Of a stretch of 64,000 nucleotides of DNA, positions 1-64,000 are shown piece after piece. The notes under the pieces are model-generated. The model was not told where the DNA came from and searched no databases. It worked only from the letters and a program-made list of their open reading frames with translations. This DNA comes from Acidobacteriota bacterium. Lineage in GTDB: Bacteria; Acidobacteriota; Terriglobia; Terriglobales; Acidobacteriaceae. Both the position numbers and the translations under genes were made by a program. Positions within the stretch are counted from its first letter, which is position 1. Each line of letters starts with the position of its first letter. The stretch spans positions 1,674,001 through 1,738,000 of the forward strand of contig JACPYL010000010.1 of assembly GCA_016196065.1 (NCBI GenBank), written 5' to 3'.

Positions 1-332
1 CGATTACGGTGCTCCGCACTGAGTATCCGGGCCGCGACTTGTCGATTGTTGACGTATTGAACGCGGGCTGTTCCAAAGGGCATGCTTTGGAGCGCTGGAC
101 CAATTACCGTGGGATTACTCGCGATCAGGTCATGGCCGTTGGTGACAACTACAACGACATTGAAATGCTTGCCTTCGCCGGGCGGCCTTTTATCATGGGA
201 AATGCGTCCAAGGAACTATTGGGCCGGGGCTGGACGATGACTCGCTCGAATTCGGAAAACGGAGTCGCGGCGGCGATCGATCATGTGCTGCGTGGTGCCC
301 CCTTGGAATCCGTGGTGAGCAAGGCGGAATGA
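1..332 (+). CDS. HAD-superfamily hydrolase (Cof type), C-terminal part only
   Basis: Only the last ~110 residues are present; the frame is open at the left edge, so the gene begins outside the window. The visible part holds the family's last acidic motif, GDNYNDIEML, which binds Mg2+, preceded by a lysine region (GCSKGHALERW) typical of Cof/HAD-IIB phosphatases. These are cytosolic phosphatases acting on small phosphorylated metabolites; the substrate cannot be told from this fragment. The stop codon overlaps the next gene's ATG (ATGA), so the two are probably co-translated. Confidence 0.8.
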   Translation, partial: ITVLRTEYPGRDLSIVDVLNAGCSKGHALERWTNYRGITRDQVMAVGDNYNDIEMLAFAGRPFIMGNASKELLGRGWTMTRSNSENGVAAAIDHVLRGAPLESVVSKAE

Positions 333-1066
333 AGAGACTGCAATCCATTCGGCGAACGATCGTGGCGGGGGCGTTGACCCTGGCTTGTCTGCCGAGTTGC
401 GTCGCTGCCGATCTGGCGCTCCTGCGCAACGGCTTCACGATCCGGCACGAGCGGCACCAGGTGCTCGGAGAAAATACGCGGCTGTTTATGGGAAGTAGCG
501 ATTCAGGCTACGTAGATGTGCCGACATCGGACATTGAAGGCTTCGAAAAGGATTTGTCCCTGCCGCCGCACCTGGCCAAGTCGGTCTCGCCTGCAAATTC
601 CGTGGACTTGAATCAAGTCGTGAAATCCGCTAGCGCGAACTACCACCTTGATCCGGATCTGGTGAACAGTGTGATCCGCGCCGAGAGCGGATTTAATACG
701 CGGGCAGTTTCGCGCAAAGGCGCGCAAGGGCTGATGCAACTCATGCCGGGCACGGCGGAAAAACTGGGAGTGACGAATCCACTGGACCCCGCAGCCAATG
801 TCGACGGTGGAGCGCGCTACCTGCGCACGCTACTAGAGCGCTACAACTACGATCTGGTGAAAGCACTGGCGGCGTATAATGCTGGCCCGATGCGGGTGGA
901 GCAGTATCGGGGAGTGCCTCCATACAGGGAGACACGGGCGTATGTGAATGGGATCGTGCGCGACTACAACCGCAAGAAGATCGCGCAGGAAAAAGCGGCG
1001 AAACGCGCTGGGCGTCCGGCAGGGGCTAAAGCCCACGATCAGGCTGGCTCTCTATCGCAGCGGTGA
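329..1066 (+). CDS. Lytic transglycosylase, SLT domain
   Basis: A 245-residue exported protein. The N-terminus is a signal peptide (hydrophobic stretch ending near residue 26). The SLT (lysozyme-like) domain spans about residues 95-215, with the catalytic glutamate at E119 in AESGF, then GLMQLMPGTAEKLG and AYNAGP motifs. It cleaves peptidoglycan glycan strands in the periplasm, releasing anhydro-muropeptides. It is coupled to the upstream HAD gene by an ATGA overlap. The last ~18 residues and the stop codon are encoded by a dispersed palindromic repeat that also occurs in non-coding DNA, so the original C-terminus was probably replaced or extended by that repeat. Confidence 0.9.
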   Translation: MKRLQSIRRTIVAGALTLACLPSCVAADLALLRNGFTIRHERHQVLGENTRLFMGSSDSGYVDVPTSDIEGFEKDLSLPPHLAKSVSPANSVDLNQVVKSASANYHLDPDLVNSVIRAESGFNTRAVSRKGAQGLMQLMPGTAEKLGVTNPLDPAANVDGGARYLRTLLERYNYDLVKALAAYNAGPMRVEQYRGVPPYRETRAYVNGIVRDYNRKKIAQEKAAKRAGRPAGAKAHDQAGSLSQR

Positions 1067-1085
1067 ACCGCTGCGCCACCCAAAA
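1019..1085 (+). repeat. Dispersed bipartite palindromic repeat, copy 1
   Basis: 67 bases identical to 1249-1315. It has two palindromic parts: GGGGCTAAAGCCC near the left end and a longer inverted repeat around AGCGGTGAACCGCT. It runs into the 3' end of the lytic transglycosylase gene and supplies its stop codon. A third, inverted and partly diverged copy is at 11759-11834. The form resembles REP/BIME-type elements. Confidence 0.85.
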
Positions 1086-1435
1086 CGAACTGCCCAGAAA
1101 CAGACCATGTTCCCGACTTGCCGTCGTATGCCTGCTATCGTCTAAGCCTAGTTGCGGCCGTCTGAGACTAGATGCCGCACTCTGAGACGCGACCAGCCGC
1201 AGGAAAATTGCTAAGGATGTCGCGAGAGGGTCTCGCGCTCGGCATCCCGCAGGGGCTAAAGCCCACGATCAGGCTGGCTCTCTATCGCAGCGGTGAACCG
1301 CTGCGCCACCCAAAAGCAACTGCCCGGAAATTGCTGGGCATCCAACACTGCGTACGTTGACCCTGCCTGCTCTGTCATATACCTTCATGCAGGGGACGTG
1401 CCCGGCGCGCAATTGACCTTCCTCTGTTCACATTC
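1067..1435. other. Gene-free stretch with repeat copies and a hairpin
   Basis: 369 bases without a convincing gene. It contains the end of repeat copy 1, all of copy 2 (1249-1315), and a perfect 7-bp hairpin at 1221-1237 (CGCGAGA, 3-base loop, TCTCGCG). Small open frames here are made by the repeats themselves. The right end should hold the promoter of the YbhN-like gene, but no clear -35/-10 pair is visible. Confidence 0.7.
1249..1315 (+). repeat. Dispersed bipartite palindromic repeat, copy 2
   Basis: Identical over 67 bases to 1019-1085 and in the same orientation, 230 bases downstream. Similarity continues for about 15 more bases with few changes. This copy lies wholly between genes. Confidence 0.85.
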
Positions 1436-2479
1436 ATGAAAAAGAAATATCTCGTTTATGGCGTAGTGTTCCTGGTGCTGGTAGTGCTGGTTTATCTCCA
1501 GTTCAGGACATGGAAGAATTTCGACTGGGCGCGCTTCTGGCAGACTCGTCCACAGAACTGGTTTCACATCGCGCATGGCGTGGCTCTGATCTATCTGGCG
1601 TATGTCGTGCGGGCGATCCGGTGGAAGATTTTTTTGAAACCCGTAAGGCCGAAAGCGTCGTCGATGAGTTTGGTTGCCCCCACGATCATTGGTTTTACAG
1701 GGCTTGCTTTGCTTGGACGCCCGGGAGAATTGATTCGTCCCTACCTGGTGGCACGCCGGCATGATTTGACGTTTTCGTCGCAGATGGCGGTATGGGCGGT
1801 CGAGCGGATCTTCGACATCGGAGCATTCACGGTCTTGTTGGTGTCGATCATCTTCTTCGCGGAAGGTCCGAAAGAATTGCCGTTCTACCAGGCATTTCAA
1901 CGAGGCGGAATCATCCTCAGTTTGCTCGTGGTGGGATTGGTATTGGGCACCATGGCTGTGCATGCGAAAGGCGAGGCGATCGCCAATTGGGTGGAGCGGC
2001 GTTTTTCTCATCTAGCCGCCAACCTCGGACACAAGATCGCGAGCCGAGTCCGCGAGTTTCACAGCGGCCTCGACACGATCCACGGCCCGGGATCGCTGGC
2101 CGCGCTGATTGGGCTTTCGCTCCTGATGTGGTTCATGATCATCATGACGTATCAGGACGTGGCCCATTCCTATGGAGTGGAATCTCTCGACATACAGCGG
2201 TCCCAGGTACTGGTGCTCATGGGCGCGAGCATGATCGGGTCGATGGTGCAGTTGCCGGGAGTCGGCGGAGGATCGCAACTTGCCACCATCGCAACCCTGG
2301 AAAAGGTGTTTGATGTCCCCAAGGAACTGGCCGCCAGCTGCGGCATCATGTTGTGGCTGGTCACATTTGTATCAGTTGTTCCGCTGGGATTGTTTCTTGC
2401 ACATCGAGAGCGGTTGTCGCTCCGTAAGCTGTCGGAGGAGACGGCAAAAAAAGAGGATGAGGTTGCGCCGGCATCCTAG
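1436..2479 (+). CDS. Lysylphosphatidylglycerol synthase TM region / YbhN-like membrane protein
   Basis: A 347-residue inner-membrane protein with about eight hydrophobic segments and an N-terminal MKKKY anchor. It matches the UPF0104/YbhN fold, seen in the TM half of MprF-type lysylphosphatidylglycerol synthases: RAIRWKIFL after TM2, GRPGELIRPYL in the middle, and a glycine-rich GVGGG motif near residue 278. Members without the synthase domain are thought to act in lipid or glycolipid transport or modification; the substrate here is unknown. It stands alone between repeat-rich DNA and nrdR. Confidence 0.8.
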   Translation: MKKKYLVYGVVFLVLVVLVYLQFRTWKNFDWARFWQTRPQNWFHIAHGVALIYLAYVVRAIRWKIFLKPVRPKASSMSLVAPTIIGFTGLALLGRPGELIRPYLVARRHDLTFSSQMAVWAVERIFDIGAFTVLLVSIIFFAEGPKELPFYQAFQRGGIILSLLVVGLVLGTMAVHAKGEAIANWVERRFSHLAANLGHKIASRVREFHSGLDTIHGPGSLAALIGLSLLMWFMIIMTYQDVAHSYGVESLDIQRSQVLVLMGASMIGSMVQLPGVGGGSQLATIATLEKVFDVPKELAASCGIMLWLVTFVSVVPLGLFLAHRERLSLRKLSEETAKKEDEVAPAS

Positions 2480-2525
2480 GAATGCGGATTCCGTGCCGGT
2501 TTAAAGAAGCAAATCTAAAGCCTGA

Positions 2526-2555
2526 ACCACGAAGGACACCAAGGGTTCACGAAGG
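2526..2555 (+). repeat. Decamer tandem repeat (ACCACGAAGG type), copy 1
   Basis: Three imperfect 10-base units of the form ACCACGAAGG, ACACCAAGGG, TTCACGAAGG. A related four-unit array lies at 19061-19100. Arrays of this type recur between genes in several soil phyla. Function unknown. Confidence 0.6.
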
Positions 2556-2637
2556 CTTCTCTTCCAGCAGTCATTTCCTGAACGCGCCTCTTAGCCATGC
2601 TGGTTCGCGTCGGACAAATTCACACGCACCCCCCTGC

Positions 2638-2643
2638 TACAAT
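2638..2643 (+). promoter_or_regulatory. Possible -10 box for nrdR
   Basis: TACAAT lies 32 bases before the nrdR ATG. No strong -35 was found at 16-18 bases upstream, so the call is weak. Confidence 0.35.
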
Positions 2644-2675
2644 CGGTGGTATTCCTGAGTACCAATTAGCGCCAT

Positions 2676-3167
2676 ATGAAGTGTCCCTTTTGCGGATTTG
2701 AAAATGACAAGGTGGTGGATTCGCGCGAGAGTAAAGAGGCGGATTCGATCCGCCGCCGCCGCGAATGTCTGAAGTGCGAAAAGCGCTTCACGACTTACGA
2801 ACGCATCGACGAAATCCCCTACATGGTGGTGAAAAAGGACGGCCGGCGGGAGCGGTTTGACCGTCAGAAAGTTCTGAACGGACTGATGCGCGCCTGCGAA
2901 AAAAGGCCCGTGCCCATCAGTAAGCTTGAACAAATCGTCAACGAAGCAGAAGCTTTTGTGATCGAGTCCGCCGAGCGCGAACGGAAGACGAGCGAAGTTG
3001 GCGAACTGATCATGAATCGCCTGCGCCGGTATGACAAAGTTGCGTATGTGCGATTTGCCTCCGTGTATCTGGACTTCAAGGACGTGCAGGAGTTCATGGC
3101 CGAGTTGAAGGACCTGCTGAAAACCAAGGAACTGCCCGAGCAGAAAAGCAAAACCACGGCGAAGTAG
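2676..3167 (+). CDS. nrdR: Transcriptional repressor NrdR
   Basis: A 163-residue regulator of ribonucleotide reductase genes. The N-terminal zinc ribbon has C3, C6, C31 and C34 as ligands, with the family's arginine-rich stretch (SIRRRRECLKC) between the pairs. The ATP-cone domain, which senses ATP/dATP, spans about residues 49-135 (VVKKDGRRERFDRQKV onward). Length and order are standard. It normally binds NrdR boxes upstream of nrd operons; no nrd gene lies in this window. The isocitrate dehydrogenase gene follows after 20 bases and may be co-transcribed. Confidence 0.95.
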   Translation: MKCPFCGFENDKVVDSRESKEADSIRRRRECLKCEKRFTTYERIDEIPYMVVKKDGRRERFDRQKVLNGLMRACEKRPVPISKLEQIVNEAEAFVIESAERERKTSEVGELIMNRLRRYDKVAYVRFASVYLDFKDVQEFMAELKDLLKTKELPEQKSKTTAK

Positions 3168-3187
3168 TTCGCCCCACATTTGAATTC

Positions 3188-4219
3188 ATGACACATAAAA
3201 TTACCCTTATCCCCGGCGACGGCATTGGACCTGAAGTTACACAGGCGGCTGTGCGCATTCTCGAAGCGACCGGCGTCAAGTTTGAATGGGAGAGCTTCGC
3301 AGCTGGTGCGGAAGCTTTTGAGAGATACAAGGAATACATTCCCAAGGAACTGACGGAATCGATCGAACGCACGCGGGTCGGACTGAAGGGGCCCGTCACA
3401 ACGCCCATCGGGGGCGGGTTTTCCAGCATCAACGTGGAGTTGCGCAAGCGTTTTGAGCTGTTCGCGAATTTCCGTCCGATCACGAATCTGCCGCATATTC
3501 CTGCGCGTTATCCGAATGTTGACCTCATTATCGTTCGCGAAAACACCGAGGGTCTGTATTCCGGAATCGAGCATGAGGTCATCCCGGGCGTGGTCGAAAG
3601 CCTGAAGATCATCACGGAAAAAGCTTCCACGCGAATTTCGCGTTTTGCCTTTGACTACGCGCGCAAGTATCACCGCAAGAAGATTCACTCGATCCACAAA
3701 GCCAACATCATGAAGATGTCGGACGGCCTGTTTCTGCGCTGTTCGCGGACGGTGGCGAAGGAATATCCCGAGATCACGTACGGCGAACACATCGTTGACA
3801 ACACGTGCATGCAACTCGTGATGAATCCCTATCAGTACGACATCCTGCTGATGGAAAATCTGTACGGTGACATTGTTTCCGACTTGTGTGCTGGACTGGT
3901 AGGCGGCCTGGGAGTCGTGCCGGGCGCAAATTTTGGACACGAGTGCGCGATCTTCGAGGCGGTTCACGGATCGGCTCCGGATATCGCCGGGAAGAATCTG
4001 GCGAACCCCACTGCCGTACTGCGTTCGTCCCTACTGATGCTGCACCATCTGGGCGAGCACGATGCTGCCCAGCGAATCCAAGCCGCTCTCGATCATGTGT
4101 TCATCGATCGGACGAAACTCACCCGCGACGTGGGCGGGACCGCAGGCACTTCGCAATTCGCGGACGCGGTGATCGCGGCCATGGAATCGCAAAAAACCGC
4201 CGCCAATACCACACCCTAA
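3188..4219 (+). CDS. NAD-type isocitrate/isopropylmalate dehydrogenase family; probably isocitrate dehydrogenase
   Basis: A 343-residue beta-decarboxylating dehydrogenase. Visible are the start TLIPGDGIGPEV, the substrate loop around GLKGPVTTPIGGGFSSINVELRK, the NTEGLYSGIEHE motif, and the metal-binding DIVSDLCAGLVGGLGVVPGANFG with the terminal HGSAPDIAGKNLANP. The S-x-N-x-x-LR pattern in the substrate loop is that of isocitrate dehydrogenases of the NAD (IDH3-like) group rather than LeuB, and no leu genes are nearby. Expected role: TCA-cycle conversion of isocitrate to 2-oxoglutarate in the cytosol. Isopropylmalate or homoisocitrate activity cannot be fully excluded. Confidence 0.85.
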   Translation: MTHKITLIPGDGIGPEVTQAAVRILEATGVKFEWESFAAGAEAFERYKEYIPKELTESIERTRVGLKGPVTTPIGGGFSSINVELRKRFELFANFRPITNLPHIPARYPNVDLIIVRENTEGLYSGIEHEVIPGVVESLKIITEKASTRISRFAFDYARKYHRKKIHSIHKANIMKMSDGLFLRCSRTVAKEYPEITYGEHIVDNTCMQLVMNPYQYDILLMENLYGDIVSDLCAGLVGGLGVVPGANFGHECAIFEAVHGSAPDIAGKNLANPTAVLRSSLLMLHHLGEHDAAQRIQAALDHVFIDRTKLTRDVGGTAGTSQFADAVIAAMESQKTAANTTP

Positions 4220-4274
4220 ACGTAGAGACACGGCTTAGTGCGTCTTCCGCTGGCACACCATAGAAGACTTTGAC

Positions 4275-4298
4275 AGAGACGGGGCAAGCCCCGTCTCT
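4275..4298 (+). terminator. Hairpin after the isocitrate dehydrogenase gene
   Basis: Perfect 10-bp stem (AGAGACGGGG / CCCCGTCTCT) with loop CAAG, between the dehydrogenase and ctaA. There is no strong U-tract, so it may be a dispersed palindrome or a weak terminator rather than a classic intrinsic terminator. Confidence 0.5.
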
Positions 4299-4354
4299 AT
4301 GTCGAGAGTGTGAGTGGAATTCAGAGTGCGGGGAGATTCCGGGCGTCTGTTAGA

Positions 4355-5365
4355 ATGATCTGTTTTTCAGTTCATCCGGATGTGTCCAGTAGCGACGCAT
4401 CCCCTGGGGTTGTTGTGGGGACCGATCTGAAGTCGATTACCGTGCCGCATCATCGCGGTCTGCATCGCTTTGCGACCGTGACTGCTTTTCTTACCCTGCT
4501 TCTGATTATTGCGGGAGCGCTCGTCACCAGTAACGATGCGGGATTGTCGGTTCCCGACTGGCCTACCAGTTTTGGTTCGCTCTATAAGATGCCGCGCATG
4601 GTCGGTGGTGTTCAGTACGAACATGGGCACCGTATGGTGGCGGAGCTTGTCGGCCTGCTGACGATCATCCTCGCGATATGGACCTGGCGAGTCGAGAAAC
4701 GAATGTGGCTCCGCCTGCTGGGCGTGATGGCGCTGCTGACGGTAATGTTCCAGGGCCTTCTGGGCGGCATCACGGTTCTGTTTTACCTGCCTCCGGTAAT
4801 CTCGAGCGCGCACGCGGCGCTGGCGCAAACATTTTTCTGTATTGCGGTTGCGATCGCTGTTTCCACCGGGCCACGATGGATCGAAGAACAACCCAAGGTC
4901 GACATCGATCAGAGACGTCCATCGCTGTTCACGCTCACTTTGCTCGGAATCTTCGTTCTCTATACGCAGCTGATCCTGGGCGCGATGTTCCGCCACAAGG
5001 GATTAAGTTGGTGGCCGCACGTCGTCCACGCTGCAGTAGTGGCGATTGTGCTTTCGTGGACGGCCATTCGAGCAATCTCCGTCTACCCGCAGATCGATGC
5101 GGTGCGCCGTCCGGCGATTACGATGCTGAGCCTGATGGTGGCGCAGTTGTGCCTGGGATTCATGGCCTTCATCACACGCGTGATGTGGGGACATGATGCC
5201 GCGCAACCGGAATGGCCAATGATCCTCTCCACTGTGGTCCACGTCGCGGTCGGAGCATTGCTGCTGGCTACGACCGTCGTTCTCGCCATCCAAGTGTGGC
5301 GCCACGTCCCGTTGTCATTTGAGGAACGCGTTCCTGGACGGGAACAGAAACCGGTCGCCGCATGA
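4355..5365 (+). CDS. ctaA: Heme A synthase, CtaA/COX15 family
   Basis: An inner-membrane protein of about 336 residues with eight hydrophobic segments. It oxidises the C8 methyl of heme O to make heme A for cytochrome oxidase. The paired histidines expected for heme ligation are seen in HRGLH, EHGHRM and SSAHAAL in the first half and in WPHVVHA and VVHVAV in the second. SLPSW-type motif GLSVPDWPTSFG is present. The start is uncertain: the frame is open from 4310; ATG 4355 is chosen but lacks a ribosome binding site, and GTG 4382 is possible. ctaB follows with an ATGA overlap. Confidence 0.88.
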   Translation: MICFSVHPDVSSSDASPGVVVGTDLKSITVPHHRGLHRFATVTAFLTLLLIIAGALVTSNDAGLSVPDWPTSFGSLYKMPRMVGGVQYEHGHRMVAELVGLLTIILAIWTWRVEKRMWLRLLGVMALLTVMFQGLLGGITVLFYLPPVISSAHAALAQTFFCIAVAIAVSTGPRWIEEQPKVDIDQRRPSLFTLTLLGIFVLYTQLILGAMFRHKGLSWWPHVVHAAVVAIVLSWTAIRAISVYPQIDAVRRPAITMLSLMVAQLCLGFMAFITRVMWGHDAAQPEWPMILSTVVHVAVGALLLATTVVLAIQVWRHVPLSFEERVPGREQKPVAA

Positions 5366-6294
5366 GCGTTGTCTCGCAGGTCCCATCCTTTACGCCCACA
5401 CGCATACGAACGCTCGCGAGCGATTATGCGCAGCTCACCAAAATGCGGGTCACGACTCTGATCGTGATGACCGCGTGGTGCGGATTTTATTTTGGCGCGC
5501 TGAAGAATGGAGTCTCTTCCCTTTCGTGGAGTTTGTTCAACGCCTTGCTGGGGATTGGACTGGTGTCGGCGGGCACGGCGGCTCTCAATGAAGTCATGGA
5601 GTACCAGATCGACGCGCGCATGCGCCGCACTGCGAATCGTCCGCTGCCTTCGGGACGGATGAGCTTGCTGCATGGAACGATTGCCGGCGTGCTGCTGACC
5701 GTCGGAGGCGCGTTCTACCTAGCAGTCGCAACCAACACGCTCACAGGACTACTGGCGCTGGCGACGGCTTTTGTTTATCTCGCGGCCTATACGCCGCTGA
5801 AGCGGCTCCATCCCATCTGCACGTTTGTGGGCGCAATTCCAGGCGCCATGCCGGGAGTGCTCGGATGGACGGCAGCACGCGGGCGGCTGGAATTAGGCGC
5901 GCTCATCATGTTCGCGATTGTGTTCTTCTGGCAGTTTCCGCACTTCTATTCCATTGCTTGGCTTTATCGGGAAGATTATGCGGCCGGAGATATCCGGATG
6001 CTCCCGGTGTTCGAGGAGGATGGGAAGACGACGGGGCGGCAGATTGTGGCCTACTCGCTCGCTTTGATTCCGGTGAGCCTGGCACCGACGATTTTTGAAA
6101 TGTCGGGCAAGATTTATGCGATCGGTGCGATCGTGATGGGTATTGCGCTCTGCTATTTCGGCGCCCGTCTGGCCCGCCTGGGGCTGCCGATGAATGCGCC
6201 GCGCTCGAAACAGCAGGCACGTCACTTGTTGCGAGCCAGCATTATCTACCTGCCTTTGCTATTCGCGCTGATGATGATCAACGGCGTAAAATAA
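5362..6294 (+). CDS. ctaB: Protoheme IX farnesyltransferase (heme O synthase)
   Basis: A 310-residue UbiA-family prenyltransferase with about nine membrane segments. It transfers a farnesyl group to heme B, giving heme O, the substrate of CtaA. The first aspartate-rich site is NEVMEYQIDARMRRTANRPL (about residues 76-95) and the second is YREDYAAGDIRML (about 206-218). It overlaps ctaA by four bases. An ABC transporter gene starts three bases after its stop, suggesting one transcription unit for heme A formation and an exporter. Confidence 0.93.
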   Translation: MSVVSQVPSFTPTRIRTLASDYAQLTKMRVTTLIVMTAWCGFYFGALKNGVSSLSWSLFNALLGIGLVSAGTAALNEVMEYQIDARMRRTANRPLPSGRMSLLHGTIAGVLLTVGGAFYLAVATNTLTGLLALATAFVYLAAYTPLKRLHPICTFVGAIPGAMPGVLGWTAARGRLELGALIMFAIVFFWQFPHFYSIAWLYREDYAAGDIRMLPVFEEDGKTTGRQIVAYSLALIPVSLAPTIFEMSGKIYAIGAIVMGIALCYFGARLARLGLPMNAPRSKQQARHLLRASIIYLPLLFALMMINGVK

Positions 6295-6297
6295 TCT

Positions 6298-7287
6298 GTG
6301 ACCCCAAACGTGAGTGACGTCGAGTCCATTCCCCTTACAGAGCAGACAAAGACTACCAGCGCGATTATTTCCGTGCGGGGTCTGGTCCACCGCTATGCTG
6401 ACCGGACCGCACTCGATGGGATCTCGTTCGATGTACGTCCTGCGGAGTTGTTTGGGCTACTTGGTCCAAATGGAAGCGGCAAGACCACGCTGTTTCGCAT
6501 CCTGTCCACGCTGATGGTACCGAGTGCAGGGACCGCGCACATTGCGGATCTCGACGTCGTTCGGCAATCGTCCGCTTTGCGGAGGCATATCGGGGTTGTA
6601 TTTCAGGCGCAGAGTGTCGACGCAAAGCTTACCGCTTACGAGAACCTGTGGCATCAGGGGCATCTGTATGGTCTGCGCGGGCCGGCCCTGAAACAACGGA
6701 TTGAAGAGATCCTGACTCGGGTGGGGCTGCTGGATCGGGCAGGCGATCGCGTGGAAACGTTCTCCGGCGGAATGCAACGGCGTATTGAGCTGGCGAAGGG
6801 ACTCTTACATCATCCGGAAGTTCTTTTGCTGGATGAACCGACGACTGGACTTGATCCCGGAGCGCGGCGTGATCTGTGGCAGTACCTTCAGATCCTGCGG
6901 GATGAGGAAAAGGTTTCGGTCATCGTGACCACGCACCTGATGGAGGAAGCGGAACGCTGTGACCGGCTGGCGATCTTGAACGAAGGAAAGCTGGTCGCGC
7001 TGGGGACTCCTGCCGAGTTAACGCGCGAGATTGGCGGCGATGTCGTGCTGCTCGAATCGCGCGACGCTGAAGGACTGGCGGCAAAGATTCGAAACCGGTT
7101 CCACCTGGATGCGACTGTGATGGGCCAGCAGGTCCGACTGGAGATTGAAAACGGACATCGATTTGTGCCGGACGTGGTTGAGGCATTTCCGGGAGAAATT
7201 CAAGCGTTGAGTGTGAGTAATCCCACGCTCGAAGATGTTTTTATTCATCGTACGGGGCACAAGTTCTGGAACCAGGAGAATTTGTAA
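6298..7287 (+). CDS. ABC-2 type transporter, ATP-binding protein
   Basis: A 329-residue ATPase of the DrrA/CcmA-like export class. Walker A is GPNGSGKTT (residues 56-64), the signature is FSGGMQRR, Walker B is LLLDEPTTGLDP, and the switch histidine is in TTHLM. The C-terminal ~80 residues form the extra domain common in DrrA-like proteins. The GTG start lies three bases after ctaB. The partner permease is at 7393. Placement after ctaAB, often followed by an ABC-2 exporter in this phylum, hints at a role linked to respiratory chain biogenesis, but the cargo is unknown. Confidence 0.88.
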   Translation: MTPNVSDVESIPLTEQTKTTSAIISVRGLVHRYADRTALDGISFDVRPAELFGLLGPNGSGKTTLFRILSTLMVPSAGTAHIADLDVVRQSSALRRHIGVVFQAQSVDAKLTAYENLWHQGHLYGLRGPALKQRIEEILTRVGLLDRAGDRVETFSGGMQRRIELAKGLLHHPEVLLLDEPTTGLDPGARRDLWQYLQILRDEEKVSVIVTTHLMEEAERCDRLAILNEGKLVALGTPAELTREIGGDVVLLESRDAEGLAAKIRNRFHLDATVMGQQVRLEIENGHRFVPDVVEAFPGEIQALSVSNPTLEDVFIHRTGHKFWNQENL

Positions 7288-7387
7288 TTTTGTAATTTGC
7301 AATTGGTAATCTAAAAACTCAAGGCACGATCTCATCGAGCCGTAAGCCTTTGGTTTTCAGATTACAAATTACAAATTACAAAATTAC
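7284..7387. repeat. Heptamer-type inverted repeat between ATPase and permease
   Basis: Two 36-base arms, 7284-7319 and 7352-7387, are near-perfect reverse complements (four mismatches, three of them transitions), with a 32-base loop. Each arm is made of degenerate ~7-base AT-rich units of the type GTAATTT. The left arm contains the ATPase stop codon and the right arm ends five bases before the permease ATG, so in mRNA this would be a large intercistronic hairpin. Confidence 0.85.
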
Positions 7388-7392
7388 CAATT

Positions 7393-8208
7393 ATGTCCAC
7401 TGCTTCCATTCCGATGAACGCTGCACCGTCCGCTGGAGTTTCTCTGCCCGCCTTCACGCTCTGGTGGCGGGAGATTGTTCGCTTCTACCGGCAGCCGGCG
7501 CGAGTGGCTGGAGTGATCCTGTCGCCATTGATTTTCTGGGTCGTGCTCGGAGCGGGCTTCGGAACTTCATTCCGGTCGGGTGAGGGCGCGGGCCAACAGC
7601 ACTATCTTGACTACTCGTTCCCGGGCGCCCTGGTGATGATCGTGCTGTTCACGTCGATCTTCACGATGATGTCGGTGATTGAAGACCGCAATAAGGGATT
7701 CTTGCTGTCGGTGCTCGTCGCGCCCGTACCGCGTACTGCGATCGTGTTGGGCAAGGTGCTGGGCGGAACTACGCTGGCTTCCATTCAAGGCCTGATTTTT
7801 CTCGCTTTCGCACCGCTCGTGGGGATTCACTTCACGCTCGCGTCCTTTGGATTGATCGCACTGACCGTGTTCCTGGTGTCGTTTGCTTTGACTGCTCTGG
7901 GCTTTGCCATCGCGTGGCCGATGGATTCAACGCAGTCCTTTCACGCGATCATCAACTTGTTCCTGATTCCGCTGTGGCTTTTGTCGGGCGCGTTGTTCCC
8001 TCTTGCGCACGCTTCGCGGTGGATGCAGGCGCTGATGTATCTCAACCCGCTGACCTACGGAGTGGAAGCTCTGCGCACGCTGATGTATCCGGGAGCGGAG
8101 AACACCTTTACCCTGCCCGCATCGATGTTGACCCTCCTGCTGTTTGCGTTGTTCATGTTCGGGCTGGCGTTTGCCTTGGCCAATCGGAAGAGTACGTCGG
8201 GTCGGTAG
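7393..8208 (+). CDS. ABC-2 type transporter, permease
   Basis: A 271-residue membrane protein with about six hydrophobic segments, the usual DrrB-like size. The conserved ABC-2 block is seen at FPGALVMIVLFTSIFTMMSVIEDRNKGFLLSVLVAPVPR, and the later LLSGALFPL stretch matches the family. It is the partner of the ATPase at 6298. The stop codon lies inside a run of six 7-base repeat units (8201-8242). Confidence 0.88.
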   Translation: MSTASIPMNAAPSAGVSLPAFTLWWREIVRFYRQPARVAGVILSPLIFWVVLGAGFGTSFRSGEGAGQQHYLDYSFPGALVMIVLFTSIFTMMSVIEDRNKGFLLSVLVAPVPRTAIVLGKVLGGTTLASIQGLIFLAFAPLVGIHFTLASFGLIALTVFLVSFALTALGFAIAWPMDSTQSFHAIINLFLIPLWLLSGALFPLAHASRWMQALMYLNPLTYGVEALRTLMYPGAENTFTLPASMLTLLLFALFMFGLAFALANRKSTSGR

Positions 8209-8242
8209 TCGTTTGTCGTTGGTCCTCGGTCATTCGTCGTTC
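8201..8242 (+). repeat. Array of six 7-base units
   Basis: Exactly 42 bases made of six 7-mers, all starting GTC (consensus GTCGTTG), overlapping the last codons of the permease gene. No matching inverted arm was found nearby, so this looks like half of the hairpin type seen at 21047 and 29051. Confidence 0.75.
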
Positions 8243-8363
8243 GCACTGTAGCTGACTCCGGCGGCGGGGGAATGTCAGAACTGTTGTTCCAAATTCATAA
8301 TCCAGAAATCAGATACACTTGCCGAGCGGCTCACGACGAACTGCTCGTGCCGGACATTCCTAC

Positions 8364-9143
8364 ATGATGACTCTCGATATTCTTGCTCTCGCTGCGCATC
8401 GTGACGATGTAGAACAGACCTGCGGCGGCACGCTCCTCAAGATGGCCGACCGCGGATATCGCACCGGCATCCTCGATCTGACACAAGGGGAAATGGGCAC
8501 GCGAGGCACATCCGAAGACCGGGCCCGCGAAGCGAGAGAAGCGGCGCGAATCCTGAAAGTCTCGTGGCGTGGCGCGCTCGATATACCGGATGGACGCGTG
8601 GAGAATACCTGGGAAAACCGCCTGAAAGTGGCGCGTGTGATTCGTCAGCAACGGCCGAAAGTCCTTATCTTGCCGTACTGGCAAGGGCGGCATCCCGATC
8701 ACTACACAGCATCGGTACTGGGATATGAAGCCTGTTTTCTTGCGGGCCTGGCGAAACTAGATATCAAACACATTCCTCCAGTAGTGGGAGAGAGTCCGTC
8801 TTTCTACACCTCAGGCGTTTTGGCTCCCGAAGGCGTAGAACCGTTTCGACCATTCAAGATCATCTACGCGAGTCTGTACCACGATGTGCGTCCCACGTTT
8901 GTCGTGGATATCACCGATCAGTTTGAGACCCGCCTGGCGTCGCTGATGGCTTACGAATCGCAATTCAAAGACCAGCAAGCCGGCAGCGGGATCTTCCCTG
9001 CGCAAGCCGAAATTCGCGCGCGCGTCGAAGCCATGGCGCGGTTCTACGGGATGATGGGCGGCGTCACCTATGCCGAGCCGTTCGTCCAAAAGGAAATTGG
9101 ATTGGTGGACGATCTGCTGGCGATTCCAGTGAAGTCGATCTGA
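8364..9143 (+). CDS. bshB1: PIG-L/LmbE deacetylase, probably BshB1
   Basis: A 259-residue cytosolic zinc deacetylase. The metal site is formed by AHRDDVE near residue 11 and by RHPDH near residue 114. This spacing and the GILDLTQGEMGTRGT loop fit BshB1, the N-acetylglucosaminyl-malate deacetylase of bacillithiol synthesis. ATG 8364 is chosen because the family begins right at the hydrophobic DILALAAH strand; 15 further upstream residues are open but unlike the family. No bshA or bshC is in the window, so a different GlcNAc conjugate is possible. Confidence 0.82.
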   Translation: MMTLDILALAAHRDDVEQTCGGTLLKMADRGYRTGILDLTQGEMGTRGTSEDRAREAREAARILKVSWRGALDIPDGRVENTWENRLKVARVIRQQRPKVLILPYWQGRHPDHYTASVLGYEACFLAGLAKLDIKHIPPVVGESPSFYTSGVLAPEGVEPFRPFKIIYASLYHDVRPTFVVDITDQFETRLASLMAYESQFKDQQAGSGIFPAQAEIRARVEAMARFYGMMGGVTYAEPFVQKEIGLVDDLLAIPVKSI

Positions 9144-9203
9144 GTTCCCTTGTTGTCGACAATCGCTCCGAGTGGCACGGCTTAGGCAATGCCGCTCAAA
9201 GGC

Positions 9204-9848
9204 CTACTTGGCGCACCGCTTTGGTTCGAGAACGACCATCAAGAAGGCATAGACCAGCCAAAATCCAAGAAACAGCCACCAACTCACTTCGTCGATCTGC
9301 TGGCGATCGTGGAGGAGAAACACGGTGCAGGCGGTCGCGAGCGTGTAGAAGAACGCGAACAGAAGCGGCACGATCAGCCGGCGCTTCTCCATCAAGAACG
9401 CTTTTTCCGGCGCTGTGTCCTCGGAGGTCTCTCGACGGCCGAGCAGCGCGCCCCGCACCAGCCAAGCCCAATTTGCTGCGATCAATACCATGGCGCTGAT
9501 CCCGAGGACGGCCGAGATGGTACGGGCCCGATCGAGCGGCGCAAACGAAAACAGAGCGACGTAAGCGATCCCCACCATCACCAGAATCCATCCCGCAAAG
9601 CGCTCCGCAGCGGCGGCAGCCCCAGAAGGATTCACTCCGGGTGCGTTCAAGGGGCGCGTTTTCGGCAGGAAGTTTCCGGTAATAACGACTGTGATGCCGA
9701 GGATCAAACCCATGCCGCGCTTGACGACGGCGGCGTCGAGGAAGCCCAGCTTCTGGCTGAACGCGAGCGCCATCGCCGCCACGGTAAATCCCAGGAACCC
9801 GAAAATCACTGTCTTCATGGGACGGGTGTAAACAGTTTGCGTGCTCAT
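9204..9848 (-). CDS. SdpI-like membrane protein
   Basis: A 214-residue protein with six hydrophobic segments. The motif ITGNFLPKTRPLN resembles the GNxMPK region of SdpI, the immunity/signal membrane protein of Bacillus. Its start overlaps the stop of an ArsR-type regulator closely similar to SdpR, reproducing the sdpR-sdpI pair. In Bacillus, SdpI sequesters SdpR at the membrane and protects against a toxic peptide; whether this pair does so is inferred only from order and motif. No sdpC-like toxin gene is visible. Confidence 0.65.
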   Translation of the reverse strand: MSTQTVYTRPMKTVIFGFLGFTVAAMALAFSQKLGFLDAAVVKRGMGLILGITVVITGNFLPKTRPLNAPGVNPSGAAAAAERFAGWILVMVGIAYVALFSFAPLDRARTISAVLGISAMVLIAANWAWLVRGALLGRRETSEDTAPEKAFLMEKRRLIVPLLFAFFYTLATACTVFLLHDRQQIDEVSWWLFLGFWLVYAFLMVVLEPKRCAK

Positions 9849-10162
9849 GATGGAGAGACCTCCCGGCTCAAGCGCTTCGGCTTGGGCTGTTTGTCGTCCT
9901 GCAATTTCAATCCGAAAACTTGTGCGAAGCCTAAGAGCGCGTCTTCGAGCACGGACATCTGTAACTCGTAGACAACGGACTTGCCATGCTTTTCAGAAGC
10001 GATCAGCCCTGCTTCCCGCAGAACCGCGAAATGCGCGGACATGGTGGGCTTGGAAACATCGAAATGGTCGGCCAGTTCACCCGCACTGAGCGGCCGTTTC
10101 CGCAATAGCTCGAGCACTCTCCTGCGGGTTGGATCGGAAAGGGCTTTGAAGACCGTGCTCAT
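9845..10162 (-). CDS. ArsR-family repressor, SdpR-like
   Basis: A 105-residue winged-helix regulator starting MSTVFKALSDPTRRRVLELL, with recognition helix around VSKPTMSAHFAVLREAGLI. No CxC metal-binding pair of ArsR/CadC is present, which fits the metal-independent SdpR type. It shares ATGA with the membrane-protein gene. A strong palindrome (10165-10188) sits directly before its ATG and is the likely autoregulatory operator. The same gap holds the promoter of the divergent fumC gene. Confidence 0.85.
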   Translation of the reverse strand: MSTVFKALSDPTRRRVLELLRKRPLSAGELADHFDVSKPTMSAHFAVLREAGLIASEKHGKSVVYELQMSVLEDALLGFAQVFGLKLQDDKQPKPKRLSREVSPS

Positions 10163-10164
10163 AG

Positions 10165-10188
10165 TTCGATAGTTAACTAAATATCGAA
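10165..10188. promoter_or_regulatory. Palindromic operator for the SdpR-like repressor
   Basis: Outer arms TTCGATA (10165-10171) and TATCGAA (10182-10188) enclose a 10-base palindrome TAGTTAACTA (10170-10179). It abuts the repressor's start codon, so binding would block its transcription, and it ends about 30 bases before the fumC -10 box. Confidence 0.65.
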
Positions 10189-10218
10189 GTGTTTGTCAAG
10201 ACTGTGCTTTTGGGGCCG

Positions 10219-10224
10219 TATAAT
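10219..10224 (+). promoter_or_regulatory. Putative -10 box for fumC
   Basis: TATAAT, 63 bases before the chosen fumC ATG. A TTGTCA lies 20 bases upstream, a long spacer, so the -35 is doubtful. Confidence 0.45.
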
Positions 10225-10287
10225 AACCAGTTCCTGAATACGCCCGATACGCCGGGCTGCCGCTCCCGGTCGATGCAAGGAGAACTC

Positions 10288-11700
10288 ATGTCCATTCATA
10301 GCGATTCCGCCGCCCTACCGACCCGCACCGAATCCGACAGTATGGGAAAGATTGAAGTCCCGGCTCATGTCTATTGGGGGGCGCAGACCCAACGGTCGTT
10401 GCTGCATTTCAATATCGGTCGCGACACCATGCCGCCGGAATTGATTCGAGCGTTCGGGACGCTGAAGAAAGCCTGTGCGCTGGTGAATCAGGATCTGGGC
10501 AAATTGGCGTCAGACAAGGCAAAACTCATTGTTGAAGCGGCGGATGAGGTTATTGCTGGCAAGCTGAACGACCAGTTCCCTTTGCGGATCTGGCAAACGG
10601 GCAGCGGCACGCAGACCAATATGAATGTGAATGAGGTAATTTCAAATCGCGCGATCGAAATTTCCGGCGGCGAGAAGGGGTCGAAGAAGCCGATTCATCC
10701 CAATGATCAGGTCAACATGTCGCAATCGTCGAACGATACTTTCCCAACGGCGATGTACATTGCGGCCGCCGAGCAAGTGAAGAAGGTGCTGATTCCGGCG
10801 ATCACGACGGTGCGCGATGCGATTGCAGCAAAGGCCAAAGAGTTCGCGGACGTCGTCAAGATCGGCCGAACCCATCTGCAGGATGCGGTGCCGCTCACCA
10901 TTGGGCAGGAGTTTGGCGGGTGGGCCAGTCTGCTGGATCGCGATATCAAGCGCCTGGAACTCGCCCTCGATGGACTGTACGACTTGGCGATCGGAGGGAC
11001 GGCGGTAGGGACGGGGCTCAATGCGCATCCGGAGTTTGCCGAGCGAGCGGCGAAGAAGATTGCGGAACTCACGGGACTTCCCTTCCGGTCGCATCCCAAC
11101 AAGTTCGCGGCACTGTCGGCGCATGACGAGGTCGTGTTCGCGCAAGGTGCTCTGGAAACACTAGCGGCATCGTTGATGAAGATTTCGAACGACATTCGCT
11201 GGCTCGCGTCTGGCCCACGCTGTGGCCTGGGTGAGTTGACGATTCCCGAGAACGAACCGGGATCGTCGATCATGCCGGGCAAGGTGAATCCGACGCAATG
11301 CGAGGCGATGACGATGGTCTGCGCGCAAGTGCATGGCGCAACGGCTGCCGTCGGATTTGCGGGGTCGCAGGGCAACTTTGAACTCAACGTATACAAACCG
11401 GTGATCATCTACAACTTCCTGCACTCGGTTACGTTGCTGGCGGACGCCTGCCATGGATATGTCGAGTACATGGTCAAGGGAATTGAAGTCGATCGCGCCA
11501 AGATTGACTGGTACGTGAAGAACTCTCTCATGCTGGTCACCGCGCTCGCCCCGAAGGTGGGATACGACAAGGCGGCGCAGATTGCGCATACCGCGCATGT
11601 TGACCACAGCAGCCTGCGGGAGGCCTCGCTGAAGCTGGGACACCTCACAGGTGAGGAGTTTGATCAGCTGATGAAGCCGGAGCGGATGACGCGTCCGTAG
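10288..11700 (+). CDS. fumC: Class II fumarate hydratase
   Basis: A 470-residue fumarase of the aspartase/fumarase superfamily. It interconverts fumarate and malate in the TCA cycle. Motifs include [49 protein letters not shown], and the signature [20 protein letters not shown] 10288 is chosen because AAGGAG lies just before it and the family starts there; the open frame from 10189 upstream spans the promoter. Divergent from the SdpR-like gene. Confidence 0.95.
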
Positions 11701-11758
11701 GAGACGGAGGAAAGACTCTTTGCAGTCGATTTTGAGTAGCACATCCAGTTGCACTTGC

Positions 11759-11834
11759 TTTTGGGTGGCGCAGCGGTTCACCGCTGCGATCAATCCATTT
11801 TGATGACTTGGGGCTTTAGCCCCTGGGATAGGCT
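11759..11834 (-). repeat. Dispersed bipartite palindromic repeat, inverted copy 3
   Basis: The first ~31 bases are the exact reverse complement of the right half of the element at 1019 and 1249 (the GCAGCGGTTCACCGCTGC palindrome). The other conserved part is GGGGCTTTAGCCCC. The bases between differ. It lies in the 254-base gap after fumC. Confidence 0.8.
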
Positions 11835-11954
11835 CGGAGCTTTTTACGCAGCCTGCGAGGCCCATCGGTCAACAATTTACGGAACTGTTTCACCGGTGTC
11901 TCCGTAGTTTACAGTGAAGGCGCTCTGACGATCACCGCGCCAAGAGGAGACATC

Positions 11955-12305
11955 ATGGAAGAAGGAATTACTGGACTGGTTGCAGTCACAATGTTGTTCG
12001 GCATACCGCTGGCCGCAATGTATGCCTACTACCGTATACGCAAGTTGAAAACGGAAGAAAAGCTGGCGGCCATCGCGCGCGGCGTCAGTGTTCCGCTGGA
12101 GCCAGAGCTATCGCAAGTCGCGCGTTCACGGCGCTCAGGCATTCTTCTAACGGCCGGAGCCGTCGGCTTCATGATCACCTTCGCATTGATCGGACGAACC
12201 GAACCGGATGCCTTCAAAGTGGTAGCTTTTGGCGCGATTCCGCTGGCTTTGGGATTGGGATTCTTCCTGGACGCTGCACTTGTTCGAAAGGATCTACACG
12301 CGTAG
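11955..12305 (+). CDS. Small two-TM membrane protein, hypothetical
   Basis: A 116-residue protein with a membrane segment at about residues 5-24, a charged linker (RKLKTEEKLAAIARGVSVP), and a second hydrophobic half at about 55-105. An AAGAGGAGAC sequence precedes the ATG. The overall form resembles DUF6249-type membrane proteins; no function is known. It stands alone after fumC. Confidence 0.7.
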   Translation: MEEGITGLVAVTMLFGIPLAAMYAYYRIRKLKTEEKLAAIARGVSVPLEPELSQVARSRRSGILLTAGAVGFMITFALIGRTEPDAFKVVAFGAIPLALGLGFFLDAALVRKDLHA

Positions 12306-12379
12306 CTAATTGCTGAAGAGTCCGCTGCGAGACCTCAGCTAGCTAGAGAAGAGCCGCGCGAGCCCGGATGAGGGTTGGC

Positions 12380-13783
12380 CTATTTTGGGGACGCCTCCCG
12401 ATTCCCCATCCGGTTCGCGCGCGCCCGCATAGCGGACGCCTCTTGCGTGCGACCGACTGCCTCCAGATTTCGAACATATTCGTTCAATATCGCTATGACG
12501 TGGGGGTCCCCTTTGCCAAAATAGCGCTCACTGATTTCCATGGCACGCTGGCAAAGCGGCACCGCCGTCCCGGATTTGCCCTCTTCGCGATAGATCCCTG
12601 CTAGCATCAGAAACGTCTCGCCGAGCGAATAGTCGTTGGGTCCTAAATATTGCTCCTGAATCGCAAGCGCATGCTGATAGACCAGTTCCATCTCATTGAG
12701 CCGCCCTTGATCCCTGAGGAAATTTTGAATGGCGAATGGGTAGCTGAGCACGCGAGCATTCATGGCGAGGATGAAGGGGAGGCTCTTCTCCTGAACATTG
12801 AGCGCGCGCCGGTAGAGTTCCTCGGCTTCCACATCTCTCTTTTCTGAATGGCAAATGTCCGCCAGTTCGTTCAGGCTTTGGGAAAGTGCAAAACCGGATG
12901 CAGGAACTTTTTCGTAGGCGGAGATGGCCTGCCGGTAGAACAACTCGGCCTCCTTCAGCTCACCCCGTTCTTTGTACTGCCGTGCACGCAGCGCATCGTT
13001 CTCCGCGCCCATCGTATCGGAGTTTGTCTGCGTATTGTTTGATGGGGGAGCGGGTTCGGCAATCAGGTGCTCAGCTTCGTCTTTCTTTCCCTCTTCGTCC
13101 AACACATCGGCCAAGCTGGCACGCAACTGCAGTTGCAGGGATTTCTGGGCGGGCGTCAGCCCGTCGGCAAATTCTAAGGCGCGCCTCAGTACCCGCTCTG
13201 CCTCTTTGTACTCCTTCTGCTGTCGATAGAAAATTGCGGCACTACTAAGAATCGTGACGCGATAAAAGGGCTCCATCTCTTTCGCGGCTTCAACGATCGC
13301 CACGGCCCTGCCGTGGAGTTTCTCCGCTTCAATGACGTCCGTCAACGACGCAAGCACTGCCAGGCTACCGTAGTCTTCTGCCAAGTGCGGGTCGTTAGCG
13401 CCAAGGTTCTTCTCGTCAAGCGCGACAACGCGCCGGACCAGAGCGATCGACCGGGCACTGCCGACGTCTACGGAGGACGCCAAAAGAAGCCCGCGCGCCT
13501 TCTGAGGATTTGAGTCCGGAAGTTTATCGGCTTCAACAATCAAGGTCTCGGCTAACTTCTTCCGATCCTCTGAAGTGCCTTTTTGCCAGCTTTCCTGGAA
13601 TTGGCGAATGAGATTATCGAAAGTGCTCAATTCCTGGGAAGCAGCTGGCGGCTCACCTTGCAGAAGTGCGTAGGCTCGAAGTCCTCCTGGTCCGAGAAGC
13701 GCTGCAGCCAGGATGAACAAAAAAAGAAGAGTGCGGGAAAACACTATAACTGCGAGAGAACGCCGCGAGTTTCGCTTCTTCAC
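12380..13783 (-). CDS. Exported or anchored tetratricopeptide-repeat protein
   Basis: 467 residues with GTG start, an N-terminal hydrophobic segment (about residues 10-33, likely signal or anchor) and at least seven TPR or kinesin-light-chain-like repeats (LYRRALNVQEKSLP, VYQHALAIQEQYLGPND, LCQRAMEISERYFGKGDPHV). The 42-residue spacing late in the protein fits the TPR_12 form. It probably serves as a protein-protein scaffold; partners are unknown. About 160 bases upstream are gene-free. Confidence 0.8.
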   Translation of the reverse strand: MKKRNSRRSLAVIVFSRTLLFLFILAAALLGPGGLRAYALLQGEPPAASQELSTFDNLIRQFQESWQKGTSEDRKKLAETLIVEADKLPDSNPQKARGLLLASSVDVGSARSIALVRRVVALDEKNLGANDPHLAEDYGSLAVLASLTDVIEAEKLHGRAVAIVEAAKEMEPFYRVTILSSAAIFYRQQKEYKEAERVLRRALEFADGLTPAQKSLQLQLRASLADVLDEEGKKDEAEHLIAEPAPPSNNTQTNSDTMGAENDALRARQYKERGELKEAELFYRQAISAYEKVPASGFALSQSLNELADICHSEKRDVEAEELYRRALNVQEKSLPFILAMNARVLSYPFAIQNFLRDQGRLNEMELVYQHALAIQEQYLGPNDYSLGETFLMLAGIYREEGKSGTAVPLCQRAMEISERYFGKGDPHVIAILNEYVRNLEAVGRTQEASAMRARANRMGNREASPK

Positions 13784-13945
13784 GATTAAACCCCTGCTGT
13801 TGAACCGACACTGAGACAGGGCCCATTACATGAGACTTCGAGGGAAGTATTTCCTTGCCTGCTTGAATATATACCGATTGGAATGGTCTAGTACGTCCGG
13901 CCCACTCGCGATCCAATCCATCAGAGCTTCTACCGATGGCGCCAG

Positions 13946-14470
13946 CTAGGGCTTCTTGATGAATCTCCGCCGCGCCAGATGGTTCTGGGCAGTGGGCTGT
14001 ATTTCTTCATACTTCAGGACGCTGATCGACCCATCGACCTCGAGTACGGCCAAGGCAACTTCCTTATACGTGGCGACGCCGTGCTCTCGAACCGCACATT
14101 CGAGCGCATCCATGGTGATATGTTCGCGGGCCATGTGCGCAGCGATCACTTCTCCATCGTGAATCAGCAAGCTGGGCTGGCCCTGGATGAGTTTGCGAAA
14201 GCGCCGGTTGGTCCCTGCGAGTTCGGCGACCAGGTAGTTGAGCGAGAGCAGCGTGGCGGCGGCCACGGCTCCTCCCCATACCGACGTATCGGAACCGGTC
14301 ATCGCATTCTGGACGGAGTTGGAGAGCAGCAGGAGCAGGGTGAGGTCGAACGGGGTCATCTGGCCGACTTCCCTTTTGCCGCTGAGTCGAATTCCAACCA
14401 GCACCAAAAGGTAGACGACACCCGTTCGCAAGGCGATTTCCAGCAGCGTATGCGCGCCCGGTGGCAACAT
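13946..14470 (-). CDS. DUF421 (YetF-like) membrane protein
   Basis: A 174-residue protein with about three N-terminal membrane segments, then a cytosolic DUF421 domain. The conserved GKREVGQMTPFDL motif is at about residues 31-43 and LIHDGEV marks the start of the soluble domain. Family members occur in membrane stress and spore contexts, but their chemistry is unsettled. It lies 12 bases after the coiled-coil gene and is likely co-transcribed with it. Confidence 0.85.
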   Translation of the reverse strand: MLPPGAHTLLEIALRTGVVYLLVLVGIRLSGKREVGQMTPFDLTLLLLLSNSVQNAMTGSDTSVWGGAVAAATLLSLNYLVAELAGTNRRFRKLIQGQPSLLIHDGEVIAAHMAREHITMDALECAVREHGVATYKEVALAVLEVDGSISVLKYEEIQPTAQNHLARRRFIKKP

Positions 14471-14482
14471 TCGCGTTACGAA

Positions 14483-15310
14483 TTACTGCGGAGTCGGCGT
14501 CACCGGGATGGGAGCATTCTTGGGAGTGCTCAGATAGCCCGTGATCTTGTTTTTGTCTACCGTCCAGACCACCATCTCATAGAGCATGTGCTCGCGACCG
14601 GTATAGAACTGGACCGGCTCGCTGGCGTTCTTGTCTTTCTTTTCGATGGTGCGGTCGTCGGCGGTCACGTTGAGGGTGTACTTCCCCTTCTTCGGATCGG
14701 TCTTCTTGAGTTGCAGCGCGACCGTCGAAAAGGCCTGCGGGTTGGCGCCCTTCAACAGCGTGAACTCGTAATACTGGCGGTCACCCTTGTGCTTGAGGAC
14801 TTCCAGATCGCCGCGCGTATTGGCGATCAGGCCGCTCTGCACTCCCAGGTCGCCGATGGTGCGTTGTAATGCGGCCTTGGTTTCTTCCAGCGAGGCTTTG
14901 GTGTTGCCGAGGTCGGTCTTGACACCGCCGACATCCGACTTCACGTTGCCTACTTCGCCAGCCACAGCGCTAATCTCTTTCTTTTGCTCTTCGGCGAGTT
15001 TGGCCACGGAGGCGCGCTGCTGCCGCTGCAATTCATCGGCGCGTGATGCCAGTTCCTTCTTGGTCATACCCAGTTGCTGGGCCAGAGTTTCTGAATCCGC
15101 TTCGGCAGACTGCATGCGTTTGGACAAATCGGCGTTCTGTTTCTGTTCGGCTGCGATGTCCTGGGTTAGTTTTTCGAGCTTGGTATGTTGATCAAAGAGG
15201 AAATACGACGACGCGGCAGCAAATGCGACGGCCAGAACAATCAGAATCCACTTGCCGGCACTGCTCTGCGATTCAGAGTGATATACGGGTGCGTCTTCGC
15301 CTTCAGGCAT
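14483..15310 (-). CDS. Membrane-anchored coiled-coil protein, hypothetical
   Basis: 275 residues: a short cytosolic head, one membrane segment (about 21-41), a long coiled coil (about 44-185, LEKLTQDIAAEQKQNADLSKRM onward, with GNVKSDVGGVKTDLGNTKASL-type periodicity), and a C-terminal globular part (about 190-275) ending in a proline-rich tail. The last domain resembles no family I can name. GGGAG precedes the ATG. Followed by the DUF421 gene. Confidence 0.75.
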   Translation of the reverse strand: MPEGEDAPVYHSESQSSAGKWILIVLAVAFAAASSYFLFDQHTKLEKLTQDIAAEQKQNADLSKRMQSAEADSETLAQQLGMTKKELASRADELQRQQRASVAKLAEEQKKEISAVAGEVGNVKSDVGGVKTDLGNTKASLEETKAALQRTIGDLGVQSGLIANTRGDLEVLKHKGDRQYYEFTLLKGANPQAFSTVALQLKKTDPKKGKYTLNVTADDRTIEKKDKNASEPVQFYTGREHMLYEMVVWTVDKNKITGYLSTPKNAPIPVTPTPQ

Positions 15311-15414
15311 AAGTATGCATCTCCCAATTGAGGTGGACTGTAACCGCTATTGTTGGGGAGAAGCGAGGCTCTGTCAATTGCGTTTGAGGTTCTCGGTCGG
15401 AGGTAACTTGCGGC

Positions 15415-15420
15415 TAGAAT
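15415..15420 (+). promoter_or_regulatory. -10 box placed for a leaderless thiO transcript
   Basis: TAGAAT ends six bases before the GTG start of thiO, and no Shine-Dalgarno sits between. If this is the -10, transcription would start at or next to the start codon. Confidence 0.45.
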
Positions 15421-15426
15421 GGGGAC

Positions 15427-16479
15427 GTGAAGACCTGGGACGCGATCATTATCGGGGCAGGCATCATCGGACTGACGTTGGCGATTGAGTTACGGAAGCA
15501 AGGCCTCCGGGTCATGGTGGTCGACAAGGGTGAACCGGGACGGGAGTCGTCCTGGGCAGCAGGCGGCATGCTGGTGGACTTCTCCCCCGAGATGCCGCGC
15601 GCATTGCAGGAATTGGGCGCGGCGAGCGCCAGGATGTATCCCGAGTTCGTGCATCAACTGAAGGATGAGTCGCGGCTGAACATCGATCTGCGATCAGAAG
15701 GCGCCCTGCTGTGGGATCCGGCGTCGGACCCGCTTCTGCGCTCGTCCTATCCTCTACCCGCTCCCCTGGCCGAACTTGAGCCGCACCTTGCAGCCAAAAG
15801 CTGCGAGCCATTTTTCGTGAGAGAACGGTGTGTGGACCCTCGCGACCTGGTCGCAGCCGTAATCGCAACAGCTCGTCATCGGGAAGTAGATTTTTCCTCG
15901 GGCGACACCGTTCTTGGGGTCGAAATCAACGAGGGTAAAGCGATTGGAGTCCGCACCAATAAAACTACGTTTGCGGCGGGCGCGATCGTGAACTGTGCCG
16001 GAGCGTGGGCCGGACAAGTCGCTCCCCATGTTTTCCCGACGCGTCCTGTCAAAGGACAAATGCTCTATGTGGTCATGCCTGAGAAGGACCTGCTTCGCCA
16101 CGTAGTGCGGACACCCGAGGTTTACCTGATCCCCCGCAGTGATGGACGGTTACTTATCGGAGCGACTGTGGAAGAGGCAGGGTTCGACAAACAAGTTGTC
16201 CCGGATACGATTCATAAGCTGAGGAAGGCCGCGATCGAAATGGTGCCGCGCCTGACGGAGGCACGGATACTGGAATCGTGGGCGGGGTTGCGTCCGGGCA
16301 CTCCCGATGCGCTGCCCATCCTCGGTGCGACGTCTACACCGGGATACTTTGTCGCGACCGGGCATTTTCGCGATGGCATTCTGCTCGCGCCGATCACGGC
16401 AAATTTGATGACTTCGGTCGTGACCGGGAGAAAGACCGCACTTGATCTGTCTGCATTTTCACCCGCCCGGTTTTCGTAA
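15427..16479 (+). CDS. thiO: FAD-dependent glycine oxidase, ThiO-like
   Basis: A 350-residue DAO-family flavoprotein. The FAD-binding GAGIIGLTLAIEL motif is at about residues 10-22, followed by VVDKGEPGRESSWAAGGML. The C-terminal part has GLRPGTPDALPILG and GYFVATGHFRDGILLAP, typical of ThiO. It oxidises glycine to the imine used for the thiazole of thiamine. A thiE gene lies 9 kb away on the other strand; no thiG/thiS is near. A general amino-acid oxidase role is the alternative. Confidence 0.82.
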   Translation: MKTWDAIIIGAGIIGLTLAIELRKQGLRVMVVDKGEPGRESSWAAGGMLVDFSPEMPRALQELGAASARMYPEFVHQLKDESRLNIDLRSEGALLWDPASDPLLRSSYPLPAPLAELEPHLAAKSCEPFFVRERCVDPRDLVAAVIATARHREVDFSSGDTVLGVEINEGKAIGVRTNKTTFAAGAIVNCAGAWAGQVAPHVFPTRPVKGQMLYVVMPEKDLLRHVVRTPEVYLIPRSDGRLLIGATVEEAGFDKQVVPDTIHKLRKAAIEMVPRLTEARILESWAGLRPGTPDALPILGATSTPGYFVATGHFRDGILLAPITANLMTSVVTGRKTALDLSAFSPARFS

Positions 16480-16559
16480 GGCTGCATTGCGGGCACAACA
16501 AACCCGGAACTTTTGTTGAGTGTTATGCGTTCTTGCATCATGCCTTTTCGGGAGAATAC

Positions 16560-17441
16560 TTGAAACTCATCATCGACAACGTCAGCAAACAATATGGGCG
16601 CGGACCATGGGCGCTGCGGAATTTCAGCCTTGAATTGGGTACAGGTGTGCTTGGGTTGCTTGGCCCGAACGGTGCGGGCAAAACGACGCTCATGACCATC
16701 CTGGCGACAATTACGCGGGCTACTGAGGGGCGCGTGATTTGGGACGGTGCCGAAGTGTCGGCCAATCCTGATGCGCTGCGATCCGTTTTAGGATATCTTC
16801 CGCAGGACTTCGGCGTGTATCCCAATCTGAATGCTGTGGAATTTCTGGAATACCTGGCGGCTGTCAAAGGGCTCGATGCGGCTGTAAGTAAGCGGCGAAT
16901 TGACGAACTCCTGAATCTCGTCAACTTGACGGACGTGCGAAAACGGCCGTTGGGCGGCTACTCCGGGGGCATGAAACAGCGTGTAGGAATTGCCCAGGCG
17001 TTGCTGAACGATCCGAAGTTGCTGATTGTGGATGAACCAACTGCTGGCCTCGATCCGGAAGAGCGCGTGCGCTTCCGCAATTTGCTGTCAGAATTATCCG
17101 GCGAACGGATTGTGATCTTGTCCACGCATATCGTGTCTGACGTGGAAGCAACCGCGACGGACATTGCATTGATCTCGCAAGGCCAGCTGGTGGCCCACGC
17201 ATCTCCGGAAGACCTGTTGCGAAAAGTGGAAGGCCGCGTCTGGGAGTGGGTATTGCCGAGTGCTGAGTTGAACGGCGCCCGGCAACAGCACCTGATCAGC
17301 AACACGGCGCGCCGCAGCGATGGCGTGCATGCCCGCGTACTCGGAGAGACTCCGCCTGACGGCGCGCAACCCGTCGCCCCCAATCTGGAAGACGCGTACT
17401 TGTATTGCCTGTCGCAGCACCGCGCCGGGGCAGCGGCATGA
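16560..17441 (+). CDS. ABC transporter ATP-binding protein
   Basis: A 293-residue ATPase with Walker A GPNGAGKTT (35-43), signature YSGGMKQRVG, Walker B LLIVDEPTAGLDPEE and switch histidine in STHIV. TTG 16560 is chosen: GGGAGA lies just upstream and the family starts at KLIIDNVSKQYG. It overlaps the permease gene by ATGA. The ATPase plus a large ABC-2-like permease is a layout common in this phylum; the cargo is unknown. Confidence 0.88.
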   Translation: MKLIIDNVSKQYGRGPWALRNFSLELGTGVLGLLGPNGAGKTTLMTILATITRATEGRVIWDGAEVSANPDALRSVLGYLPQDFGVYPNLNAVEFLEYLAAVKGLDAAVSKRRIDELLNLVNLTDVRKRPLGGYSGGMKQRVGIAQALLNDPKLLIVDEPTAGLDPEERVRFRNLLSELSGERIVILSTHIVSDVEATATDIALISQGQLVAHASPEDLLRKVEGRVWEWVLPSAELNGARQQHLISNTARRSDGVHARVLGETPPDGAQPVAPNLEDAYLYCLSQHRAGAAA

Positions 17442-19042
17442 AATCGATGCGCGTCCTTTATGCGATGATTCGCGCGGATTTCTTGGAGCGGGTGCGGCGC
17501 TACAGTTTTCTGCTCACACTCGCCTTTGCGGTCTATTTGGGATACGCAGCCTTTGCCGGACACATCGTTCTTCGACTCGACGATTACCGCGGCATTCTTA
17601 ATTCCGCGTGGCTCGGCAGCCTGATGGCCTTGGTGGGCGGGACTTTTCTCAGCCTGGTGGGCTTCTACATCGTGAAGAATTCGATCCTGCGCGACCAGGA
17701 CACGCGCGTCGGACGAATCCTGGCCACCACGCCCATGAGCAAGAGCTTCTATACGTTGGCGAAGACGGCCAGCAATTTCGCCGTGCTCGCGTCGATGATT
17801 TTTGTGTTGGCACTGGCGACCCTCGTCATGCAGGTTGTGCATGCGGAAGATCCGCACATCGATCTGTGGGCGCTGCTCTCGCCGTTGTTGCTGATTGCGC
17901 TTCCCTGCATGGCATTCACGGCGGCGCTCGCTGTGCTATTCGAAACCTTGCCGCTATTGCGCGGCGGGGTCGGCAACGTGCTCTATTTTTTCGTCTGGGC
18001 CTTCATGCTCATTGGCCCCAACGCTCAAGTGATGGACAAAGGCCAGACACTTCCTCCGGTGGGCTATGTCGTCGATTATGCCGGGGTCGTTTCCACGATG
18101 AACCAGATGCAGTCCATCGTGCGCGGGATTGATGCGCAATACAAGGGCGGATCATCGCTGAATATCGGGAACGAGAACGGACCGCCGAGCAAGCGTTTTG
18201 TGTGGAAGGGTTTGGATTGGAACGCACCCTTCCTGTTGGGCAGGCTGCTGTGGACAGGGATGGCGGTTGTGCTCGCATTGATCGCTGCCGTGTTCTTCCA
18301 TCGTTTTGATCCAGCGCGGGAATGGCGGATCAAGAAGGCGAAACCTCTGGAGGCACTCGTAGAGACCCAGATTCCCGGAGAGCTATCTCGCGCTGTGGAA
18401 CCTTCGCACGCGCATCTCACTCCACTACCGTCAAGGGCAGCACGGAACTCATTCGCGAGATTGGTTGTGGCGGAGTTGCGATTGCTGCTCAAGGGCAAGG
18501 GCTGGTGGTGGTACGTGGTGGCCGCCGGACTATCGATCGCGTGCCTGCTGTCTCCCCTTGACAAGGCCCGAGGGGGTGTTTTGATAGCGGCGTGGATGTG
18601 GCCGATCCTGGTGTGGTCGTCGATGGGATCGCGCGAGAAGCGGCATGCAACGGAGTCTCTGATCTTTTCTTCGGCGGGCGCGCTGCCCCGTCAACTTCCA
18701 GCGATGCTGGCCGCGGGAGTGCTGGTCTCACTTTTCACTGCGGGGGGAATCGGAATTCGCCTATTGCTGCGCGGTGATATGCAAGGAGTGGCGGCATTTC
18801 TCGCGGGAGCGATCTTTATCCCCAGCATGGCGATGGCACTGGGCGTGTGGAGTGGCAGCAGCAAGGCCTTTGAAGCGATCTACACGGTGTGGTGGTACAT
18901 GGGACCCGCGCATCACACGCCTGGAATCGATTTCATGGGCGTTTCACAAGCATCGAGTTCCGCACTGACCTATGCATCAGCGGCGCTGGCTTTGCTTGCG
19001 GTGGCGTATTGGCGACGGCGGGCCCATCTCGGATACGCTTGA
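17438..19042 (+). CDS. ABC-2-like transporter permease, long form
   Basis: A 534-residue membrane protein with about twelve hydrophobic segments in two halves of six, separated by a soluble loop (about residues 220-260). The start ATG overlaps the ATPase stop. Motifs such as GRILATTPMSKSFYTLAKTAS after TM2 follow the ABC-2 pattern of a cytosolic elbow. This is a doubled permease, so one protein could pair with the ATPase to form the whole pore. Function unknown. Confidence 0.8.
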   Translation: MKSMRVLYAMIRADFLERVRRYSFLLTLAFAVYLGYAAFAGHIVLRLDDYRGILNSAWLGSLMALVGGTFLSLVGFYIVKNSILRDQDTRVGRILATTPMSKSFYTLAKTASNFAVLASMIFVLALATLVMQVVHAEDPHIDLWALLSPLLLIALPCMAFTAALAVLFETLPLLRGGVGNVLYFFVWAFMLIGPNAQVMDKGQTLPPVGYVVDYAGVVSTMNQMQSIVRGIDAQYKGGSSLNIGNENGPPSKRFVWKGLDWNAPFLLGRLLWTGMAVVLALIAAVFFHRFDPAREWRIKKAKPLEALVETQIPGELSRAVEPSHAHLTPLPSRAARNSFARLVVAELRLLLKGKGWWWYVVAAGLSIACLLSPLDKARGGVLIAAWMWPILVWSSMGSREKRHATESLIFSSAGALPRQLPAMLAAGVLVSLFTAGGIGIRLLLRGDMQGVAAFLAGAIFIPSMAMALGVWSGSSKAFEAIYTVWWYMGPAHHTPGIDFMGVSQASSSALTYASAALALLAVAYWRRRAHLGYA

Positions 19043-19060
19043 GTTGCCCCAAAACCTTCA

Positions 19061-19100
19061 ACCACGAAGGTCACCAAGGATCCCGCGAAGGTGACTAAGG
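19061..19100 (+). repeat. Decamer tandem repeat (ACCACGAAGG type), copy 2
   Basis: Four imperfect ~10-base units (ACCACGAAGG, TCACCAAGGA and variants), closely related to 2526-2555. It lies between the permease gene and lacD. Confidence 0.6.
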
Positions 19101-19187
19101 AAACTTCTCCTACAACAAGGCCAACCGACCGTTTGGTTTAGAATATAGGGTTGCACTGTATAGACCCGTCCTCATAGGAGAATCAAG

Positions 19188-20174
19188 ATGAAACTTACCC
19201 CCGGAAAACTCAAGGGGCTGAAAGCTGTCTCAAACGAACGTGGAGTCATCGCCGCAGCCGCTATGGATCAACGCGGCTCATTGCAGAAGTCGCTGGCCAA
19301 GGAAAAAGGCGGCGAAGTCACCGACGCGATGATGGAAGAATTCAAGACTCTCGTCACGGAAGTTCTGACCCCGCATGCCACCGCAATTCTGCTCGATCCC
19401 GAATGGGGATTGCCTGCCTCCAAGCGCCGCGCGAAGAATGCCGGCCTGCTTCTCGCGTACGAGAAGACTGGATATGACAAGACTGGCCCCGGCCGCCTTG
19501 GCGATCTGCTTGACCTGTGGTCGGCTCGCCGCCTGAAAGAAGCGGGCGCGGATTGCGTCAAGATCCTGCTTTATTACACGCCGTTCGATCCCAAGCACGT
19601 CAACGATGCGAAGCATGCATGGGTGGAGCGCATCGGCGACGAGTGTCGCGCCAACGACATTCCCTACTTCCTGGAATTTGTCGGGTACGAAGAGGGCGCT
19701 GACGAGAAGGGTTTGGACTACGCGAAAAAGAAACCGCAGATCGTTGCCGAAAGCATGAAGGAGTTCAGCAAGGATCGCTATGGCGTGGACGTCCTGAAAG
19801 TCGAAGTGCCCGTGAACATGAAGTATGTCGAAGGCACGAAGTCGTTCGGCGGCCAAAAAGCCTATACCAAGAAAGAAGCCATCGATCTGTTTCACAAGGC
19901 AGCGGGCGTCGCGACCAGGCCCTTTATTTATTTGTCGGCTGGCGTCAGCAATGCCGAGTTCAGCGAAACGCTGGAACTGGCGGGCGAATCGGGCGTGAAG
20001 TTCAATGGCGTCCTGTGCGGCCGCGCCACCTGGAAAGACGGCATCGCGGTATACGCCAAACAGGGTGCAGCAGCATTCCGCACCTGGCTCGAGACCGAAG
20101 GCGTCAAGAACATCAACAATGTGAACGATAAATTGAAGGCCGCGACCTCATGGCACTCGATATACGAGACCTAG
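19188..20174 (+). CDS. lacD: Tagatose 1,6-bisphosphate aldolase, LacD family
   Basis: A 328-residue class I (Schiff-base) aldolase. Recognisable are AAAMDQRGSLQK near the start, ILLDPEWGLPA, VKILLYYTPF with a lysine near the active site, and YGVDVLKVEVPVNM with the presumed Schiff-base lysine in VLKVE. It cleaves tagatose or fructose 1,6-bisphosphate into two trioses. No other lac or tagatose genes are near, so it may serve in general hexose metabolism. AGGAGAA precedes the ATG and a clear terminator follows. Confidence 0.9.
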   Translation: MKLTPGKLKGLKAVSNERGVIAAAAMDQRGSLQKSLAKEKGGEVTDAMMEEFKTLVTEVLTPHATAILLDPEWGLPASKRRAKNAGLLLAYEKTGYDKTGPGRLGDLLDLWSARRLKEAGADCVKILLYYTPFDPKHVNDAKHAWVERIGDECRANDIPYFLEFVGYEEGADEKGLDYAKKKPQIVAESMKEFSKDRYGVDVLKVEVPVNMKYVEGTKSFGGQKAYTKKEAIDLFHKAAGVATRPFIYLSAGVSNAEFSETLELAGESGVKFNGVLCGRATWKDGIAVYAKQGAAAFRTWLETEGVKNINNVNDKLKAATSWHSIYET

Positions 20175-20197
20175 TTCGAAGCGACTTTACCAACTGG

Positions 20198-20222
20198 AAG
20201 GCGGGTCTCAGGACCCGCCTTT
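20198..20222 (+). terminator. Rho-independent terminator of lacD
   Basis: A 10-bp stem AAGGCGGGTC / GACCCGCCTT with loop TCAG, followed by a short T-rich run, 24 bases after the lacD stop. Confidence 0.8.
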
Positions 20223-20254
20223 ATTCTTGATATAGGCTTCTTACGAGGACCCTA

Positions 20255-21043
20255 ATGCCGGACCACAAAACCGCTCTCATCACAGGCGCTTCATTCGGAA
20301 TCGGGCTGGAACTGGCGAGGATTTTTGCCCGCGAGGGCTACAATCTCGTGCTGGTCGCGCGCACGGCGGACAAACTTCGTCAGGTTGCGTCGGAGTTGGA
20401 AAAGGCACATGGAACGCGGTCGCTGACTCTGGCCAGCGATCTCTCGGCGCCGGGAGCCGCAGCGTACGTACACGATCAGACCACACGCGCGGAGCTTACC
20501 ATCGATGTGCTGGTTAATAATGCCGGCTTCGGGCAATTCGGGTTGTTCGCCGAGAACGATCTGGAAGAATGCCTGCAACAGATCCAACTCAACATCACCA
20601 CCCTCACCCATCTGACGCGCTTGTATCTTCCGGAGATGTTGCAGCGAAAAAGCGGGCGCATTCTGAATGTGGCGTCCACGGCGGCGTTTCAAGCGGGGCC
20701 GTTGATGGCTGTTTATTACGCCACGAAAGCGTACGTGCTGCATTTTTCCGAGGGAATTGCGAACGAGCTGCGAGGAACAGGCATTACTGTTACTTGCCTG
20801 TGTCCGGGACCGACGGTCACGGAGTTCGCCAAGCGCGCCAACATCCTTACGGCCCGACTCTTCAAGCTTGGCGCAATGGACGCACGCACGGTCGCCGAGG
20901 ATGGCTACCGCGCTCTGATGGCTGGTAAGCCCATAGTGATCTCGGGATTCAAGAACTGGTTGACCGCGCAGTCGGTGAGGTTCGCACCCCGGAGTTGGGT
21001 GACGGCGGTGGCGCGGAAGTTGCAGGAAACCAGAAAAGAATAA
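20255..21043 (+). CDS. Short-chain dehydrogenase/reductase (DltE-like)
   Basis: 262 residues with the classical SDR order: TGASFGIG nucleotide-binding motif (residues 10-17), NNAG at about 91, catalytic serine in VASTAAFQ, and YATKAY (Y-x-x-x-K) near 158. The start ATG lies 34 bases after the lacD terminator. The C-terminal extension after FAKRANI is typical of the YqjQ/DltE subgroup, reductases of unknown ketone or aldehyde substrates. Confidence 0.85.
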   Translation: MPDHKTALITGASFGIGLELARIFAREGYNLVLVARTADKLRQVASELEKAHGTRSLTLASDLSAPGAAAYVHDQTTRAELTIDVLVNNAGFGQFGLFAENDLEECLQQIQLNITTLTHLTRLYLPEMLQRKSGRILNVASTAAFQAGPLMAVYYATKAYVLHFSEGIANELRGTGITVTCLCPGPTVTEFAKRANILTARLFKLGAMDARTVAEDGYRALMAGKPIVISGFKNWLTAQSVRFAPRSWVTAVARKLQETRKE

Positions 21044-21046
21044 ATC

Positions 21047-21105
21047 AGTGGTTAGTGATTAGCGATTGATTTGCTAACCACTAATCACCAGCCACTGACC
21101 ACTAC
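21047..21105. repeat. Heptamer-unit hairpin between convergent genes
   Basis: The left arm is built of AGTGGTT-type 7-mers (21047-21067) and the right arm of TAACCAC-type 7-mers (21075-21102). Over 23 bases the arms are reverse complements with five differences, all transitions. It spans the gap between the SDR and the reverse-strand permease and supplies the permease's stop codon; it may act as a two-way terminator. Confidence 0.85.
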
Positions 21106-22691
21106 CTTTTCAACGACTGCTGCACTTTGCTGTGGTGGCGGCCGTAGACGAAATAAACCACCAGGCCGATCACCAACCAGACAATCAGGCGCGCCCAGTT
21201 CACCCATCCCAGCTTGTACATCATGTAGCCGTTGAAAAGGATGCCCATGATCGGCACAAACGGCACCCACGGCGTGCGGAAGGGTCGAGCCTGACCTGGA
21301 TTCGTACTGCGCAGCACCATGACTGCGATACAGACAATGACAAATGCCAGCAGGGTTCCGATGTTGACCATCTTGCCGATGTCATCAATTGGAGTAAGGC
21401 TGCCCACAATCGCGGCCAGAAATCCAACGAGAATCGTGTTCTTCCAGGGCGTCCGGAAACGCGGGTGAATGGCCGCGAAGAATTTCTTGGGCAAGAGGCC
21501 GTCATTGGCCATCGAGTAAAGGACGCGAGTCTGTCCTAACAACATCACCAGCATGACGCTGGTCAATCCGGCCAAGGCCCCTAGAGTGATGATGTGCGAT
21601 GCCCCTGTGAGCCCGCGATCCATAAAAGCGCGCGCGATGGGAGCTTCGATGTTCACTTCGCGCCATGGCACCATGCCCGTGAGGACGGCTGCGACGGCAA
21701 TGTATAGCGCAGTACAGATCAGAAGCGATGCAATGATGCCGATCGGCAGATCGCGTTGAGGGTTCTTTGCTTCCTGGGCAGTGGTCGAAACAGCATCAAA
21801 TCCGATATAGGCGAAAAAGATATAAGCAGCTCCGGCCCCGATTCCGGAGAATCCGAAAGGCGCAAAACTGTGCCAGTCGCCGCCCCAGTTGCTGGCGCTG
21901 ACGTAGCGGAAGCCGAGGGCAATCACAAACAGCACAACGGCCACCTTGATGGTGACGATGGTGGAGTTGAAACGAGCGCTCTCTTTAATTCCGATGGTCA
22001 GGATGGCGGTGATGACCAATGCAATGATGAAGGCGGGGACATTGACGCCGATCTCGTAGCCGAAAAGGTGCGGCGCGTTGAGCAGGTCGTGACCTCGCTG
22101 CATCAGTTCCGGCGACTGAGCGCCCATGATCTCGGTCACTTTATTCAGGAAGGCCTGCGTTCCCGGTACGAGCGTGGAGTCGGAAGCCACAGCCATCTGG
22201 CGAGCCACGATATTTTCAGCGGCGCGCAATCCAGTCCAGTGGTCGTAGGCGAGCCAGAGCGGCATCTTGATATGAAATATATCGAGCAGTTCGATGAAGT
22301 GGTTCGACCATCCGGAGGACACGGTGCTGGCGCCCATCGCGTATTCGAGGGTCAGATCCCAGCCGATGATCCACGCGAAAATTTCGCCCAACGTCGCATA
22401 CGCGTAGGTGTAGGCGCTACCGGCCAGCGGGATCATGGCCGCGAACTCGGCGTAGCATAACGCTGCGAATGCGCAACCCATCCCGGAAAGCACGAAGGAG
22501 AGCATCAGGCCCGGCCCTGCGTAGTGCGCGCCCAGTCCAGAAAGAACGAAGATGCCGGCGCCAATCACTGCGCCTACGCCCAACGCGGTCAACTGGAATA
22601 CGCCGAGCGTCCGTTTCAGGCTGTGTTCGCCAGTTTCCTGCGCTTCTTTAACGAGTTGATCAATCGGCTTTTTCGCGAGCAGGTCAGTCAT
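21102..22691 (-). CDS. APC-superfamily amino acid permease (CAT type)
   Basis: A 529-residue inner-membrane transporter with about twelve to thirteen hydrophobic segments. The N-terminal LKRTLGVFQLTALGVGAVIGAGIFVLSG is typical of the cationic amino-acid transporter/YfnA group, with the helix-breaking GAVIGAGIF in TM1. AGGAG precedes the ATG. It follows a second APC permease 21 bases away on the same strand. Substrate unknown; proton-coupled amino-acid uptake is the family role. Confidence 0.88.
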   Translation of the reverse strand: MTDLLAKKPIDQLVKEAQETGEHSLKRTLGVFQLTALGVGAVIGAGIFVLSGLGAHYAGPGLMLSFVLSGMGCAFAALCYAEFAAMIPLAGSAYTYAYATLGEIFAWIIGWDLTLEYAMGASTVSSGWSNHFIELLDIFHIKMPLWLAYDHWTGLRAAENIVARQMAVASDSTLVPGTQAFLNKVTEIMGAQSPELMQRGHDLLNAPHLFGYEIGVNVPAFIIALVITAILTIGIKESARFNSTIVTIKVAVVLFVIALGFRYVSASNWGGDWHSFAPFGFSGIGAGAAYIFFAYIGFDAVSTTAQEAKNPQRDLPIGIIASLLICTALYIAVAAVLTGMVPWREVNIEAPIARAFMDRGLTGASHIITLGALAGLTSVMLVMLLGQTRVLYSMANDGLLPKKFFAAIHPRFRTPWKNTILVGFLAAIVGSLTPIDDIGKMVNIGTLLAFVIVCIAVMVLRSTNPGQARPFRTPWVPFVPIMGILFNGYMMYKLGWVNWARLIVWLVIGLVVYFVYGRHHSKVQQSLKR

Positions 22692-22712
22692 GAATCGCTA
22701 GGCTCCTATGGG

Positions 22713-24272
22713 TCAGGCTGAAGTCGGGCGTGCTTTTTGTGACCACAAGAAATACACCGGGATCCCCAACAGTACGATGCACAATCCCGGCCAGGTATAT
22801 TGCGGTTTGTAGCGTAACAGCACAACATCGATAAACAAAGCCATCACAATATATATCGCGGGCAGCACGGGATATCCGACAGCCTTATAGGGACGTTCCG
22901 CGTCGGGATGCGTTTTGCGCAACACAAACAACCCAATGATGGTCAGAATGTAGAACACCAGCACCGCAAAAATGATGTAGTCAAGAAGCTGGCCATAGCT
23001 GCCCGAAACACAGAGGATGCAGGTCCAGACCATCGACACCATCAGCGAAACGGCGGGCGTTTTGTATTTGGGATGCAGACGGGCGACACTCTTGAAGAAA
23101 AGGCCGTCCTTGGCCATGGCGTAGTAGACGCGCGCGCCGGCCAGGATCAGGCCGTTACAGCATCCGAAACCGGAAATCATGATGGCAATGGCCATCAGCG
23201 CTCCGCCGGCAGCGCCGAACATCTGCGTCATGGTTGCCGTGCCAACGCGGTCTTCGGCGGCATATTGAATGCCGCGCTCCAGCAGCGTCGTTCCGGTCGG
23301 GCTTCCCATCAGCGGAAGGGCCGCCAGATAAATGAAGTTGCAGCCGATGTAGAGTGCGATCACGACGCCCGTGCCCAGCGCCAATGAAAGCGGAAGGTTG
23401 CGACTGGGATTCTTCACTTCACCGGCGGTGAACGTGACGTTATTCCAGGCGTCGGCAGAAAAGAGTGAGCCGACCTGTGCGATCGCCAAGACTGTCAGGG
23501 TCGAGACCAGGACCCCTCCGCCGACATCGTGGAGAGTGCCAAGGCCGGCATTTTTCCAGAAGTTCGCACCGAAGTTGCTGGCAATGGCTTGGGCATTGCG
23601 TCCTAGAAAAACGCCAAAGATGACGAGTCCGAGCAGTGCCGAAACTTTGGCTGCGGTGAAGACGTTCTGGATCAGGGCGCCGGTTCTAATGCCGAAAATA
23701 TTGATGATGGAGAGCAGAACCACCACGAGGATTGCAACGAGGTTCTGAGTGTTGAGACCAACGTCCATGCCGCCCAAGACCATGGGGCCAATCGTGAATT
23801 TGGGAACTTTCCAGAAATGCAGGATCCAATGGCTCGAGGAAATTGCCGGCCAGAAAACTCCGAGGAACTTGCCAAAAGCCACGCCCACCGCGGCGATTGT
23901 GCCAGTCTGAATGACGAGGAACAATGTCCAGCCGTAGAGGAATCCCCAGAGCGGTCCGAGCGACTCGCGAAGATAGACGTATTGGCCGCCGGCGCGCGGC
24001 ATCATGGCCGCAAGTTCGCCATAGCTGAGAGCGCCGACAATCGTGAGGAATCCGGTAACGAGCCATGCGCCGATGAGCAGCGCGGGCGAACTCGTTACAC
24101 GGGAAATGTCGGCGGAGACAATAAAGATGCCGGAACCAATCATTGAGCCCATCACCAGCATGGTCGCGCTGGTCAGGCCGAGGCCTTGAACAAGCTCTTT
24201 ATCCTGATGGGTGTGTTTCGCCCAATCGTCGGCGAGGGTTGCTGGGGAAGTTGGTTTAGCGTCAGTACTCAC
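22713..24272 (-). CDS. APC-superfamily amino acid permease (LAT/SteT type)
   Basis: 519 residues, about twelve membrane segments, with the TM1 motif VMGSMIGSGIFIVSADISR. The GTG start is preceded by GGGAGC. It differs clearly from the next permease (CAT type), so the pair is not a recent tandem duplication. Family members are exchangers or symporters of neutral amino acids; the substrate cannot be read from sequence. The gene follows thiE after a 116-base gap that holds a heptamer hairpin. Confidence 0.87.
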   Translation of the reverse strand: MSTDAKPTSPATLADDWAKHTHQDKELVQGLGLTSATMLVMGSMIGSGIFIVSADISRVTSSPALLIGAWLVTGFLTIVGALSYGELAAMMPRAGGQYVYLRESLGPLWGFLYGWTLFLVIQTGTIAAVGVAFGKFLGVFWPAISSSHWILHFWKVPKFTIGPMVLGGMDVGLNTQNLVAILVVVLLSIINIFGIRTGALIQNVFTAAKVSALLGLVIFGVFLGRNAQAIASNFGANFWKNAGLGTLHDVGGGVLVSTLTVLAIAQVGSLFSADAWNNVTFTAGEVKNPSRNLPLSLALGTGVVIALYIGCNFIYLAALPLMGSPTGTTLLERGIQYAAEDRVGTATMTQMFGAAGGALMAIAIMISGFGCCNGLILAGARVYYAMAKDGLFFKSVARLHPKYKTPAVSLMVSMVWTCILCVSGSYGQLLDYIIFAVLVFYILTIIGLFVLRKTHPDAERPYKAVGYPVLPAIYIVMALFIDVVLLRYKPQYTWPGLCIVLLGIPVYFLWSQKARPTSA

Positions 24273-24280
24273 GAAGCTCC

Positions 24281-24370
24281 CAGGTTAGGTCTCAGGTCTC
24301 AGGTGCTAGGTTTCAGGTCTAGCGTCTTAGCGTTTTCCTGACACCTGACACCTAAGACCTGGCACCTGAT
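24281..24370. repeat. Heptamer-unit hairpin upstream of the APC permease
   Basis: Left arm of AGGTCTC-like 7-mers (about 24281-24326), right arm of TGACACC-like 7-mers (about 24338-24369). The arms pair over at least 30 bases with few mismatches. It lies between thiE and the LAT-type permease, in the transcribed direction of both. Confidence 0.8.
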
Positions 24371-24388
24371 CTTTGCAAGTCATTGAAT

Positions 24389-25003
24389 TTACCTCAGAAC
24401 CTCGAAAAAAGCCTCTCCTGATTTGCGTGGATCGGGTAACAAGTCAGATATCACGGCCACGCTGTCGGCCCCGGCTTCGATTACGGAGCGGGCATTCTGG
24501 CGCGTTATGCCGCCGATGGCGACCAGAGGTTTCCGTGTCAGTTCCCTTGCCCGGCGGACGCCTTCGAGCCCAACGACCGGATCGGGATTCGCTTTGCTGG
24601 AGGTGGCAAAAACAGGGCCGATGGCGAGATAGTCGGCGTCGGTCCGGTGCGCTAGTGCTATTTGTTCGGGATTATGTGTTGAGATTCCGAGGCAACGGTC
24701 AGGGCCGATGATTCTCCGGGCAGCGTCGGGCGAGAGATCGTCCTGGCCGACATGCAGTCCGTCGAAAGCAGCGGCGAGACAGAGATCGGCGCGGTCGTTC
24801 ATGATGAGTTGGACGCGAGAGCCGAGGATCCGTTTCAGTGCGCGGGCGTCCTCTAGCATCTGGCGTGCGTTGCCGGACTTGTTGCGATATTGAATCAGGG
24901 TGACGCCGGCGGCCGCGAGGTCTTCGGCGGCAGCCAGCAGTGCGCCACCATCTGGGAAATACGAGGCATCGAGAATCGGATAAAGGGGCGGAAGCTTCAA
25001 CAT
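24389..25003 (-). CDS. thiE: Thiamine phosphate synthase
   Basis: A 204-residue TIM-barrel enzyme joining HMP-pyrophosphate and thiazole phosphate to thiamine phosphate. Motifs include TLIQYRNKSGNARQM, the phosphate-binding NDRADLC, GLHVGQDDL, YLAIGPVFATSSK and VAIGGIT. ATG 25003 is chosen as the family begins at LPPLYPILD; an in-frame TTG at 25027 is possible. No clear ribosome binding site. It stands apart from other thi genes, between a protease-like gene and an amino-acid permease. Confidence 0.9.
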   Translation of the reverse strand: MLKLPPLYPILDASYFPDGGALLAAAEDLAAAGVTLIQYRNKSGNARQMLEDARALKRILGSRVQLIMNDRADLCLAAAFDGLHVGQDDLSPDAARRIIGPDRCLGISTHNPEQIALAHRTDADYLAIGPVFATSSKANPDPVVGLEGVRRARELTRKPLVAIGGITRQNARSVIEAGADSVAVISDLLPDPRKSGEAFFEVLR

Positions 25004-25034
25004 AAAAACATCGGCAGCGTCATGCAATGGCCGT

Positions 25035-25943
25035 TTAAGGCGTCGCTGAAATTGCGGGCACCACCAACGCGTTGTGCATATTTAAAATCAGCCACTTCCC
25101 TGCCTGGCGGTGACACATGGCAACACCGTGCCCGGCATGGTGTTCGGAGGCGTTCGCCAACTTATAGTCGTAGGAGTACCAGAGCGCGTCTCCGAAGCTG
25201 CGGACATCGTGGGTTGCCATTTCGAAATGCAGTCCGGCTTTGGCATTTCTGAAATACTGTTCGTTCAAATACTGCATCACTTCCTTGCGTCCGCGAAATT
25301 CTCCGTGGGGTGTGTAGAGCACGATTTCCGGATCAAAACACTCTTCCAGTTCGCTGACTTTGGCTTCATTGAAGGCGACGTTGCAGTGGCCCATCGCCAT
25401 CTCCATTTCCGCGAAGCGGGCTTTCGAATCGGCGGGCTCGAGATTGAGTACGGCCACTTTTCTCTGCAGATCAATCGTCACACCCATGCGGTCGAGCAGA
25501 TCGACACCGAGAATGCCGTCGATCGTCCCGCCACAGGCTTTGCCGATCGGGCTGAGGTCAATCGCGGGCAGTTTGAGTTCATGGAGCACATGACTGCCGA
25601 GCTGGAAATCCGGCAACGACACTTCTCGAGCGCTGGTGGCGGCGGAGCCCTGCCAGGATTCGACGCTGATCTTCCTGGATGTTCCCGCAGAAAACGCTTT
25701 GAGATTCAGGATCGTTGTGGCGCCGGTATCGAGCAGAAAGCGCATGTCTTGTCCGGCGACCTTGACCTGCACGACGGGTAAAACATCGCAGCGACCGATG
25801 GGGATTTCTTCGTTTGAAGTGCTTTGTTGGGCGAAGGCTAGAGTCGCGGCAAGAATTGTCGCGAGCAGCACCACCCAATCGGATTTGCAGCGCCAGTATC
25901 TTGCTCGTTGTCGCAACGGCGGCGCTACGAAGTTGCCACTCAC
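25035..25943 (-). CDS. Exported retropepsin-like aspartyl protease fused to a SnoaL-like domain
   Basis: 302 residues with an N-terminal hydrophobic segment (about 22-38, signal or anchor). Residues ~45-180 look like a single-lobe aspartyl protease: FLLDTGATT with the catalytic D72, and the second hydrophobic-hydrophobic-glycine motif [12 protein letters not shown]. Residues ~180-300 resemble the NTF2/SnoaL fold ([34 protein letters not shown]). The start overlaps the accC stop by ATGA, so it is translated with the acc genes. Function unknown. Confidence 0.75.
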
Positions 25944-27301
25944 ACTGCCTTCTCGGCTTTTTTAGCGAGGAACCGTTCGATAAATCCGGTGTCAAAGTTT
26001 CCGGCGCGGAAATCAGGATCAGCAAGGATGCGGCGATGCAGTGGAATCGTCGTATGAATTCCCTCGACGATAAACATTTCAAGCGCCCGGCTCATGCGGG
26101 AGATGGCTTCGCTGCGATCTTTTCCGCGCACGATCAACTTTGCAATCAACGAATCGTAATAGGGAGGAATTGTTCCCTCTGAGTAAGCAGCCGTGTCAAT
26201 ACGAACGCCGGTGCCTCCGGGAGGATTGAAAGTCGTGATCTTGCCGGCGGACGGCGTGAACTTCTCGGGATGCTCTGCATTGATACGACATTCGATGGCA
26301 TGTCCGCGATGCACGATCGGACCTTGCAACACTTCGGACAACTTGGCCCCGGCCGCGATCATGAGCTGACTTTTGACCAGATCCACATCGGTGACCATTT
26401 CCGTCACAGGATGTTCGACCTGAATACGGGTGTTCATCTCGATGAAGTGCAGGCGGCGATCCTGATCCATCAGGAACTCGACTGTGCCTGCATTCTGATA
26501 TCCGACCGCACTCAAAGTTTTGCTGAGCACGTCGCCAATCTGCCCGCGCAATTCGGGAGTGACTCGCACGGAGGGTGACTCTTCCAGCAATTTCTGGTGA
26601 CGTCGCTGGATTGAACATTCGCGCTCGCCGAGACTCACCACGTTACCGTGTTCGTCCGCGAGTACCTGAAATTCGATGTGACGCGGATTCTCAACGTATT
26701 TTTCCATGTAGAGGTCGCCATTGCCGAAGGCTTTCGACGCTTCGGATTGCGCCTGCTGGTAAAGAGTGGGGAGGTCGTCTTCCTTGCGGACGATGCGCAT
26801 GCCGCGTCCGCCACCGCCGGCCGAGGCTTTGATGATGACGGGGTATCCGACTTGCCGCGCCCACTCGATGGCTTCTTCTACCGAACCGATTACGCCGTCG
26901 GAACCGGGGAGGATGGGTACGCCATGCTTTTTCATGGCGGCGCGAGCCTTTTCTTTTTCGCCCATCAGGCGAATCACGTCCGGAGGAGGACCGATGAACT
27001 TGATGTGGCAGGTCTCGCACACTTCGGCGAAGTTGGCGTTCTCGGAAAGCAGTCCGTAGCCGGGATGGATTGCATCAACGTTCGCAATCTCAGCGGCGCT
27101 GATCACGGCTGGAATATTCAGATAACTTTGCGCAAGCTGCGGCGGGCCGATACAAATCGCTTCGTCGGCAAAACGGACGTGCAGCGAGTTGCGATCCGCC
27201 TCGCTATAGATTGCGACTGCGCGGATCCCGAGTTCCTTGCACGCGCAGATGACGCGCAGGGCAATCTCACCGCGATTGGCTACCAAGATCTTCTTGAACA
27301 T
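25940..27301 (-). CDS. accC: Biotin carboxylase subunit of acetyl-CoA carboxylase
   Basis: A 453-residue ATP-grasp enzyme that carboxylates biotin on AccB. Start [17 protein letters not shown], glycine-rich ATP loop [10 protein letters not shown] (about 163-172), and the catalytic [14 protein letters not shown] are all seen. Length is standard. accB lies upstream after 119 bases that contain a heptamer array and a strong hairpin, so accC expression may be tuned separately from accB. Confidence 0.96.
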
Positions 27302-27309
27302 TCGTAGAA

Positions 27310-27344
27310 AGCTCTAAGGTGCTAGCTCTTGGCTCTTAGGTGGA
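27310..27344 (+). repeat. Array of five 7-base units between accB and accC
   Basis: Five degenerate 7-mers of the form AGCTCTT in 35 bases, directly upstream of the accC start on the reverse strand. No complementary arm was seen. Confidence 0.65.
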
Positions 27345-27375
27345 CGAGCGAACCAAGCGAATCAGTCTCTACAAG

Positions 27376-27410
27376 AACTGTCATCCCTCGCTTCGCTCGG
27401 GATGACAGTT
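27376..27410. repeat. Perfect 12-bp hairpin between accB and accC
   Basis: AACTGTCATCCC (27376-27387) and GGGATGACAGTT (27399-27410) with an 11-base loop TCGCTTCGCTC. Hairpins with this GTCATCC...GGATGAC form occur widely as dispersed intergenic repeats. Lying 10 bases after the accB stop, it could attenuate transcription or protect the accB mRNA end. Confidence 0.7.
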
Positions 27411-27420
27411 TCCTATTACG

Positions 27421-27909
27421 TTATTTCGCCGGACGAATGCCAAACAGTTCCTGTCCGTATTCGATGGGTTGTCCGTTGGCAACGAGTTTCTTGACTACTT
27501 CTCCGGCAACATCACATTCGATTTCGTTCATCAATTTCATGGCTTCGACGATGCAGAGTACCTGGCCGACTTCCACACGATCTCCGATCTTGATGAAGGG
27601 CGGCGCACCCGGGGACGGCGCTTCGTAGAACGTGCCTACGATCGGCGAGCGAACGGGTTGAAGAACTTCTTCAGGAACAACTGGCGCGGCTGGTTCGGCC
27701 GCCACACCCGGCGACGCGACCGGCGAAGGCGATACCGAAAGCACGGGGGCTGGCGGCGCGGGATGGACCGCAAAATAGCGTGCGTCCGGCGGCGCCGGCT
27801 CGGCAGCCCGCTTGATCTTCACTTTGACATCGCCGCGTTCCAGTTCGAACTCGGCAATATCCTTCTCGATTAAGAACTCGATGAGTTCCTTCAGCTCTTT
27901 TTGATTCAT
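27421..27909 (-). CDS. accB: Biotin carboxyl carrier protein of acetyl-CoA carboxylase
   Basis: 162 residues: an N-terminal ~35-residue helix region, a proline/alanine-rich linker (about 36-85), and the biotinyl domain with [10 protein letters not shown], in which K125 is the biotinylated lysine. It carries biotin between AccC and the carboxyltransferase in the first step of fatty-acid synthesis. accC follows on the same strand and an M24 peptidase gene precedes it by 32 bases, an order also known from Firmicutes. Confidence 0.96.
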
Positions 27910-27941
27910 CGTAAGTGGCGGGTTCCGTGCTTCAACTTCAG

Positions 27942-29030
27942 CTACTCAATGATTACCAGTTCTTTATCCGTCGGGCTCAGCACTTCGCAACCTTTGGAAG
28001 TGACAACCACGACGTCTTCGATTCGCACACCCCGTTTTCCGGGGATATACGCTCCGGGCTCGATCGTGATCACCATGCCCGGAACCAGAACCTGCGTCTG
28101 CCCCACTCCCAGGCGCGGCGCTTCGTGAATCTCTAATCCTAAACCATGTCCGGTGGAATGCGTGAAGTACTGGGCTAAGTGATGCTTGCGCAATACCTTA
28201 CGAGCTGCCTCATCCACCGACGCCGCAGTGACTCCGGCGCGAACCTGGGCAATCGCAGACTGCTGCGCCTCGAGCACTGCCTGGTACATGTCGCGCGAGG
28301 CCTTGTCTGGACGCCCCACGTGTACGGTGCGGGTCCGATCCGAACAATAACCCGCGAGTATAACACCGAAGTCGCAGACTACGAACCCGCGGCGGGGGAT
28401 CCGGGTTGACGAGGCTCGCCCATGGACTACAGCCGAGCGCTTGCCGGACGCGATGATCGTCGAGAACGACATGCCGTCCGCGCCGGCGCTACGCGCGTGG
28501 TGCTCCATGGCTGCGGCGACTTCGACTTCCTTGACGCCGGGTCGAATCTTCCGGCGTGCGATTTGGAAGAGACTGGCTCCCATCGTAATCGCCGACTTGA
28601 TCAGACGAACTTCGTCTTTGTCCTTCACCTGCCGTGCCTGCTCAACCAGGGGAGGCGCGGAAACGAGTTTCCACTTCCCTTTCAGGGCGACGCGCAGTAG
28701 ATCACGTTGCGCGAGGGTGACCGATTGCGATTCCAGTCCGACTCGATGCTCAGTCTTGATGCGGGATGTGGTCAAGGACTCGGCAGCCGCCAGCGCGGAA
28801 GATTTCTTTCCGATGACGATCCGGGCGTCGGAAACTTCCTCGCGGGCCTGTGTGAGGTAGCGTCCGTCGGTGAAGAAGATAACGTCCCGCTCGCCGACCA
28901 GAAGCACTCCTGCGCTGCCGGTGAAGCCGCAGAGATAGCGCAAGTTGGGGAGATGCGTTACCAGCAGGAAATCAAGCTTGTGGTCAGCAAGCGCGGCCTG
29001 AAGGCGCCGCAGGCGGCCAGGGTGGTCCAT
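27942..29030 (-). CDS. M24-family Xaa-Pro peptidase
   Basis: A 362-residue pita-bread metallopeptidase. The N-terminal creatinase-like domain spans about 1-135. The dimetal ligands are seen as D220 (CDFG), D231 (YCSDRTRT), H295 (HSTGHGLG), E324 (TIEPGAY) and E338 (RIEDVV). It removes N-terminal residues before proline or splits Xaa-Pro dipeptides in the cytosol. A TACACT box ends six bases before the ATG, with no Shine-Dalgarno. It heads the accB-accC run. Confidence 0.9.
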
Positions 29031-29036
29031 GGAGGG

Positions 29037-29042
29037 AGTGTA
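29037..29042 (-). promoter_or_regulatory. -10 box placed for a leaderless M24 peptidase transcript
   Basis: TACACT on the reverse strand, six bases before the ATG at 29030. No ribosome binding site fits between. Confidence 0.45.
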
Positions 29043-29050
29043 GCAAACGG

Positions 29051-29238
29051 CAGTTCTCAGTTCCCGGTTCTCAGTTCTCAGTAAAGCCAGGCGCCGCTGG
29101 CCAGCCTACGGAAAGTTCATTGGCAGATATTAAGAGTGACGGGCGACTACGCTCCATGCCTTCAGTGTTCGGATGTGAAGAATTGAAGCACTCGTTACTG
29201 AGAACCGGGAACTGAGAACTGAGAACTGAGAACTGGTA
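29051..29238. repeat. Heptamer-unit inverted repeat, the clearest example
   Basis: Left arm 29051-29085: five units of CAGTTCT type. Right arm 29197-29238: six units of ACTGAGA type. Left 29051-29075 is a perfect 25-base reverse complement of 29197-29221, including the odd variant pair TTCCCGG. The right arm carries extra units. The ~110-base loop holds a GCCAGGC...GCTGGCC sub-hairpin and no gene. It lies between pilQ's terminator and the M24 peptidase gene. Confidence 0.9.
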
Positions 29239-29245
29239 AAACAAA

Positions 29246-29286
29246 ACCGCCGGATGCTCGACAGGTTCTTCGAGCGATCCGGCGGC
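29246..29286 (-). terminator. Rho-independent terminator of the pil operon
   Basis: A strong stem CCGCCGGAT-GCTCGA paired with TCGAGC-G-ATCCGGCGG (29247-29285), followed in the reverse-strand direction by TTTTGTTTTA. It lies 21 bases after the pilQ stop. Confidence 0.8.
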
Positions 29287-29306
29287 GATGTCTTTTTCAA
29301 GTTCGG

Positions 29307-31415
29307 TTATGTCTGAATGATGCGTGGCGTGATGAAGAAAATCAGCTCCTGGTTGGAAGTCGATACCGTGCGCCGTTTGAACAGGTTGCCAAGGTACGGG
29401 ATATCCCCGAGCAGTGGAACCTGCGAAACATTCAGAGAGTTTGAGGTCTGGATCACGCCGCCGATCACGACGGTTCCGCCGTCGGTGACCAGGACCTGCG
29501 TGGTCGCTTGTTGAGTAATCAAAGTTGGGTTGCCCTGAATCGTACGGCCGAAGTCAGGAGTGGTGTTTTCCACGTCCACGTTCAGGAAGATCGTGCCTTC
29601 CGAAGTGATCTGCGGAGTCACCGTCAAGCGCAGGAAAGCGTCCACGTACGAAACGGTTGGCGGACCACCTAACTGAGCCAGGGTTACGATCGGGATTCTG
29701 ACGCCCTGTTTCACGATCGCTTGAATGTTGTTCTGCGTAACTACTCGCGGACGGGAAAGAATCTTTAGTAGCCCGCGCGACTCCGCCAGAGTGAGCAGGA
29801 AGTCGATACGCATGTTGTTGGTTGCGTTCAGGAACTGGAAGCCGCTGGTCGGCTGAGTTACGCCGAGGTTCGAGAACAGCGGAATGGTCGTGCCGGTGGT
29901 GCCGCCGCCGCTGACGATGTAGAGCGGATTCGGAACAAAGCCGCTACCCACGGTCGATGACGTGCTGCCTACACCCTGCACACCGCCGATCGCGGTCGGA
30001 CCATTGCCCCAGCCAAATCCAAGCTGGGTGCCGATGTCGCGAGCGAAGCTGCGGGTAGCAGCTACGACGCGAGCTTCAATTTCAACTTCTTGCGTCTTGC
30101 GATCCATCTGCTGGATCAAGCGGTCAAGCTGCGGCAGAACCGCAGGAATGTCCGAGATGATCAAAGCATTGGTGCGATCGTCGGAGACGATGTCGCCGCG
30201 CTGGCTCAGGAACTTCTTGAGCGTGGGCACGACGTCTTTGGAGTGCGAGTAGCTCAGGAAACGGGTGATCGTAACTTTGTCCACAGCCAGTGCTTCGGCT
30301 TCGATCTGTCCGCGGCGATTCTCGGCTTCCTTCTTCAAGGTGTCGACGGTCGCGATACGGAGAACGTTGCCTTCGAGCTGTCGGGAAAGATCGTTGTTCT
30401 TGAGCACGATGTCCAGTGCCTGATCCCACGGCACGTCGTCGAGCACGATGGTCAGGTTGCCGTGAACCTGCGGATCCAGGACCACGTTCAGTCCGCTGAT
30501 TTCATGGATAAGGCGGAAGAAATCTTTCAGGTCGACGTCTTTCAAGTTCACCGAGATCGGCTCGCCGGTGTACTTGGGGCCACTGTTGGCCTGGGTTTGC
30601 GAGAGCTGCGTCTTCTGCTCGGCAGCCAGGTTGATGGCAGGCGTGATCGTGCCGCCGTCTTTACCAGCGTCCTGCATGGTGGCGTGAGTGTTCACCGCAA
30701 CCAATTCGGTGGCCGTCTTGTCGGCGAAGCGGGCAGCAGCGTCCTGCGCTTTGGCAGCAGGCTCTACGGCGGCCTTGTCGTCCTTCGCGGAGTAGGTTGG
30801 CTCGACGAAAGCAAAGTCAGACGGTTTCGTGGAAGGCGCCGCTGCGGTAGGCGCGGGGGCCACTGCAGTCGTCGTCACCGGAGCCGAAGCGAGCAAGAGC
30901 TTCGGAGCAGAAGTCACCGCGGCGGTCTGTTCGACAACCGGGGCGGCGGGCTGCTTGGCAACCGTCTTCGGAGCCGGTGTCTTGGCGGCCGACTTGGCGA
31001 CGTTTGCGCCCTGAATCTTTAATGAGAAATGTCCGTCCTGTCCGGCAACCAGCTCGGACTGGCGGGCAGCGTCGAGGTCGACCACCACACGCGTGGTGGG
31101 CGGAACCTGGCCGCTCATTCCGATGCGCACCGACTTCACACCATTGTTGCCAACGGCGATCTGGTGCTGTCCGGTGGCCATGACGGTGTTGGGAAGGTCC
31201 ACAACGATACGCGCCGGGGAGTCGAGCGTCGTCACCTTAGGCGCGAGCACGCCCTTGGCCGTGAATTCGACACTCAGGCCGTCCTGGCTGTGCGCCACCT
31301 CGAGCCGTTGCAGAGAAGAGGCGGCAGCCCCCCCTTTGCCCGGCATGTCAGCCGCGGCCGCAATCAGCACGAACGCCAGCAGCGGAAGAATGAGACCCAG
31401 CAGTTGCTTTCGCAT
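29307..31415 (-). CDS. pilQ: Type IV pilus secretin PilQ
   Basis: A 702-residue outer-membrane secretin. It has a signal peptide, an AMIN domain at about 35-140 (LEVAHSQDGLSVEFTAKG), an alanine/proline-rich linker, an STN/N0 region (about 280-350, ISVNLKDVDLKDFFRLIHEISGLNVV), N1 repeats, and the secretin pore domain at about 470-700 (SRPRVVTQNN, VPLLGDIPYLGNLFK). ATG 31415 is chosen because GGGGAG sits at the right distance. It is the last gene of the pil operon and forms the channel for the pilus fibre. Confidence 0.93.
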   Translation of the reverse strand: MRKQLLGLILPLLAFVLIAAAADMPGKGGAAASSLQRLEVAHSQDGLSVEFTAKGVLAPKVTTLDSPARIVVDLPNTVMATGQHQIAVGNNGVKSVRIGMSGQVPPTTRVVVDLDAARQSELVAGQDGHFSLKIQGANVAKSAAKTPAPKTVAKQPAAPVVEQTAAVTSAPKLLLASAPVTTTAVAPAPTAAAPSTKPSDFAFVEPTYSAKDDKAAVEPAAKAQDAAARFADKTATELVAVNTHATMQDAGKDGGTITPAINLAAEQKTQLSQTQANSGPKYTGEPISVNLKDVDLKDFFRLIHEISGLNVVLDPQVHGNLTIVLDDVPWDQALDIVLKNNDLSRQLEGNVLRIATVDTLKKEAENRRGQIEAEALAVDKVTITRFLSYSHSKDVVPTLKKFLSQRGDIVSDDRTNALIISDIPAVLPQLDRLIQQMDRKTQEVEIEARVVAATRSFARDIGTQLGFGWGNGPTAIGGVQGVGSTSSTVGSGFVPNPLYIVSGGGTTGTTIPLFSNLGVTQPTSGFQFLNATNNMRIDFLLTLAESRGLLKILSRPRVVTQNNIQAIVKQGVRIPIVTLAQLGGPPTVSYVDAFLRLTVTPQITSEGTIFLNVDVENTTPDFGRTIQGNPTLITQQATTQVLVTDGGTVVIGGVIQTSNSLNVSQVPLLGDIPYLGNLFKRRTVSTSNQELIFFITPRIIQT

Positions 31416-31476
31416 TTCGTATCTCCCCATCGGAGGCTCTTTCGCCCCTATATTTCTTCGAACAACGAACCCTGGC

Positions 31477-32445
31477 CTATACAGCCGGAGTCGTAATCTT
31501 TTTCGTCACTTCACGTGTAAAACTCTTGCCCAACCGGTCCTGCACTGTTTCCTTGAAAATGATGGAATCGCCTGTGATCTTGACGACGTAGCCGTCAAAC
31601 ACGGGGTCGTTCTCGCGCAGGAAGTACGCCTTGTTCAAATTGTTCGTGACCACGGCGATGAAGCCGCCATCGGAATGAACGACGCCGCGCAGGTTGATCG
31701 CGCCAATTTCCAGGCACTTTTTCCCCGTGCTGCATCCCGATCCGCCCGCATGGCTGACCACCGGGCTGATAAACGGATCACGCTTTCCCGACATGGCCCA
31801 CTTCTTGTCCTGCTCGTCCTTTACGGGATCGTCGCTGGTTGATTCCGACGACGAACTCGCGCTGGCCGTATCGCTGCTCGCAGGGGCTGCAACTGGAGCG
31901 GCCGCTTTCGGCGCTGCAGCTACTGCCTTCTTTTCTTTCTTTTCTTTCTGCGCACCAGCGGGCTTGATTTCCTTTGCAACCTTAAGTTGCTTTACACCGA
32001 GTTTCGGCGCGGCTGCCGCGGGGGCCTTTTTCTGTGCAAAGGGTTCCGCTGCCTTCGGGCTGCTCGACGCAGCTTTCGCTACGCTTGGCGTGGAAGAAGG
32101 GCCGCTCGCCTTCGGTGCACTAGCTTTGGGCGCGCTTGCCTTGGCAGAAACGACTGCTGGCTTCGGCGTCGATGCAGTCGCTTTCGCCGGAACGATCGCG
32201 GCCTTGGGCGGAGCTGCAGTCGTCTTGACTGCGGCTGTGCTCGCTTTGGCCGGAGCCGAGGCTGGCTTCACGGCCGCTTGTTTGGCCGGAGCCGGCTTCA
32301 CGCCGAGAGCGTCGTTGGATGCGGCGGTGCTCTTCTGCTGCACCGAATTCATCATGGCGCGCGTGTTCTCGATGATCTGGGGATTTTGCGCCCAGGCCAT
32401 GCCTGCAGCCAGTGTGCAAACGAGAATGCTGGTCGTCCGCTTCAT
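31477..32445 (-). CDS. pilP: PilP-like pilus assembly protein with long Ala/Lys/Pro linker
   Basis: 322 residues: a signal peptide (MKRTTSILVCTLAAGMAWA), a very long low-complexity Ala/Lys/Pro/Ser region (about 50-225), and a C-terminal globular domain (about 235-322: GKRDPFISPVV, INLRGVVHSDGGFIAVV, YFLRENDPVFDGYVVKI) that matches the PilP beta domain which contacts PilQ. The start is set at 32445, after the pilO stop; the open frame upstream overlaps pilO. The linker is far longer than in Proteobacterial PilP lipoproteins and no lipobox is present. Confidence 0.82.
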   Translation of the reverse strand: MKRTTSILVCTLAAGMAWAQNPQIIENTRAMMNSVQQKSTAASNDALGVKPAPAKQAAVKPASAPAKASTAAVKTTAAPPKAAIVPAKATASTPKPAVVSAKASAPKASAPKASGPSSTPSVAKAASSSPKAAEPFAQKKAPAAAAPKLGVKQLKVAKEIKPAGAQKEKKEKKAVAAAPKAAAPVAAPASSDTASASSSSESTSDDPVKDEQDKKWAMSGKRDPFISPVVSHAGGSGCSTGKKCLEIGAINLRGVVHSDGGFIAVVTNNLNKAYFLRENDPVFDGYVVKITGDSIIFKETVQDRLGKSFTREVTKKITTPAV

Positions 32446-32455
32446 CGATTCCCCC

Positions 32456-33094
32456 TTATTTCTTTGCCGGTTGTCCCGGCTTGGCCGCCGCTGCTGATGC
32501 CGACGGGTCCAGATCATGGCTGAAATATGTGGTCGTTAAGCACGTGGCCACGACACTCTCGTTGGCCGCGTACTGATATGTGTGCTTCGCTTTCGCATCC
32601 GAAGGCTTGCGGGTCGAGGCCACGAGCAGGCCGTTGACGTTCACAATGCGCTCCAGTTTGCTGACGCGATCGAAGAATCCGAGCATCGAGTAGTACGGAC
32701 CATCGAGCTCCACTTCGAACGGCACTTCCGAATAGAAGTCACGCGCGCTGACCGGACGGGCCGTATAGCGCCGGATTTCCACGCCGGCCTTGCGGGCTTC
32801 CCCGCTGACCATGCGCATGAAGTTATCCACTTCCTTCTCGTCGGGCACGATGCGGCGTTCAATCTCCAGCTGCTGTTTCAAGCTGTTGAGTTGCCGTTCG
32901 ATGTCCGCCAACTTGGGCCGATAGGCTTCCAGATCCGCGTTCTCACGCATCTTGGCCTGCAGCTTGGTTTGCGCCGCCGCGTTTTCGTCGCGTTCGGACT
33001 TGAAGATGGTGTAGTAGAGCCCCCCGCTGACGAGAGCTGCCGCCAGCACCAGAACGCCCCAGAGCTTCACACCTGTCAATTCGCCAAAATTCAT
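32456..33094 (-). CDS. pilO: Type IV pilus inner-membrane alignment protein PilO
   Basis: 212 residues with one membrane segment (about 11-30), a coiled coil (about 35-80), and a ferredoxin-like periplasmic domain containing GPYYSMLGFFDRVSKLERIVNVNGL, a PilO signature. It forms the periplasmic collar with PilN and PilP. The gene is 11 bases after pilN and 10 bases before pilP. Confidence 0.9.
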   Translation of the reverse strand: MNFGELTGVKLWGVLVLAAALVSGGLYYTIFKSERDENAAAQTKLQAKMRENADLEAYRPKLADIERQLNSLKQQLEIERRIVPDEKEVDNFMRMVSGEARKAGVEIRRYTARPVSARDFYSEVPFEVELDGPYYSMLGFFDRVSKLERIVNVNGLLVASTRKPSDAKAKHTYQYAANESVVATCLTTTYFSHDLDPSASAAAAKPGQPAKK

Positions 33095-33105
33095 AGCGTC
33101 CGCCT

Positions 33106-33699
33106 TTACGACTTCGACTTTTCGCAGGTCAGCGTGAATTGAAAAGCCTGCATATCTTTCACTTGTTCGTCCTGAATGCTTTCCTTGATCTCGATGTTCT
33201 TGAAGTACCCGGTCTTCTGCAGATTCGAGATCAGGTTGGCGACGGCGTCATTGCTCAATGCCATGCCGTCAATCGAGACGTTGGTGCCCTGGTCCTGCAG
33301 GCTGTTCAGCCAGACCGCTTCGGTTCCGTTCACGGTCTCGCCGATCATGGCCATCAGGTTGACGGGGCCGCTCTGGTTGGAGCGCAGGTTGTCGATGACA
33401 TCGACCCGCCGCTTGTAGGCGTCTGCTTGTTTCTGACGCTCCAGATAGCGCGCTTTGATCTCGGCCAGTTCGTGGTTCTTCTGTTCGGCCAGACGCATCT
33501 GCGCGGCGATGGATTTCTTTTCGCGGTCGAGGTGGTACCAGTACGCACCATTGCCGACCGCACAAATGATCAACACGGCCGCCACTTTCATCAGCGGAGA
33601 GCCGCCGCCACCCATATCCCCCATGGATGGCATGTTGACCGCGGAACCCTTCTTGCCGCTCTTCGGTTTCGGAGCACCCAGCAGATTGATTCGGATCAT
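33106..33699 (-). CDS. pilN: Type IV pilus inner-membrane protein PilN
   Basis: 197 residues starting MIRINLLG, the short cytosolic tail that binds PilM. A membrane segment follows at about 36-54, then a coiled coil (about 58-100) and a periplasmic domain. The start overlaps the pilM stop by ATGA, which fits the tight PilM-PilN partnership. Confidence 0.92.
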   Translation of the reverse strand: MIRINLLGAPKPKSGKKGSAVNMPSMGDMGGGGSPLMKVAAVLIICAVGNGAYWYHLDREKKSIAAQMRLAEQKNHELAEIKARYLERQKQADAYKRRVDVIDNLRSNQSGPVNLMAMIGETVNGTEAVWLNSLQDQGTNVSIDGMALSNDAVANLISNLQKTGYFKNIEIKESIQDEQVKDMQAFQFTLTCEKSKS

Positions 33700-34751
33700 A
33701 GCTTTTCAAAACTCCTCAGGGCCAAACCTACGGCCACTGCCAACTGTCCGGCATTCTGTTCCACCAGTTCTGCTCCGTGACCATCCACGGGGGCGAGAAC
33801 TTTCTGAAACGGATTGAACAGCTCCACCGGCATGGAGAATTCCTGGCGCAACGCTTCCACCAGGCCCGGTACCTTGGCCGATCCTCCGGCCAGGTAAATC
33901 TTTTCGATGTGCTCGCCCGCCGCGCTCGCACGGAAGAAGTCAAACGTCTTCTGAATTTCGAGGACGATGATTTCCGTCACCTGCTGCAGGATTGGCGTCT
34001 TCGCATCGTCGTGCACGGTTCCAACCTTGTGTCCCAGTTTCAAAGACTCGGCATCGTCGAAGCTCAGATCCAATTCTTTCTGGAGCGAGTCCGTGTACTG
34101 ATGTCCGCCGACTGAAACGTCGCGCGGGAACAACGGAGTCGTGCCCTTGACGATGTTGATATTCATGACACTCGCGCCCAGGTTCAGCAGGGCGACGACT
34201 TGCGTCGGCGCGGGCTCGTAGTTGTACTCGTAGCAGTTCTGCAATGCGAGCGCGTCGATGTCCACAATAGCGGGTGTTTTGCCGGCCATCGAGAGTACGT
34301 TGGTGTAGTTAAGAATCTTGTCCTTCTTGACGGCGACGAGGAGCACATCCATCTGCGGGCTGGTCGCGTCGTCGGAGAGGATCTGATAATCGAGATTGAC
34401 GTCGGCGAGATCGAAAGGAATGTGCTGCGCAGCTTCCTTCTGAATCGTGTCCGCCAATTCCTGATCGCTCATCGAAGGCAGCGAGATCTTCTTCACGATC
34501 ACGGAGTGGCCGCTGACCGCTGTCGCTACGGCGCGGGCTTTGATTTCAGTGTCGGTGAACAATTTGGAAATCGCGCTCGAGACCGTACCCGAGTCCACGA
34601 TCATGGAGTCCACAACGATATCGGGAGCGATCGGCTCCAAGCCCAGGTGCGCGACTTCGATACCTGCGCGCGTCCTCCGGAGCTCGACCGCCTTGATGCT
34701 CGACGAACCCACATCCAGGCCAACAATCGTCTTCGATCCGAATCCAAACAT
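33696..34751 (-). CDS. pilM: Type IV pilus actin-like ATPase PilM
   Basis: 351 residues of the FtsA/actin fold. GLDVGSSSIKAVEL at about 10-23 is the first phosphate loop, and YLAGGSAKVPGLVEALRQ near 288-305 is the adenosine motif. It sits in the cytosol and links PilN to the motor complex. It heads the pilMNOPQ order, with the HTH gene 43 bases downstream of its upstream end. Confidence 0.93.
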   Translation of the reverse strand: MFGFGSKTIVGLDVGSSSIKAVELRRTRAGIEVAHLGLEPIAPDIVVDSMIVDSGTVSSAISKLFTDTEIKARAVATAVSGHSVIVKKISLPSMSDQELADTIQKEAAQHIPFDLADVNLDYQILSDDATSPQMDVLLVAVKKDKILNYTNVLSMAGKTPAIVDIDALALQNCYEYNYEPAPTQVVALLNLGASVMNINIVKGTTPLFPRDVSVGGHQYTDSLQKELDLSFDDAESLKLGHKVGTVHDDAKTPILQQVTEIIVLEIQKTFDFFRASAAGEHIEKIYLAGGSAKVPGLVEALRQEFSMPVELFNPFQKVLAPVDGHGAELVEQNAGQLAVAVGLALRSFEKL

Positions 34752-34769
34752 GTGACCGCCTTTTGTAGC

Positions 34770-34786
34770 GCCGGCTTGTGGCCGGC
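34770..34786. repeat. Small palindrome between HTH gene and pilM
   Basis: GCCGGC (34770-34775) and GCCGGC (34781-34786) around a 5-base loop, in the 43-base gap between the HTH gene and pilM. It could be a weak intercistronic hairpin. Confidence 0.5.
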
Positions 34787-34794
34787 AAAGTTAA

Positions 34795-35034
34795 CTACTG
34801 CTGTCCAGCAGCTTTCATCGCTGCGCGTGGTTTCTTCTTGCTGCCACGCGTTTCCAACTCCATGGATTGTTCTTCCATCCACTGGTCGAGCTTCGATTTC
34901 TTGAAGCGCCACCGGTTGCCCAGTTTGAACGCAGGAATCTTTTGCTCGTTCACATACTTGTAGAGCGTGTCCGGACTGACTCCCAGGTACTGCGAAGCCT
35001 GGCGAATATTCATTACTTCCCGCGAGTCGGCCAT
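34795..35034 (-). CDS. Excisionase-type helix-turn-helix DNA-binding protein
   Basis: 79 residues. The MNIRQASQYLGVSPDTLYKY stretch followed by IPAFKLGNRWRFKKSKLDQWM is the MerR-like/excisionase HTH_17 domain. The C-terminal tail is basic (KKKPRAAMKAA). MADSREVM at 35034 is chosen; a further eight residues upstream are open. It directly precedes pilM on the same strand, so it may regulate pilus genes or simply be co-transcribed. Confidence 0.85.
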   Translation of the reverse strand: MADSREVMNIRQASQYLGVSPDTLYKYVNEQKIPAFKLGNRWRFKKSKLDQWMEEQSMELETRGSKKKPRAAMKAAGQQ

Positions 35035-35587
35035 AGTGTTTGTTTTTCCTCTCCGCACTTCTTTTGTCAGCCTCGCGTTGTTCCGCGGCGCTGACGAAAT
35101 TGGGAGAACCAGTTCCTCGAACTAATTGCGTTCGAGTGAGTTTTGGTGTGCTGAGCATATCTCAACCGGGAGAAGGGGCCTCTCAACGTGAATTACCCGG
35201 TTTTATTGGGTTTTATGGGGTTTTTCTGGAATTGCGAAAAAACGGAGTTGCGTTAGCAATCTACTGGTTGTGGTTGCCGAGCAGCATGTGCCTAGCGGTA
35301 GTATGGGGCCATCGTATACATGCCCGGTCACCGGTGTTGGAGTAACCAAGGTACTAGACACGGTACGGAAGTACTTGGACGGGCGCGCAAACCCTTAAGA
35401 ATCAATCTCAAATTCGGCGGTCGCTTTGTGACTACCAGGGTAATTTCAGGCTTGCACACCGCGATTTGAGGTGATTTAGCGAATCGGAACGGATCGAATT
35501 TGTGCCCGGTGAACGACTCCGCGGCGACCCTTTATAATAGAAAGATTCACTACAGCTCCGGGACCAGCCTGTGAGGGTGCTCGCCCT
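35035..35587. other. Gene-free divergent region between the pil operon and uvrA
   Basis: 553 bases without a convincing gene. It must hold the promoters of both the pil operon (reverse) and uvrA (forward). It contains an imperfect run of ~10-base GGGTTTTATT-like units at about 35198-35228 and a good -10 box for uvrA at 35533. A 101-residue open frame at 35040-35345 has no family features and is probably chance. Confidence 0.65.
35533..35538 (+). promoter_or_regulatory. Putative -10 box for uvrA
   Basis: Perfect TATAAT; a weak -35 (GTGAAC) lies 18 bases upstream. About 80 bases separate it from the chosen uvrA start. No LexA-type operator was recognised around it. Confidence 0.5.
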
Positions 35588-35617
35588 TTGCAGATGGAGG
35601 GAGCTTCCCAGGGGAAG

Positions 35618-38545
35618 ATGTCGACGGAAAGTATCATCGTTCGCGGGGCCCGGGTTCACAACCTCAAGAACATCGATTTTGAAATCCCGCACAACCAGTT
35701 GACGGTAGTCACGGGTGTGTCCGGCTCCGGCAAATCGTCGCTCGCTTTCGACACGATCTATGCCGAGGGGCAGCGCCGGTATGTGGAGTCGCTGTCCGCT
35801 TATGCGCGGCAGTTTCTGGAGCGGATCGAAAAGCCCGACGCGGATTTGATCGATGGCATCGCCCCGGCGGTTGCCATCAAGCAGAAAAATTCGACGCGCA
35901 ATCCGCGCTCGACGGTTGCCACTGCAACAGAAATTTTCGACTACCTGCGACTCTTATTCGCGCGCATTGGCCGCACCTATTGCATGGTCTGCGGACAAGA
36001 AGTGAAGAAGGATACGGTCGACGAAGTTGCGGATCGACTCCTCGCGCAGCCGGAAGGAACGCGCTTCAATGTGTTGTTTCCGGTGCAATTGGCGGCGCCC
36101 AAGGCGGAGGAACCGTCCAAGAAGAGTCGCGGCAAGAAGAAAATTGAGATCGATTCGAAACTCCCGTCGGATGCGGTCAAGACGCGCTTGTTCGATCTTC
36201 GCAAACGTGGCTTCAACCGCCTGTTTCAGGGCGGACAGATTTTTGAGTTCTCGAGTCCGGAATCGTTATTAGAAGTGAATTTCGGGGAGCCAGTCTTCGC
36301 ATTGGGTGACCGCCTGGTGATCGCCCCTGACGCTCGTACGCGGATCGTCGACGCGGTAGAAATCGGATATCGCGAAGCCGCAGAAGTGGTATTCGAGACG
36401 GCTCCGCGCGATGGCGAAACCATCGAACGCTTCCGTTTCTCGCAGCGCTTCGAATGCAAGAACGACGGCAGCCGTTACGATGAGCCGGAGCCACGGTTGT
36501 TCTCCTTTAATAACCCCTATGGAGCGTGTCCGCGCTGCCAGGGGTTCGGCAACACCATTGATTTCGATCTCGATCTGGTGATCCCCGACAAGGGCAAAAC
36601 TCTGAATGAAGGTGCGATCGAGCCCTGGACCAAACCGAAATATCGAACGCTGTTCACGGAATTCAAGCGATTCGCTCGACTAGCTGAAATTCCGTTGGAT
36701 GTGCCGTGGAATGAACTCAGCCCGGAACATCAGAACGTCGTTGTGAATGGCGAGCACCGGTGTGCGGGCATTCGCGGATTTTTCCAGAGCCTGGAGCGCA
36801 AGAAGTACAAGCTCCACGTCCGCGTGTTCTTGAGCCGTTACCGGGGATATTCGCTGTGTTCTACCTGCGGCGGAACGCGCCTGCGTCCGGAAGCGCGGCA
36901 AGTCAAGATCGATGGCCGCGATATTTGCCAGGTTTGCGGCATGACGGTCGAAGGAGCGGCGAGCTTCTTTGAAGGAATCAAGCTGACTCCGCAACAGGCC
37001 GCGATCGCGGAAATTCTCATCACCGAGATCCGTGAGCGCTTGCGGTTTCTGAACGATGTTGGCCTGGAGTATCTGACCTTGGACCGCCTCGCCTCTACCC
37101 TTTCCGGGGGCGAAGCGCAGCGGATTCAGCTGGCAACATCGCTCGGCTCACGTCTTGTCGGCACGCTCTACGTTCTGGACGAGCCGTCGATCGGCCTGCA
37201 TAGTCGCGACACGGATCGCCTGATCAAGATCTTGCACGGGTTGCGGGATCTCGGGAATACGATCCTGGTTGTGGAGCATGATCCCGACATCATGCGCGCT
37301 GCAGACCACATTCTCGACCTTGGGCCGGGGGCCGGGGAAAGCGGTGGAAAAGTCATCGGCTACGGGACCTACGAAGAGATCCAAAAGATTCCGCAATCGC
37401 TGACTGGGCGCTATCTCGCCAACGAAGTGCATATTCAAGTCCCACCGCAGCGCCGCAAGCCCGGAACCCAGAAAATTACGATCACGGGAGCGCGTGCCCA
37501 CAATCTGAAGCGCATTAATCTGGAAATTCCTCTTGGGATGCTGGTGGCGATTACGGGTGTTTCCGGATCCGGCAAGTCGACGCTGTTGCACGACGTTCTT
37601 TATCAATCGCTGGCAACAGCGCTTCGCCAGCCGAACGGCAATCATTCCTCTGTTGCTGCATGGGACGAAGTCGACGGCGATCAGTTTCTCGACGAAGTGG
37701 TTCTTGTCGATCAATCGCCGATTGGACGAACGCCGCGTTCGAATCCTGTCACTTACATCAAAGCCTTCGACGTGATCCGCGATGTGTTCGCGTCGCTGCC
37801 GGAAGCGAAGAAACGCGGTTTTGCTGCCGGGCATTTTTCCTTCAATGTCCCCGGCGGCCGGTGCGAAAACTGCCAGGGCGACGGCACGGTCACGGTGGAA
37901 ATGCAATTCCTTGCCGACGTGGAACTGATCTGCGATGAATGCAAGGGTACGCGCTACAAGCCGCAAGTGTTGGAGATTCGATACAAGACAAAGAACATCC
38001 ACGAAGTTTTGAACCTCACCATTCGAGAAGCGTTGAAGTTCTTCGCGGATGTACCGAAGCTGACCGAAAAATTACGCGTGCTCGACGATGTTGGTCTGGG
38101 CTACTTGCGTCTGGGTCAGTCGGCAACCACATTGTCAGGCGGCGAAGCCCAACGCATGAAACTGGCCTCGCATCTTCAGCCGGCGGCTCGAGAGACGTCC
38201 CGGTCTTACGCGGCGGGGGCTAGTCCAAAACGCAAACGCCGCATGCTCTACATCTTTGACGAACCGACAACCGGCCTGCATTTCGACGACGTCAGCAAAC
38301 TACTTTCCGCATTCCGGCGTCTGATTGATATAGGTGGATCGATCGTTGTGATTGAGCACAACATGGAAGTCATCAAGACGGCCGACTGGGTCATCGATCT
38401 TGGTCCCGAAGGTGGAGAACGTGGCGGCAAAGTCGTGGGCGCCGGAACTCCGGAAGAGATCGCGAAACTGAAGGGTTCGTACACGGGAAAATATCTGGCA
38501 CGAGTGCTGAATGGAAACGGGAATCGAAATGGAAGCAAAGGGTAG
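35618..38545 (+). CDS. uvrA: Excinuclease ABC subunit A
   Basis: A 975-residue ABC-type DNA damage sensor for nucleotide excision repair. Two ATPase halves are visible: Walker [15 protein letters not shown] near the N-terminus and [13 protein letters not shown] in the middle; signatures [14 protein letters not shown] and [14 protein letters not shown]; Walker [11 protein letters not shown] and [10 protein letters not shown]. Cysteine pairs for zinc are at CMVCG, CPRCQG, CSTCGG and CENCQG/CDECKG. A lysine-rich insert ([14 protein letters not shown]) lies near residue 180. ATG 35618 is chosen; ATG 35594 is possible. Confidence 0.97.
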
Positions 38546-39845
38546 GATCGGCAAAACGATTCTTAGCTTTGTCCTCGCAGGCTGCGCGTTCGCGCAAACC
38601 ACTACGATTCATCGCGGCAAGCACACGGTCAACCAGGCGCCGGACGATCAGTCGAACGAAATCACTCGCGCCGAAGAGGCGATTCAGAAGCAGGACTTTG
38701 CCGCCGCGGAACCGCTGCTGAAAAAGGCGCTGGCGCAGGATCCCAAGAACTATCAGGCGTGGTTTGATCTCGGATTTATCTACAACCGTCTCGGCCGCAC
38801 CGAGGATTCCATTCATGCCTACCGTCAATCGGTGGCCGCGAAGCCCGACGTATTCGAGTCCAACCTGAATCTCGGGTTGATGTTGGCCCGTTCCAACAAT
38901 CCAGCTGCCGAGCCGTTCCTGCGGGCCGCCGCTAAACTTAAACCCACCGCACACGTGGAAGAAGGGCAGGCTCGCGCGTGGGCCTCCCTCGGACATCTGC
39001 TCGAGAACACCAATCCAGACGAAGCGCTTGACGCGTACCAGAAAGCTGCCGCTCTCACGCCGAAGGACCCTGAGCCTCATCTCTCGGCTGGCCTGCTTCG
39101 CGAACGCCGTAAGGATTTCTTAGGCGCTGAGAAGGACTACAAAGAAGTGCTTGCGCTCGATCCGAAGTCAAACGATGCGGTGATTGGGTTAACCAATATT
39201 TACATGAAGTCTGGACGCATGTCAGATGCTGAGCCACTGTTGCGCCAGCTGTCTGCGAGCCGTCCCGATGATGCTGGTCTGCATCTTCAACTGGGTCGCG
39301 TTCTGGCGGCGGCCGGAAGGAAAGACGAAGCCATTCCAGAAATTCAGGCAGCGCTCAAGTTGACCCCTAACGACGCCGAGGCGCAACGGGATCTCGCGGA
39401 ACTCCAGGCGCAATCGGCAAATCCCGCTGATGCAGAGAAGGCATATCGCGAGTTGTTGAAGGCGAGCCCCAATGACGGCGATGTTCATAATTCGCTGGGC
39501 GAGATACTTCTGAAGCAGAAGCGATTTCCAGAAGCCGAAGAGGAATTCCGCGCGGCGGTAAAGCTTAAGCCCGACTTCGGGAATGCCTATGGCAATCTGG
39601 CGATTGCCGCCGACGAGAACAAGGACTACCCGCTCGCGATCAGGGCTTTGGATGTCCGCGACAAGCTCCTGCCGCCAACAACAGTCGGTCTCTTCATGCG
39701 CGCCACTGCCTTTGATCATTTGCGCGATTACAAACAAGCTTCGGTGTACTATCACCTCTTCCTCGATGCCGCCAAAGGGCAGTATCCTGATCAGGAGTGG
39801 CAGGCAAAGCACCGCCTCGTTGCCATAGAACCCAAGCGGCACTGA
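38511..39845 (+). CDS. Exported TPR protein overlapping the uvrA end
   Basis: Up to 444 residues. The start region lies inside the end of uvrA (ATG 38511, or 38529 giving 438 residues), so translation is coupled. The N-terminus has a hydrophobic signal ending in VLAGC, a possible lipobox. At least ten TPR-like repeats follow (EEAIQKQDFAAAEPLLKKAL, AWFDLGFIYNRLGRTEDSI, AYGNLAIAADENKDYPLAI). It likely scaffolds envelope complexes. Its link to DNA repair is by position only. Confidence 0.82.
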   Translation: METGIEMEAKGRIGKTILSFVLAGCAFAQTTTIHRGKHTVNQAPDDQSNEITRAEEAIQKQDFAAAEPLLKKALAQDPKNYQAWFDLGFIYNRLGRTEDSIHAYRQSVAAKPDVFESNLNLGLMLARSNNPAAEPFLRAAAKLKPTAHVEEGQARAWASLGHLLENTNPDEALDAYQKAAALTPKDPEPHLSAGLLRERRKDFLGAEKDYKEVLALDPKSNDAVIGLTNIYMKSGRMSDAEPLLRQLSASRPDDAGLHLQLGRVLAAAGRKDEAIPEIQAALKLTPNDAEAQRDLAELQAQSANPADAEKAYRELLKASPNDGDVHNSLGEILLKQKRFPEAEEEFRAAVKLKPDFGNAYGNLAIAADENKDYPLAIRALDVRDKLLPPTTVGLFMRATAFDHLRDYKQASVYYHLFLDAAKGQYPDQEWQAKHRLVAIEPKRH

Positions 39846-39875
39846 GAATTGAATCGCAAGGCACTAAGAACGTTT

Positions 39876-40343
39876 ATGCGTCGTCTCGCTATCAGCTTGT
39901 TTCTCGTCGCAGTCGTTGCCAGCACCGCCGCTGCTCGCGATGCATCGGTCGAAGAGCTGAAGTTCCGGTTACTGAATGCGGTTCCGCAAGACCAGCCTCG
40001 GATCTGCATGGAGATCGCGGAAGCTCAACTCCATAACGCGGATCGGTTGTACCGCGACGGCGACATAGAAAAAGCGCGCGTGGCGGTTGACGAAATCGTC
40101 AAGTATTCCGAGCAGGCCCGCGATTCAGCCAATGAGACAAAAAAACGCCTGAAAAATGTAGAGATCACGGTCCGCAAGATTGCTGAAAAGCTGCGCGACA
40201 TCAAACGCACGCTGGCATTCGAAGACCAGTCGAGCGTGGAGCAAGCCGTTCAACGGCTGGAAGATGTCCGCACCAGCTTGCTCAAGCGGATGTTCAGCAA
40301 GGAAAAGGACAAGAAAGACAAAGACAAGGACAAGCCGAAATGA
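39876..40343 (+). CDS. Exported helical protein, hypothetical
   Basis: 155 residues from ATG 39876 (an in-frame TTG at 39849 would add nine). Signal peptide MRRLAISLFLVAVVASTAAA, then an all-helical region with EIAEAQLHNADRLYRDGDIEKARVAVDEIVKYSEQA and a highly charged Lys/Asp tail. No family recognised. It follows the TPR gene closely and shares ATGA with the next gene, so the three form one unit after uvrA. Confidence 0.75.
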   Translation: MRRLAISLFLVAVVASTAAARDASVEELKFRLLNAVPQDQPRICMEIAEAQLHNADRLYRDGDIEKARVAVDEIVKYSEQARDSANETKKRLKNVEITVRKIAEKLRDIKRTLAFEDQSSVEQAVQRLEDVRTSLLKRMFSKEKDKKDKDKDKPK

Positions 40344-40882
40344 GGCTACGTGCGATCGTCGTTACGTTACTCTTCTTCTGCTCGCTCATTGTTCTGCCAG
40401 CGGCGGGCCAGCGCCGCAGTCATGATCCACTGACCCCGGACGAGGTCAATCAACTGCGCGACAACATGCTTGAGCCCGAATTGCGGCTGAAGCTCTACGT
40501 AACGTTTGCGCGGGATCGTATGACGAAGCTGGAGCAGATGCGCTCCGATCCCAAGACCGCCGATCGCCCCGGCAAGACCCACGACATGCTCGAGGACTTC
40601 CTGGCTGTCTATGATGAATTGAACGATAACGTGGATATGTACGTTGGCCGCAAGGATGACATCCGTAAGCCCCTCAAACTGGTCATCGAGGCCGACACCG
40701 AATTCCAGTCCAAGCTGCTCGCCTTAAAGGACGCGGCGCACACTGACGCCGCGGAATCCAAGCACTACGAATTCATCCTCAGCAACGCAATCGAAACGGT
40801 CGATTCCAGTGCCAACGATCATCGCAGCACGCTGGCCGACGTCGAGGAGTACATGAAGAGGAAGAAGAAGCAGCAGAAGTAG
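40340..40882 (+). CDS. Exported protein, hypothetical
   Basis: 180 residues with a signal peptide ending near LPAAGQ, then a mainly helical domain (RLKLYVTFARDRMTKLEQM, DMLEDFLAVYDELNDNVDMYVG) and a basic tail (KRKKKQQK). It overlaps the previous gene by ATGA. The two neighbours, both helical and secreted, may form a complex with the TPR protein; this is inferred from order only. Confidence 0.75.
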   Translation: MRLRAIVVTLLFFCSLIVLPAAGQRRSHDPLTPDEVNQLRDNMLEPELRLKLYVTFARDRMTKLEQMRSDPKTADRPGKTHDMLEDFLAVYDELNDNVDMYVGRKDDIRKPLKLVIEADTEFQSKLLALKDAAHTDAAESKHYEFILSNAIETVDSSANDHRSTLADVEEYMKRKKKQQK

Positions 40883-40999
40883 TGAAATAGGCCTACCCAT
40901 CAGTTGAGAGCGCGACCCTTACCCGCGTCAACCACCAGCACTGCCCCTCCCTTTACGACGAGATGCTCACGCACCATTTCCGAACAATGCAGAGCAGGC

Positions 41000-41008
41000 T
41001 AAGATAAT
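41000..41008 (+). promoter_or_regulatory. -10 box placed for a leaderless GntR transcript
   Basis: Overlapping TAAGAT and GATAAT boxes end five to eight bases before the ATG at 41014, with no Shine-Dalgarno. Confidence 0.4.
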
Positions 41009-41013
41009 CGGTC

Positions 41014-41931
41014 ATGCAGCTCTGGTTCGCGCGCGGCAGTGAAGTCAGCATTCGGGAGCAACTCGTTACCCAGGTGATTCTAAGTATCCTGAGCGACGAT
41101 CTAGCAGCCGGGCAACGGCTTCCCAGCACGCGCGAACTGGCGCGGCGCTTTCGACTTCATCCCAACACCATCAGTGCCGGATACCGCCAGCTGGAACGCG
41201 AGCGCTGGGTGGAATTTCGTCATGGCAGCGGAGTCTACGTCCGCAGCACCAAGCCGGAGGTTCCACCCTCTTCAGCGCTGGCGCTCGATCAGATGGTCGC
41301 TGCGCTCTTTCGCTCGGCTCGCGATCTCGGAGTACCCCTCGCGACGGTCCGCGCGCGATTGCGGCACTGGCTCGAACTGCAGCCGCCGGATCACTTCCTG
41401 CTAATTGAACCGGATGAAGAACTTCGTCGAATTCTGGCGGAAGAGATAAAAGAGGCAGTCGCCTTTCCAGTCGAGAGCTGCGCGTTGGAAGAGGTGGAGA
41501 ACCGGTGGGAGGGGAGCATCGCGGTTGCACTGCCGAATCGCGCCGCGAGCATCCGAAGACTACTCCCCGACAGCGGTGATCTGCTGACTCTTCAAGTGCG
41601 TTCTGTTCCGGCCTCACTTACGCAATGGCTCCCCGCGCCGAGAAACGTTTTGATCGGAGTCGCCTCGCGCTGGCCAAATTTCCTGAAAACTGCGCGGACT
41701 ATTCTGCAAGCCGCGGGATTTCATCCTGACAGCCTTATGTTTTGCGATGCCCGAAAGACGAACTGGCAGCGTGGGTTAAAAGAGACGATTGCGGTCGTCT
41801 GCGATTCTGTCATTGTCAAAGAACTTCCGGCCGGCTGCCGGGCCATTCCATTTCCTCTGCTTTCCGAATCTTCGGTTGCCGACCTTCGACGCCATGTCGA
41901 GTTCATCCGCCGTCCCCTCGAATCGCTGTGA
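41014..41931 (+). CDS. GntR-family transcriptional regulator with unusual C-terminal domain
   Basis: 305 residues. The winged-helix domain (about 8-72) shows SIREQLVTQVILSILSDDLAAGQRLPSTRELARRFRLHPNTISAGYRQLE, the YtrA/MocR type. The C-terminal ~200 residues are not the PLP aminotransferase of MocR, nor UTRA or FCD; HFLLIEPDEELRRILAEEI and GVASRWPNFLKTARTILQ suggest an alpha/beta receiver- or binding-protein-like fold. No ligand can be named. It precedes a set of secreted hypotheticals. Confidence 0.8.
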   Translation: MQLWFARGSEVSIREQLVTQVILSILSDDLAAGQRLPSTRELARRFRLHPNTISAGYRQLERERWVEFRHGSGVYVRSTKPEVPPSSALALDQMVAALFRSARDLGVPLATVRARLRHWLELQPPDHFLLIEPDEELRRILAEEIKEAVAFPVESCALEEVENRWEGSIAVALPNRAASIRRLLPDSGDLLTLQVRSVPASLTQWLPAPRNVLIGVASRWPNFLKTARTILQAAGFHPDSLMFCDARKTNWQRGLKETIAVVCDSVIVKELPAGCRAIPFPLLSESSVADLRRHVEFIRRPLESL

Positions 41932-42015
41932 CATTTACGAAAGTGTCCTAACCGGCCACTTCGGGTATCGCCCTCTTCCCTATGCTGGATCTGTCGCCAT
42001 CTGAGGAGGTGCTCT

Positions 42016-42462
42016 ATGAAAAGACTTGGCTTGTCATTGCTGCTGATGCTGACCTTGCTCCTACCCGCGGTCGCGGTAGAGAACGACCAGGTGATGTACG
42101 CCGGGGGTACGGTACGGGAAGTGAAAGCGGGCGCCATCGGACGCCTGGATACGACCTTGGAAACCGCCTTGATTTTCGAGCATCCCGGCGGAAAGCTTCT
42201 TGTCCGCTATAGCGACATCGAGTCCTTCGCCTATGACAAGGAAGTCACCCGGCACCTTGGCGTCCTGCCCGCGATTGCCATCGGGATGCTCAAGATGCGT
42301 CAACACAGCCACTTCTTCCGCATTTCCTATCGTGACGACAAAGGAGATCAGGTCGCTGTCTTCGAAGTCTCTAAGCAGATGCCCCGCGTCCTCCAGGCAG
42401 TGCTGGCAAGCCGGAGTCCGTCCGCCTGCAAGCCCAATAAATGCAGACCTCCGGAAAACTGA
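42016..42462 (+). CDS. Secreted protein, hypothetical
   Basis: 148 residues; AGGAGG lies at the right distance before the ATG. Signal peptide MKRLGLSLLLMLTLLLPAVA. The rest is beta-rich (GGTVREVKAGAIGRLDT, KLLVRYSDIESFAYDKEV) and ends in a cysteine-containing tail. No family recognised. A GAAAGTGTCC motif upstream (41939) recurs upstream of the next gene. Confidence 0.75.
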   Translation: MKRLGLSLLLMLTLLLPAVAVENDQVMYAGGTVREVKAGAIGRLDTTLETALIFEHPGGKLLVRYSDIESFAYDKEVTRHLGVLPAIAIGMLKMRQHSHFFRISYRDDKGDQVAVFEVSKQMPRVLQAVLASRSPSACKPNKCRPPEN

Positions 42463-42538
42463 GAAGGCCCCTAGCAGTTTCGAATGGGGCACTCGGGAAA
42501 GTGTCCCAACCCGGCAGGTGCGGCATGAAATACGCGAC

Positions 42539-42544
42539 TAGGAT
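42539..42544 (+). promoter_or_regulatory. Possible -10 box, leaderless position
   Basis: TAGGAT ends six bases before the ATG at 42551. A GAAAGTGTCC motif lies 40 bases further upstream. Confidence 0.3.
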
Positions 42545-42550
42545 TTCGTC

Positions 42551-43177
42551 ATGAAACACTCCCGAATGATTTTGCTGCTGCTGTCGCCACTCTTGTTGGC
42601 GTGGAACGCTTTTTCCCAAGTGGGCGACTGGAATGCGGTACGGAACTTGAGTCCCGACACTAAGATCCACGTCACGCTTAAGCGCGGCCGCACTTTCGGC
42701 CATTGTTTCTTCGACAGGGCCGACGAGGAGGAATTGGTCTGTACTCACAGAGCAGGCCTGTATTCCCGTCGCGCCGGTTATCGGCGCGGCAACATCAAAA
42801 CGGTGTACCTGACCCACAACGGCGTGGCCATCGGGATTGGAATCGGAGCGGGCACAGGAGCCGTGATTGGAGCTACTCGCTCTACCTGCTGCCACGTTGC
42901 GTGGGCTGTCATTGGCGCCGGAGGATTTGCCCTGCTGGGAGGATTCGTTGGTCTGATCGCCGATCCCTTCTTCCACGGCCACGCTGTCTACCGCAGTCCC
43001 CTCACAACCCAGGCTCTCACCAGCGCGCCAGTCGTGAAACAAGATCCATACATCGATCAACCAGAGAAAAAGATTCCGTGCCTCCGCGACGGGCTGACCA
43101 TGCGCTGCGTCACCGTAAGAGGCGCTTCGTCTTCGTCAGGAGAAATGAAGCCGGAAACGACAACGCCGGACCGCTAA
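42551..43177 (+). CDS. Secreted or anchored protein with glycine-rich membrane segment, hypothetical
   Basis: 208 residues. A signal peptide (MILLLLSPLLLAWNAFS) precedes a small beta domain (KIHVTLKRGRTFGHC, RRGNIKTVYL), then a glycine-rich hydrophobic region (about 97-145, IGIGIGAGTGAVIGA and GGFALLGGFVG) like glycine-zipper segments, then a hydrophilic tail. Function unknown. The beta part is loosely like the neighbour at 42016. Confidence 0.7.
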   Translation: MKHSRMILLLLSPLLLAWNAFSQVGDWNAVRNLSPDTKIHVTLKRGRTFGHCFFDRADEEELVCTHRAGLYSRRAGYRRGNIKTVYLTHNGVAIGIGIGAGTGAVIGATRSTCCHVAWAVIGAGGFALLGGFVGLIADPFFHGHAVYRSPLTTQALTSAPVVKQDPYIDQPEKKIPCLRDGLTMRCVTVRGASSSSGEMKPETTTPDR

Positions 43178-43221
43178 TCTTGACCGGCCGCCGGCAACCG
43201 TCGTGCTACTCTGCTCTCAAC

Positions 43222-43908
43222 GTGTCCCTCAGGCTGGCAGAAATCTTTCAGCGGACTTACGGCGAGCTGCGTCCTCACACGCCCATACCGAAGATGCACC
43301 TCCGCTTTTACTCGTTTGTATCGATCAACAACACCATCCGTCTGCGCCAGGGAGAACTTTACATTCGTGTATCCGACCTGCTGGAGGGTGCGCCCGACCC
43401 GGTTCTCCATGCGATCGCACATATTCTGCTCGCCAAGCTTTACCGCAAGCCGGTCGACAAGGCGTTGAGCGCCCGCTACCGGCGCTACGTGGGCAGTCAC
43501 GACATCACAGCCAAAGCTCGCATGGTCCGGCAAATACGAGGGCGCAAGCAGATCCACTCCGCGTCAGGCCACAACTATCATCTTGAAGAAATCTTCGACG
43601 ACTTGAACCGCCGCTTCTTCCACGGACTGATGGGACGTCCGCAACTGACCTGGAGCCGCACCCACGCCCGCAACCGCCTCGGCCACTACGACCCTGCCCA
43701 CAACGCAATTGTGGTCAGCCGGATCTTTGACCATCCCCGAGTGCCGCGATTCGTCGTCGAGTACATCATGTTTCACGAGATGCTCCATTTGAAGCATCCC
43801 GTGAAACTGCGAGGAAGCAGGAGGTGCGTGCACTCCAATGAATTCATGGCCGAAGAGAGGGTCTTCCCAGAATTAGCCCAGGCGCAGAGCTTTCTGAAAC
43901 GGATCTAG
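43222..43908 (+). CDS. SprT-like zinc metalloprotease
   Basis: About 228 residues from GTG 43222 (TTG 43180 adds 14). The C-terminal half has the zinc-binding HEMLH in VVEYIMFHEMLHLKHP, followed by HSNEF, which likely holds the third ligand, the pattern of SprT-like/WSS1-like peptidases. The N-terminal ~120 residues form a separate helical region ([25 protein letters not shown]). Substrate unknown. Longer upstream open frame overlaps the previous gene and is not used. Confidence 0.78.
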   Translation: MSLRLAEIFQRTYGELRPHTPIPKMHLRFYSFVSINNTIRLRQGELYIRVSDLLEGAPDPVLHAIAHILLAKLYRKPVDKALSARYRRYVGSHDITAKARMVRQIRGRKQIHSASGHNYHLEEIFDDLNRRFFHGLMGRPQLTWSRTHARNRLGHYDPAHNAIVVSRIFDHPRVPRFVVEYIMFHEMLHLKHPVKLRGSRRCVHSNEFMAEERVFPELAQAQSFLKRI

Positions 43909-44104
43909 CAGCGCGCGAGTCTGCAGCCGACTGCGTCGGGAGTGGTTCAACCAACAAATCACCTCCGCCCAAGCAAAGCTTGGACGGGCACCCTCGAGAT
44001 CGTTTGTGCTGGCCCGGACAACCAGCCACCGCCTCTTCCAAAACTCCATTCAATGCGCCGATTCCCCGTGTGATGCAAATCACGTCGAGCCGTGACCTCG
44101 AACG

Positions 44105-44134
44105 TTGACGCTACCCCTCTCCAAACCGTATCCT
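44105..44134 (+). promoter_or_regulatory. Promoter of the iron operon
   Basis: TTGACG (44105-44110), an 18-base spacer, and TATCCT (44129-44134). Transcription would begin near 44141, at the edge of the Fur-like box. Confidence 0.5.
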
Positions 44135-44141
44135 ATTGATA

Positions 44142-44164
44142 TTGAAATTGAAATTCATTTTCAA
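44142..44164. promoter_or_regulatory. Fur box
   Basis: A 23-base AT-rich palindrome with 10 of 11 base pairs symmetric: TTGAAA and TGAA on the left, TTCA and TTTCAA on the right, around a central A. This is the form of Fur-family operators. It covers the predicted transcription start of the FTR1 operon, 23 bases before the ATG, so iron-bound Fur should repress it. Confidence 0.75.
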
Positions 44165-44186
44165 CTTGATACAGGTGTCTTAGACC

Positions 44187-45437
44187 ATGCTCCAGGCATT
44201 CATCATTACCTTGCGCGAAGGTGTAGAAGCGGCCCTGATCGTCGGTATCACGCTGGCGTATCTTGCCAAGATCGGCCGTAGCGACCTGCGCAAGTCGGTT
44301 TACGCCGCCCTCGCCGCGGCCTTTGTCGGCTCGATCGGCGCCGCCGTCCTAATTTCCCGCCTGCATTTGAACCAGGACATCTTCGAAGGTTGGGTCATGC
44401 TGGTGGCTGCCGCCTTCGTCGTCACCATGATCATCTTCATGATGAAGACTGGGCGCAAGATGAAAGGCGAAATCGAAGGCAAAATCGGTCTGCTGGCCCG
44501 TGGCGATGCCTGGATCGGCTTGTTCCTTTTTGTCTTTCTGATGGTCCTGCGCGAGGGAGTGGAAACGGTCCTCATCCTGTCGGCGGTGACACTGAACTCG
44601 AGTGAACTGCTGAGCTTCATCGGCACCAGCGCGGGAGTGATTGTCGCGGTGGCGTTCGGTGTGATGTTCGTCAAGGGAAGCGTCAAGGTCAACCTGCAGA
44701 AGTTTTTCAAAGTCACAACCGTGATCCTGTTCTTTGTCGCGACCCAACTTGTGATTTCTGGCCTGCACGAGCTTTCTGAAAACGGAGTGCTTCCCTCTTC
44801 ACGCGAAGAGATGGCGATCATTGGGCCGATCGTCCGCAACGATTTGTTTTTCTTCATTACGATCCTGGTGCTGGCTGCGTTGATGGTGCTGTTTGAAATG
44901 AAAAGCCGCCAACCGGTGGACCTGCCCGCCGAAGGCGCGGCCCGCCGCAAAGCCCTCTGGACAGCACGCCGCGAGCGGCTTTGGATGGCCTCGGTTTACG
45001 TTTGCTCCTTTATCTTCATTGTGATGGTGACGGCTGGATTCATTTACGAAAAGAGCGCGAGCGCGTTGTCGCCCGCAGCGGAAGTCGCCTTCGCGAATGG
45101 CAAAGTCAGCATCCCGTTGAATCAGGTGTACGACGGAGAGTTGCATCGTTTCGAAACCAAGGTGGGAGCGGTCGAAGTACGTTTCTGGGTCTACCAGAAG
45201 CCTGACGGCAAGGTTGCGACGTTGTTCGACGCCTGCGAAATCTGCGGCGCGGTCGGATTCTACAAAGGTGCAACCGGGATCATCTGCAAGAATTGCGCGG
45301 CGCCGATCAATCCACAGTCGGTGGGCATGCCGGGTGGGTGCAATCCGATCCCGTTGAAGGCGGACGTAACCAGCGACGCTGTCATCATCTCGGAGGCGGA
45401 CGTAGCGGCCGGAAGCCACTACTTCGAGCAAAAGTAG
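44187..45437 (+). CDS. FTR1-family iron permease fused to DUF2318 domain
   Basis: 416 residues. The first ~275 residues are an FTR1 permease with seven hydrophobic segments and two REGVE motifs (R10-E14 and R122-E126), the REXXE iron-binding signature. A further membrane segment near 268-288 leads to a periplasmic DUF2318 domain with C350-x2-C353, C367-x2-C370 and C385, likely to bind iron or an Fe-S/redox centre. It is headed by a Fur box and followed after one base by two FtsX-like permeases and an ATPase. Role inferred: ferrous/ferric iron import across the inner membrane. Confidence 0.9.
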   Translation: MLQAFIITLREGVEAALIVGITLAYLAKIGRSDLRKSVYAALAAAFVGSIGAAVLISRLHLNQDIFEGWVMLVAAAFVVTMIIFMMKTGRKMKGEIEGKIGLLARGDAWIGLFLFVFLMVLREGVETVLILSAVTLNSSELLSFIGTSAGVIVAVAFGVMFVKGSVKVNLQKFFKVTTVILFFVATQLVISGLHELSENGVLPSSREEMAIIGPIVRNDLFFFITILVLAALMVLFEMKSRQPVDLPAEGAARRKALWTARRERLWMASVYVCSFIFIVMVTAGFIYEKSASALSPAAEVAFANGKVSIPLNQVYDGELHRFETKVGAVEVRFWVYQKPDGKVATLFDACEICGAVGFYKGATGIICKNCAAPINPQSVGMPGGCNPIPLKADVTSDAVIISEADVAAGSHYFEQK

Positions 45438-45438
45438 G

Positions 45439-46701
45439 ATGTTCCCACGCCTTGTCTACGAATCGTTCCGCCGCCAGACCCGGCGCAAACTGCTGGCCGG
45501 GGTCGCCATCACTTTAGGCGTTGCGGTCGCAACCGCGATGATTGCCGTCGCTACTGATATCGGCGACAAGATCAGTCGCGAACTGCGTACTTACGGCGCA
45601 AACCTGGTCGTCACTCCGCAAGAAGATACGCTCGATGTAGAAATCGGTGGAGTCAATCTCAAACCGCCGAGTGACGGCGCTTTTCTTAATGAAGCAGACC
45701 TTCCCAAGATTCGGGGAACATTCTGGCATCACAACATCGTTGGATTCTCACCCATGCTGCCCGTCACGGCGGCCCTCGGAGACAAGTCAAACGCCACCGT
45801 GCCGGTGCTAGGAACGTACTTCTCAAAGCCCGTTCACTTCGGCAAAGATGATTTTGCGACTGGTGTCCGCATCACCCATCCGTGGTGGAAGGTGCAAGGC
45901 GCATGGCCAGACGACAATTCGCAGGACGTGCTGGCCGGTGAACATCTCGCCGCAAAGCTGTCTGTCACAACGGGCGATACCCTTGTGCTTGCGGGCAAAC
46001 CGCATCGAGTGAGCGGCATTCTGTCGACCGGGGGAACGGAAGACGATCAGATCGTTGCGCCCATCGCGCTCGCGCAGGAAATCCTTGGCAAGCCGGGAGC
46101 GGTGCGGCGCATTTACGTCAGCGCCCTGACCAAGCCCGAAGATGCACTCGCCCGGCGTGATCCGAAGACGATGAATCCGGAATTGTTTGATCGCTGGTAC
46201 TGCTCGCCCTACGTGCAGTCGATTGCCTATCAATTGCAGGAAGCCATTCCGCACTCGCATTCCGAACAGATACGGCAAGTTGCGCAGAATGAAGGCACGG
46301 TGCTTTCGCGCATTAAAGGATTGATGCTGTTGGTGACGTTGGCCGCGTTGTTCGCGTCGGCGCTGGCCGTGTCCGCCGCGATGGCCACCGCGATTTTCGA
46401 GCGCCGCGTAGAAGTTGGACTCATGCGGGCGCTGGGCGCGGGAAGCTTCGCGGTGGCGGCGCTGTTCTTCGCGGAAGCCTTGCTGCTGGCCCTGATCGGC
46501 GGTGTCGCGGGCTTTGCCGCCGGATCCATGCTCGCTCACCAGATCGGTCGCTCCATTTTCAATTCGCAAATTTCGATTGAACCGGTGCTCTTCCCGATCA
46601 TCCTGGCCATTGCAGTGTTTGTAACCTTCGCGGGAAGCGCTGCGGCGATCCGGCGAGCCGTGAAGTTCGATCCCGTGTTCGCGCTGCGAGGGGAAGCATG
46701 A
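45439..46701 (+). CDS. MacB/FtsX-like ABC permease, first
   Basis: 420 residues: an N-terminal membrane segment (about 18-38), a periplasmic MacB-type domain (about 40-290), and the C-terminal FtsX domain with three segments (about 297-405), including ERRVEVGLMRALGAGSFAV, the conserved coupling motif. It starts one base after the FTR1 stop and overlaps the next permease by ATGA. In Campylobacter and related P19 iron systems, a pair of such permeases with an ATPase accompanies FTR1; energising iron release or delivery is the likely role. Confidence 0.88.
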   Translation: MFPRLVYESFRRQTRRKLLAGVAITLGVAVATAMIAVATDIGDKISRELRTYGANLVVTPQEDTLDVEIGGVNLKPPSDGAFLNEADLPKIRGTFWHHNIVGFSPMLPVTAALGDKSNATVPVLGTYFSKPVHFGKDDFATGVRITHPWWKVQGAWPDDNSQDVLAGEHLAAKLSVTTGDTLVLAGKPHRVSGILSTGGTEDDQIVAPIALAQEILGKPGAVRRIYVSALTKPEDALARRDPKTMNPELFDRWYCSPYVQSIAYQLQEAIPHSHSEQIRQVAQNEGTVLSRIKGLMLLVTLAALFASALAVSAAMATAIFERRVEVGLMRALGAGSFAVAALFFAEALLLALIGGVAGFAAGSMLAHQIGRSIFNSQISIEPVLFPIILAIAVFVTFAGSAAAIRRAVKFDPVFALRGEA

Positions 46702-47858
46702 GCGCTTCGCCGATTCTGCACACACCGCAGCAGGTTGCTGATCGCCGTTCCGCAGTTCCGCACACGTCGATGTTCGTCCGGATGCTGATTCGTGCCGCTG
46801 TCCTGCGCCGCGGACGCGCCGCTTCGGCATTGTTTGCGATGGTGGTCGCCGCCGCCGTGGCAACCGCGATGATGAATCTGTACGTTGACGTGCAAGCGAA
46901 GTTGCGTACCGAGTTCCGAAGCTACGGGGCGAATGTCGTAGTCGTGGCAAGGGAAAGTCAGCCATTCCCATCCGATGCGCTCAGAAAGATTGAATCAACG
47001 TTAGGCCCCAAGACGTTGGCAGTTCCCTTCTCGTATGCCGTTGCACGAACGCAGGACGGACAATCCGTGGTCGTCGTTGGCACCGACTTTGCCCGCGCCC
47101 ACCAACTGAATCACTGGTGGAATGTCAGTCGTTGGCCGAGTGCTTCCGGAGACGCGCTGATTGGCATGCGCGCTGCTACTGTTGTGAGCCCCGAGCGCAA
47201 GCCGTTTGACCTGACTTTCCAGGGGCGCACTCTTCACCTGACTCCCGCTGGCCTGCTGCAAACCGGCGCCGGCGAGGACAGCCGGATTTATCTGGAGCAA
47301 TCGGAATTCACGAACTGGACTGGCGTTGCGCCGTCGACGATCGAGATTGCAGTCAACGGGACCACCACGGAGATCGAACAGCAAATCCAGCAACTCGGTG
47401 CTTTGCTTCCTACCGCCGATGTTCACCCGGTACGGCAGATTATGGAAGGCGAAGCGAACGTCCTCAATAAGACTCGGGCCACGCTCTACGCCGCCGCGAC
47501 TCTAATCGTGTTGACCTCCGCGCTGTGCGTCCTCGCCACGTTGATTGGTTGGGTATTTGATCGCCGTCGCGACTTCGCCATCATGAAAGCGCTCGGCGCA
47601 TCCGAGCGACTGGTGAACGGATTCTTCGCCGCCGAAGCTGCTGCCTTAGGCGCAATCGGGGCGGTGCTCGGATTTGCCATCGGAATCGGCGTCGCCGTAT
47701 GGATCGGGCGCACAAACTTTCATGCGCCCGTAGTACCCCGCTTCAGCGTGTTCCCGTATGTACTGGCCGGCAGCATTCTGGTAGCGCTCATCTCCGCGGT
47801 CGTGCCGATCGGATTATTGCGCCGTGTGCAACCCGCGCTCATACTGAGGGGAGAGTGA
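46698..47858 (+). CDS. MacB/FtsX-like ABC permease, second
   Basis: 386 residues with the same plan as its neighbour: one N-terminal membrane segment (about 34-54), a periplasmic domain, and a three-segment FtsX domain with DRRRDFAIMKALGASERLV. It is the heterodimer partner of the first permease. The ATG overlaps the previous stop and its own stop (TGA) overlaps the ATPase ATG by one base. Sequence identity to the first permease is low, so the duplication is old. Confidence 0.87.
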   Translation: MSASPILHTPQQVADRRSAVPHTSMFVRMLIRAAVLRRGRAASALFAMVVAAAVATAMMNLYVDVQAKLRTEFRSYGANVVVVARESQPFPSDALRKIESTLGPKTLAVPFSYAVARTQDGQSVVVVGTDFARAHQLNHWWNVSRWPSASGDALIGMRAATVVSPERKPFDLTFQGRTLHLTPAGLLQTGAGEDSRIYLEQSEFTNWTGVAPSTIEIAVNGTTTEIEQQIQQLGALLPTADVHPVRQIMEGEANVLNKTRATLYAAATLIVLTSALCVLATLIGWVFDRRRDFAIMKALGASERLVNGFFAAEAAALGAIGAVLGFAIGIGVAVWIGRTNFHAPVVPRFSVFPYVLAGSILVALISAVVPIGLLRRVQPALILRGE

Positions 47859-49111
47859 TGGTCGACGCGAAGGTTCCAGCCATGATCGAACTCAAAAACG
47901 TAACCAAGAGTTATCCAGCCAAGGCCGAGCAGAATAACGGCGGCTTGATTCGCGCGCTTGACGGCATCGCGCTATCGATTGCGCCCGGCGAGTGGGTTGC
48001 CATGATGGGCCCATCCGGGTCCGGCAAGAGTACGCTGGTGAATTTAATTGGGTGTCTCGACCGCCCAACGACAGGCGAAATATGGCTCGACGGTGAGAAC
48101 GTTGCCGGAATCAGCGCCGCTGACCTGAACCGTGTGCGGGCTGAAAAGATTGGATTTGTTTTCCAGCAGTTTCACATGATCCCGTATCTCACCGCCGTGG
48201 AGAACGTCATGCTTGCACAGTACTTCCACAGCATGACGGACGAAAAGGAAGCGCTCGAAGCGCTCGATCGAGTCGGGCTGAAAGAGCGCGCCTACCATCT
48301 GCCCTCGCAACTCTCGGGTGGTGAGCAGCAGCGAGTTTGCATTGCGCGCGCGCTCATCAACGATCCGAAAATTGTTCTGGCTGACGAACCGACGGGCAAC
48401 CTCGATGCCGCGAATGAAGATATCGTTCTACGTTTGTTGCGCGAACTGCACCAGCAGGGGCGCACGATCGTAATGGTCACTCATGACCCCGTGGTCGCAC
48501 GGCTCGCCGACCGCCGCGTCGAACTTCATCACGGAAAGATCGCTGCCCAGGAAGTCTTCTTCATGGCAGACGAAGAACAGTTCGACGAAATCCTGGAAGA
48601 GTTATTCGTGCTGCAAGAGCACGGAGAGATCGCGGAAAGCGATCGCATGGAAGTTCACGGCGCGCTGCCCGTATCGATTGCGCTGGAGAAATTGCAGGGG
48701 ATGGACCTGGTGACCACGCGCCCGCATCCTCCCGAGTCGCACCATCACAAGACGTTCGTGAACCCATGTCATGACGCGCTCAAGCCGGCGGGAGTATCCA
48801 TTGGCGACGGCGCGCTGATCGTAGAACTCACGGCTCGTGGTATGAAGCGTGCTGGAGACATCATCCGCCGCCATCGGCTCGCGGAACGGCTCTTTACCGA
48901 CTCGCTCGCAATGGATAGCGAAACTGAAATCGAACAGCAAGCCTGTAAGTTCGAACATATCCTGTCCGCCGAGGCGACAGACAAGATCTGCACGTTCCTC
49001 AATCATCCACGCACGTGCCCGCATGGGTCGCCGATTCCGCCTGGACCGTGCTGCGGAAAACAGGTGCAGGCTTCGCAGACGTCTTCGGCGATGTCACATC
49101 AGAGCTCGTAG
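47858..49111 (+). CDS. LolD/MacB-type ATPase fused to a DtxR/MntR-like metal-sensing domain
   Basis: 417 residues. Residues 1-235 are an ABC ATPase: Walker [10 protein letters not shown] (51-59), signature LSGGEQQ (152-158), Walker B IVLADEP (172-178), switch H209. Residues ~240-395 resemble a DtxR-family repressor: a degenerate winged helix (about 240-330) with a His/Cys-rich insert ([16 protein letters not shown]), then [10 protein letters not shown] (H339, E343) and QQACKFEH (C363, E366, H367), matching DtxR ligands H79/E83 and C102/E105/H106, and a Cys-rich end [13 protein letters not shown]. One continuous frame. An internal ATG (48563) has AGGAAG eight bases upstream and could give a free repressor. 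Confidence 0.85.
48549..48565 (+). promoter_or_regulatory. Internal ribosome binding site and start inside the ATPase-DtxR gene
   Basis: AGGAAG (48549-48554) lies eight bases before ATG 48563 (Met236), exactly at the domain junction. Initiation here would give a 182-residue DtxR-like protein on its own. Confidence 0.45.
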
Positions 49112-49157
49112 GTTCGGAACGAATTCCTAGAGCTGTTCCTTCGAGTAGAGCCTGCCG

Positions 49158-50876
49158 CTAGGGCTGCTTCCACACTTCCTTCCCGCCCACCATCGTCCAC
49201 ACTACCTTGGCATCTTTGATCTTGTTCGCGGGAATCTTGAACAGGTCCTCGGACACAATCACGAGATCCGCATACTTCCCCGGAGTGATCGAGCCGCGAT
49301 TTTCCTCGACAAAATTCGCGTAGGCTCCGTTGATCGTGTATCCGCGAATTGCTGTTTCCAGATCGACAGTCTGCTCCGGCACCCATCCACCGTCGGGTTT
49401 ACCGTCAAGTCCCTGACGCGTCAGAGCCGTGTAGATGCCGATCAGGGGCTCCATCTCAGCCACATTCCAATCGGATGCGAAAGCCAGGTTCGCGCCAGAA
49501 TCGTGCAGGCTGCGGAAAGCCCACGCGTACTTCCAGCGCTTCGGGCCGACCGCTTTTGCCCACTGGCCAGTGATATCCGGAGCGCAATGGCGTGGCTGCA
49601 TACAGGCTGTGACACCAAGCTGCTTGAAGCGCGGAATATCCTGCGCGTTAAGACACTCGATGTGGACAAGTTCATCTCGGCGGTCGCGCGGACCATTCTG
49701 TTTCTCGGCATATTCAATCGCGTCCAGCGCCGTGCGAATTCCACGATCGCCGATCGAATGGATAAATACCTGGAACTTCATGCGGTCGAGCCGCGCCACA
49801 ACTTGTTTGAACTCCTCGGGAGGATAATCCAGTTCTCCGCGCGTTCCTGGACGATCCGCATACGGCTCCAGCAGAGCTGCTGTGTGCGGTTCGATCACAT
49901 CGTCGATATAGAGTTTGACCGCCGCTACTCGCAGCCGGTCGTCGTTGTACTGATGACGCGCTTCATCGAACTGTTGCAACGTTGCTTCGCTTGTTCCCCT
50001 CCGATGAAAAAGCGCGACTTGCAACCGCGCCGGGAGCTTGCCGTCGTCTTTTAGTTTCGAATAAATAGCGAGGTCCTCGAGATACGACTGCGGGTCGACG
50101 ATTGTCGTGATCCCGGCCGTCACAGCCGCGTTCATATTGGATTGAACACCCGCTAGCACCTGTCCCGGGCCAAGCGATGGTAGATGTTTCTGCAATTCGG
50201 CTTGGGAATCTGCTGAGAGGCCGGTGCTGCCGAATCCCGTCAGTACTCCAGTCGGTTCTCCAGTTTGTGGATCTTTTTCGATCTTCTCGGCAAAGAGTAT
50301 TTTGGTTGTCTTCTTATCGATGCCGAATTCTCGCAATGCTTCGCGATTCATCCATATGGTGTGATAGTCATACGCCACCAGAAATGCCGGACGCCCTCCC
50401 GTCAGCCCCTCCAAATCCCGCGCTGCCGGCAAGGTTCCATTCGGGAACACGGAGTAATTCCAGTTCTCGGCTTCAATCCACTTCAGTTCGGGGCGCTTCT
50501 CCGCGAATTCCCGCACCTGCTTTTGGAGGTCAGCGAGCGTATTGGCATTTTGAAACCGCAATACGTCCGGATTGCTGCCCAGTCGAACATGAAAATGAGA
50601 ATCGATGAAGCCAGGCAGCACCATCTTTCCGCCTGCATTGATCACATGGGTTGCGGATCCGATGTAGCGAGCAGCGTCCTTGTCATCTCCGACCCATGCA
50701 ATGCGATCCCCGCGAATCGCGACGGCTTGTGCCCATGGGAGGCTTGCATCGACGGTGTACACACGAGCATTGCGGAGCACGAAGTCCGCGGCATCGGCGC
50801 TTGGAGTTGTTTTGGGACTACATCCGATAGCGAGGCAAAGTAGAAGCGCGCAGAATAACATTACGACACGTCGCAT
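49158..50876 (-). CDS. YtcJ-like amidohydrolase lipoprotein
   Basis: A 572-residue metal-dependent hydrolase. ATG 50876 gives a lipoprotein signal (MRRVVMLFCALLLCLAIGC) with the lipobox cysteine. The metal site starts with GFIDSHFHV, and later histidines lie in FIHSIGDRGIRTALDA and HIECLNAQD; the terminal GSITPGKYADLVIVSED is typical of the amidohydrolase_3 group. It is probably anchored in the envelope and acts on an amide or imide; substrate unknown. Confidence 0.87.
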   Translation of the reverse strand: MRRVVMLFCALLLCLAIGCSPKTTPSADAADFVLRNARVYTVDASLPWAQAVAIRGDRIAWVGDDKDAARYIGSATHVINAGGKMVLPGFIDSHFHVRLGSNPDVLRFQNANTLADLQKQVREFAEKRPELKWIEAENWNYSVFPNGTLPAARDLEGLTGGRPAFLVAYDYHTIWMNREALREFGIDKKTTKILFAEKIEKDPQTGEPTGVLTGFGSTGLSADSQAELQKHLPSLGPGQVLAGVQSNMNAAVTAGITTIVDPQSYLEDLAIYSKLKDDGKLPARLQVALFHRRGTSEATLQQFDEARHQYNDDRLRVAAVKLYIDDVIEPHTAALLEPYADRPGTRGELDYPPEEFKQVVARLDRMKFQVFIHSIGDRGIRTALDAIEYAEKQNGPRDRRDELVHIECLNAQDIPRFKQLGVTACMQPRHCAPDITGQWAKAVGPKRWKYAWAFRSLHDSGANLAFASDWNVAEMEPLIGIYTALTRQGLDGKPDGGWVPEQTVDLETAIRGYTINGAYANFVEENRGSITPGKYADLVIVSEDLFKIPANKIKDAKVVWTMVGGKEVWKQP

Positions 50877-50957
50877 GGCTGCGAAGTGTAACACGCAGCG
50901 ATTCGATGCTCAGGCGTGATTTCTGCCCGTACCGGACGGAAACAAGCCAAGTCCGGA

Positions 50958-51218
50958 TCACAATCCAGCTAAAACGCACGTCACAACATTTACGAAAGGC
51001 AGCAATGCAATCACGGGCGCTTTCTTTCTAAAGATCGCCACGATGACAACGGCTACCGGATACGTCCAGATCGACCAAACGAAGGCATTCGCTTTCGGAG
51101 TCTGGCCAGCGTCGAACGCCATGAGTGAAATTGGGGCCAAAAGCAGACAGGGCAGCAGAAGGATGAGCCACATGACAAACAAAACCCCGGCAACTTCGTC
51201 GAGTCCGGGCTGCTTCAT
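50958..51218 (-). CDS. Small membrane protein, hypothetical
   Basis: 86 residues with three hydrophobic segments (about 12-34, 47-62, 66-86). It lies 24 bases upstream of the PagL-like gene's 3' end on the same strand. No family recognised. Confidence 0.6.
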   Translation of the reverse strand: MKQPGLDEVAGVLFVMWLILLLPCLLLAPISLMAFDAGQTPKANAFVWSIWTYPVAVVIVAIFRKKAPVIALLPFVNVVTCVLAGL

Positions 51219-51242
51219 CCGCCCACCTCTTCCCCACGTACA

Positions 51243-51830
51243 CTACCTCTTCCCGAAGAACTTGCCAAACCCAAGCCGCACTTGCACGGTATTGATCCCT
51301 GGGTTCGGCGTGGTGAGTCCTGCATTGGAGATGTGCATATAACGTACTTCGAAGCTCCAGGCGTGCTCCCGCAGGAAGTGAACACCGAACGCGGCGCTGG
51401 ATGTGAAGTTCACTCTTCCCGTGCCCGTCGGAACATCATGCGAACTGAACAGCGTCCCGCCGTTCAATTCGAGGTAAGGCTGTACATCGCTCCGGGTCGC
51501 AAAAATCCACTTCAATCCCAGCGGATTGATCCCCGCGCCGTAGGCCGTATTCCGAGGCTGAAACACGACGAAGGCAGGGACGGCATCGATTGCGTATTCA
51601 AACCGTCCATTGAGAAATCCGGGGCCGTGGGGCGCAGTAAGGATCCATCCATAGCGAACTCCCACGTTGAACACGGAGGTGTCCTTGGTGCCGCCGGGAA
51701 CTGACGGTCCTCCGCCGCTCCAGACCTGGATTTCGTGTCCGCCCTCTTCTGGACGGACCTGCGCGGCCAACAAGCAACTCGCGCTCAATACTGTTGCGAA
51801 ATAAATGGTCAGCCAGAGAAACGGTCTCAT
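51243..51830 (-). CDS. PagL-like outer-membrane lipid A deacylase homologue
   Basis: 195 residues with a signal peptide (MRPFLWLTIYFATVLSASCLLAA) and a beta-rich barrel. The PagL active-site block is seen as RYMHISNAGLTTPNPGIN: the histidine and serine match the catalytic pair, but the third residue, glutamate in Pseudomonas PagL, is asparagine here. It may be an altered-activity or structural barrel. ATG 51830 is used because the signal peptide starts there. Terminal GKFFGKR ends in the outer-membrane style only loosely. Confidence 0.75.
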   Translation of the reverse strand: MRPFLWLTIYFATVLSASCLLAAQVRPEEGGHEIQVWSGGGPSVPGGTKDTSVFNVGVRYGWILTAPHGPGFLNGRFEYAIDAVPAFVVFQPRNTAYGAGINPLGLKWIFATRSDVQPYLELNGGTLFSSHDVPTGTGRVNFTSSAAFGVHFLREHAWSFEVRYMHISNAGLTTPNPGINTVQVRLGFGKFFGKR

Positions 51831-51872
51831 AAGCTCTTCTGATCCAAGCCTCGACATCATACGCGAAACAGG

Positions 51873-51907
51873 TTCTAACCTCTGCACTCTGATCTCAGAC
51901 CTCAGAG
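51873..51907. repeat. Array of five 7-base units at an SDR 3' end
   Basis: Five 7-mers of CTCTGAT/CTCAGAC type in 35 bases. The last unit contains the SDR stop codon and final base pairs of coding sequence. No complementary arm beyond short self-pairing (CTGA/TCAG). Confidence 0.7.
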
Positions 51908-52645
51908 CCCAAGTCCGCCATCGACCGCGAGGATCTGTCCGGTAATGAATTTCGGTGCGGTCGCAAAAAACATGACGGCATCGGCGATTTCGTCCCCGGA
52001 GCCATTGCGTTTCATGGGCGTCTGCTTAGCCATGCGTCGCATGAATGCGGCTGCAGCCTTCTCTCCCAGATCAATCATTCCCGGGGCCACGGCGTTCACG
52101 GAGATCTCCGGGGCGAGCGCCTTGGCCATCACTTTGGTCAACATGTGAACTGCAGCTTTTGAAGAACAATAGTGGGCGTGCGTGGCCCACGGCCGCAATC
52201 CACCGAGCGACCCCAGGTTGACGATCCGGCCCCTGCGTTTACGCAAATACGGTAGCGCTTCGCGCGATACCAGAAATGGGCCACGCGCGTTGCTGGCAAA
52301 GATTGCGTCCCATTGCGCAACCGTCAATTTCTCAAACTTCGCGGTTTCATAGTTCGCCGCGTTGTTTACCAGGACGTCAATGCCCCCGAGTTCGCTGCCA
52401 ACTTCCTTGATCATCTCGCGGACGCTGATTTCGTCGGTGATATCGCAACGAACGGCAAATGCCGACACACCTTTCCCGGCTAACCGGCTCACCAGCGATT
52501 CCGCTTCCTGTTCGGATTCGCGGTAGGTAATGGCCACATCGGCGCCCAGATCCGCCGCCGCAAGCGCGATGGCGCGACCCAGACGTTTGGCTGCCCCGGT
52601 GACCAAAACGACCTGCTTGGCGAGTGGTTTGTCCTGTTTTGCCAT
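51902..52645 (-). CDS. Short-chain dehydrogenase/reductase (pteridine-reductase-like)
   Basis: 247 residues with TGAAKRLGRAIA at 16-27, NNAANYE near 90, and the catalytic YCSSK (Y-x-x-x-K) near 158. TGAAKRLG and the late NAVAPGMI fit the FabG/FolM-like group that includes pteridine reductases. A TAAAAT box ends six bases before the ATG without a Shine-Dalgarno. It is divergent from the glutaredoxin-like gene. Confidence 0.85.
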   Translation of the reverse strand: MAKQDKPLAKQVVLVTGAAKRLGRAIALAAADLGADVAITYRESEQEAESLVSRLAGKGVSAFAVRCDITDEISVREMIKEVGSELGGIDVLVNNAANYETAKFEKLTVAQWDAIFASNARGPFLVSREALPYLRKRRGRIVNLGSLGGLRPWATHAHYCSSKAAVHMLTKVMAKALAPEISVNAVAPGMIDLGEKAAAAFMRRMAKQTPMKRNGSGDEIADAVMFFATAPKFITGQILAVDGGLGL

Positions 52646-52651
52646 CCCGGG

Positions 52652-52657
52652 ATTTTA
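52652..52657 (-). promoter_or_regulatory. -10 box placed for a leaderless SDR transcript
   Basis: TAAAAT on the reverse strand, six bases before ATG 52645. Confidence 0.4.
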
Positions 52658-52670
52658 CGCCCTTCGTGTC

Positions 52671-52699
52671 TTGGAATCCCGTTTTGACCCTGCTACACT
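52671..52699 (+). promoter_or_regulatory. Promoter of the glutaredoxin-like gene, leaderless position
   Basis: TTGGAA (52671-52676), exactly 17 bases, TACACT (52694-52699), then nine bases to ATG 52709. No Shine-Dalgarno. This is the best -35/-10 pair among the leaderless-type starts. Confidence 0.55.
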
Positions 52700-52708
52700 G
52701 CCCGACAT

Positions 52709-52951
52709 ATGGAGCCTCGCGAGGTTATCGTCTATTCCCGCAAGGGATGCCATCTCTGCGAAATCGTCAAGGAGAGCCTTGTCAAACTCCAGAAACGAGG
52801 CGGCTTCCATTGGCGCGAAATTGACGTAGACGGCGATGCCGAACTCCGGCGTCAATACAATGATCAGGTCCCGGTCGTCTTTATCAATGGCAACAAGGCC
52901 TTCAAGTACCGCATGGACGAACAGGAATTCCTACGCAGACTGGCCAGCTGA
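52709..52951 (+). CDS. Glutaredoxin-like protein (DUF836 type)
   Basis: 80 residues of the thioredoxin fold with a CHLC redox pair (residues 14-17) after VIVYSRKG, and QVPVVFING with the cis-proline. Members are small cytosolic thiol oxidoreductases. It is divergent from the SDR and monocistronic by appearance. Confidence 0.85.
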   Translation: MEPREVIVYSRKGCHLCEIVKESLVKLQKRGGFHWREIDVDGDAELRRQYNDQVPVVFINGNKAFKYRMDEQEFLRRLAS

Positions 52952-53226
52952 CAGCATCGATTCGGTTGGCCTGTGGCTCAGGAAAAAGTACAAGGCATCT
53001 ACAGCGACAACCGTATGAGCGATCTTGCTCAGAACTTCTATGGTTGTTCTTGCGATACTGACCCCATCGACACTGTTCCAAAATCGTTGCGCTCTAAGTC
53101 TCAGGTAACACGAACGATATCGGAATCTCGGGACAGTCCTTTTCTCAACAGACAGTTTCGGCATCGAACGTAGTGTGAGCAATACCAACAATCTGTGAGC
53201 GCTTTGACAAGGTTGGAGGACTTCAA

Positions 53227-55626
53227 ATGAAGGAAACAGTTTCCAGGAAGTTCCGTTCTTTGAGTGCAGCATTGCTCCTGGTCATCGCGACCATGACGCT
53301 GGCGCAGGTAGCCGCCGCACAGGATGACGATCAATATCAGGATGACCCGCCGGACCGGGTCGCGCGCCTCGGATATATGCAGGGCTCGATTTCAATCCAG
53401 CCTGCCGGTGAGTCGGAATGGGTGGGTGCAGTCTCGAATCGCCCCATTACGACCGGCGACAAGATCTGGGCCGACCAGGACTCACGTGCGGAATTGTCCC
53501 TGGGATCGGCGATCATTCGCCTCGCCCCGAACACGGGTTTCTCGTTTCTGAACCTGGACGATCGCACGTCGCAAATTCAACTCACGGCGGGTTCCATCGA
53601 CATTCGCGTCCGCCAGTTGAATCGCGACGAGATCTTCGAAATTGACACGCCGAACCAGGCATTTTCGATCTACCGGCCTGGCCATTACCGCGTTGACGCC
53701 AGCGATGACGGCTCCTATACCGTGATCAGCGTGCGGGATGGCGAAGGCGAATCAACCGGCAATGGCCGGTCCTACACGGTGCATGCGGGCCAGCGGGCCA
53801 CTTTCAGCGGAACCGACTCGCTAAACGCCGACGTGGAAGACATCGGCGCTTACGATGACTTCGACGATTGGGCGCGTTCCCGCGACCGCCGCTACGACGA
53901 CTCGCGCTCTGCTCGCTACGTATCTCCTGAAGTTGTGGGCTATGAAGATCTCGACGACTACGGCGACTGGCGTGATGATTCCAACTACGGGCACGTATGG
54001 TATCCGAGTCGTGTCGATGCCGGCTGGGCTCCCTATCAGACTGGACATTGGGATTGGATTTCGCCCTGGGGCTGGACGTGGGTCGATGACTCGCCCTGGG
54101 GATACGCTCCCTTTCACTATGGACGCTGGATCAATTTCGGCGGCCGTTGGGGCTGGATCGCTGGCCCGATTGCGGTGCGGCCTGTCTATGCTCCCGCGCT
54201 GGTGGTGTTTATCGGCGGCGGCGGTGGCGGCTGGGGATCGAATGTAGGCTGGTTCCCGCTTGGCCCGCGTGAAGTGTACGTGCCTTCCTATCGCGTAAGC
54301 CGCGGATACGTGAATCGCGTCAACGTCAGTAATACGAACGTTAACGTCACGAACATCACCAACGTTTACAACACGACCATCATCAACAAGACCACCAACA
54401 TCACGAACGTGACCTACGTGAACAGGAATATACGCGGAGCGGTGACCGCTGTTCCGCAACGAACGTTTGTGAGTGCTCAGCCGGTGGCGAGAGCGCAAGT
54501 AGCGGTGAATGCACGAGACCTCGCCTCGGCGTCGTTAACCTCCAGAGTCGCTGTTGCTCCAACACGAGAGAGTGTGATGGGCGGGCGAGCCACAACTGCC
54601 AATCGCGTAACCGCGCCTCCGGAACGGATCGCGAACCGTGCTGTAGTCGCCAAGGTGACTCCACCGCCACCTCCAGTATCTTTCGCAAGACAGCAGGCTG
54701 CCCTCGCGAAACAGCCGGGAGAGCCTTTAGCCAAACGCGAAGTACAAAACCTTCGTCCGGCAAACACGCCCGAAGCGCGGCCCATGGTTCGGATTGCGCC
54801 TCCCGGGAGACCGGCGACGCCCAATGTAGGCCGTGCTGGAAACCAGTCCAACCAACCCGGGACTCGCCCCCAGTTGGAGCGCCCAAATCAACAAACCGCA
54901 CCGGCTGCGAATCGCCCTGATGGAGCGCCTGCAGGACAAACGGGAGCCAATCCGAACAATCCGTCCGCAAACCGTCCGGGCAACGAGTCTCGCCCCAACG
55001 ACGCACGTCCTAACGACAAGCGTCCGGATAATCCTCGTCCCAACGACGAAAGGAATAATCGTCCGGGAAACAATCAACCGGCCGATCGCCGTCCTGATGC
55101 CAACGGTGCGCAGCCACCGGATCGTCCGCAAGGGGAGCGCCCGAACCAGCCGGCGAATCAGGGCAATCGCCCCGACGGTAAGCGGCCCGAAATTACTCGG
55201 CCCGAAGATTCCACGCCGCCCGTCCGCAATGATCGTCCATCCTCGGCGCGGCCGGATCGACGTCCGAACGCAAATCCGCCGAACGACCAGCGGGAAACGA
55301 GCCGCCCGCCTGCGGACGAGCCCAAACCGGCAAACGCGGACAGGCCCAACAATCGTCCTGAGCCTCCTGCGCGTAACGATCGTCCGTCAAATGATCGTCC
55401 ACCGGACGCACGCACCAATAATCGTCCGGACTCGAATCGAGATCAAACCGCTCCTCGGGAAGAACGGCCAAACGGTGGTGAGCAACGCCGTGCTGCTCCG
55501 CCAGAGAATCGACCTGATCGTCCGCCTCAATCGCGGCCGCCAACTTCCGAAGAGAAACGCCAGAAGCAAGAACAGGAAAAACGCGATCGGCAGAACAACA
55601 AGGAGGAGAAGCCGCCCAACCAGTAG
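53227..55626 (+). CDS. Large FecR/DUF6600-type envelope protein with Asn-Arg-Pro repeat tail
   Basis: 799 residues. Signal peptide to about residue 32; FecR-like domain at about 70-170 (ITTGDKIWADQDSRAELSLG, GSIDIRVRQLNRDEIFEIDTPNQ); a tryptophan/tyrosine/glycine-rich DUF6600-like region at about 240-350 (HWDWISPWGWTWVDD); an Asn/Thr/Val-rich strand region; and a low-complexity tail from about 560 built of RPND and NRPD-type units. GGAGG precedes the ATG. No sigma/anti-sigma partner is adjacent, so a FecR-like signalling role is doubtful; a surface or matrix role is more likely. Confidence 0.8.
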   Translation: MKETVSRKFRSLSAALLLVIATMTLAQVAAAQDDDQYQDDPPDRVARLGYMQGSISIQPAGESEWVGAVSNRPITTGDKIWADQDSRAELSLGSAIIRLAPNTGFSFLNLDDRTSQIQLTAGSIDIRVRQLNRDEIFEIDTPNQAFSIYRPGHYRVDASDDGSYTVISVRDGEGESTGNGRSYTVHAGQRATFSGTDSLNADVEDIGAYDDFDDWARSRDRRYDDSRSARYVSPEVVGYEDLDDYGDWRDDSNYGHVWYPSRVDAGWAPYQTGHWDWISPWGWTWVDDSPWGYAPFHYGRWINFGGRWGWIAGPIAVRPVYAPALVVFIGGGGGGWGSNVGWFPLGPREVYVPSYRVSRGYVNRVNVSNTNVNVTNITNVYNTTIINKTTNITNVTYVNRNIRGAVTAVPQRTFVSAQPVARAQVAVNARDLASASLTSRVAVAPTRESVMGGRATTANRVTAPPERIANRAVVAKVTPPPPPVSFARQQAALAKQPGEPLAKREVQNLRPANTPEARPMVRIAPPGRPATPNVGRAGNQSNQPGTRPQLERPNQQTAPAANRPDGAPAGQTGANPNNPSANRPGNESRPNDARPNDKRPDNPRPNDERNNRPGNNQPADRRPDANGAQPPDRPQGERPNQPANQGNRPDGKRPEITRPEDSTPPVRNDRPSSARPDRRPNANPPNDQRETSRPPADEPKPANADRPNNRPEPPARNDRPSNDRPPDARTNNRPDSNRDQTAPREERPNGGEQRRAAPPENRPDRPPQSRPPTSEEKRQKQEQEKRDRQNNKEEKPPNQ

Positions 55627-55734
55627 CTGTCTCCCGGCATAGACAATACGACGCTATGGGCGATTCACTGAGGCGCAACGAATCCTGTTGCGCCTCACTT
55701 TTGACCGCTACCGATACCTTCCCTGCCCCTCCTG

Positions 55735-55740
55735 TACAAT
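55735..55740 (+). promoter_or_regulatory. -10 box placed for a leaderless acyl-CoA ligase transcript
   Basis: TACAAT nine bases before ATG 55750, no Shine-Dalgarno. Confidence 0.4.
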
Positions 55741-55749
55741 CGTCCCCGC

Positions 55750-57321
55750 ATGCTGCGCACTCAACTGTTTGCGGATCCCACGGGCCGAACCGTTCACGAT
55801 ATTGTTCTCGAATCCTGCCGCCGCCATCCCGGCAAGACTGCACTGATCGATTCTTCCTGCGGCCGCAGCTTCACGTATGCCGAGTACGGAGAACATGTCG
55901 AAGCGTTAGCACGCGGACTGGTTGCCGCCGGATTAAAGCCCGGCGAGGTCGTGGCCATCTTTTTGCCGAACTCGTGGGAGTTCGCTATCAGCTACCATGC
56001 GGCGACGTTGGCGGGAGCGATCCCGACGTTGTTAAATCCTGCTTATCGAGAACGGGAGATTCGTTATCAACTCGAGAATTCGGGAGCGGCTTTCCTCGTC
56101 ACCGACGGCCCTCTGCTCGATGGCGTGAACCTCACGGGACTCCCCATGCTGCGCCGGGTATTTGCGATCCGCAATTCGACGAATGGGACAGAAGATTTCA
56201 GCAACCTGCTCAGGCCCGTAAGCGCCTCGCTGCCGCAACCGTTAGCTTCAGCACGGGAAACCCTCGCGGCGCTTCCCTACTCCAGCGGCACCACCGGACT
56301 GCCGAAGGGCGTCATGCTGTCGCACTCCAATCTGGTCTCGAACGTGTACCAACTGCTCGGGCCCAACGGAACACCGCTCGTTCCCGAAGATGTCATGCTG
56401 TGCTTTCTGCCGCTTTATCACATCTATGGGCTGACTGTCGCACTGACGACTGCCATGACGCTCGGGGCTCAACTTGTGCTCATGCCGCGCTTTGATGTGA
56501 AGAAGTTGTGCGCGCTGGCCTGTGAACATTCAGTCAGCATGATGCCCATGGTGCCGCCGGCGATCAATGCGTTGTGCCACGCTGCTGAAGCTGGCGCCTT
56601 CCCCAAGAATCACAAAGTCCGCTGGATAAAGTCGGGAGCGGCTCCTCTCGCGCCTGAACTTGCACGTCGCTTGACCGAACTCACTGGGATCCCCGTCAAC
56701 CAGGGCTACGGCATGACGGAAGCATCTCCTGTCACGCACGTTGGCTATATCGCGCCGCCAGCTATGTACCGTCCTGCAGCCATCGGTCAGCCGCTCGCAC
56801 TCACAGAATGTCGCGTGCTCGATCTCAACGACAACGAAGTTGCCCCTGGTGAGCCTGGCGAATTGGTGATGCGCGGCCCGCAGTTCATGATCGGCTACTG
56901 GAAAGAACCCCAGGCGACGGCTGCTGTCCTGCGCGACGGTTGGTACTATTCCGGCGACGTGGTACGAGCCGATTCGGACAATTTTTACTATGTCCTCGAT
57001 CGGCGTAAGGAGATGATCAAATACAAAGGCTTCCCGGTCGCTCCAGCCGAAGTAGAAGCGGTTTTACTCGAACATCCCGCCGTGCGCGATTGTGGAGTGG
57101 TGGCCAAGCCCGATGAAGAAGCTGGCGAAATTCCCTGCGCATTCGTCGTGATCCGGGACGGTTACTCCGCCGGGGATGCACTGGACAAGGAACTGCGCAA
57201 CTTTGTCGCAGATCGGCTTGCGCATCACAAGCAGCCGCGGGAAGTGCGTTTTGTCGATGCAGTCCCGCGAACGCCATCTGGGAAAATCCTTAGACGTGAA
57301 CTGCGTAGCACGTTTTCTTGA
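55750..57321 (+). CDS. AMP-dependent acyl/aryl-CoA ligase (4-coumarate-CoA ligase-like)
   Basis: 523 residues of the ANL superfamily. The AMP-binding loop is PYSSGTTGLPKGVM (about 176-189), then GYGMTEASPVTH, YSGDVVRAD, the hinge DRRKEMIKYKGFPV, and the catalytic lysine in PRTPSGKILRREL near the C-terminus. It activates a carboxylic acid to its acyl-CoA in the cytosol. The nearest named families are 4-coumarate and long-chain acyl-CoA ligases; the acid cannot be told. Confidence 0.9.
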   Translation: MLRTQLFADPTGRTVHDIVLESCRRHPGKTALIDSSCGRSFTYAEYGEHVEALARGLVAAGLKPGEVVAIFLPNSWEFAISYHAATLAGAIPTLLNPAYREREIRYQLENSGAAFLVTDGPLLDGVNLTGLPMLRRVFAIRNSTNGTEDFSNLLRPVSASLPQPLASARETLAALPYSSGTTGLPKGVMLSHSNLVSNVYQLLGPNGTPLVPEDVMLCFLPLYHIYGLTVALTTAMTLGAQLVLMPRFDVKKLCALACEHSVSMMPMVPPAINALCHAAEAGAFPKNHKVRWIKSGAAPLAPELARRLTELTGIPVNQGYGMTEASPVTHVGYIAPPAMYRPAAIGQPLALTECRVLDLNDNEVAPGEPGELVMRGPQFMIGYWKEPQATAAVLRDGWYYSGDVVRADSDNFYYVLDRRKEMIKYKGFPVAPAEVEAVLLEHPAVRDCGVVAKPDEEAGEIPCAFVVIRDGYSAGDALDKELRNFVADRLAHHKQPREVRFVDAVPRTPSGKILRRELRSTFS

Positions 57322-57392
57322 GGTAATGCTTTAGAAGATGTTCCAGTTGCTAAGCGCATAGTCCGATAGACCATCCCGCGTCGTTCTGGAGC

Positions 57393-57431
57393 AAGAAAAA
57401 ATGCCCACTCTCCCAGGGCGAGAGAGTGGGC
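57393..57431 (-). terminator. Rho-independent terminator of the PhoX-like gene
   Basis: On the reverse strand a 10-bp stem GCCCACTCTC / GAGAGTGGGC (57403-57412 with 57422-57431) is followed by a run of T (TTTTTTCTT). It lies 20 bases after the stop of the gene at 57451. Confidence 0.85.
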
Positions 57432-57450
57432 GACGAGTGCTCCTTCCGTA

Positions 57451-58980
57451 CTATTCTTCGCGCAGGATTTCGTAGACCGTGTTCTTCCCGTGCTGCTGGG
57501 TGAAGAAACCGCGTGCATCGACCAAGCTGTCAACGGTGCCCAGCATTTGGCTCGGATCCATGCTTCCATTCGAAACATGAGTTCCAGTGGGCTCGTTGTC
57601 ACCTCTGGTCTCCGAGACGCTGTCACGTCCCAGGGCAACGAAGCGGAGCGGTGGTTCCGACCCGTCGGTCGTGTAAGACCAGATCGAATCCAACCGGTTG
57701 AGCTGTGTATGCAGACCATCGCCACGGTCTTCGGCTGCGATCAGCGTGTGAGCGTCTGCGAAGGTCAGGTTGTCGAAGGACGACTGCTCCGCAGTTCCCA
57801 GCACGAAGATCCCGATCGTCCCGCTATTGCGATCTGTGCTGAGGTCAACCCGGAAGATCGAGCCCCAAGTTCCACGTTGCGCCAGAGCTGGAACCGCACC
57901 CGCCAGCGCGTTTGTGTCCCCGGTCGCATCGAAGAAGAACGTTTGGAAGCCGGAACCGGGCAGGAACTGGAAGTTTTCCGGACGTTTGAAAGGTGTGGCG
58001 TTTGCGGCCTTTGCTAAAGCGTTCGGGTTAAAGGCTGTGGTTCCGTCAACGGCGGTGTCATGCACCGTGACCCATTGTGCTATGTACGACGTACCGGGAG
58101 TGTGGAGGCGGAGCTGGTTGACCGAGAACACGTCGCCCGAGGGATCGTTCGCATGAAACACGACCGGAGCGCCGTCGATCAGCACTTGTAGCGCTTGCAG
58201 CTTGCCACCCGCATCGATGTTTGTGACATCGGTGGGAACAAACCGGTACACGAACGAGTTGGGCTGACGAGCGGCCTTGGGACTGTTTGGATCGTTCGGG
58301 TCGATGTTGACGCTTGTGCCGCCCAGATCCTCACACATGATCAGGTTTCCCTGATCGTCAGGGTGCATCCCTTCGAAGAACGCCGGGTTTCCGAAGATTC
58401 CGTCCAAGGTATGGACATTCGGTGGCCACGTAGCATTGGCTTCGATGATTGCTCCGCCGTCCTCCTGTGAGAAGAGCATCTTGTTCGCCAGCGGAAGATA
58501 GGCCGAGCCATCGATGGCATTGAAGCCAGTCAATCCATTCGTGCCTACCGGGCTCAGGAGCGTCACGCGATGCTTCTTATCCGTGATGTCCATGTTGATG
58601 CGGGTGATGAACGCCAGGTTCCCCGCGTTCTCATGTCCCTGAAACAGAAAGTGCCGTCCGTAGTCGTAGCCCGGGACAGGCCCGCCTGGATTCTGGTCGA
58701 ATACGAGATAGGCGTTCTCGTCAGGCTCAGTCAACGTGTTGTCCGTGAGAATCCCGAACTTGGTGATCGGCCCCGATGGATTCTCGATCACATTGGTGCC
58801 GGTGACAACTGCCTGGAGTTTGAAACCGCTGGCTATGGTCGTTGCCGGATGTCCAACATGCTTCTTGGCGAACTTGACGCCGGTTGTGATGGGTCCAATT
58901 CCGAGCTGGCCGAAAGCCAACGGCGCGGCCAAGGCTACCACGAGACCGAGCTTCAAAGACGAAGCTTGCAAAACGTTCAT
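57451..58980 (-). CDS. PhoX-like (DUF839) phosphatase-family protein
   Basis: 509 residues from ATG 58980, with AAGGAG upstream and a signal peptide (LKLGLVVALAAPLAFG). PhoX-like motifs include GYDYGRHFLFQGHEN, KRPENFQFLPG, DNLTFADAHTLIAAEDRGDG and NEPTGTHV. PhoX enzymes are exported Ca2+/Fe3+-dependent alkaline phosphatases, but several key arginine/cysteine positions cannot be checked by eye. No Pho-box was recognised upstream. Monocistronic, with a strong terminator. Confidence 0.7.
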   Translation of the reverse strand: MNVLQASSLKLGLVVALAAPLAFGQLGIGPITTGVKFAKKHVGHPATTIASGFKLQAVVTGTNVIENPSGPITKFGILTDNTLTEPDENAYLVFDQNPGGPVPGYDYGRHFLFQGHENAGNLAFITRINMDITDKKHRVTLLSPVGTNGLTGFNAIDGSAYLPLANKMLFSQEDGGAIIEANATWPPNVHTLDGIFGNPAFFEGMHPDDQGNLIMCEDLGGTSVNIDPNDPNSPKAARQPNSFVYRFVPTDVTNIDAGGKLQALQVLIDGAPVVFHANDPSGDVFSVNQLRLHTPGTSYIAQWVTVHDTAVDGTTAFNPNALAKAANATPFKRPENFQFLPGSGFQTFFFDATGDTNALAGAVPALAQRGTWGSIFRVDLSTDRNSGTIGIFVLGTAEQSSFDNLTFADAHTLIAAEDRGDGLHTQLNRLDSIWSYTTDGSEPPLRFVALGRDSVSETRGDNEPTGTHVSNGSMDPSQMLGTVDSLVDARGFFTQQHGKNTVYEILREE

Positions 58981-59195
58981 ACACAGACTCCTTTTGAAAT
59001 TCCTCATTGGGATTTGTTCTTCTTGCGCAATTGGGACTTCGGGCTAACGCTTCCGATGAAGGTAGCGGTTCAGAGTTTCACTGAGATTGCAGCCACGTGA
59101 ACGGTCGATGAAAAGTCGCCAATCAGGAGATAAGTTCAGTGGAAAGCGAGAACCGAGGCGCGTTTCCATGAGATGTTCTGCAAGCAATAACACGA

Positions 59196-59201
59196 TATAA
59201 T
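59196..59201 (+). promoter_or_regulatory. -10 box before the FtsX-like permease gene
   Basis: TATAAT twelve bases before ATG 59214; the leader would be about five bases or none. Confidence 0.4.
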
Positions 59202-59213
59202 TTGCAGTCCGCC

Positions 59214-60359
59214 ATGAACTTTTCCCGGTTTGTCACCCGGTCCGCGTTTCGCAATCGGCTGCGCAGCCTGCTTACTGTTGCTTCGATCGCCTTTTCTCTC
59301 CTTCTGCTGAGTGTCATGTTGACGCTTTGGCGCAGCTTCTACATTGACCCGGGAGCGCCGGACTCCGCTCTCCGGATCATGACGCGGCACAAGGTCTCGC
59401 TCGCAAATTTTCTACCCATCTATTATCGGGATAAAATCCGCGGAATTCCTGGCGTCGTCCATATTGTTCCCATGACATGGTTTGGCGGCCGGTATATCGA
59501 CGACAAGCCGGCAAATTTCTTTGCCCAATTCGCAACCGATCCAGAGGAGTATTTTGATGTCGCTGCCGATAAGGTGATGCCGCCCGAACAACTGGAAGCT
59601 TGGAAGAAGGATCGCGCCGGTTGTGTGGTCGACGTCGATCTAGCGAAGAAGCATAACTGGAAGATCGGCGACCGGATTACGCTGCAGGGAACGATCTTTC
59701 CTACGAACCTCGAGCTCACGCTGCGTGGCATCTACAAAATTGATCCACCGAGCAGCAATCTGTACTTCCATGCTAAGTATCTGGAAGAGTCCGTGTCCTG
59801 GTTCAAGAATTCTGCCGGCTTTTATTTCACGCGTGTGGACACCGCGAATCATATGCCGGACGCGGCGCGCTCCATCGATGCCATGTTCCACAGCGCTCCC
59901 TTGCCTACCAAGAGCGAGAGCGAACAGGCATTTCGCCTGGATTTCATCGCTACTCTGGGTAACGTGAAGGCCTTTATCCTGGGGATTTGCGGAGCGGTCA
60001 CGTTCACCATGCTGCTCGTTTGCGCAAACACCATGGCCATGTCAATCCGGGAACGCACGCGCGAAGTGGCTGTACTTCGTACGCTGGGTTTCACGCGCGA
60101 GCGGATCTTCAAATTACTGCTCAGCGAAGCGCTGGCAATTGCGTTGATCGGGGGTCTGATTGGAGTGATGTCCGCGACGCTGATCATCGGCCTTCTCTCC
60201 CGGCCCGGCATCGGCATGCCGGTGTCGATGCACATGACCAGCCTGACGGCGCTCGCGGTGATGCTGGTCGCAGCCTTCGTAGGATTGTCGAGCGCGATCG
60301 TCCCGTCTTACCGAGCGTCGCACCTGCACATCGTCGACGCTTTGCGGCACATCGGATAG
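59214..60359 (+). CDS. Lone FtsX/MacB-like ABC permease
   Basis: 381 residues from ATG 59214: an N-terminal membrane segment (about 19-41), a soluble domain (about 45-255), and the C-terminal FtsX domain with three segments (about 265-370) containing RERTREVAVLRTLGFTRERIF. No ATPase is adjacent, so it must borrow one. Related single permeases occur in lipoprotein or antimicrobial-peptide exporters. Cargo unknown. Confidence 0.82.
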   Translation: MNFSRFVTRSAFRNRLRSLLTVASIAFSLLLLSVMLTLWRSFYIDPGAPDSALRIMTRHKVSLANFLPIYYRDKIRGIPGVVHIVPMTWFGGRYIDDKPANFFAQFATDPEEYFDVAADKVMPPEQLEAWKKDRAGCVVDVDLAKKHNWKIGDRITLQGTIFPTNLELTLRGIYKIDPPSSNLYFHAKYLEESVSWFKNSAGFYFTRVDTANHMPDAARSIDAMFHSAPLPTKSESEQAFRLDFIATLGNVKAFILGICGAVTFTMLLVCANTMAMSIRERTREVAVLRTLGFTRERIFKLLLSEALAIALIGGLIGVMSATLIIGLLSRPGIGMPVSMHMTSLTALAVMLVAAFVGLSSAIVPSYRASHLHIVDALRHIG

Positions 60360-60392
60360 AATCTGCGGTCCGTTGTGCCGTTCCAAAATTCG

Positions 60393-60773
60393 CTATTTGC
60401 CGACCAGATACTTAAATTGGGCGTCCGATAGCGGTACGACGCTCAACCGACCTTGCCGCACGAGCGCAGAATCCGCAAAAAGCTTCTCGCCCTTAATCTC
60501 TGCGAGTGTCTTAGGCTGAGCAATCGGCTTGCCCACCTTGATTCGGATTTGCGGAAGTTTTGGGTCGCTGACCTCCACAGACTCGACCGTTGCTGTCCCA
60601 ACGGCACTTTTCTCGTCACCAGTGTGGTAGATCACGAGACGATCCCCCGCCTTCATCCCACGCAGGTTTTTCACCGCAACGGGATTGGTGACGCCATCCC
60701 AAATCGTGCTCTTCTCTTTCTCAAGATTCGCGAAAGAATATACAGTCGGCTCTGTCTTCAGTAGGTAGTCCAT
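60393..60773 (-). CDS. EVE-domain protein
   Basis: 126 residues of the PUA-like EVE (DUF55) fold: MDYLLKTEPTVYSF at the start, STIWDGVTNPVAVKNLRGMKAGDRLVIYHTGDEKSAVGTA, and GRLSVVPLSDAQF at the end. EVE domains bind modified bases in DNA or RNA. A TAGAAT box ends eight bases before the ATG with no Shine-Dalgarno. It is convergent with the permease gene and alone. Confidence 0.9.
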   Translation of the reverse strand: MDYLLKTEPTVYSFANLEKEKSTIWDGVTNPVAVKNLRGMKAGDRLVIYHTGDEKSAVGTATVESVEVSDPKLPQIRIKVGKPIAQPKTLAEIKGEKLFADSALVRQGRLSVVPLSDAQFKYLVGK

Positions 60774-60781
60774 GGCCCGCT

Positions 60782-60787
60782 ATTCTA
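60782..60787 (-). promoter_or_regulatory. -10 box placed for a leaderless EVE transcript
   Basis: TAGAAT on the reverse strand, eight bases before ATG 60773. Confidence 0.4.
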
Positions 60788-60820
60788 CGAAACCTCAGCA
60801 GTATTCGCAGCAGTCGCACA

Positions 60821-60854
60821 CAAAAAAAGAGGTGCCCGGAAAACCAGGCACCTC
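60821..60854 (-). terminator. Rho-independent terminator of the TonB receptor gene
   Basis: An 8-bp stem GAGGTGCC (60829-60836) with GGCACCTC (60847-60854), followed on the reverse strand by TTTTTTTG. It lies 21 bases after the receptor stop. Confidence 0.85.
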
Positions 60855-60875
60855 CAAACGAATGCTTCTTAAGCC

Positions 60876-63800
60876 CTAGAAAACGAACTTCGCGGCCATC
60901 TGAAGTTGCCGCGCACCGGTCGTACCGTCCGGACGCCCCAGTTGGCTCAGAATCTGCCCAAAGAACGCCGAACCGACCTGGTTGCCAACCAGTCCAGGAT
61001 CATCTCCGGGATTGTTGAAGTTCGCGTGATTGAGCAGGTTGTATGCCTCCAGCCGCAGTTCGATGCTGGTCTTCTCCCAGATCTTCATCTTCTTCGAGAC
61101 GCTCATATCCAGGTTCACGAACGACGGGCCGTGAAAGAAGTTGCGACCAATCGTTGGGAATGTGTCGAAAGCAGGACTGGTGAACGCCGCCCGGTTATTC
61201 GAGAAGAACACCTTGGTCCCAGGTGAGAATGTCCCGCCGCCCGCAAACGGGTCGCCGATGACATCCCCACGACTGACTCGGCCCACGCGCTGACTGTCGC
61301 GAGTTCCGATCACATCGAAGGGGTGCCCGGTTTGCATGGTCAGAATTCCGGTCATCTCAAATCCTTCCAGAACTCTTCCCATCACGCCCTGATTCCAATG
61401 GGTTCGGCCGGCTCCGAGCGGCAATTCCCAAACCGAATTGATAACTCCGACATGGCGAATGTCATGGTCGGAATTGCCACGATCCAGTGCCGGGAGGAGT
61501 GCATCACGCACGAAATTCACCTGCCCCGTTCCCGCGACAATCGGATCGTTCGCATCGTCAATGGAATGAGCCCAGGTGTACGAGCCTTGCATTTGGAATC
61601 CGCGCGTGAAGCGTTTGGTGATTTTTGTCTGTAATGCATTGTAGTTAGCATTGCCGTCGCTCTTATTCAACGCCGCTGAGAAGGTATTGCGACCGATCGC
61701 GTTATGGGCCACACCGTTAAACGGCAGAATCCCCTGGTCTGCTCCCGAGTACAAGCGTAGCGATGAGACCTGGCCTGGTACGCAGCCGAACTCGTTGTTG
61801 GGATCGCTGCAGAATGCCACGAGCGCCGCGACGCGCACCGGATCCGGTGGATTTGCGTCGAACACTCGGAACACATGGTGGCTGTTGTTGCCGACGTAGC
61901 TGACATCCAGGACCAGGCCTGCCGGCAAATTGCGCTGGATTCCGAAGAAGTAGCTGTTGGTGACTGGATTGCGGAAATGCGTGTCGAAGATGACCGGAGC
62001 GAGCAACGCGCCATCTGGGACTGACGCCGACGGGATCTGGTCTGGAGTCGCGAGCGGAAATCCTCCGGTGTCGAATGCGTTCCCGATCGTGTCGAGCACG
62101 AAGGTGCTGTAGTCCTGCTCGAATGGCGGATTGCCTCGGGCATTGCCAAACAAGTTGCCGAATATCCGATCATGGAAGATGCCGAAAGAAGCGCGAATCG
62201 CCGTCTTTCCATCCCGGAACGGATCCCAGGAAAAGCCAATTCGTGGTTCGACGTTCGAGTAATCGTCGTTGAACAACTGGTGACCAGTTCCCGGCCCTAC
62301 GGTAGAGAACACGACTGGGAACGTGCGCGGATCCGTCAGAAGATTCGAAAGGTTGTTGTGTACTTCGTAGGGGACGCCGTTGAACTGATAACGAACCCCG
62401 AAGTTAAAGGTGATATTCGGACGTACTTTCCAGCTGTCCTGGACGAACACACTGCCTTCTCGCTGCCGGAAATCCTTGTTGTCGCTTCCCTTTCGAACCC
62501 CGGATTTGTCGAAGAACTGAGCCTGCAGGTCCGAGACCACGAAACCGTAGTAAGCGGCAATCGCGTCGTTCAGAGCCGGGTCGGAAACGCCGATGCCGGC
62601 GGAATCAAATCCGCCTCCGGTGGCCGTTCCGATTCGAGTGTCAGGTTGTCGCCGGCTATTGAAGTTGTTGTCGCCGGATTCCTTAACGTTGCGGAAGTCA
62701 CCGCCAAACTTCAGCGTGTGAGCGCCCTTCACCCAGGTCAGAGTATTTCCGAAACTGATCGTGCCGGTCTTCCTCGCCTGTCCGTCAGACAACAGACCGC
62801 CGCAGCCGACACTGGTGAACGGATTGGTAGCGAAATCCGTACCGTTCCCGAATTGATCGACCGGGAACGCACTGTCTAGAACATTCAGTCCATCGCAGCC
62901 AAACCCCGCAAAGATGTGATTCCAGCCGAACGAGAAGTTGTTGATCAGACTTGGACGAAGGTTCGAGGTGAGCGTAGCCACTCCGCCGGTCGCGATCGCT
63001 TTGAGTGACGCTGCGCCAACGTTGTCCGGCAGCGCAGACGCGGCACCCGAGTTGGGATCCTTGAGATCGTTATAGCTGTATCGGAAGCTCAAGTATTCCG
63101 AATCGGTAAAGTGATGATCGAGCTTCCCCGTTGCCTGATAGCTCCTTTGATTCGAAGAGCTGGGAAAGAATGTAACACCGCTGAACCCGTCGCCGGTTTC
63201 AAACGCTGCCTGCGGATAGAGCGAAAAAATCTTCTGCATGGTCGGATCTGCAGGAATCGATGTCACTCCCGATCCGTTGAAGAGTTCGTAGTTTGCTGTG
63301 ATTGTCTGATTGTCTGCTGACCCTTGCCGCAAGTCGATCGTTCGGGAGATTGGATCCCCGTTGTCGTCAATACCATTAAAGGTGAAGAGCCCGTCCTTAA
63401 AGGCCTGCAAAGGTACTTGAGCAGCATTGGTGCGTGCAGTGGGAAACCGCTGGAACTCCTGGTTGAAAAAGAAGAACGTCTTGTTTTTCCAGATCGGACC
63501 GCCAATCGAATAGCCAAACTGGTTCCGGACGTACGGATCTCGTGGGCCATCCGCGGCGCGATTGAACCAATCGCGGGCACCGCCGATCTTGTCATAGCGG
63601 CCAAACCAGTACGCGCCGCCGTGAAATTGATTTGTGCCTGCCTTTGTGACCACGTCGATGATCGCGCCGGTGTCTCGTCCATACTCGGCGTTGAAGTTAT
63701 TCGTGATGACCCGGAATTCCTCAGTGGACTCCGGGTTGGCCGCCAGCGCACCGCCCGGGATGCCCGGAACGGAGGTGTCGTTGTTATCGACCCCATCCAA

Positions 63801-64000
63801 CAGGAAATTGTTATTGCGCTCGCGAGCGCCGTTGACATTGAATCCGCCTAGCGAACTGCTCGCCGAAGACGTTCCGGGCGACAGAAGCACGAGCTCATAA
63901 GGATTGCGCGTAATCAAGGGCAACGCCTTCATGCGCTCAGAATCAACCAGGTTCGACACCTGTGAGTCTTCGGTCTCGATCGGCGCCACCGTATCCACGG
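60876..64000 (-). CDS. Oar-type TonB-dependent outer-membrane receptor (N-terminus cut by window edge)
   Basis: At least 1040 residues; the frame is open at the right edge, so the signal peptide and the usual carboxypeptidase-regulatory-like domain are outside. The visible N-terminal part is the plug domain (ERNNNFLLDGVDNNDTSVPGIPGG, RVITNNFNAEYGRDTGAIIDVVTKAGTNQFHG), followed by a 22-strand barrel ending in an aromatic residue (QMAAKFVF). Such receptors, numerous in Acidobacteriota, are thought to take up large or complex substrates; the ligand is unknown. Confidence 0.92.
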   Translation of the reverse strand, partial: VDTVAPIETEDSQVSNLVDSERMKALPLITRNPYELVLLSPGTSSASSSLGGFNVNGARERNNNFLLDGVDNNDTSVPGIPGGALAANPESTEEFRVITNNFNAEYGRDTGAIIDVVTKAGTNQFHGGAYWFGRYDKIGGARDWFNRAADGPRDPYVRNQFGYSIGGPIWKNKTFFFFNQEFQRFPTARTNAAQVPLQAFKDGLFTFNGIDDNGDPISRTIDLRQGSADNQTITANYELFNGSGVTSIPADPTMQKIFSLYPQAAFETGDGFSGVTFFPSSSNQRSYQATGKLDHHFTDSEYLSFRYSYNDLKDPNSGAASALPDNVGAASLKAIATGGVATLTSNLRPSLINNFSFGWNHIFAGFGCDGLNVLDSAFPVDQFGNGTDFATNPFTSVGCGGLLSDGQARKTGTISFGNTLTWVKGAHTLKFGGDFRNVKESGDNNFNSRRQPDTRIGTATGGGFDSAGIGVSDPALNDAIAAYYGFVVSDLQAQFFDKSGVRKGSDNKDFRQREGSVFVQDSWKVRPNITFNFGVRYQFNGVPYEVHNNLSNLLTDPRTFPVVFSTVGPGTGHQLFNDDYSNVEPRIGFSWDPFRDGKTAIRASFGIFHDRIFGNLFGNARGNPPFEQDYSTFVLDTIGNAFDTGGFPLATPDQIPSASVPDGALLAPVIFDTHFRNPVTNSYFFGIQRNLPAGLVLDVSYVGNNSHHVFRVFDANPPDPVRVAALVAFCSDPNNEFGCVPGQVSSLRLYSGADQGILPFNGVAHNAIGRNTFSAALNKSDGNANYNALQTKITKRFTRGFQMQGSYTWAHSIDDANDPIVAGTGQVNFVRDALLPALDRGNSDHDIRHVGVINSVWELPLGAGRTHWNQGVMGRVLEGFEMTGILTMQTGHPFDVIGTRDSQRVGRVSRGDVIGDPFAGGGTFSPGTKVFFSNNRAAFTSPAFDTFPTIGRNFFHGPSFVNLDMSVSKKMKIWEKTSIELRLEAYNLLNHANFNNPGDDPGLVGNQVGSAFFGQILSQLGRPDGTTGARQLQMAAKFVF

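Follow-up and report, generated by a model that had tools for sequence, protein, structure and literature searches.

Textbook accounts of bacterial iron control centre on transcriptional regulation by Fur and DtxR. In the DtxR family of repressors, the primary metal site consists of Met10, Cys102, Glu105 and His106 in DtxR and of Asp8, Glu99, Glu102 and His103 in MntR, and the secondary site of ScaR includes Glu80, Cys123, His125 and Asp160 (PMC4805248). Substrate-sensing C-terminal domains are also found on ABC ATPases, namely the C2 domain of MetN and the domain of ModC, which differ from each other; MetNI and ModABC are the precedents for trans-inhibition (PMC10710835). A described operon of similar order is Campylobacter jejuni 1649-1656, which comprises FTR1, P19, a DUF2318 protein, two permeases, an ATPase and thioredoxins, with a Fur box upstream (PMC6083913). 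Genes 1651-1656 together with p19 are needed for optimal growth on iron from faecal extract, and 33 species are reported with “similar gene lengths” (PMC6083913). DtxR does not appear in the main text, and the available sections make no mention of a DtxR tail on the ATPase of this operon (PMC6083913).

We analyzed a window of 64,000 nucleotides of acidobacterial DNA carrying an operon in the same order of FTR1, DUF2318/FtrD, two ABC permeases and ATPase. Here, in contrast to C. jejuni, FTR1 and FtrD form one protein and the ATPase carries a DtxR tail. We found no description of an ABC ATPase-DtxR fusion in open-licence papers.

Operon and domain architecture

All four genes lie on the forward strand and either overlap or are 1 base apart. 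The first encodes an FTR1 iron permease and an FtrD-like domain as one protein (DUF2318; 44187-45437; Pfam E-values of 4.9e-39 for FTR1 and 1.6e-27 for FtrD-like) and is followed by MacB/FtsX-type permease A (45439-46701; MacB_PCD 4.7e-14, FtsX 2.6e-13) and permease B (46698-47858; FtsX 8.8e-16, MacB_PCD under its cut-off). The stop of permease B overlaps the start of the last gene, the ATPase-DtxR fusion (47858-49111). The next long open reading frame (49158-50894) is on the opposite strand and, by eye, is not a thioredoxin. P19 (PF10634) had no match in the genome of the window (0/1), with the control matching in only 1 of 14.

The fusion is 417 amino acids long in a single uninterrupted frame. 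Its LolD/MacB-type ATPase domain spans residues 9-233 or thereabouts (47882-48556), with ABC_tran matching residues 34-179 (E 1.6e-35) and with MacB and LolD as the best NCBIfam models, each under its own cut-off. The tail begins with helix 1 (residues 236-254; 48563-48619), which contains E244 and E247 and is delimited by alignment, AlphaFold2 and dN/dS. It continues with a degenerate helix-turn-helix (HTH; residues 257-289; 48626-48724) and a His/Cys-rich wing insert with the motif PHPPxxHxHKxxxNPCHD (residues 290-320; 48725-48817), seen in the alignments. The DtxR metal-binding/dimerisation domain follows (residues 325-394; 48830-49039), on the evidence of Pfam, PDB sequences and Foldseek, and a Cys-rich end motif, CPHGxPIPxGxCC, was found at residues 387-399 (49016-49054). 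The Pfam model Fe_dep_repr_C (PF02742) matches residues 325-394 with an E-value of 8.6e-25 (87 bits; cut-off, 27), and a PDB sequence search returned IdeR and DtxR as the solved relatives of the tail (best E 2.1e-13, tail residues 84-159). A profile search against PHROGs gave no match. The first-pass annotation, made from the letters alone, had read a complete LolD/MacB-type ATPase and a DtxR/MntR-like part in one frame and had proposed a profile search of the C-terminal part as a check; both domain matches bear this reading out, the one to the DtxR dimerisation domain being strong.

MetNI and ModABC are importers with binding proteins, whereas here a LolD/MacB-type ATPase stands beside FTR1; the likeness lies in a C-terminal domain that could in principle bind the substrate. 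The C-terminal domains of MetNI (C2) and ModC are not known to be of the DtxR fold.

Upstream of the operon, a sigma-70-like promoter (TTGACG-18-TATCCT; 44105-44134, forward strand) matches at 9 of 12 positions. Two such sites occur in the region against 1.7 expected, which makes this weak evidence alone; TTGAC and TATcCT are prominent in an alignment of 58 upstream sequences. Just past the -10 TATCCT and ahead of the FTR1 start lies a 23-bp palindrome, TTGAAATTGAAATTCATTTTCAA (44142-44164), a candidate Fur-box-like operator that we take to resemble a Fur box. Aligning the window with 57 other upstream regions showed conservation of at least 85% in 16 of its 23 columns and of at least 60% in the remaining 7. 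The palindrome matches nowhere else in the window, and shuffling gave an expectation of 0.00 matches. The genome encodes one Fur and one further PF02742 protein, separate from the fusion and with a full HTH by eye; FeoB_C has no match in it. Because of the Fur-like palindrome at the promoter and the presence of both Fur and a separate DtxR in the genome, transcriptional control could do without the tail.

A second, near-perfect copy of the palindrome, with 1 mismatch, is found elsewhere in the genome (G000:C25:351770-351792; L191:3271-3293), 17 bases ahead of a 302-amino-acid open reading frame that has a signal-like start and looks barrel-like by eye. The product is possibly an outer-membrane partner of the iron system.

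Metal-ligand positions and the DNA-reading part

We aligned the window with 80 related loci, the window's own group, hereafter “Terriglobia”. E244, E247, E248, H339, E343, E359, C363, E366, H367 and C378 were each present in 81 of 81 rows, as were C304 and H305 in the insert, where H295 was found in 78 and H297 in 79 rows. C387, H389, C398 and C399 were present in 80 of 81 rows, the remaining row ending at a contig end. This invariance is partly built in, since each of the 80 loci had to fit one of six peptide patterns, EQQACKFE included. C363, E366 and H367 are nonetheless invariant also in 17 pattern-free loci from an alignment of our phylum sample. In that alignment, E359 is replaced by Ala in one locus (L017) and H339 by Gln in four of the 17 (L018, L019, L020 and L029); with L194, this substitution occurs in five fusions from other families in all.

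Thus, the ligands named in the first-pass annotation (H339, E343, C363, E366 and H367) are placed as it had them and are complete within the Terriglobia set, whereas beyond that group C363, E366 and H367 are kept and H339 is not always. Its proposal that a His/Cys-rich insert occupies the wing likewise applies to the window's group but not to the 11 aligned fusions from other families, which lack the insert. CPHG by itself is not distinctive, as the canonical DtxR of the same genome has CPHG without CC.

When mapped by eye, E244, C363, E366 and H367 fall on the primary-site positions of DtxR and MntR. In our own position mapping, E244 is aligned with Asp8 and E247 with Glu11 of MntR, and E343, C387 and H389 fall on positions of the ScaR-type secondary site. 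The tail shares with the DtxR, IdeR, MntR and ScaR repressors the PF02742 domain, the metal-ligand positions, those of the primary site among them, and a fold match to IdeR. It differs from them in being acidic, in having no detectable PF01325, in its fusion to an ATPase, in lacking an SH3 or FeoA domain and in its Cys-rich end motif.

PF01325, the DNA-binding HTH of the family, has no match in the window at E ≤ 1 and none in the 10 non-Terriglobia ATPase tails searched (of 11 from other families) at E ≤ 10, whereas all 6 canonical acidobacterial DtxR proteins used as controls matched it at 39-67 bits (cut-off 26). For 18 members, PF01325 is absent from the first 25 of 48 families. The mean net charge of the winged-helix region is -13.2 in Terriglobia fusions (n = 81, insert included; residues 256-290 alone, -2.8), -6.8 in fusions of other families (n = 11) and -6.1 in FeoA-linked proteins (n = 19, range -10 to 0), compared to -0.5 in canonical DtxR (n = 8, range -4 to +1). 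By these sequence measures, the DNA-reading part of the tail is degenerate.

In the AlphaFold2 model of the tail alone (pLDDT 85.8, pTM 0.80), helix 1 is followed by a helix 2 that is very short and by helix 3; the wing, made of two strands, contains the insert, and the DtxR helices complete the model. The top Foldseek match to this domain-only model is IdeR (2it0_A; E 3.0e-7, 157 columns, TM 0.58 by query). The winged-helix topology is thus probably kept and, since the model keeps it, some DNA binding by the tail is conceivable. The full-length model was poor (pLDDT 65.2), and we base no conclusion on it, including on where the tail sits on the ATPase.

Spread of the fusion and operons without the tail

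When genomes were scanned at one per species, 103 relatives were obtained, and the best 80 of these, at 65-90% identity, form the Terriglobia set; by their record titles, these best 80 are all from Acidobacteria (Acidobacteriaceae, Terriglobia, Sulfotelmatobacter and others). Of the 80 loci, 62 have FTR1 upstream in the same orientation, and in the other 18 under 3 kb of sequence is available ahead of the fusion; two loci (L054 and L105) end at a contig end.

A tail match of some kind was found in 175 of the 297 genomes of the phylum sample. At E ≤ 1e-15 there were 61 matches in 60 genomes, the next best having an E-value of 5.8e-12. Twenty-one of the 61 are fused to an ATPase (the window, L010-L015, 11 others, L181, L194 and L195), 14 genomes of other acidobacterial families carrying a shorter version of the fusion. 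FTR1 and FtrD lie upstream in all 21 loci (the window, G074 and G026 among them), so that the fusion beside FTR1 recurs in the phylum sample. In every one of the 58 inspected matches of the 61, the domain is attached either to an FTR1-operon ATPase (21) or to FeoA (37). We also inspected 15 stretches with weaker matches, one of which (L145) was misplaced; 12 of the 15 were canonical DtxR by eye, L139 too, and L147 was missed by the motif.

The fusion is under strong purifying selection. Pooled dN/dS was lowest in helix 1 (0.041; residues 238-256) and the DtxR C-terminal domain (0.057), followed by the ATPase (0.078), the HTH (0.114) and the insert (0.128), and was highest in residues 400-412 (0.456); these values come from the 107 pairs with an overall dS of 0.1-1.0, which share sequences and hence are not independent. 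They suggest that constraint on helix 1 and on the metal domain is at least as strong as on the ATPase, and that it is weaker on the HTH and insert. In comparisons of the window with its relatives synonymous sites were saturated, leaving one usable pair only.

A frameshift separating two genes in related genomes had been named as the finding that would speak against the fusion. Related genomes instead carry it in a single frame: the 80 other loci and 20 phylum-sample genomes besides the window, other families included, together with purifying selection, rule out a frameshift or assembly artefact. We found nothing in support of an assembly or annotation error, and it is vanishingly improbable.

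The operon also occurs without the tail. Permease A was found in 43 of the 297 genomes (E ≤ 1e-20), 21 of which have a tailed ATPase. In a sister genus, g4 (L164-L177), 13 of 14 genomes have FTR1, FtrD, both permeases and a tail-less ATPase; in the stretch from the fourteenth (L168, genome G147), no recognisable ATPase follows the permease pair. The ATPase is tail-less also in G005, G291 and G236, the permease match of the last being weak. Among the remaining permease A genomes, G215 and G295 end at contig ends, and G011, G039 and G052 were outside the set that was read. One FTR1-operon ATPase without a DtxR tail (L180:254-895, reverse strand) has another short Cys/His tail, DACPNCGMNLFKKHEHQQ.

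The tail tree (65 rows, with Terriglobia subsampled to 30 and L181 omitted) sets the five canonical rows apart at 100/100 and places the ATPase-fused tails among FeoA-linked rows. The fused tails do not form a single clade, and a one-clade constraint was not rejected (p-AU 0.40) in this tree of few columns, long branches and many open forks. For the ATPases (52 rows; L024, L168, L179 and L183 omitted), a single clade of all tailed members was rejected (p-AU 0.025), and g4 is sister to the tailed ATPases of Terriglobia at 99/94. The rejection fits loss of the tail in g4, which would be the simple reading; two gains could also account for the pattern.

Possible roles of the tail and its FeoA-linked relatives

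Our combined findings suggest, with reasonable rather than high confidence, that the C-terminal part of the ATPase in these soil Acidobacteria is a metal-sensor module descended from DtxR repressors, serving as a cytosolic regulatory domain that gates the transporter, perhaps by trans-inhibition. Cytosolic Fe2+ (or Mn2+) would occupy the site to which helix 1 and the dimerisation domain both contribute, and the metal-filled tails of the ATPase dimer would alter their mutual contact. The altered tails would keep the nucleotide-binding domains apart, and ATP hydrolysis and FTR1-linked iron uptake would stop, a form of the trans-inhibition known from MetNI and ModABC. A Fur-type repressor acting at the promoter palindrome would control the operon on a slower time scale. 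That the sensor works on the transporter and not on DNA is quite likely. Confidence is lowest for the identity of the metal and for the sign of control, with inhibition an even bet. The first-pass annotation had offered gating as one of two ideas, and it gains from the retained ligand positions, the degenerate HTH, the association of the domain with two iron transporters and the tail-less sister operons. Counted against gating by trans-inhibition are the tail-less operon of the sister genus and the Gln and Ala variants at H339 and E359.

The other idea, that the protein doubles as a regulator, would have the tail bind DNA with metal, repress its own operon and couple the state of the transporter to transcription. 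Such bifunctionality would suit the parent family, whose members are repressors, as well as the modelled winged-helix topology and the 157 columns aligned to IdeR. It is nonetheless quite unlikely, given an acidic HTH region without a PF01325 match, the wing insert, the looser selection on the HTH than on helix 1 (dN/dS of 0.114 versus 0.041) and a conserved, Fur-like promoter palindrome in a genome that has Fur. The many conserved Cys and His residues (C304, H305, C378, C387, H389, C398 and C399), along with a related module on FeoA beside FeoB, would also be expected if the tail were an iron acceptor or chaperone, receiving Fe2+ from the permease in the cytosol and passing it on with no regulation. 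We consider this unlikely, as the DtxR-type ligand set is kept, helix 1 included, which better fits allosteric sensing, and sister operons manage without the tail.

In DtxR, PF02742 serves for dimerisation, and the regulatory site of ModC lies at a C-terminal dimer interface (PMC10710835), so that the tail might be a mere scaffold joining two ATPase subunits. Under this reading the ligand positions should vary freely; they are instead among the most conserved residues, and a purely structural role is very unlikely. If the sensing reading is correct, a DtxR sensor acts on the transporter protein itself and provides fast feedback on iron import. It would also show how a repressor can be recruited as part of a transporter, the domain being present, absent or remodelled in different lineages, and would offer a testable handle on the control of FeoA or the FTR1-linked ABC system.

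The other 40 of the 61 strong matches are represented by 37 that were inspected, and all 37 have FeoA behind the DtxR domain. feoB adjoins the gene in 35 of them; L129 has none in its stretch, and L209 ends at a contig end. The first 19 of these proteins all match PF02742 and FeoA in Pfam, and all have the helix-1 Glu pair and a CC end, mostly as CPHGxPIPxGxCC. They thus resemble the window's tail in their related DtxR domain, CC end and Glu pair, but differ in being fused to FeoA with no ATPase and, in 2 of 19 (L133 and L134), in lacking CPHG. PF01325 was matched by 4 of the 19 at E ≤ 1 (best 0.0027), and one has a net charge of 0; FeoA-linked relatives could be real feoB repressors. We tentatively put forward, at somewhat less than even chances, that a DtxR module dead for DNA binding is a general plug-in iron sensor, in some lineages carried on FeoA and gating FeoB, in others carried on the ATPase of the FTR1-linked transporter and gating that system, and that some feoB-adjoining “metal-dependent transcriptional regulators” are transporter subunits and not repressors. 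This suggests that a group of feoB-adjoining proteins annotated as regulators may be misnamed.

Beyond Acidobacteriota, the search covered plasmids only, and one relative among the matches was inspected. Plasmid pPRO1 of Pelobacter propionicus (Thermodesulfobacteriota) carries, at L184:2807-5498, feoB and then a Cys-type DtxR-FeoA with CPHGKPIPPGACC; this second protein is annotated as a “metal-dependent transcriptional regulator” and has no PF01325 match. Within the phylum, one DtxR-FeoA behind feoB (L135:7919-8470) is in frame with helices 2-3 and the wing gone and with helix 1 and the metal domain kept; judged by its sequence, it is a natural variant without the DNA reader.
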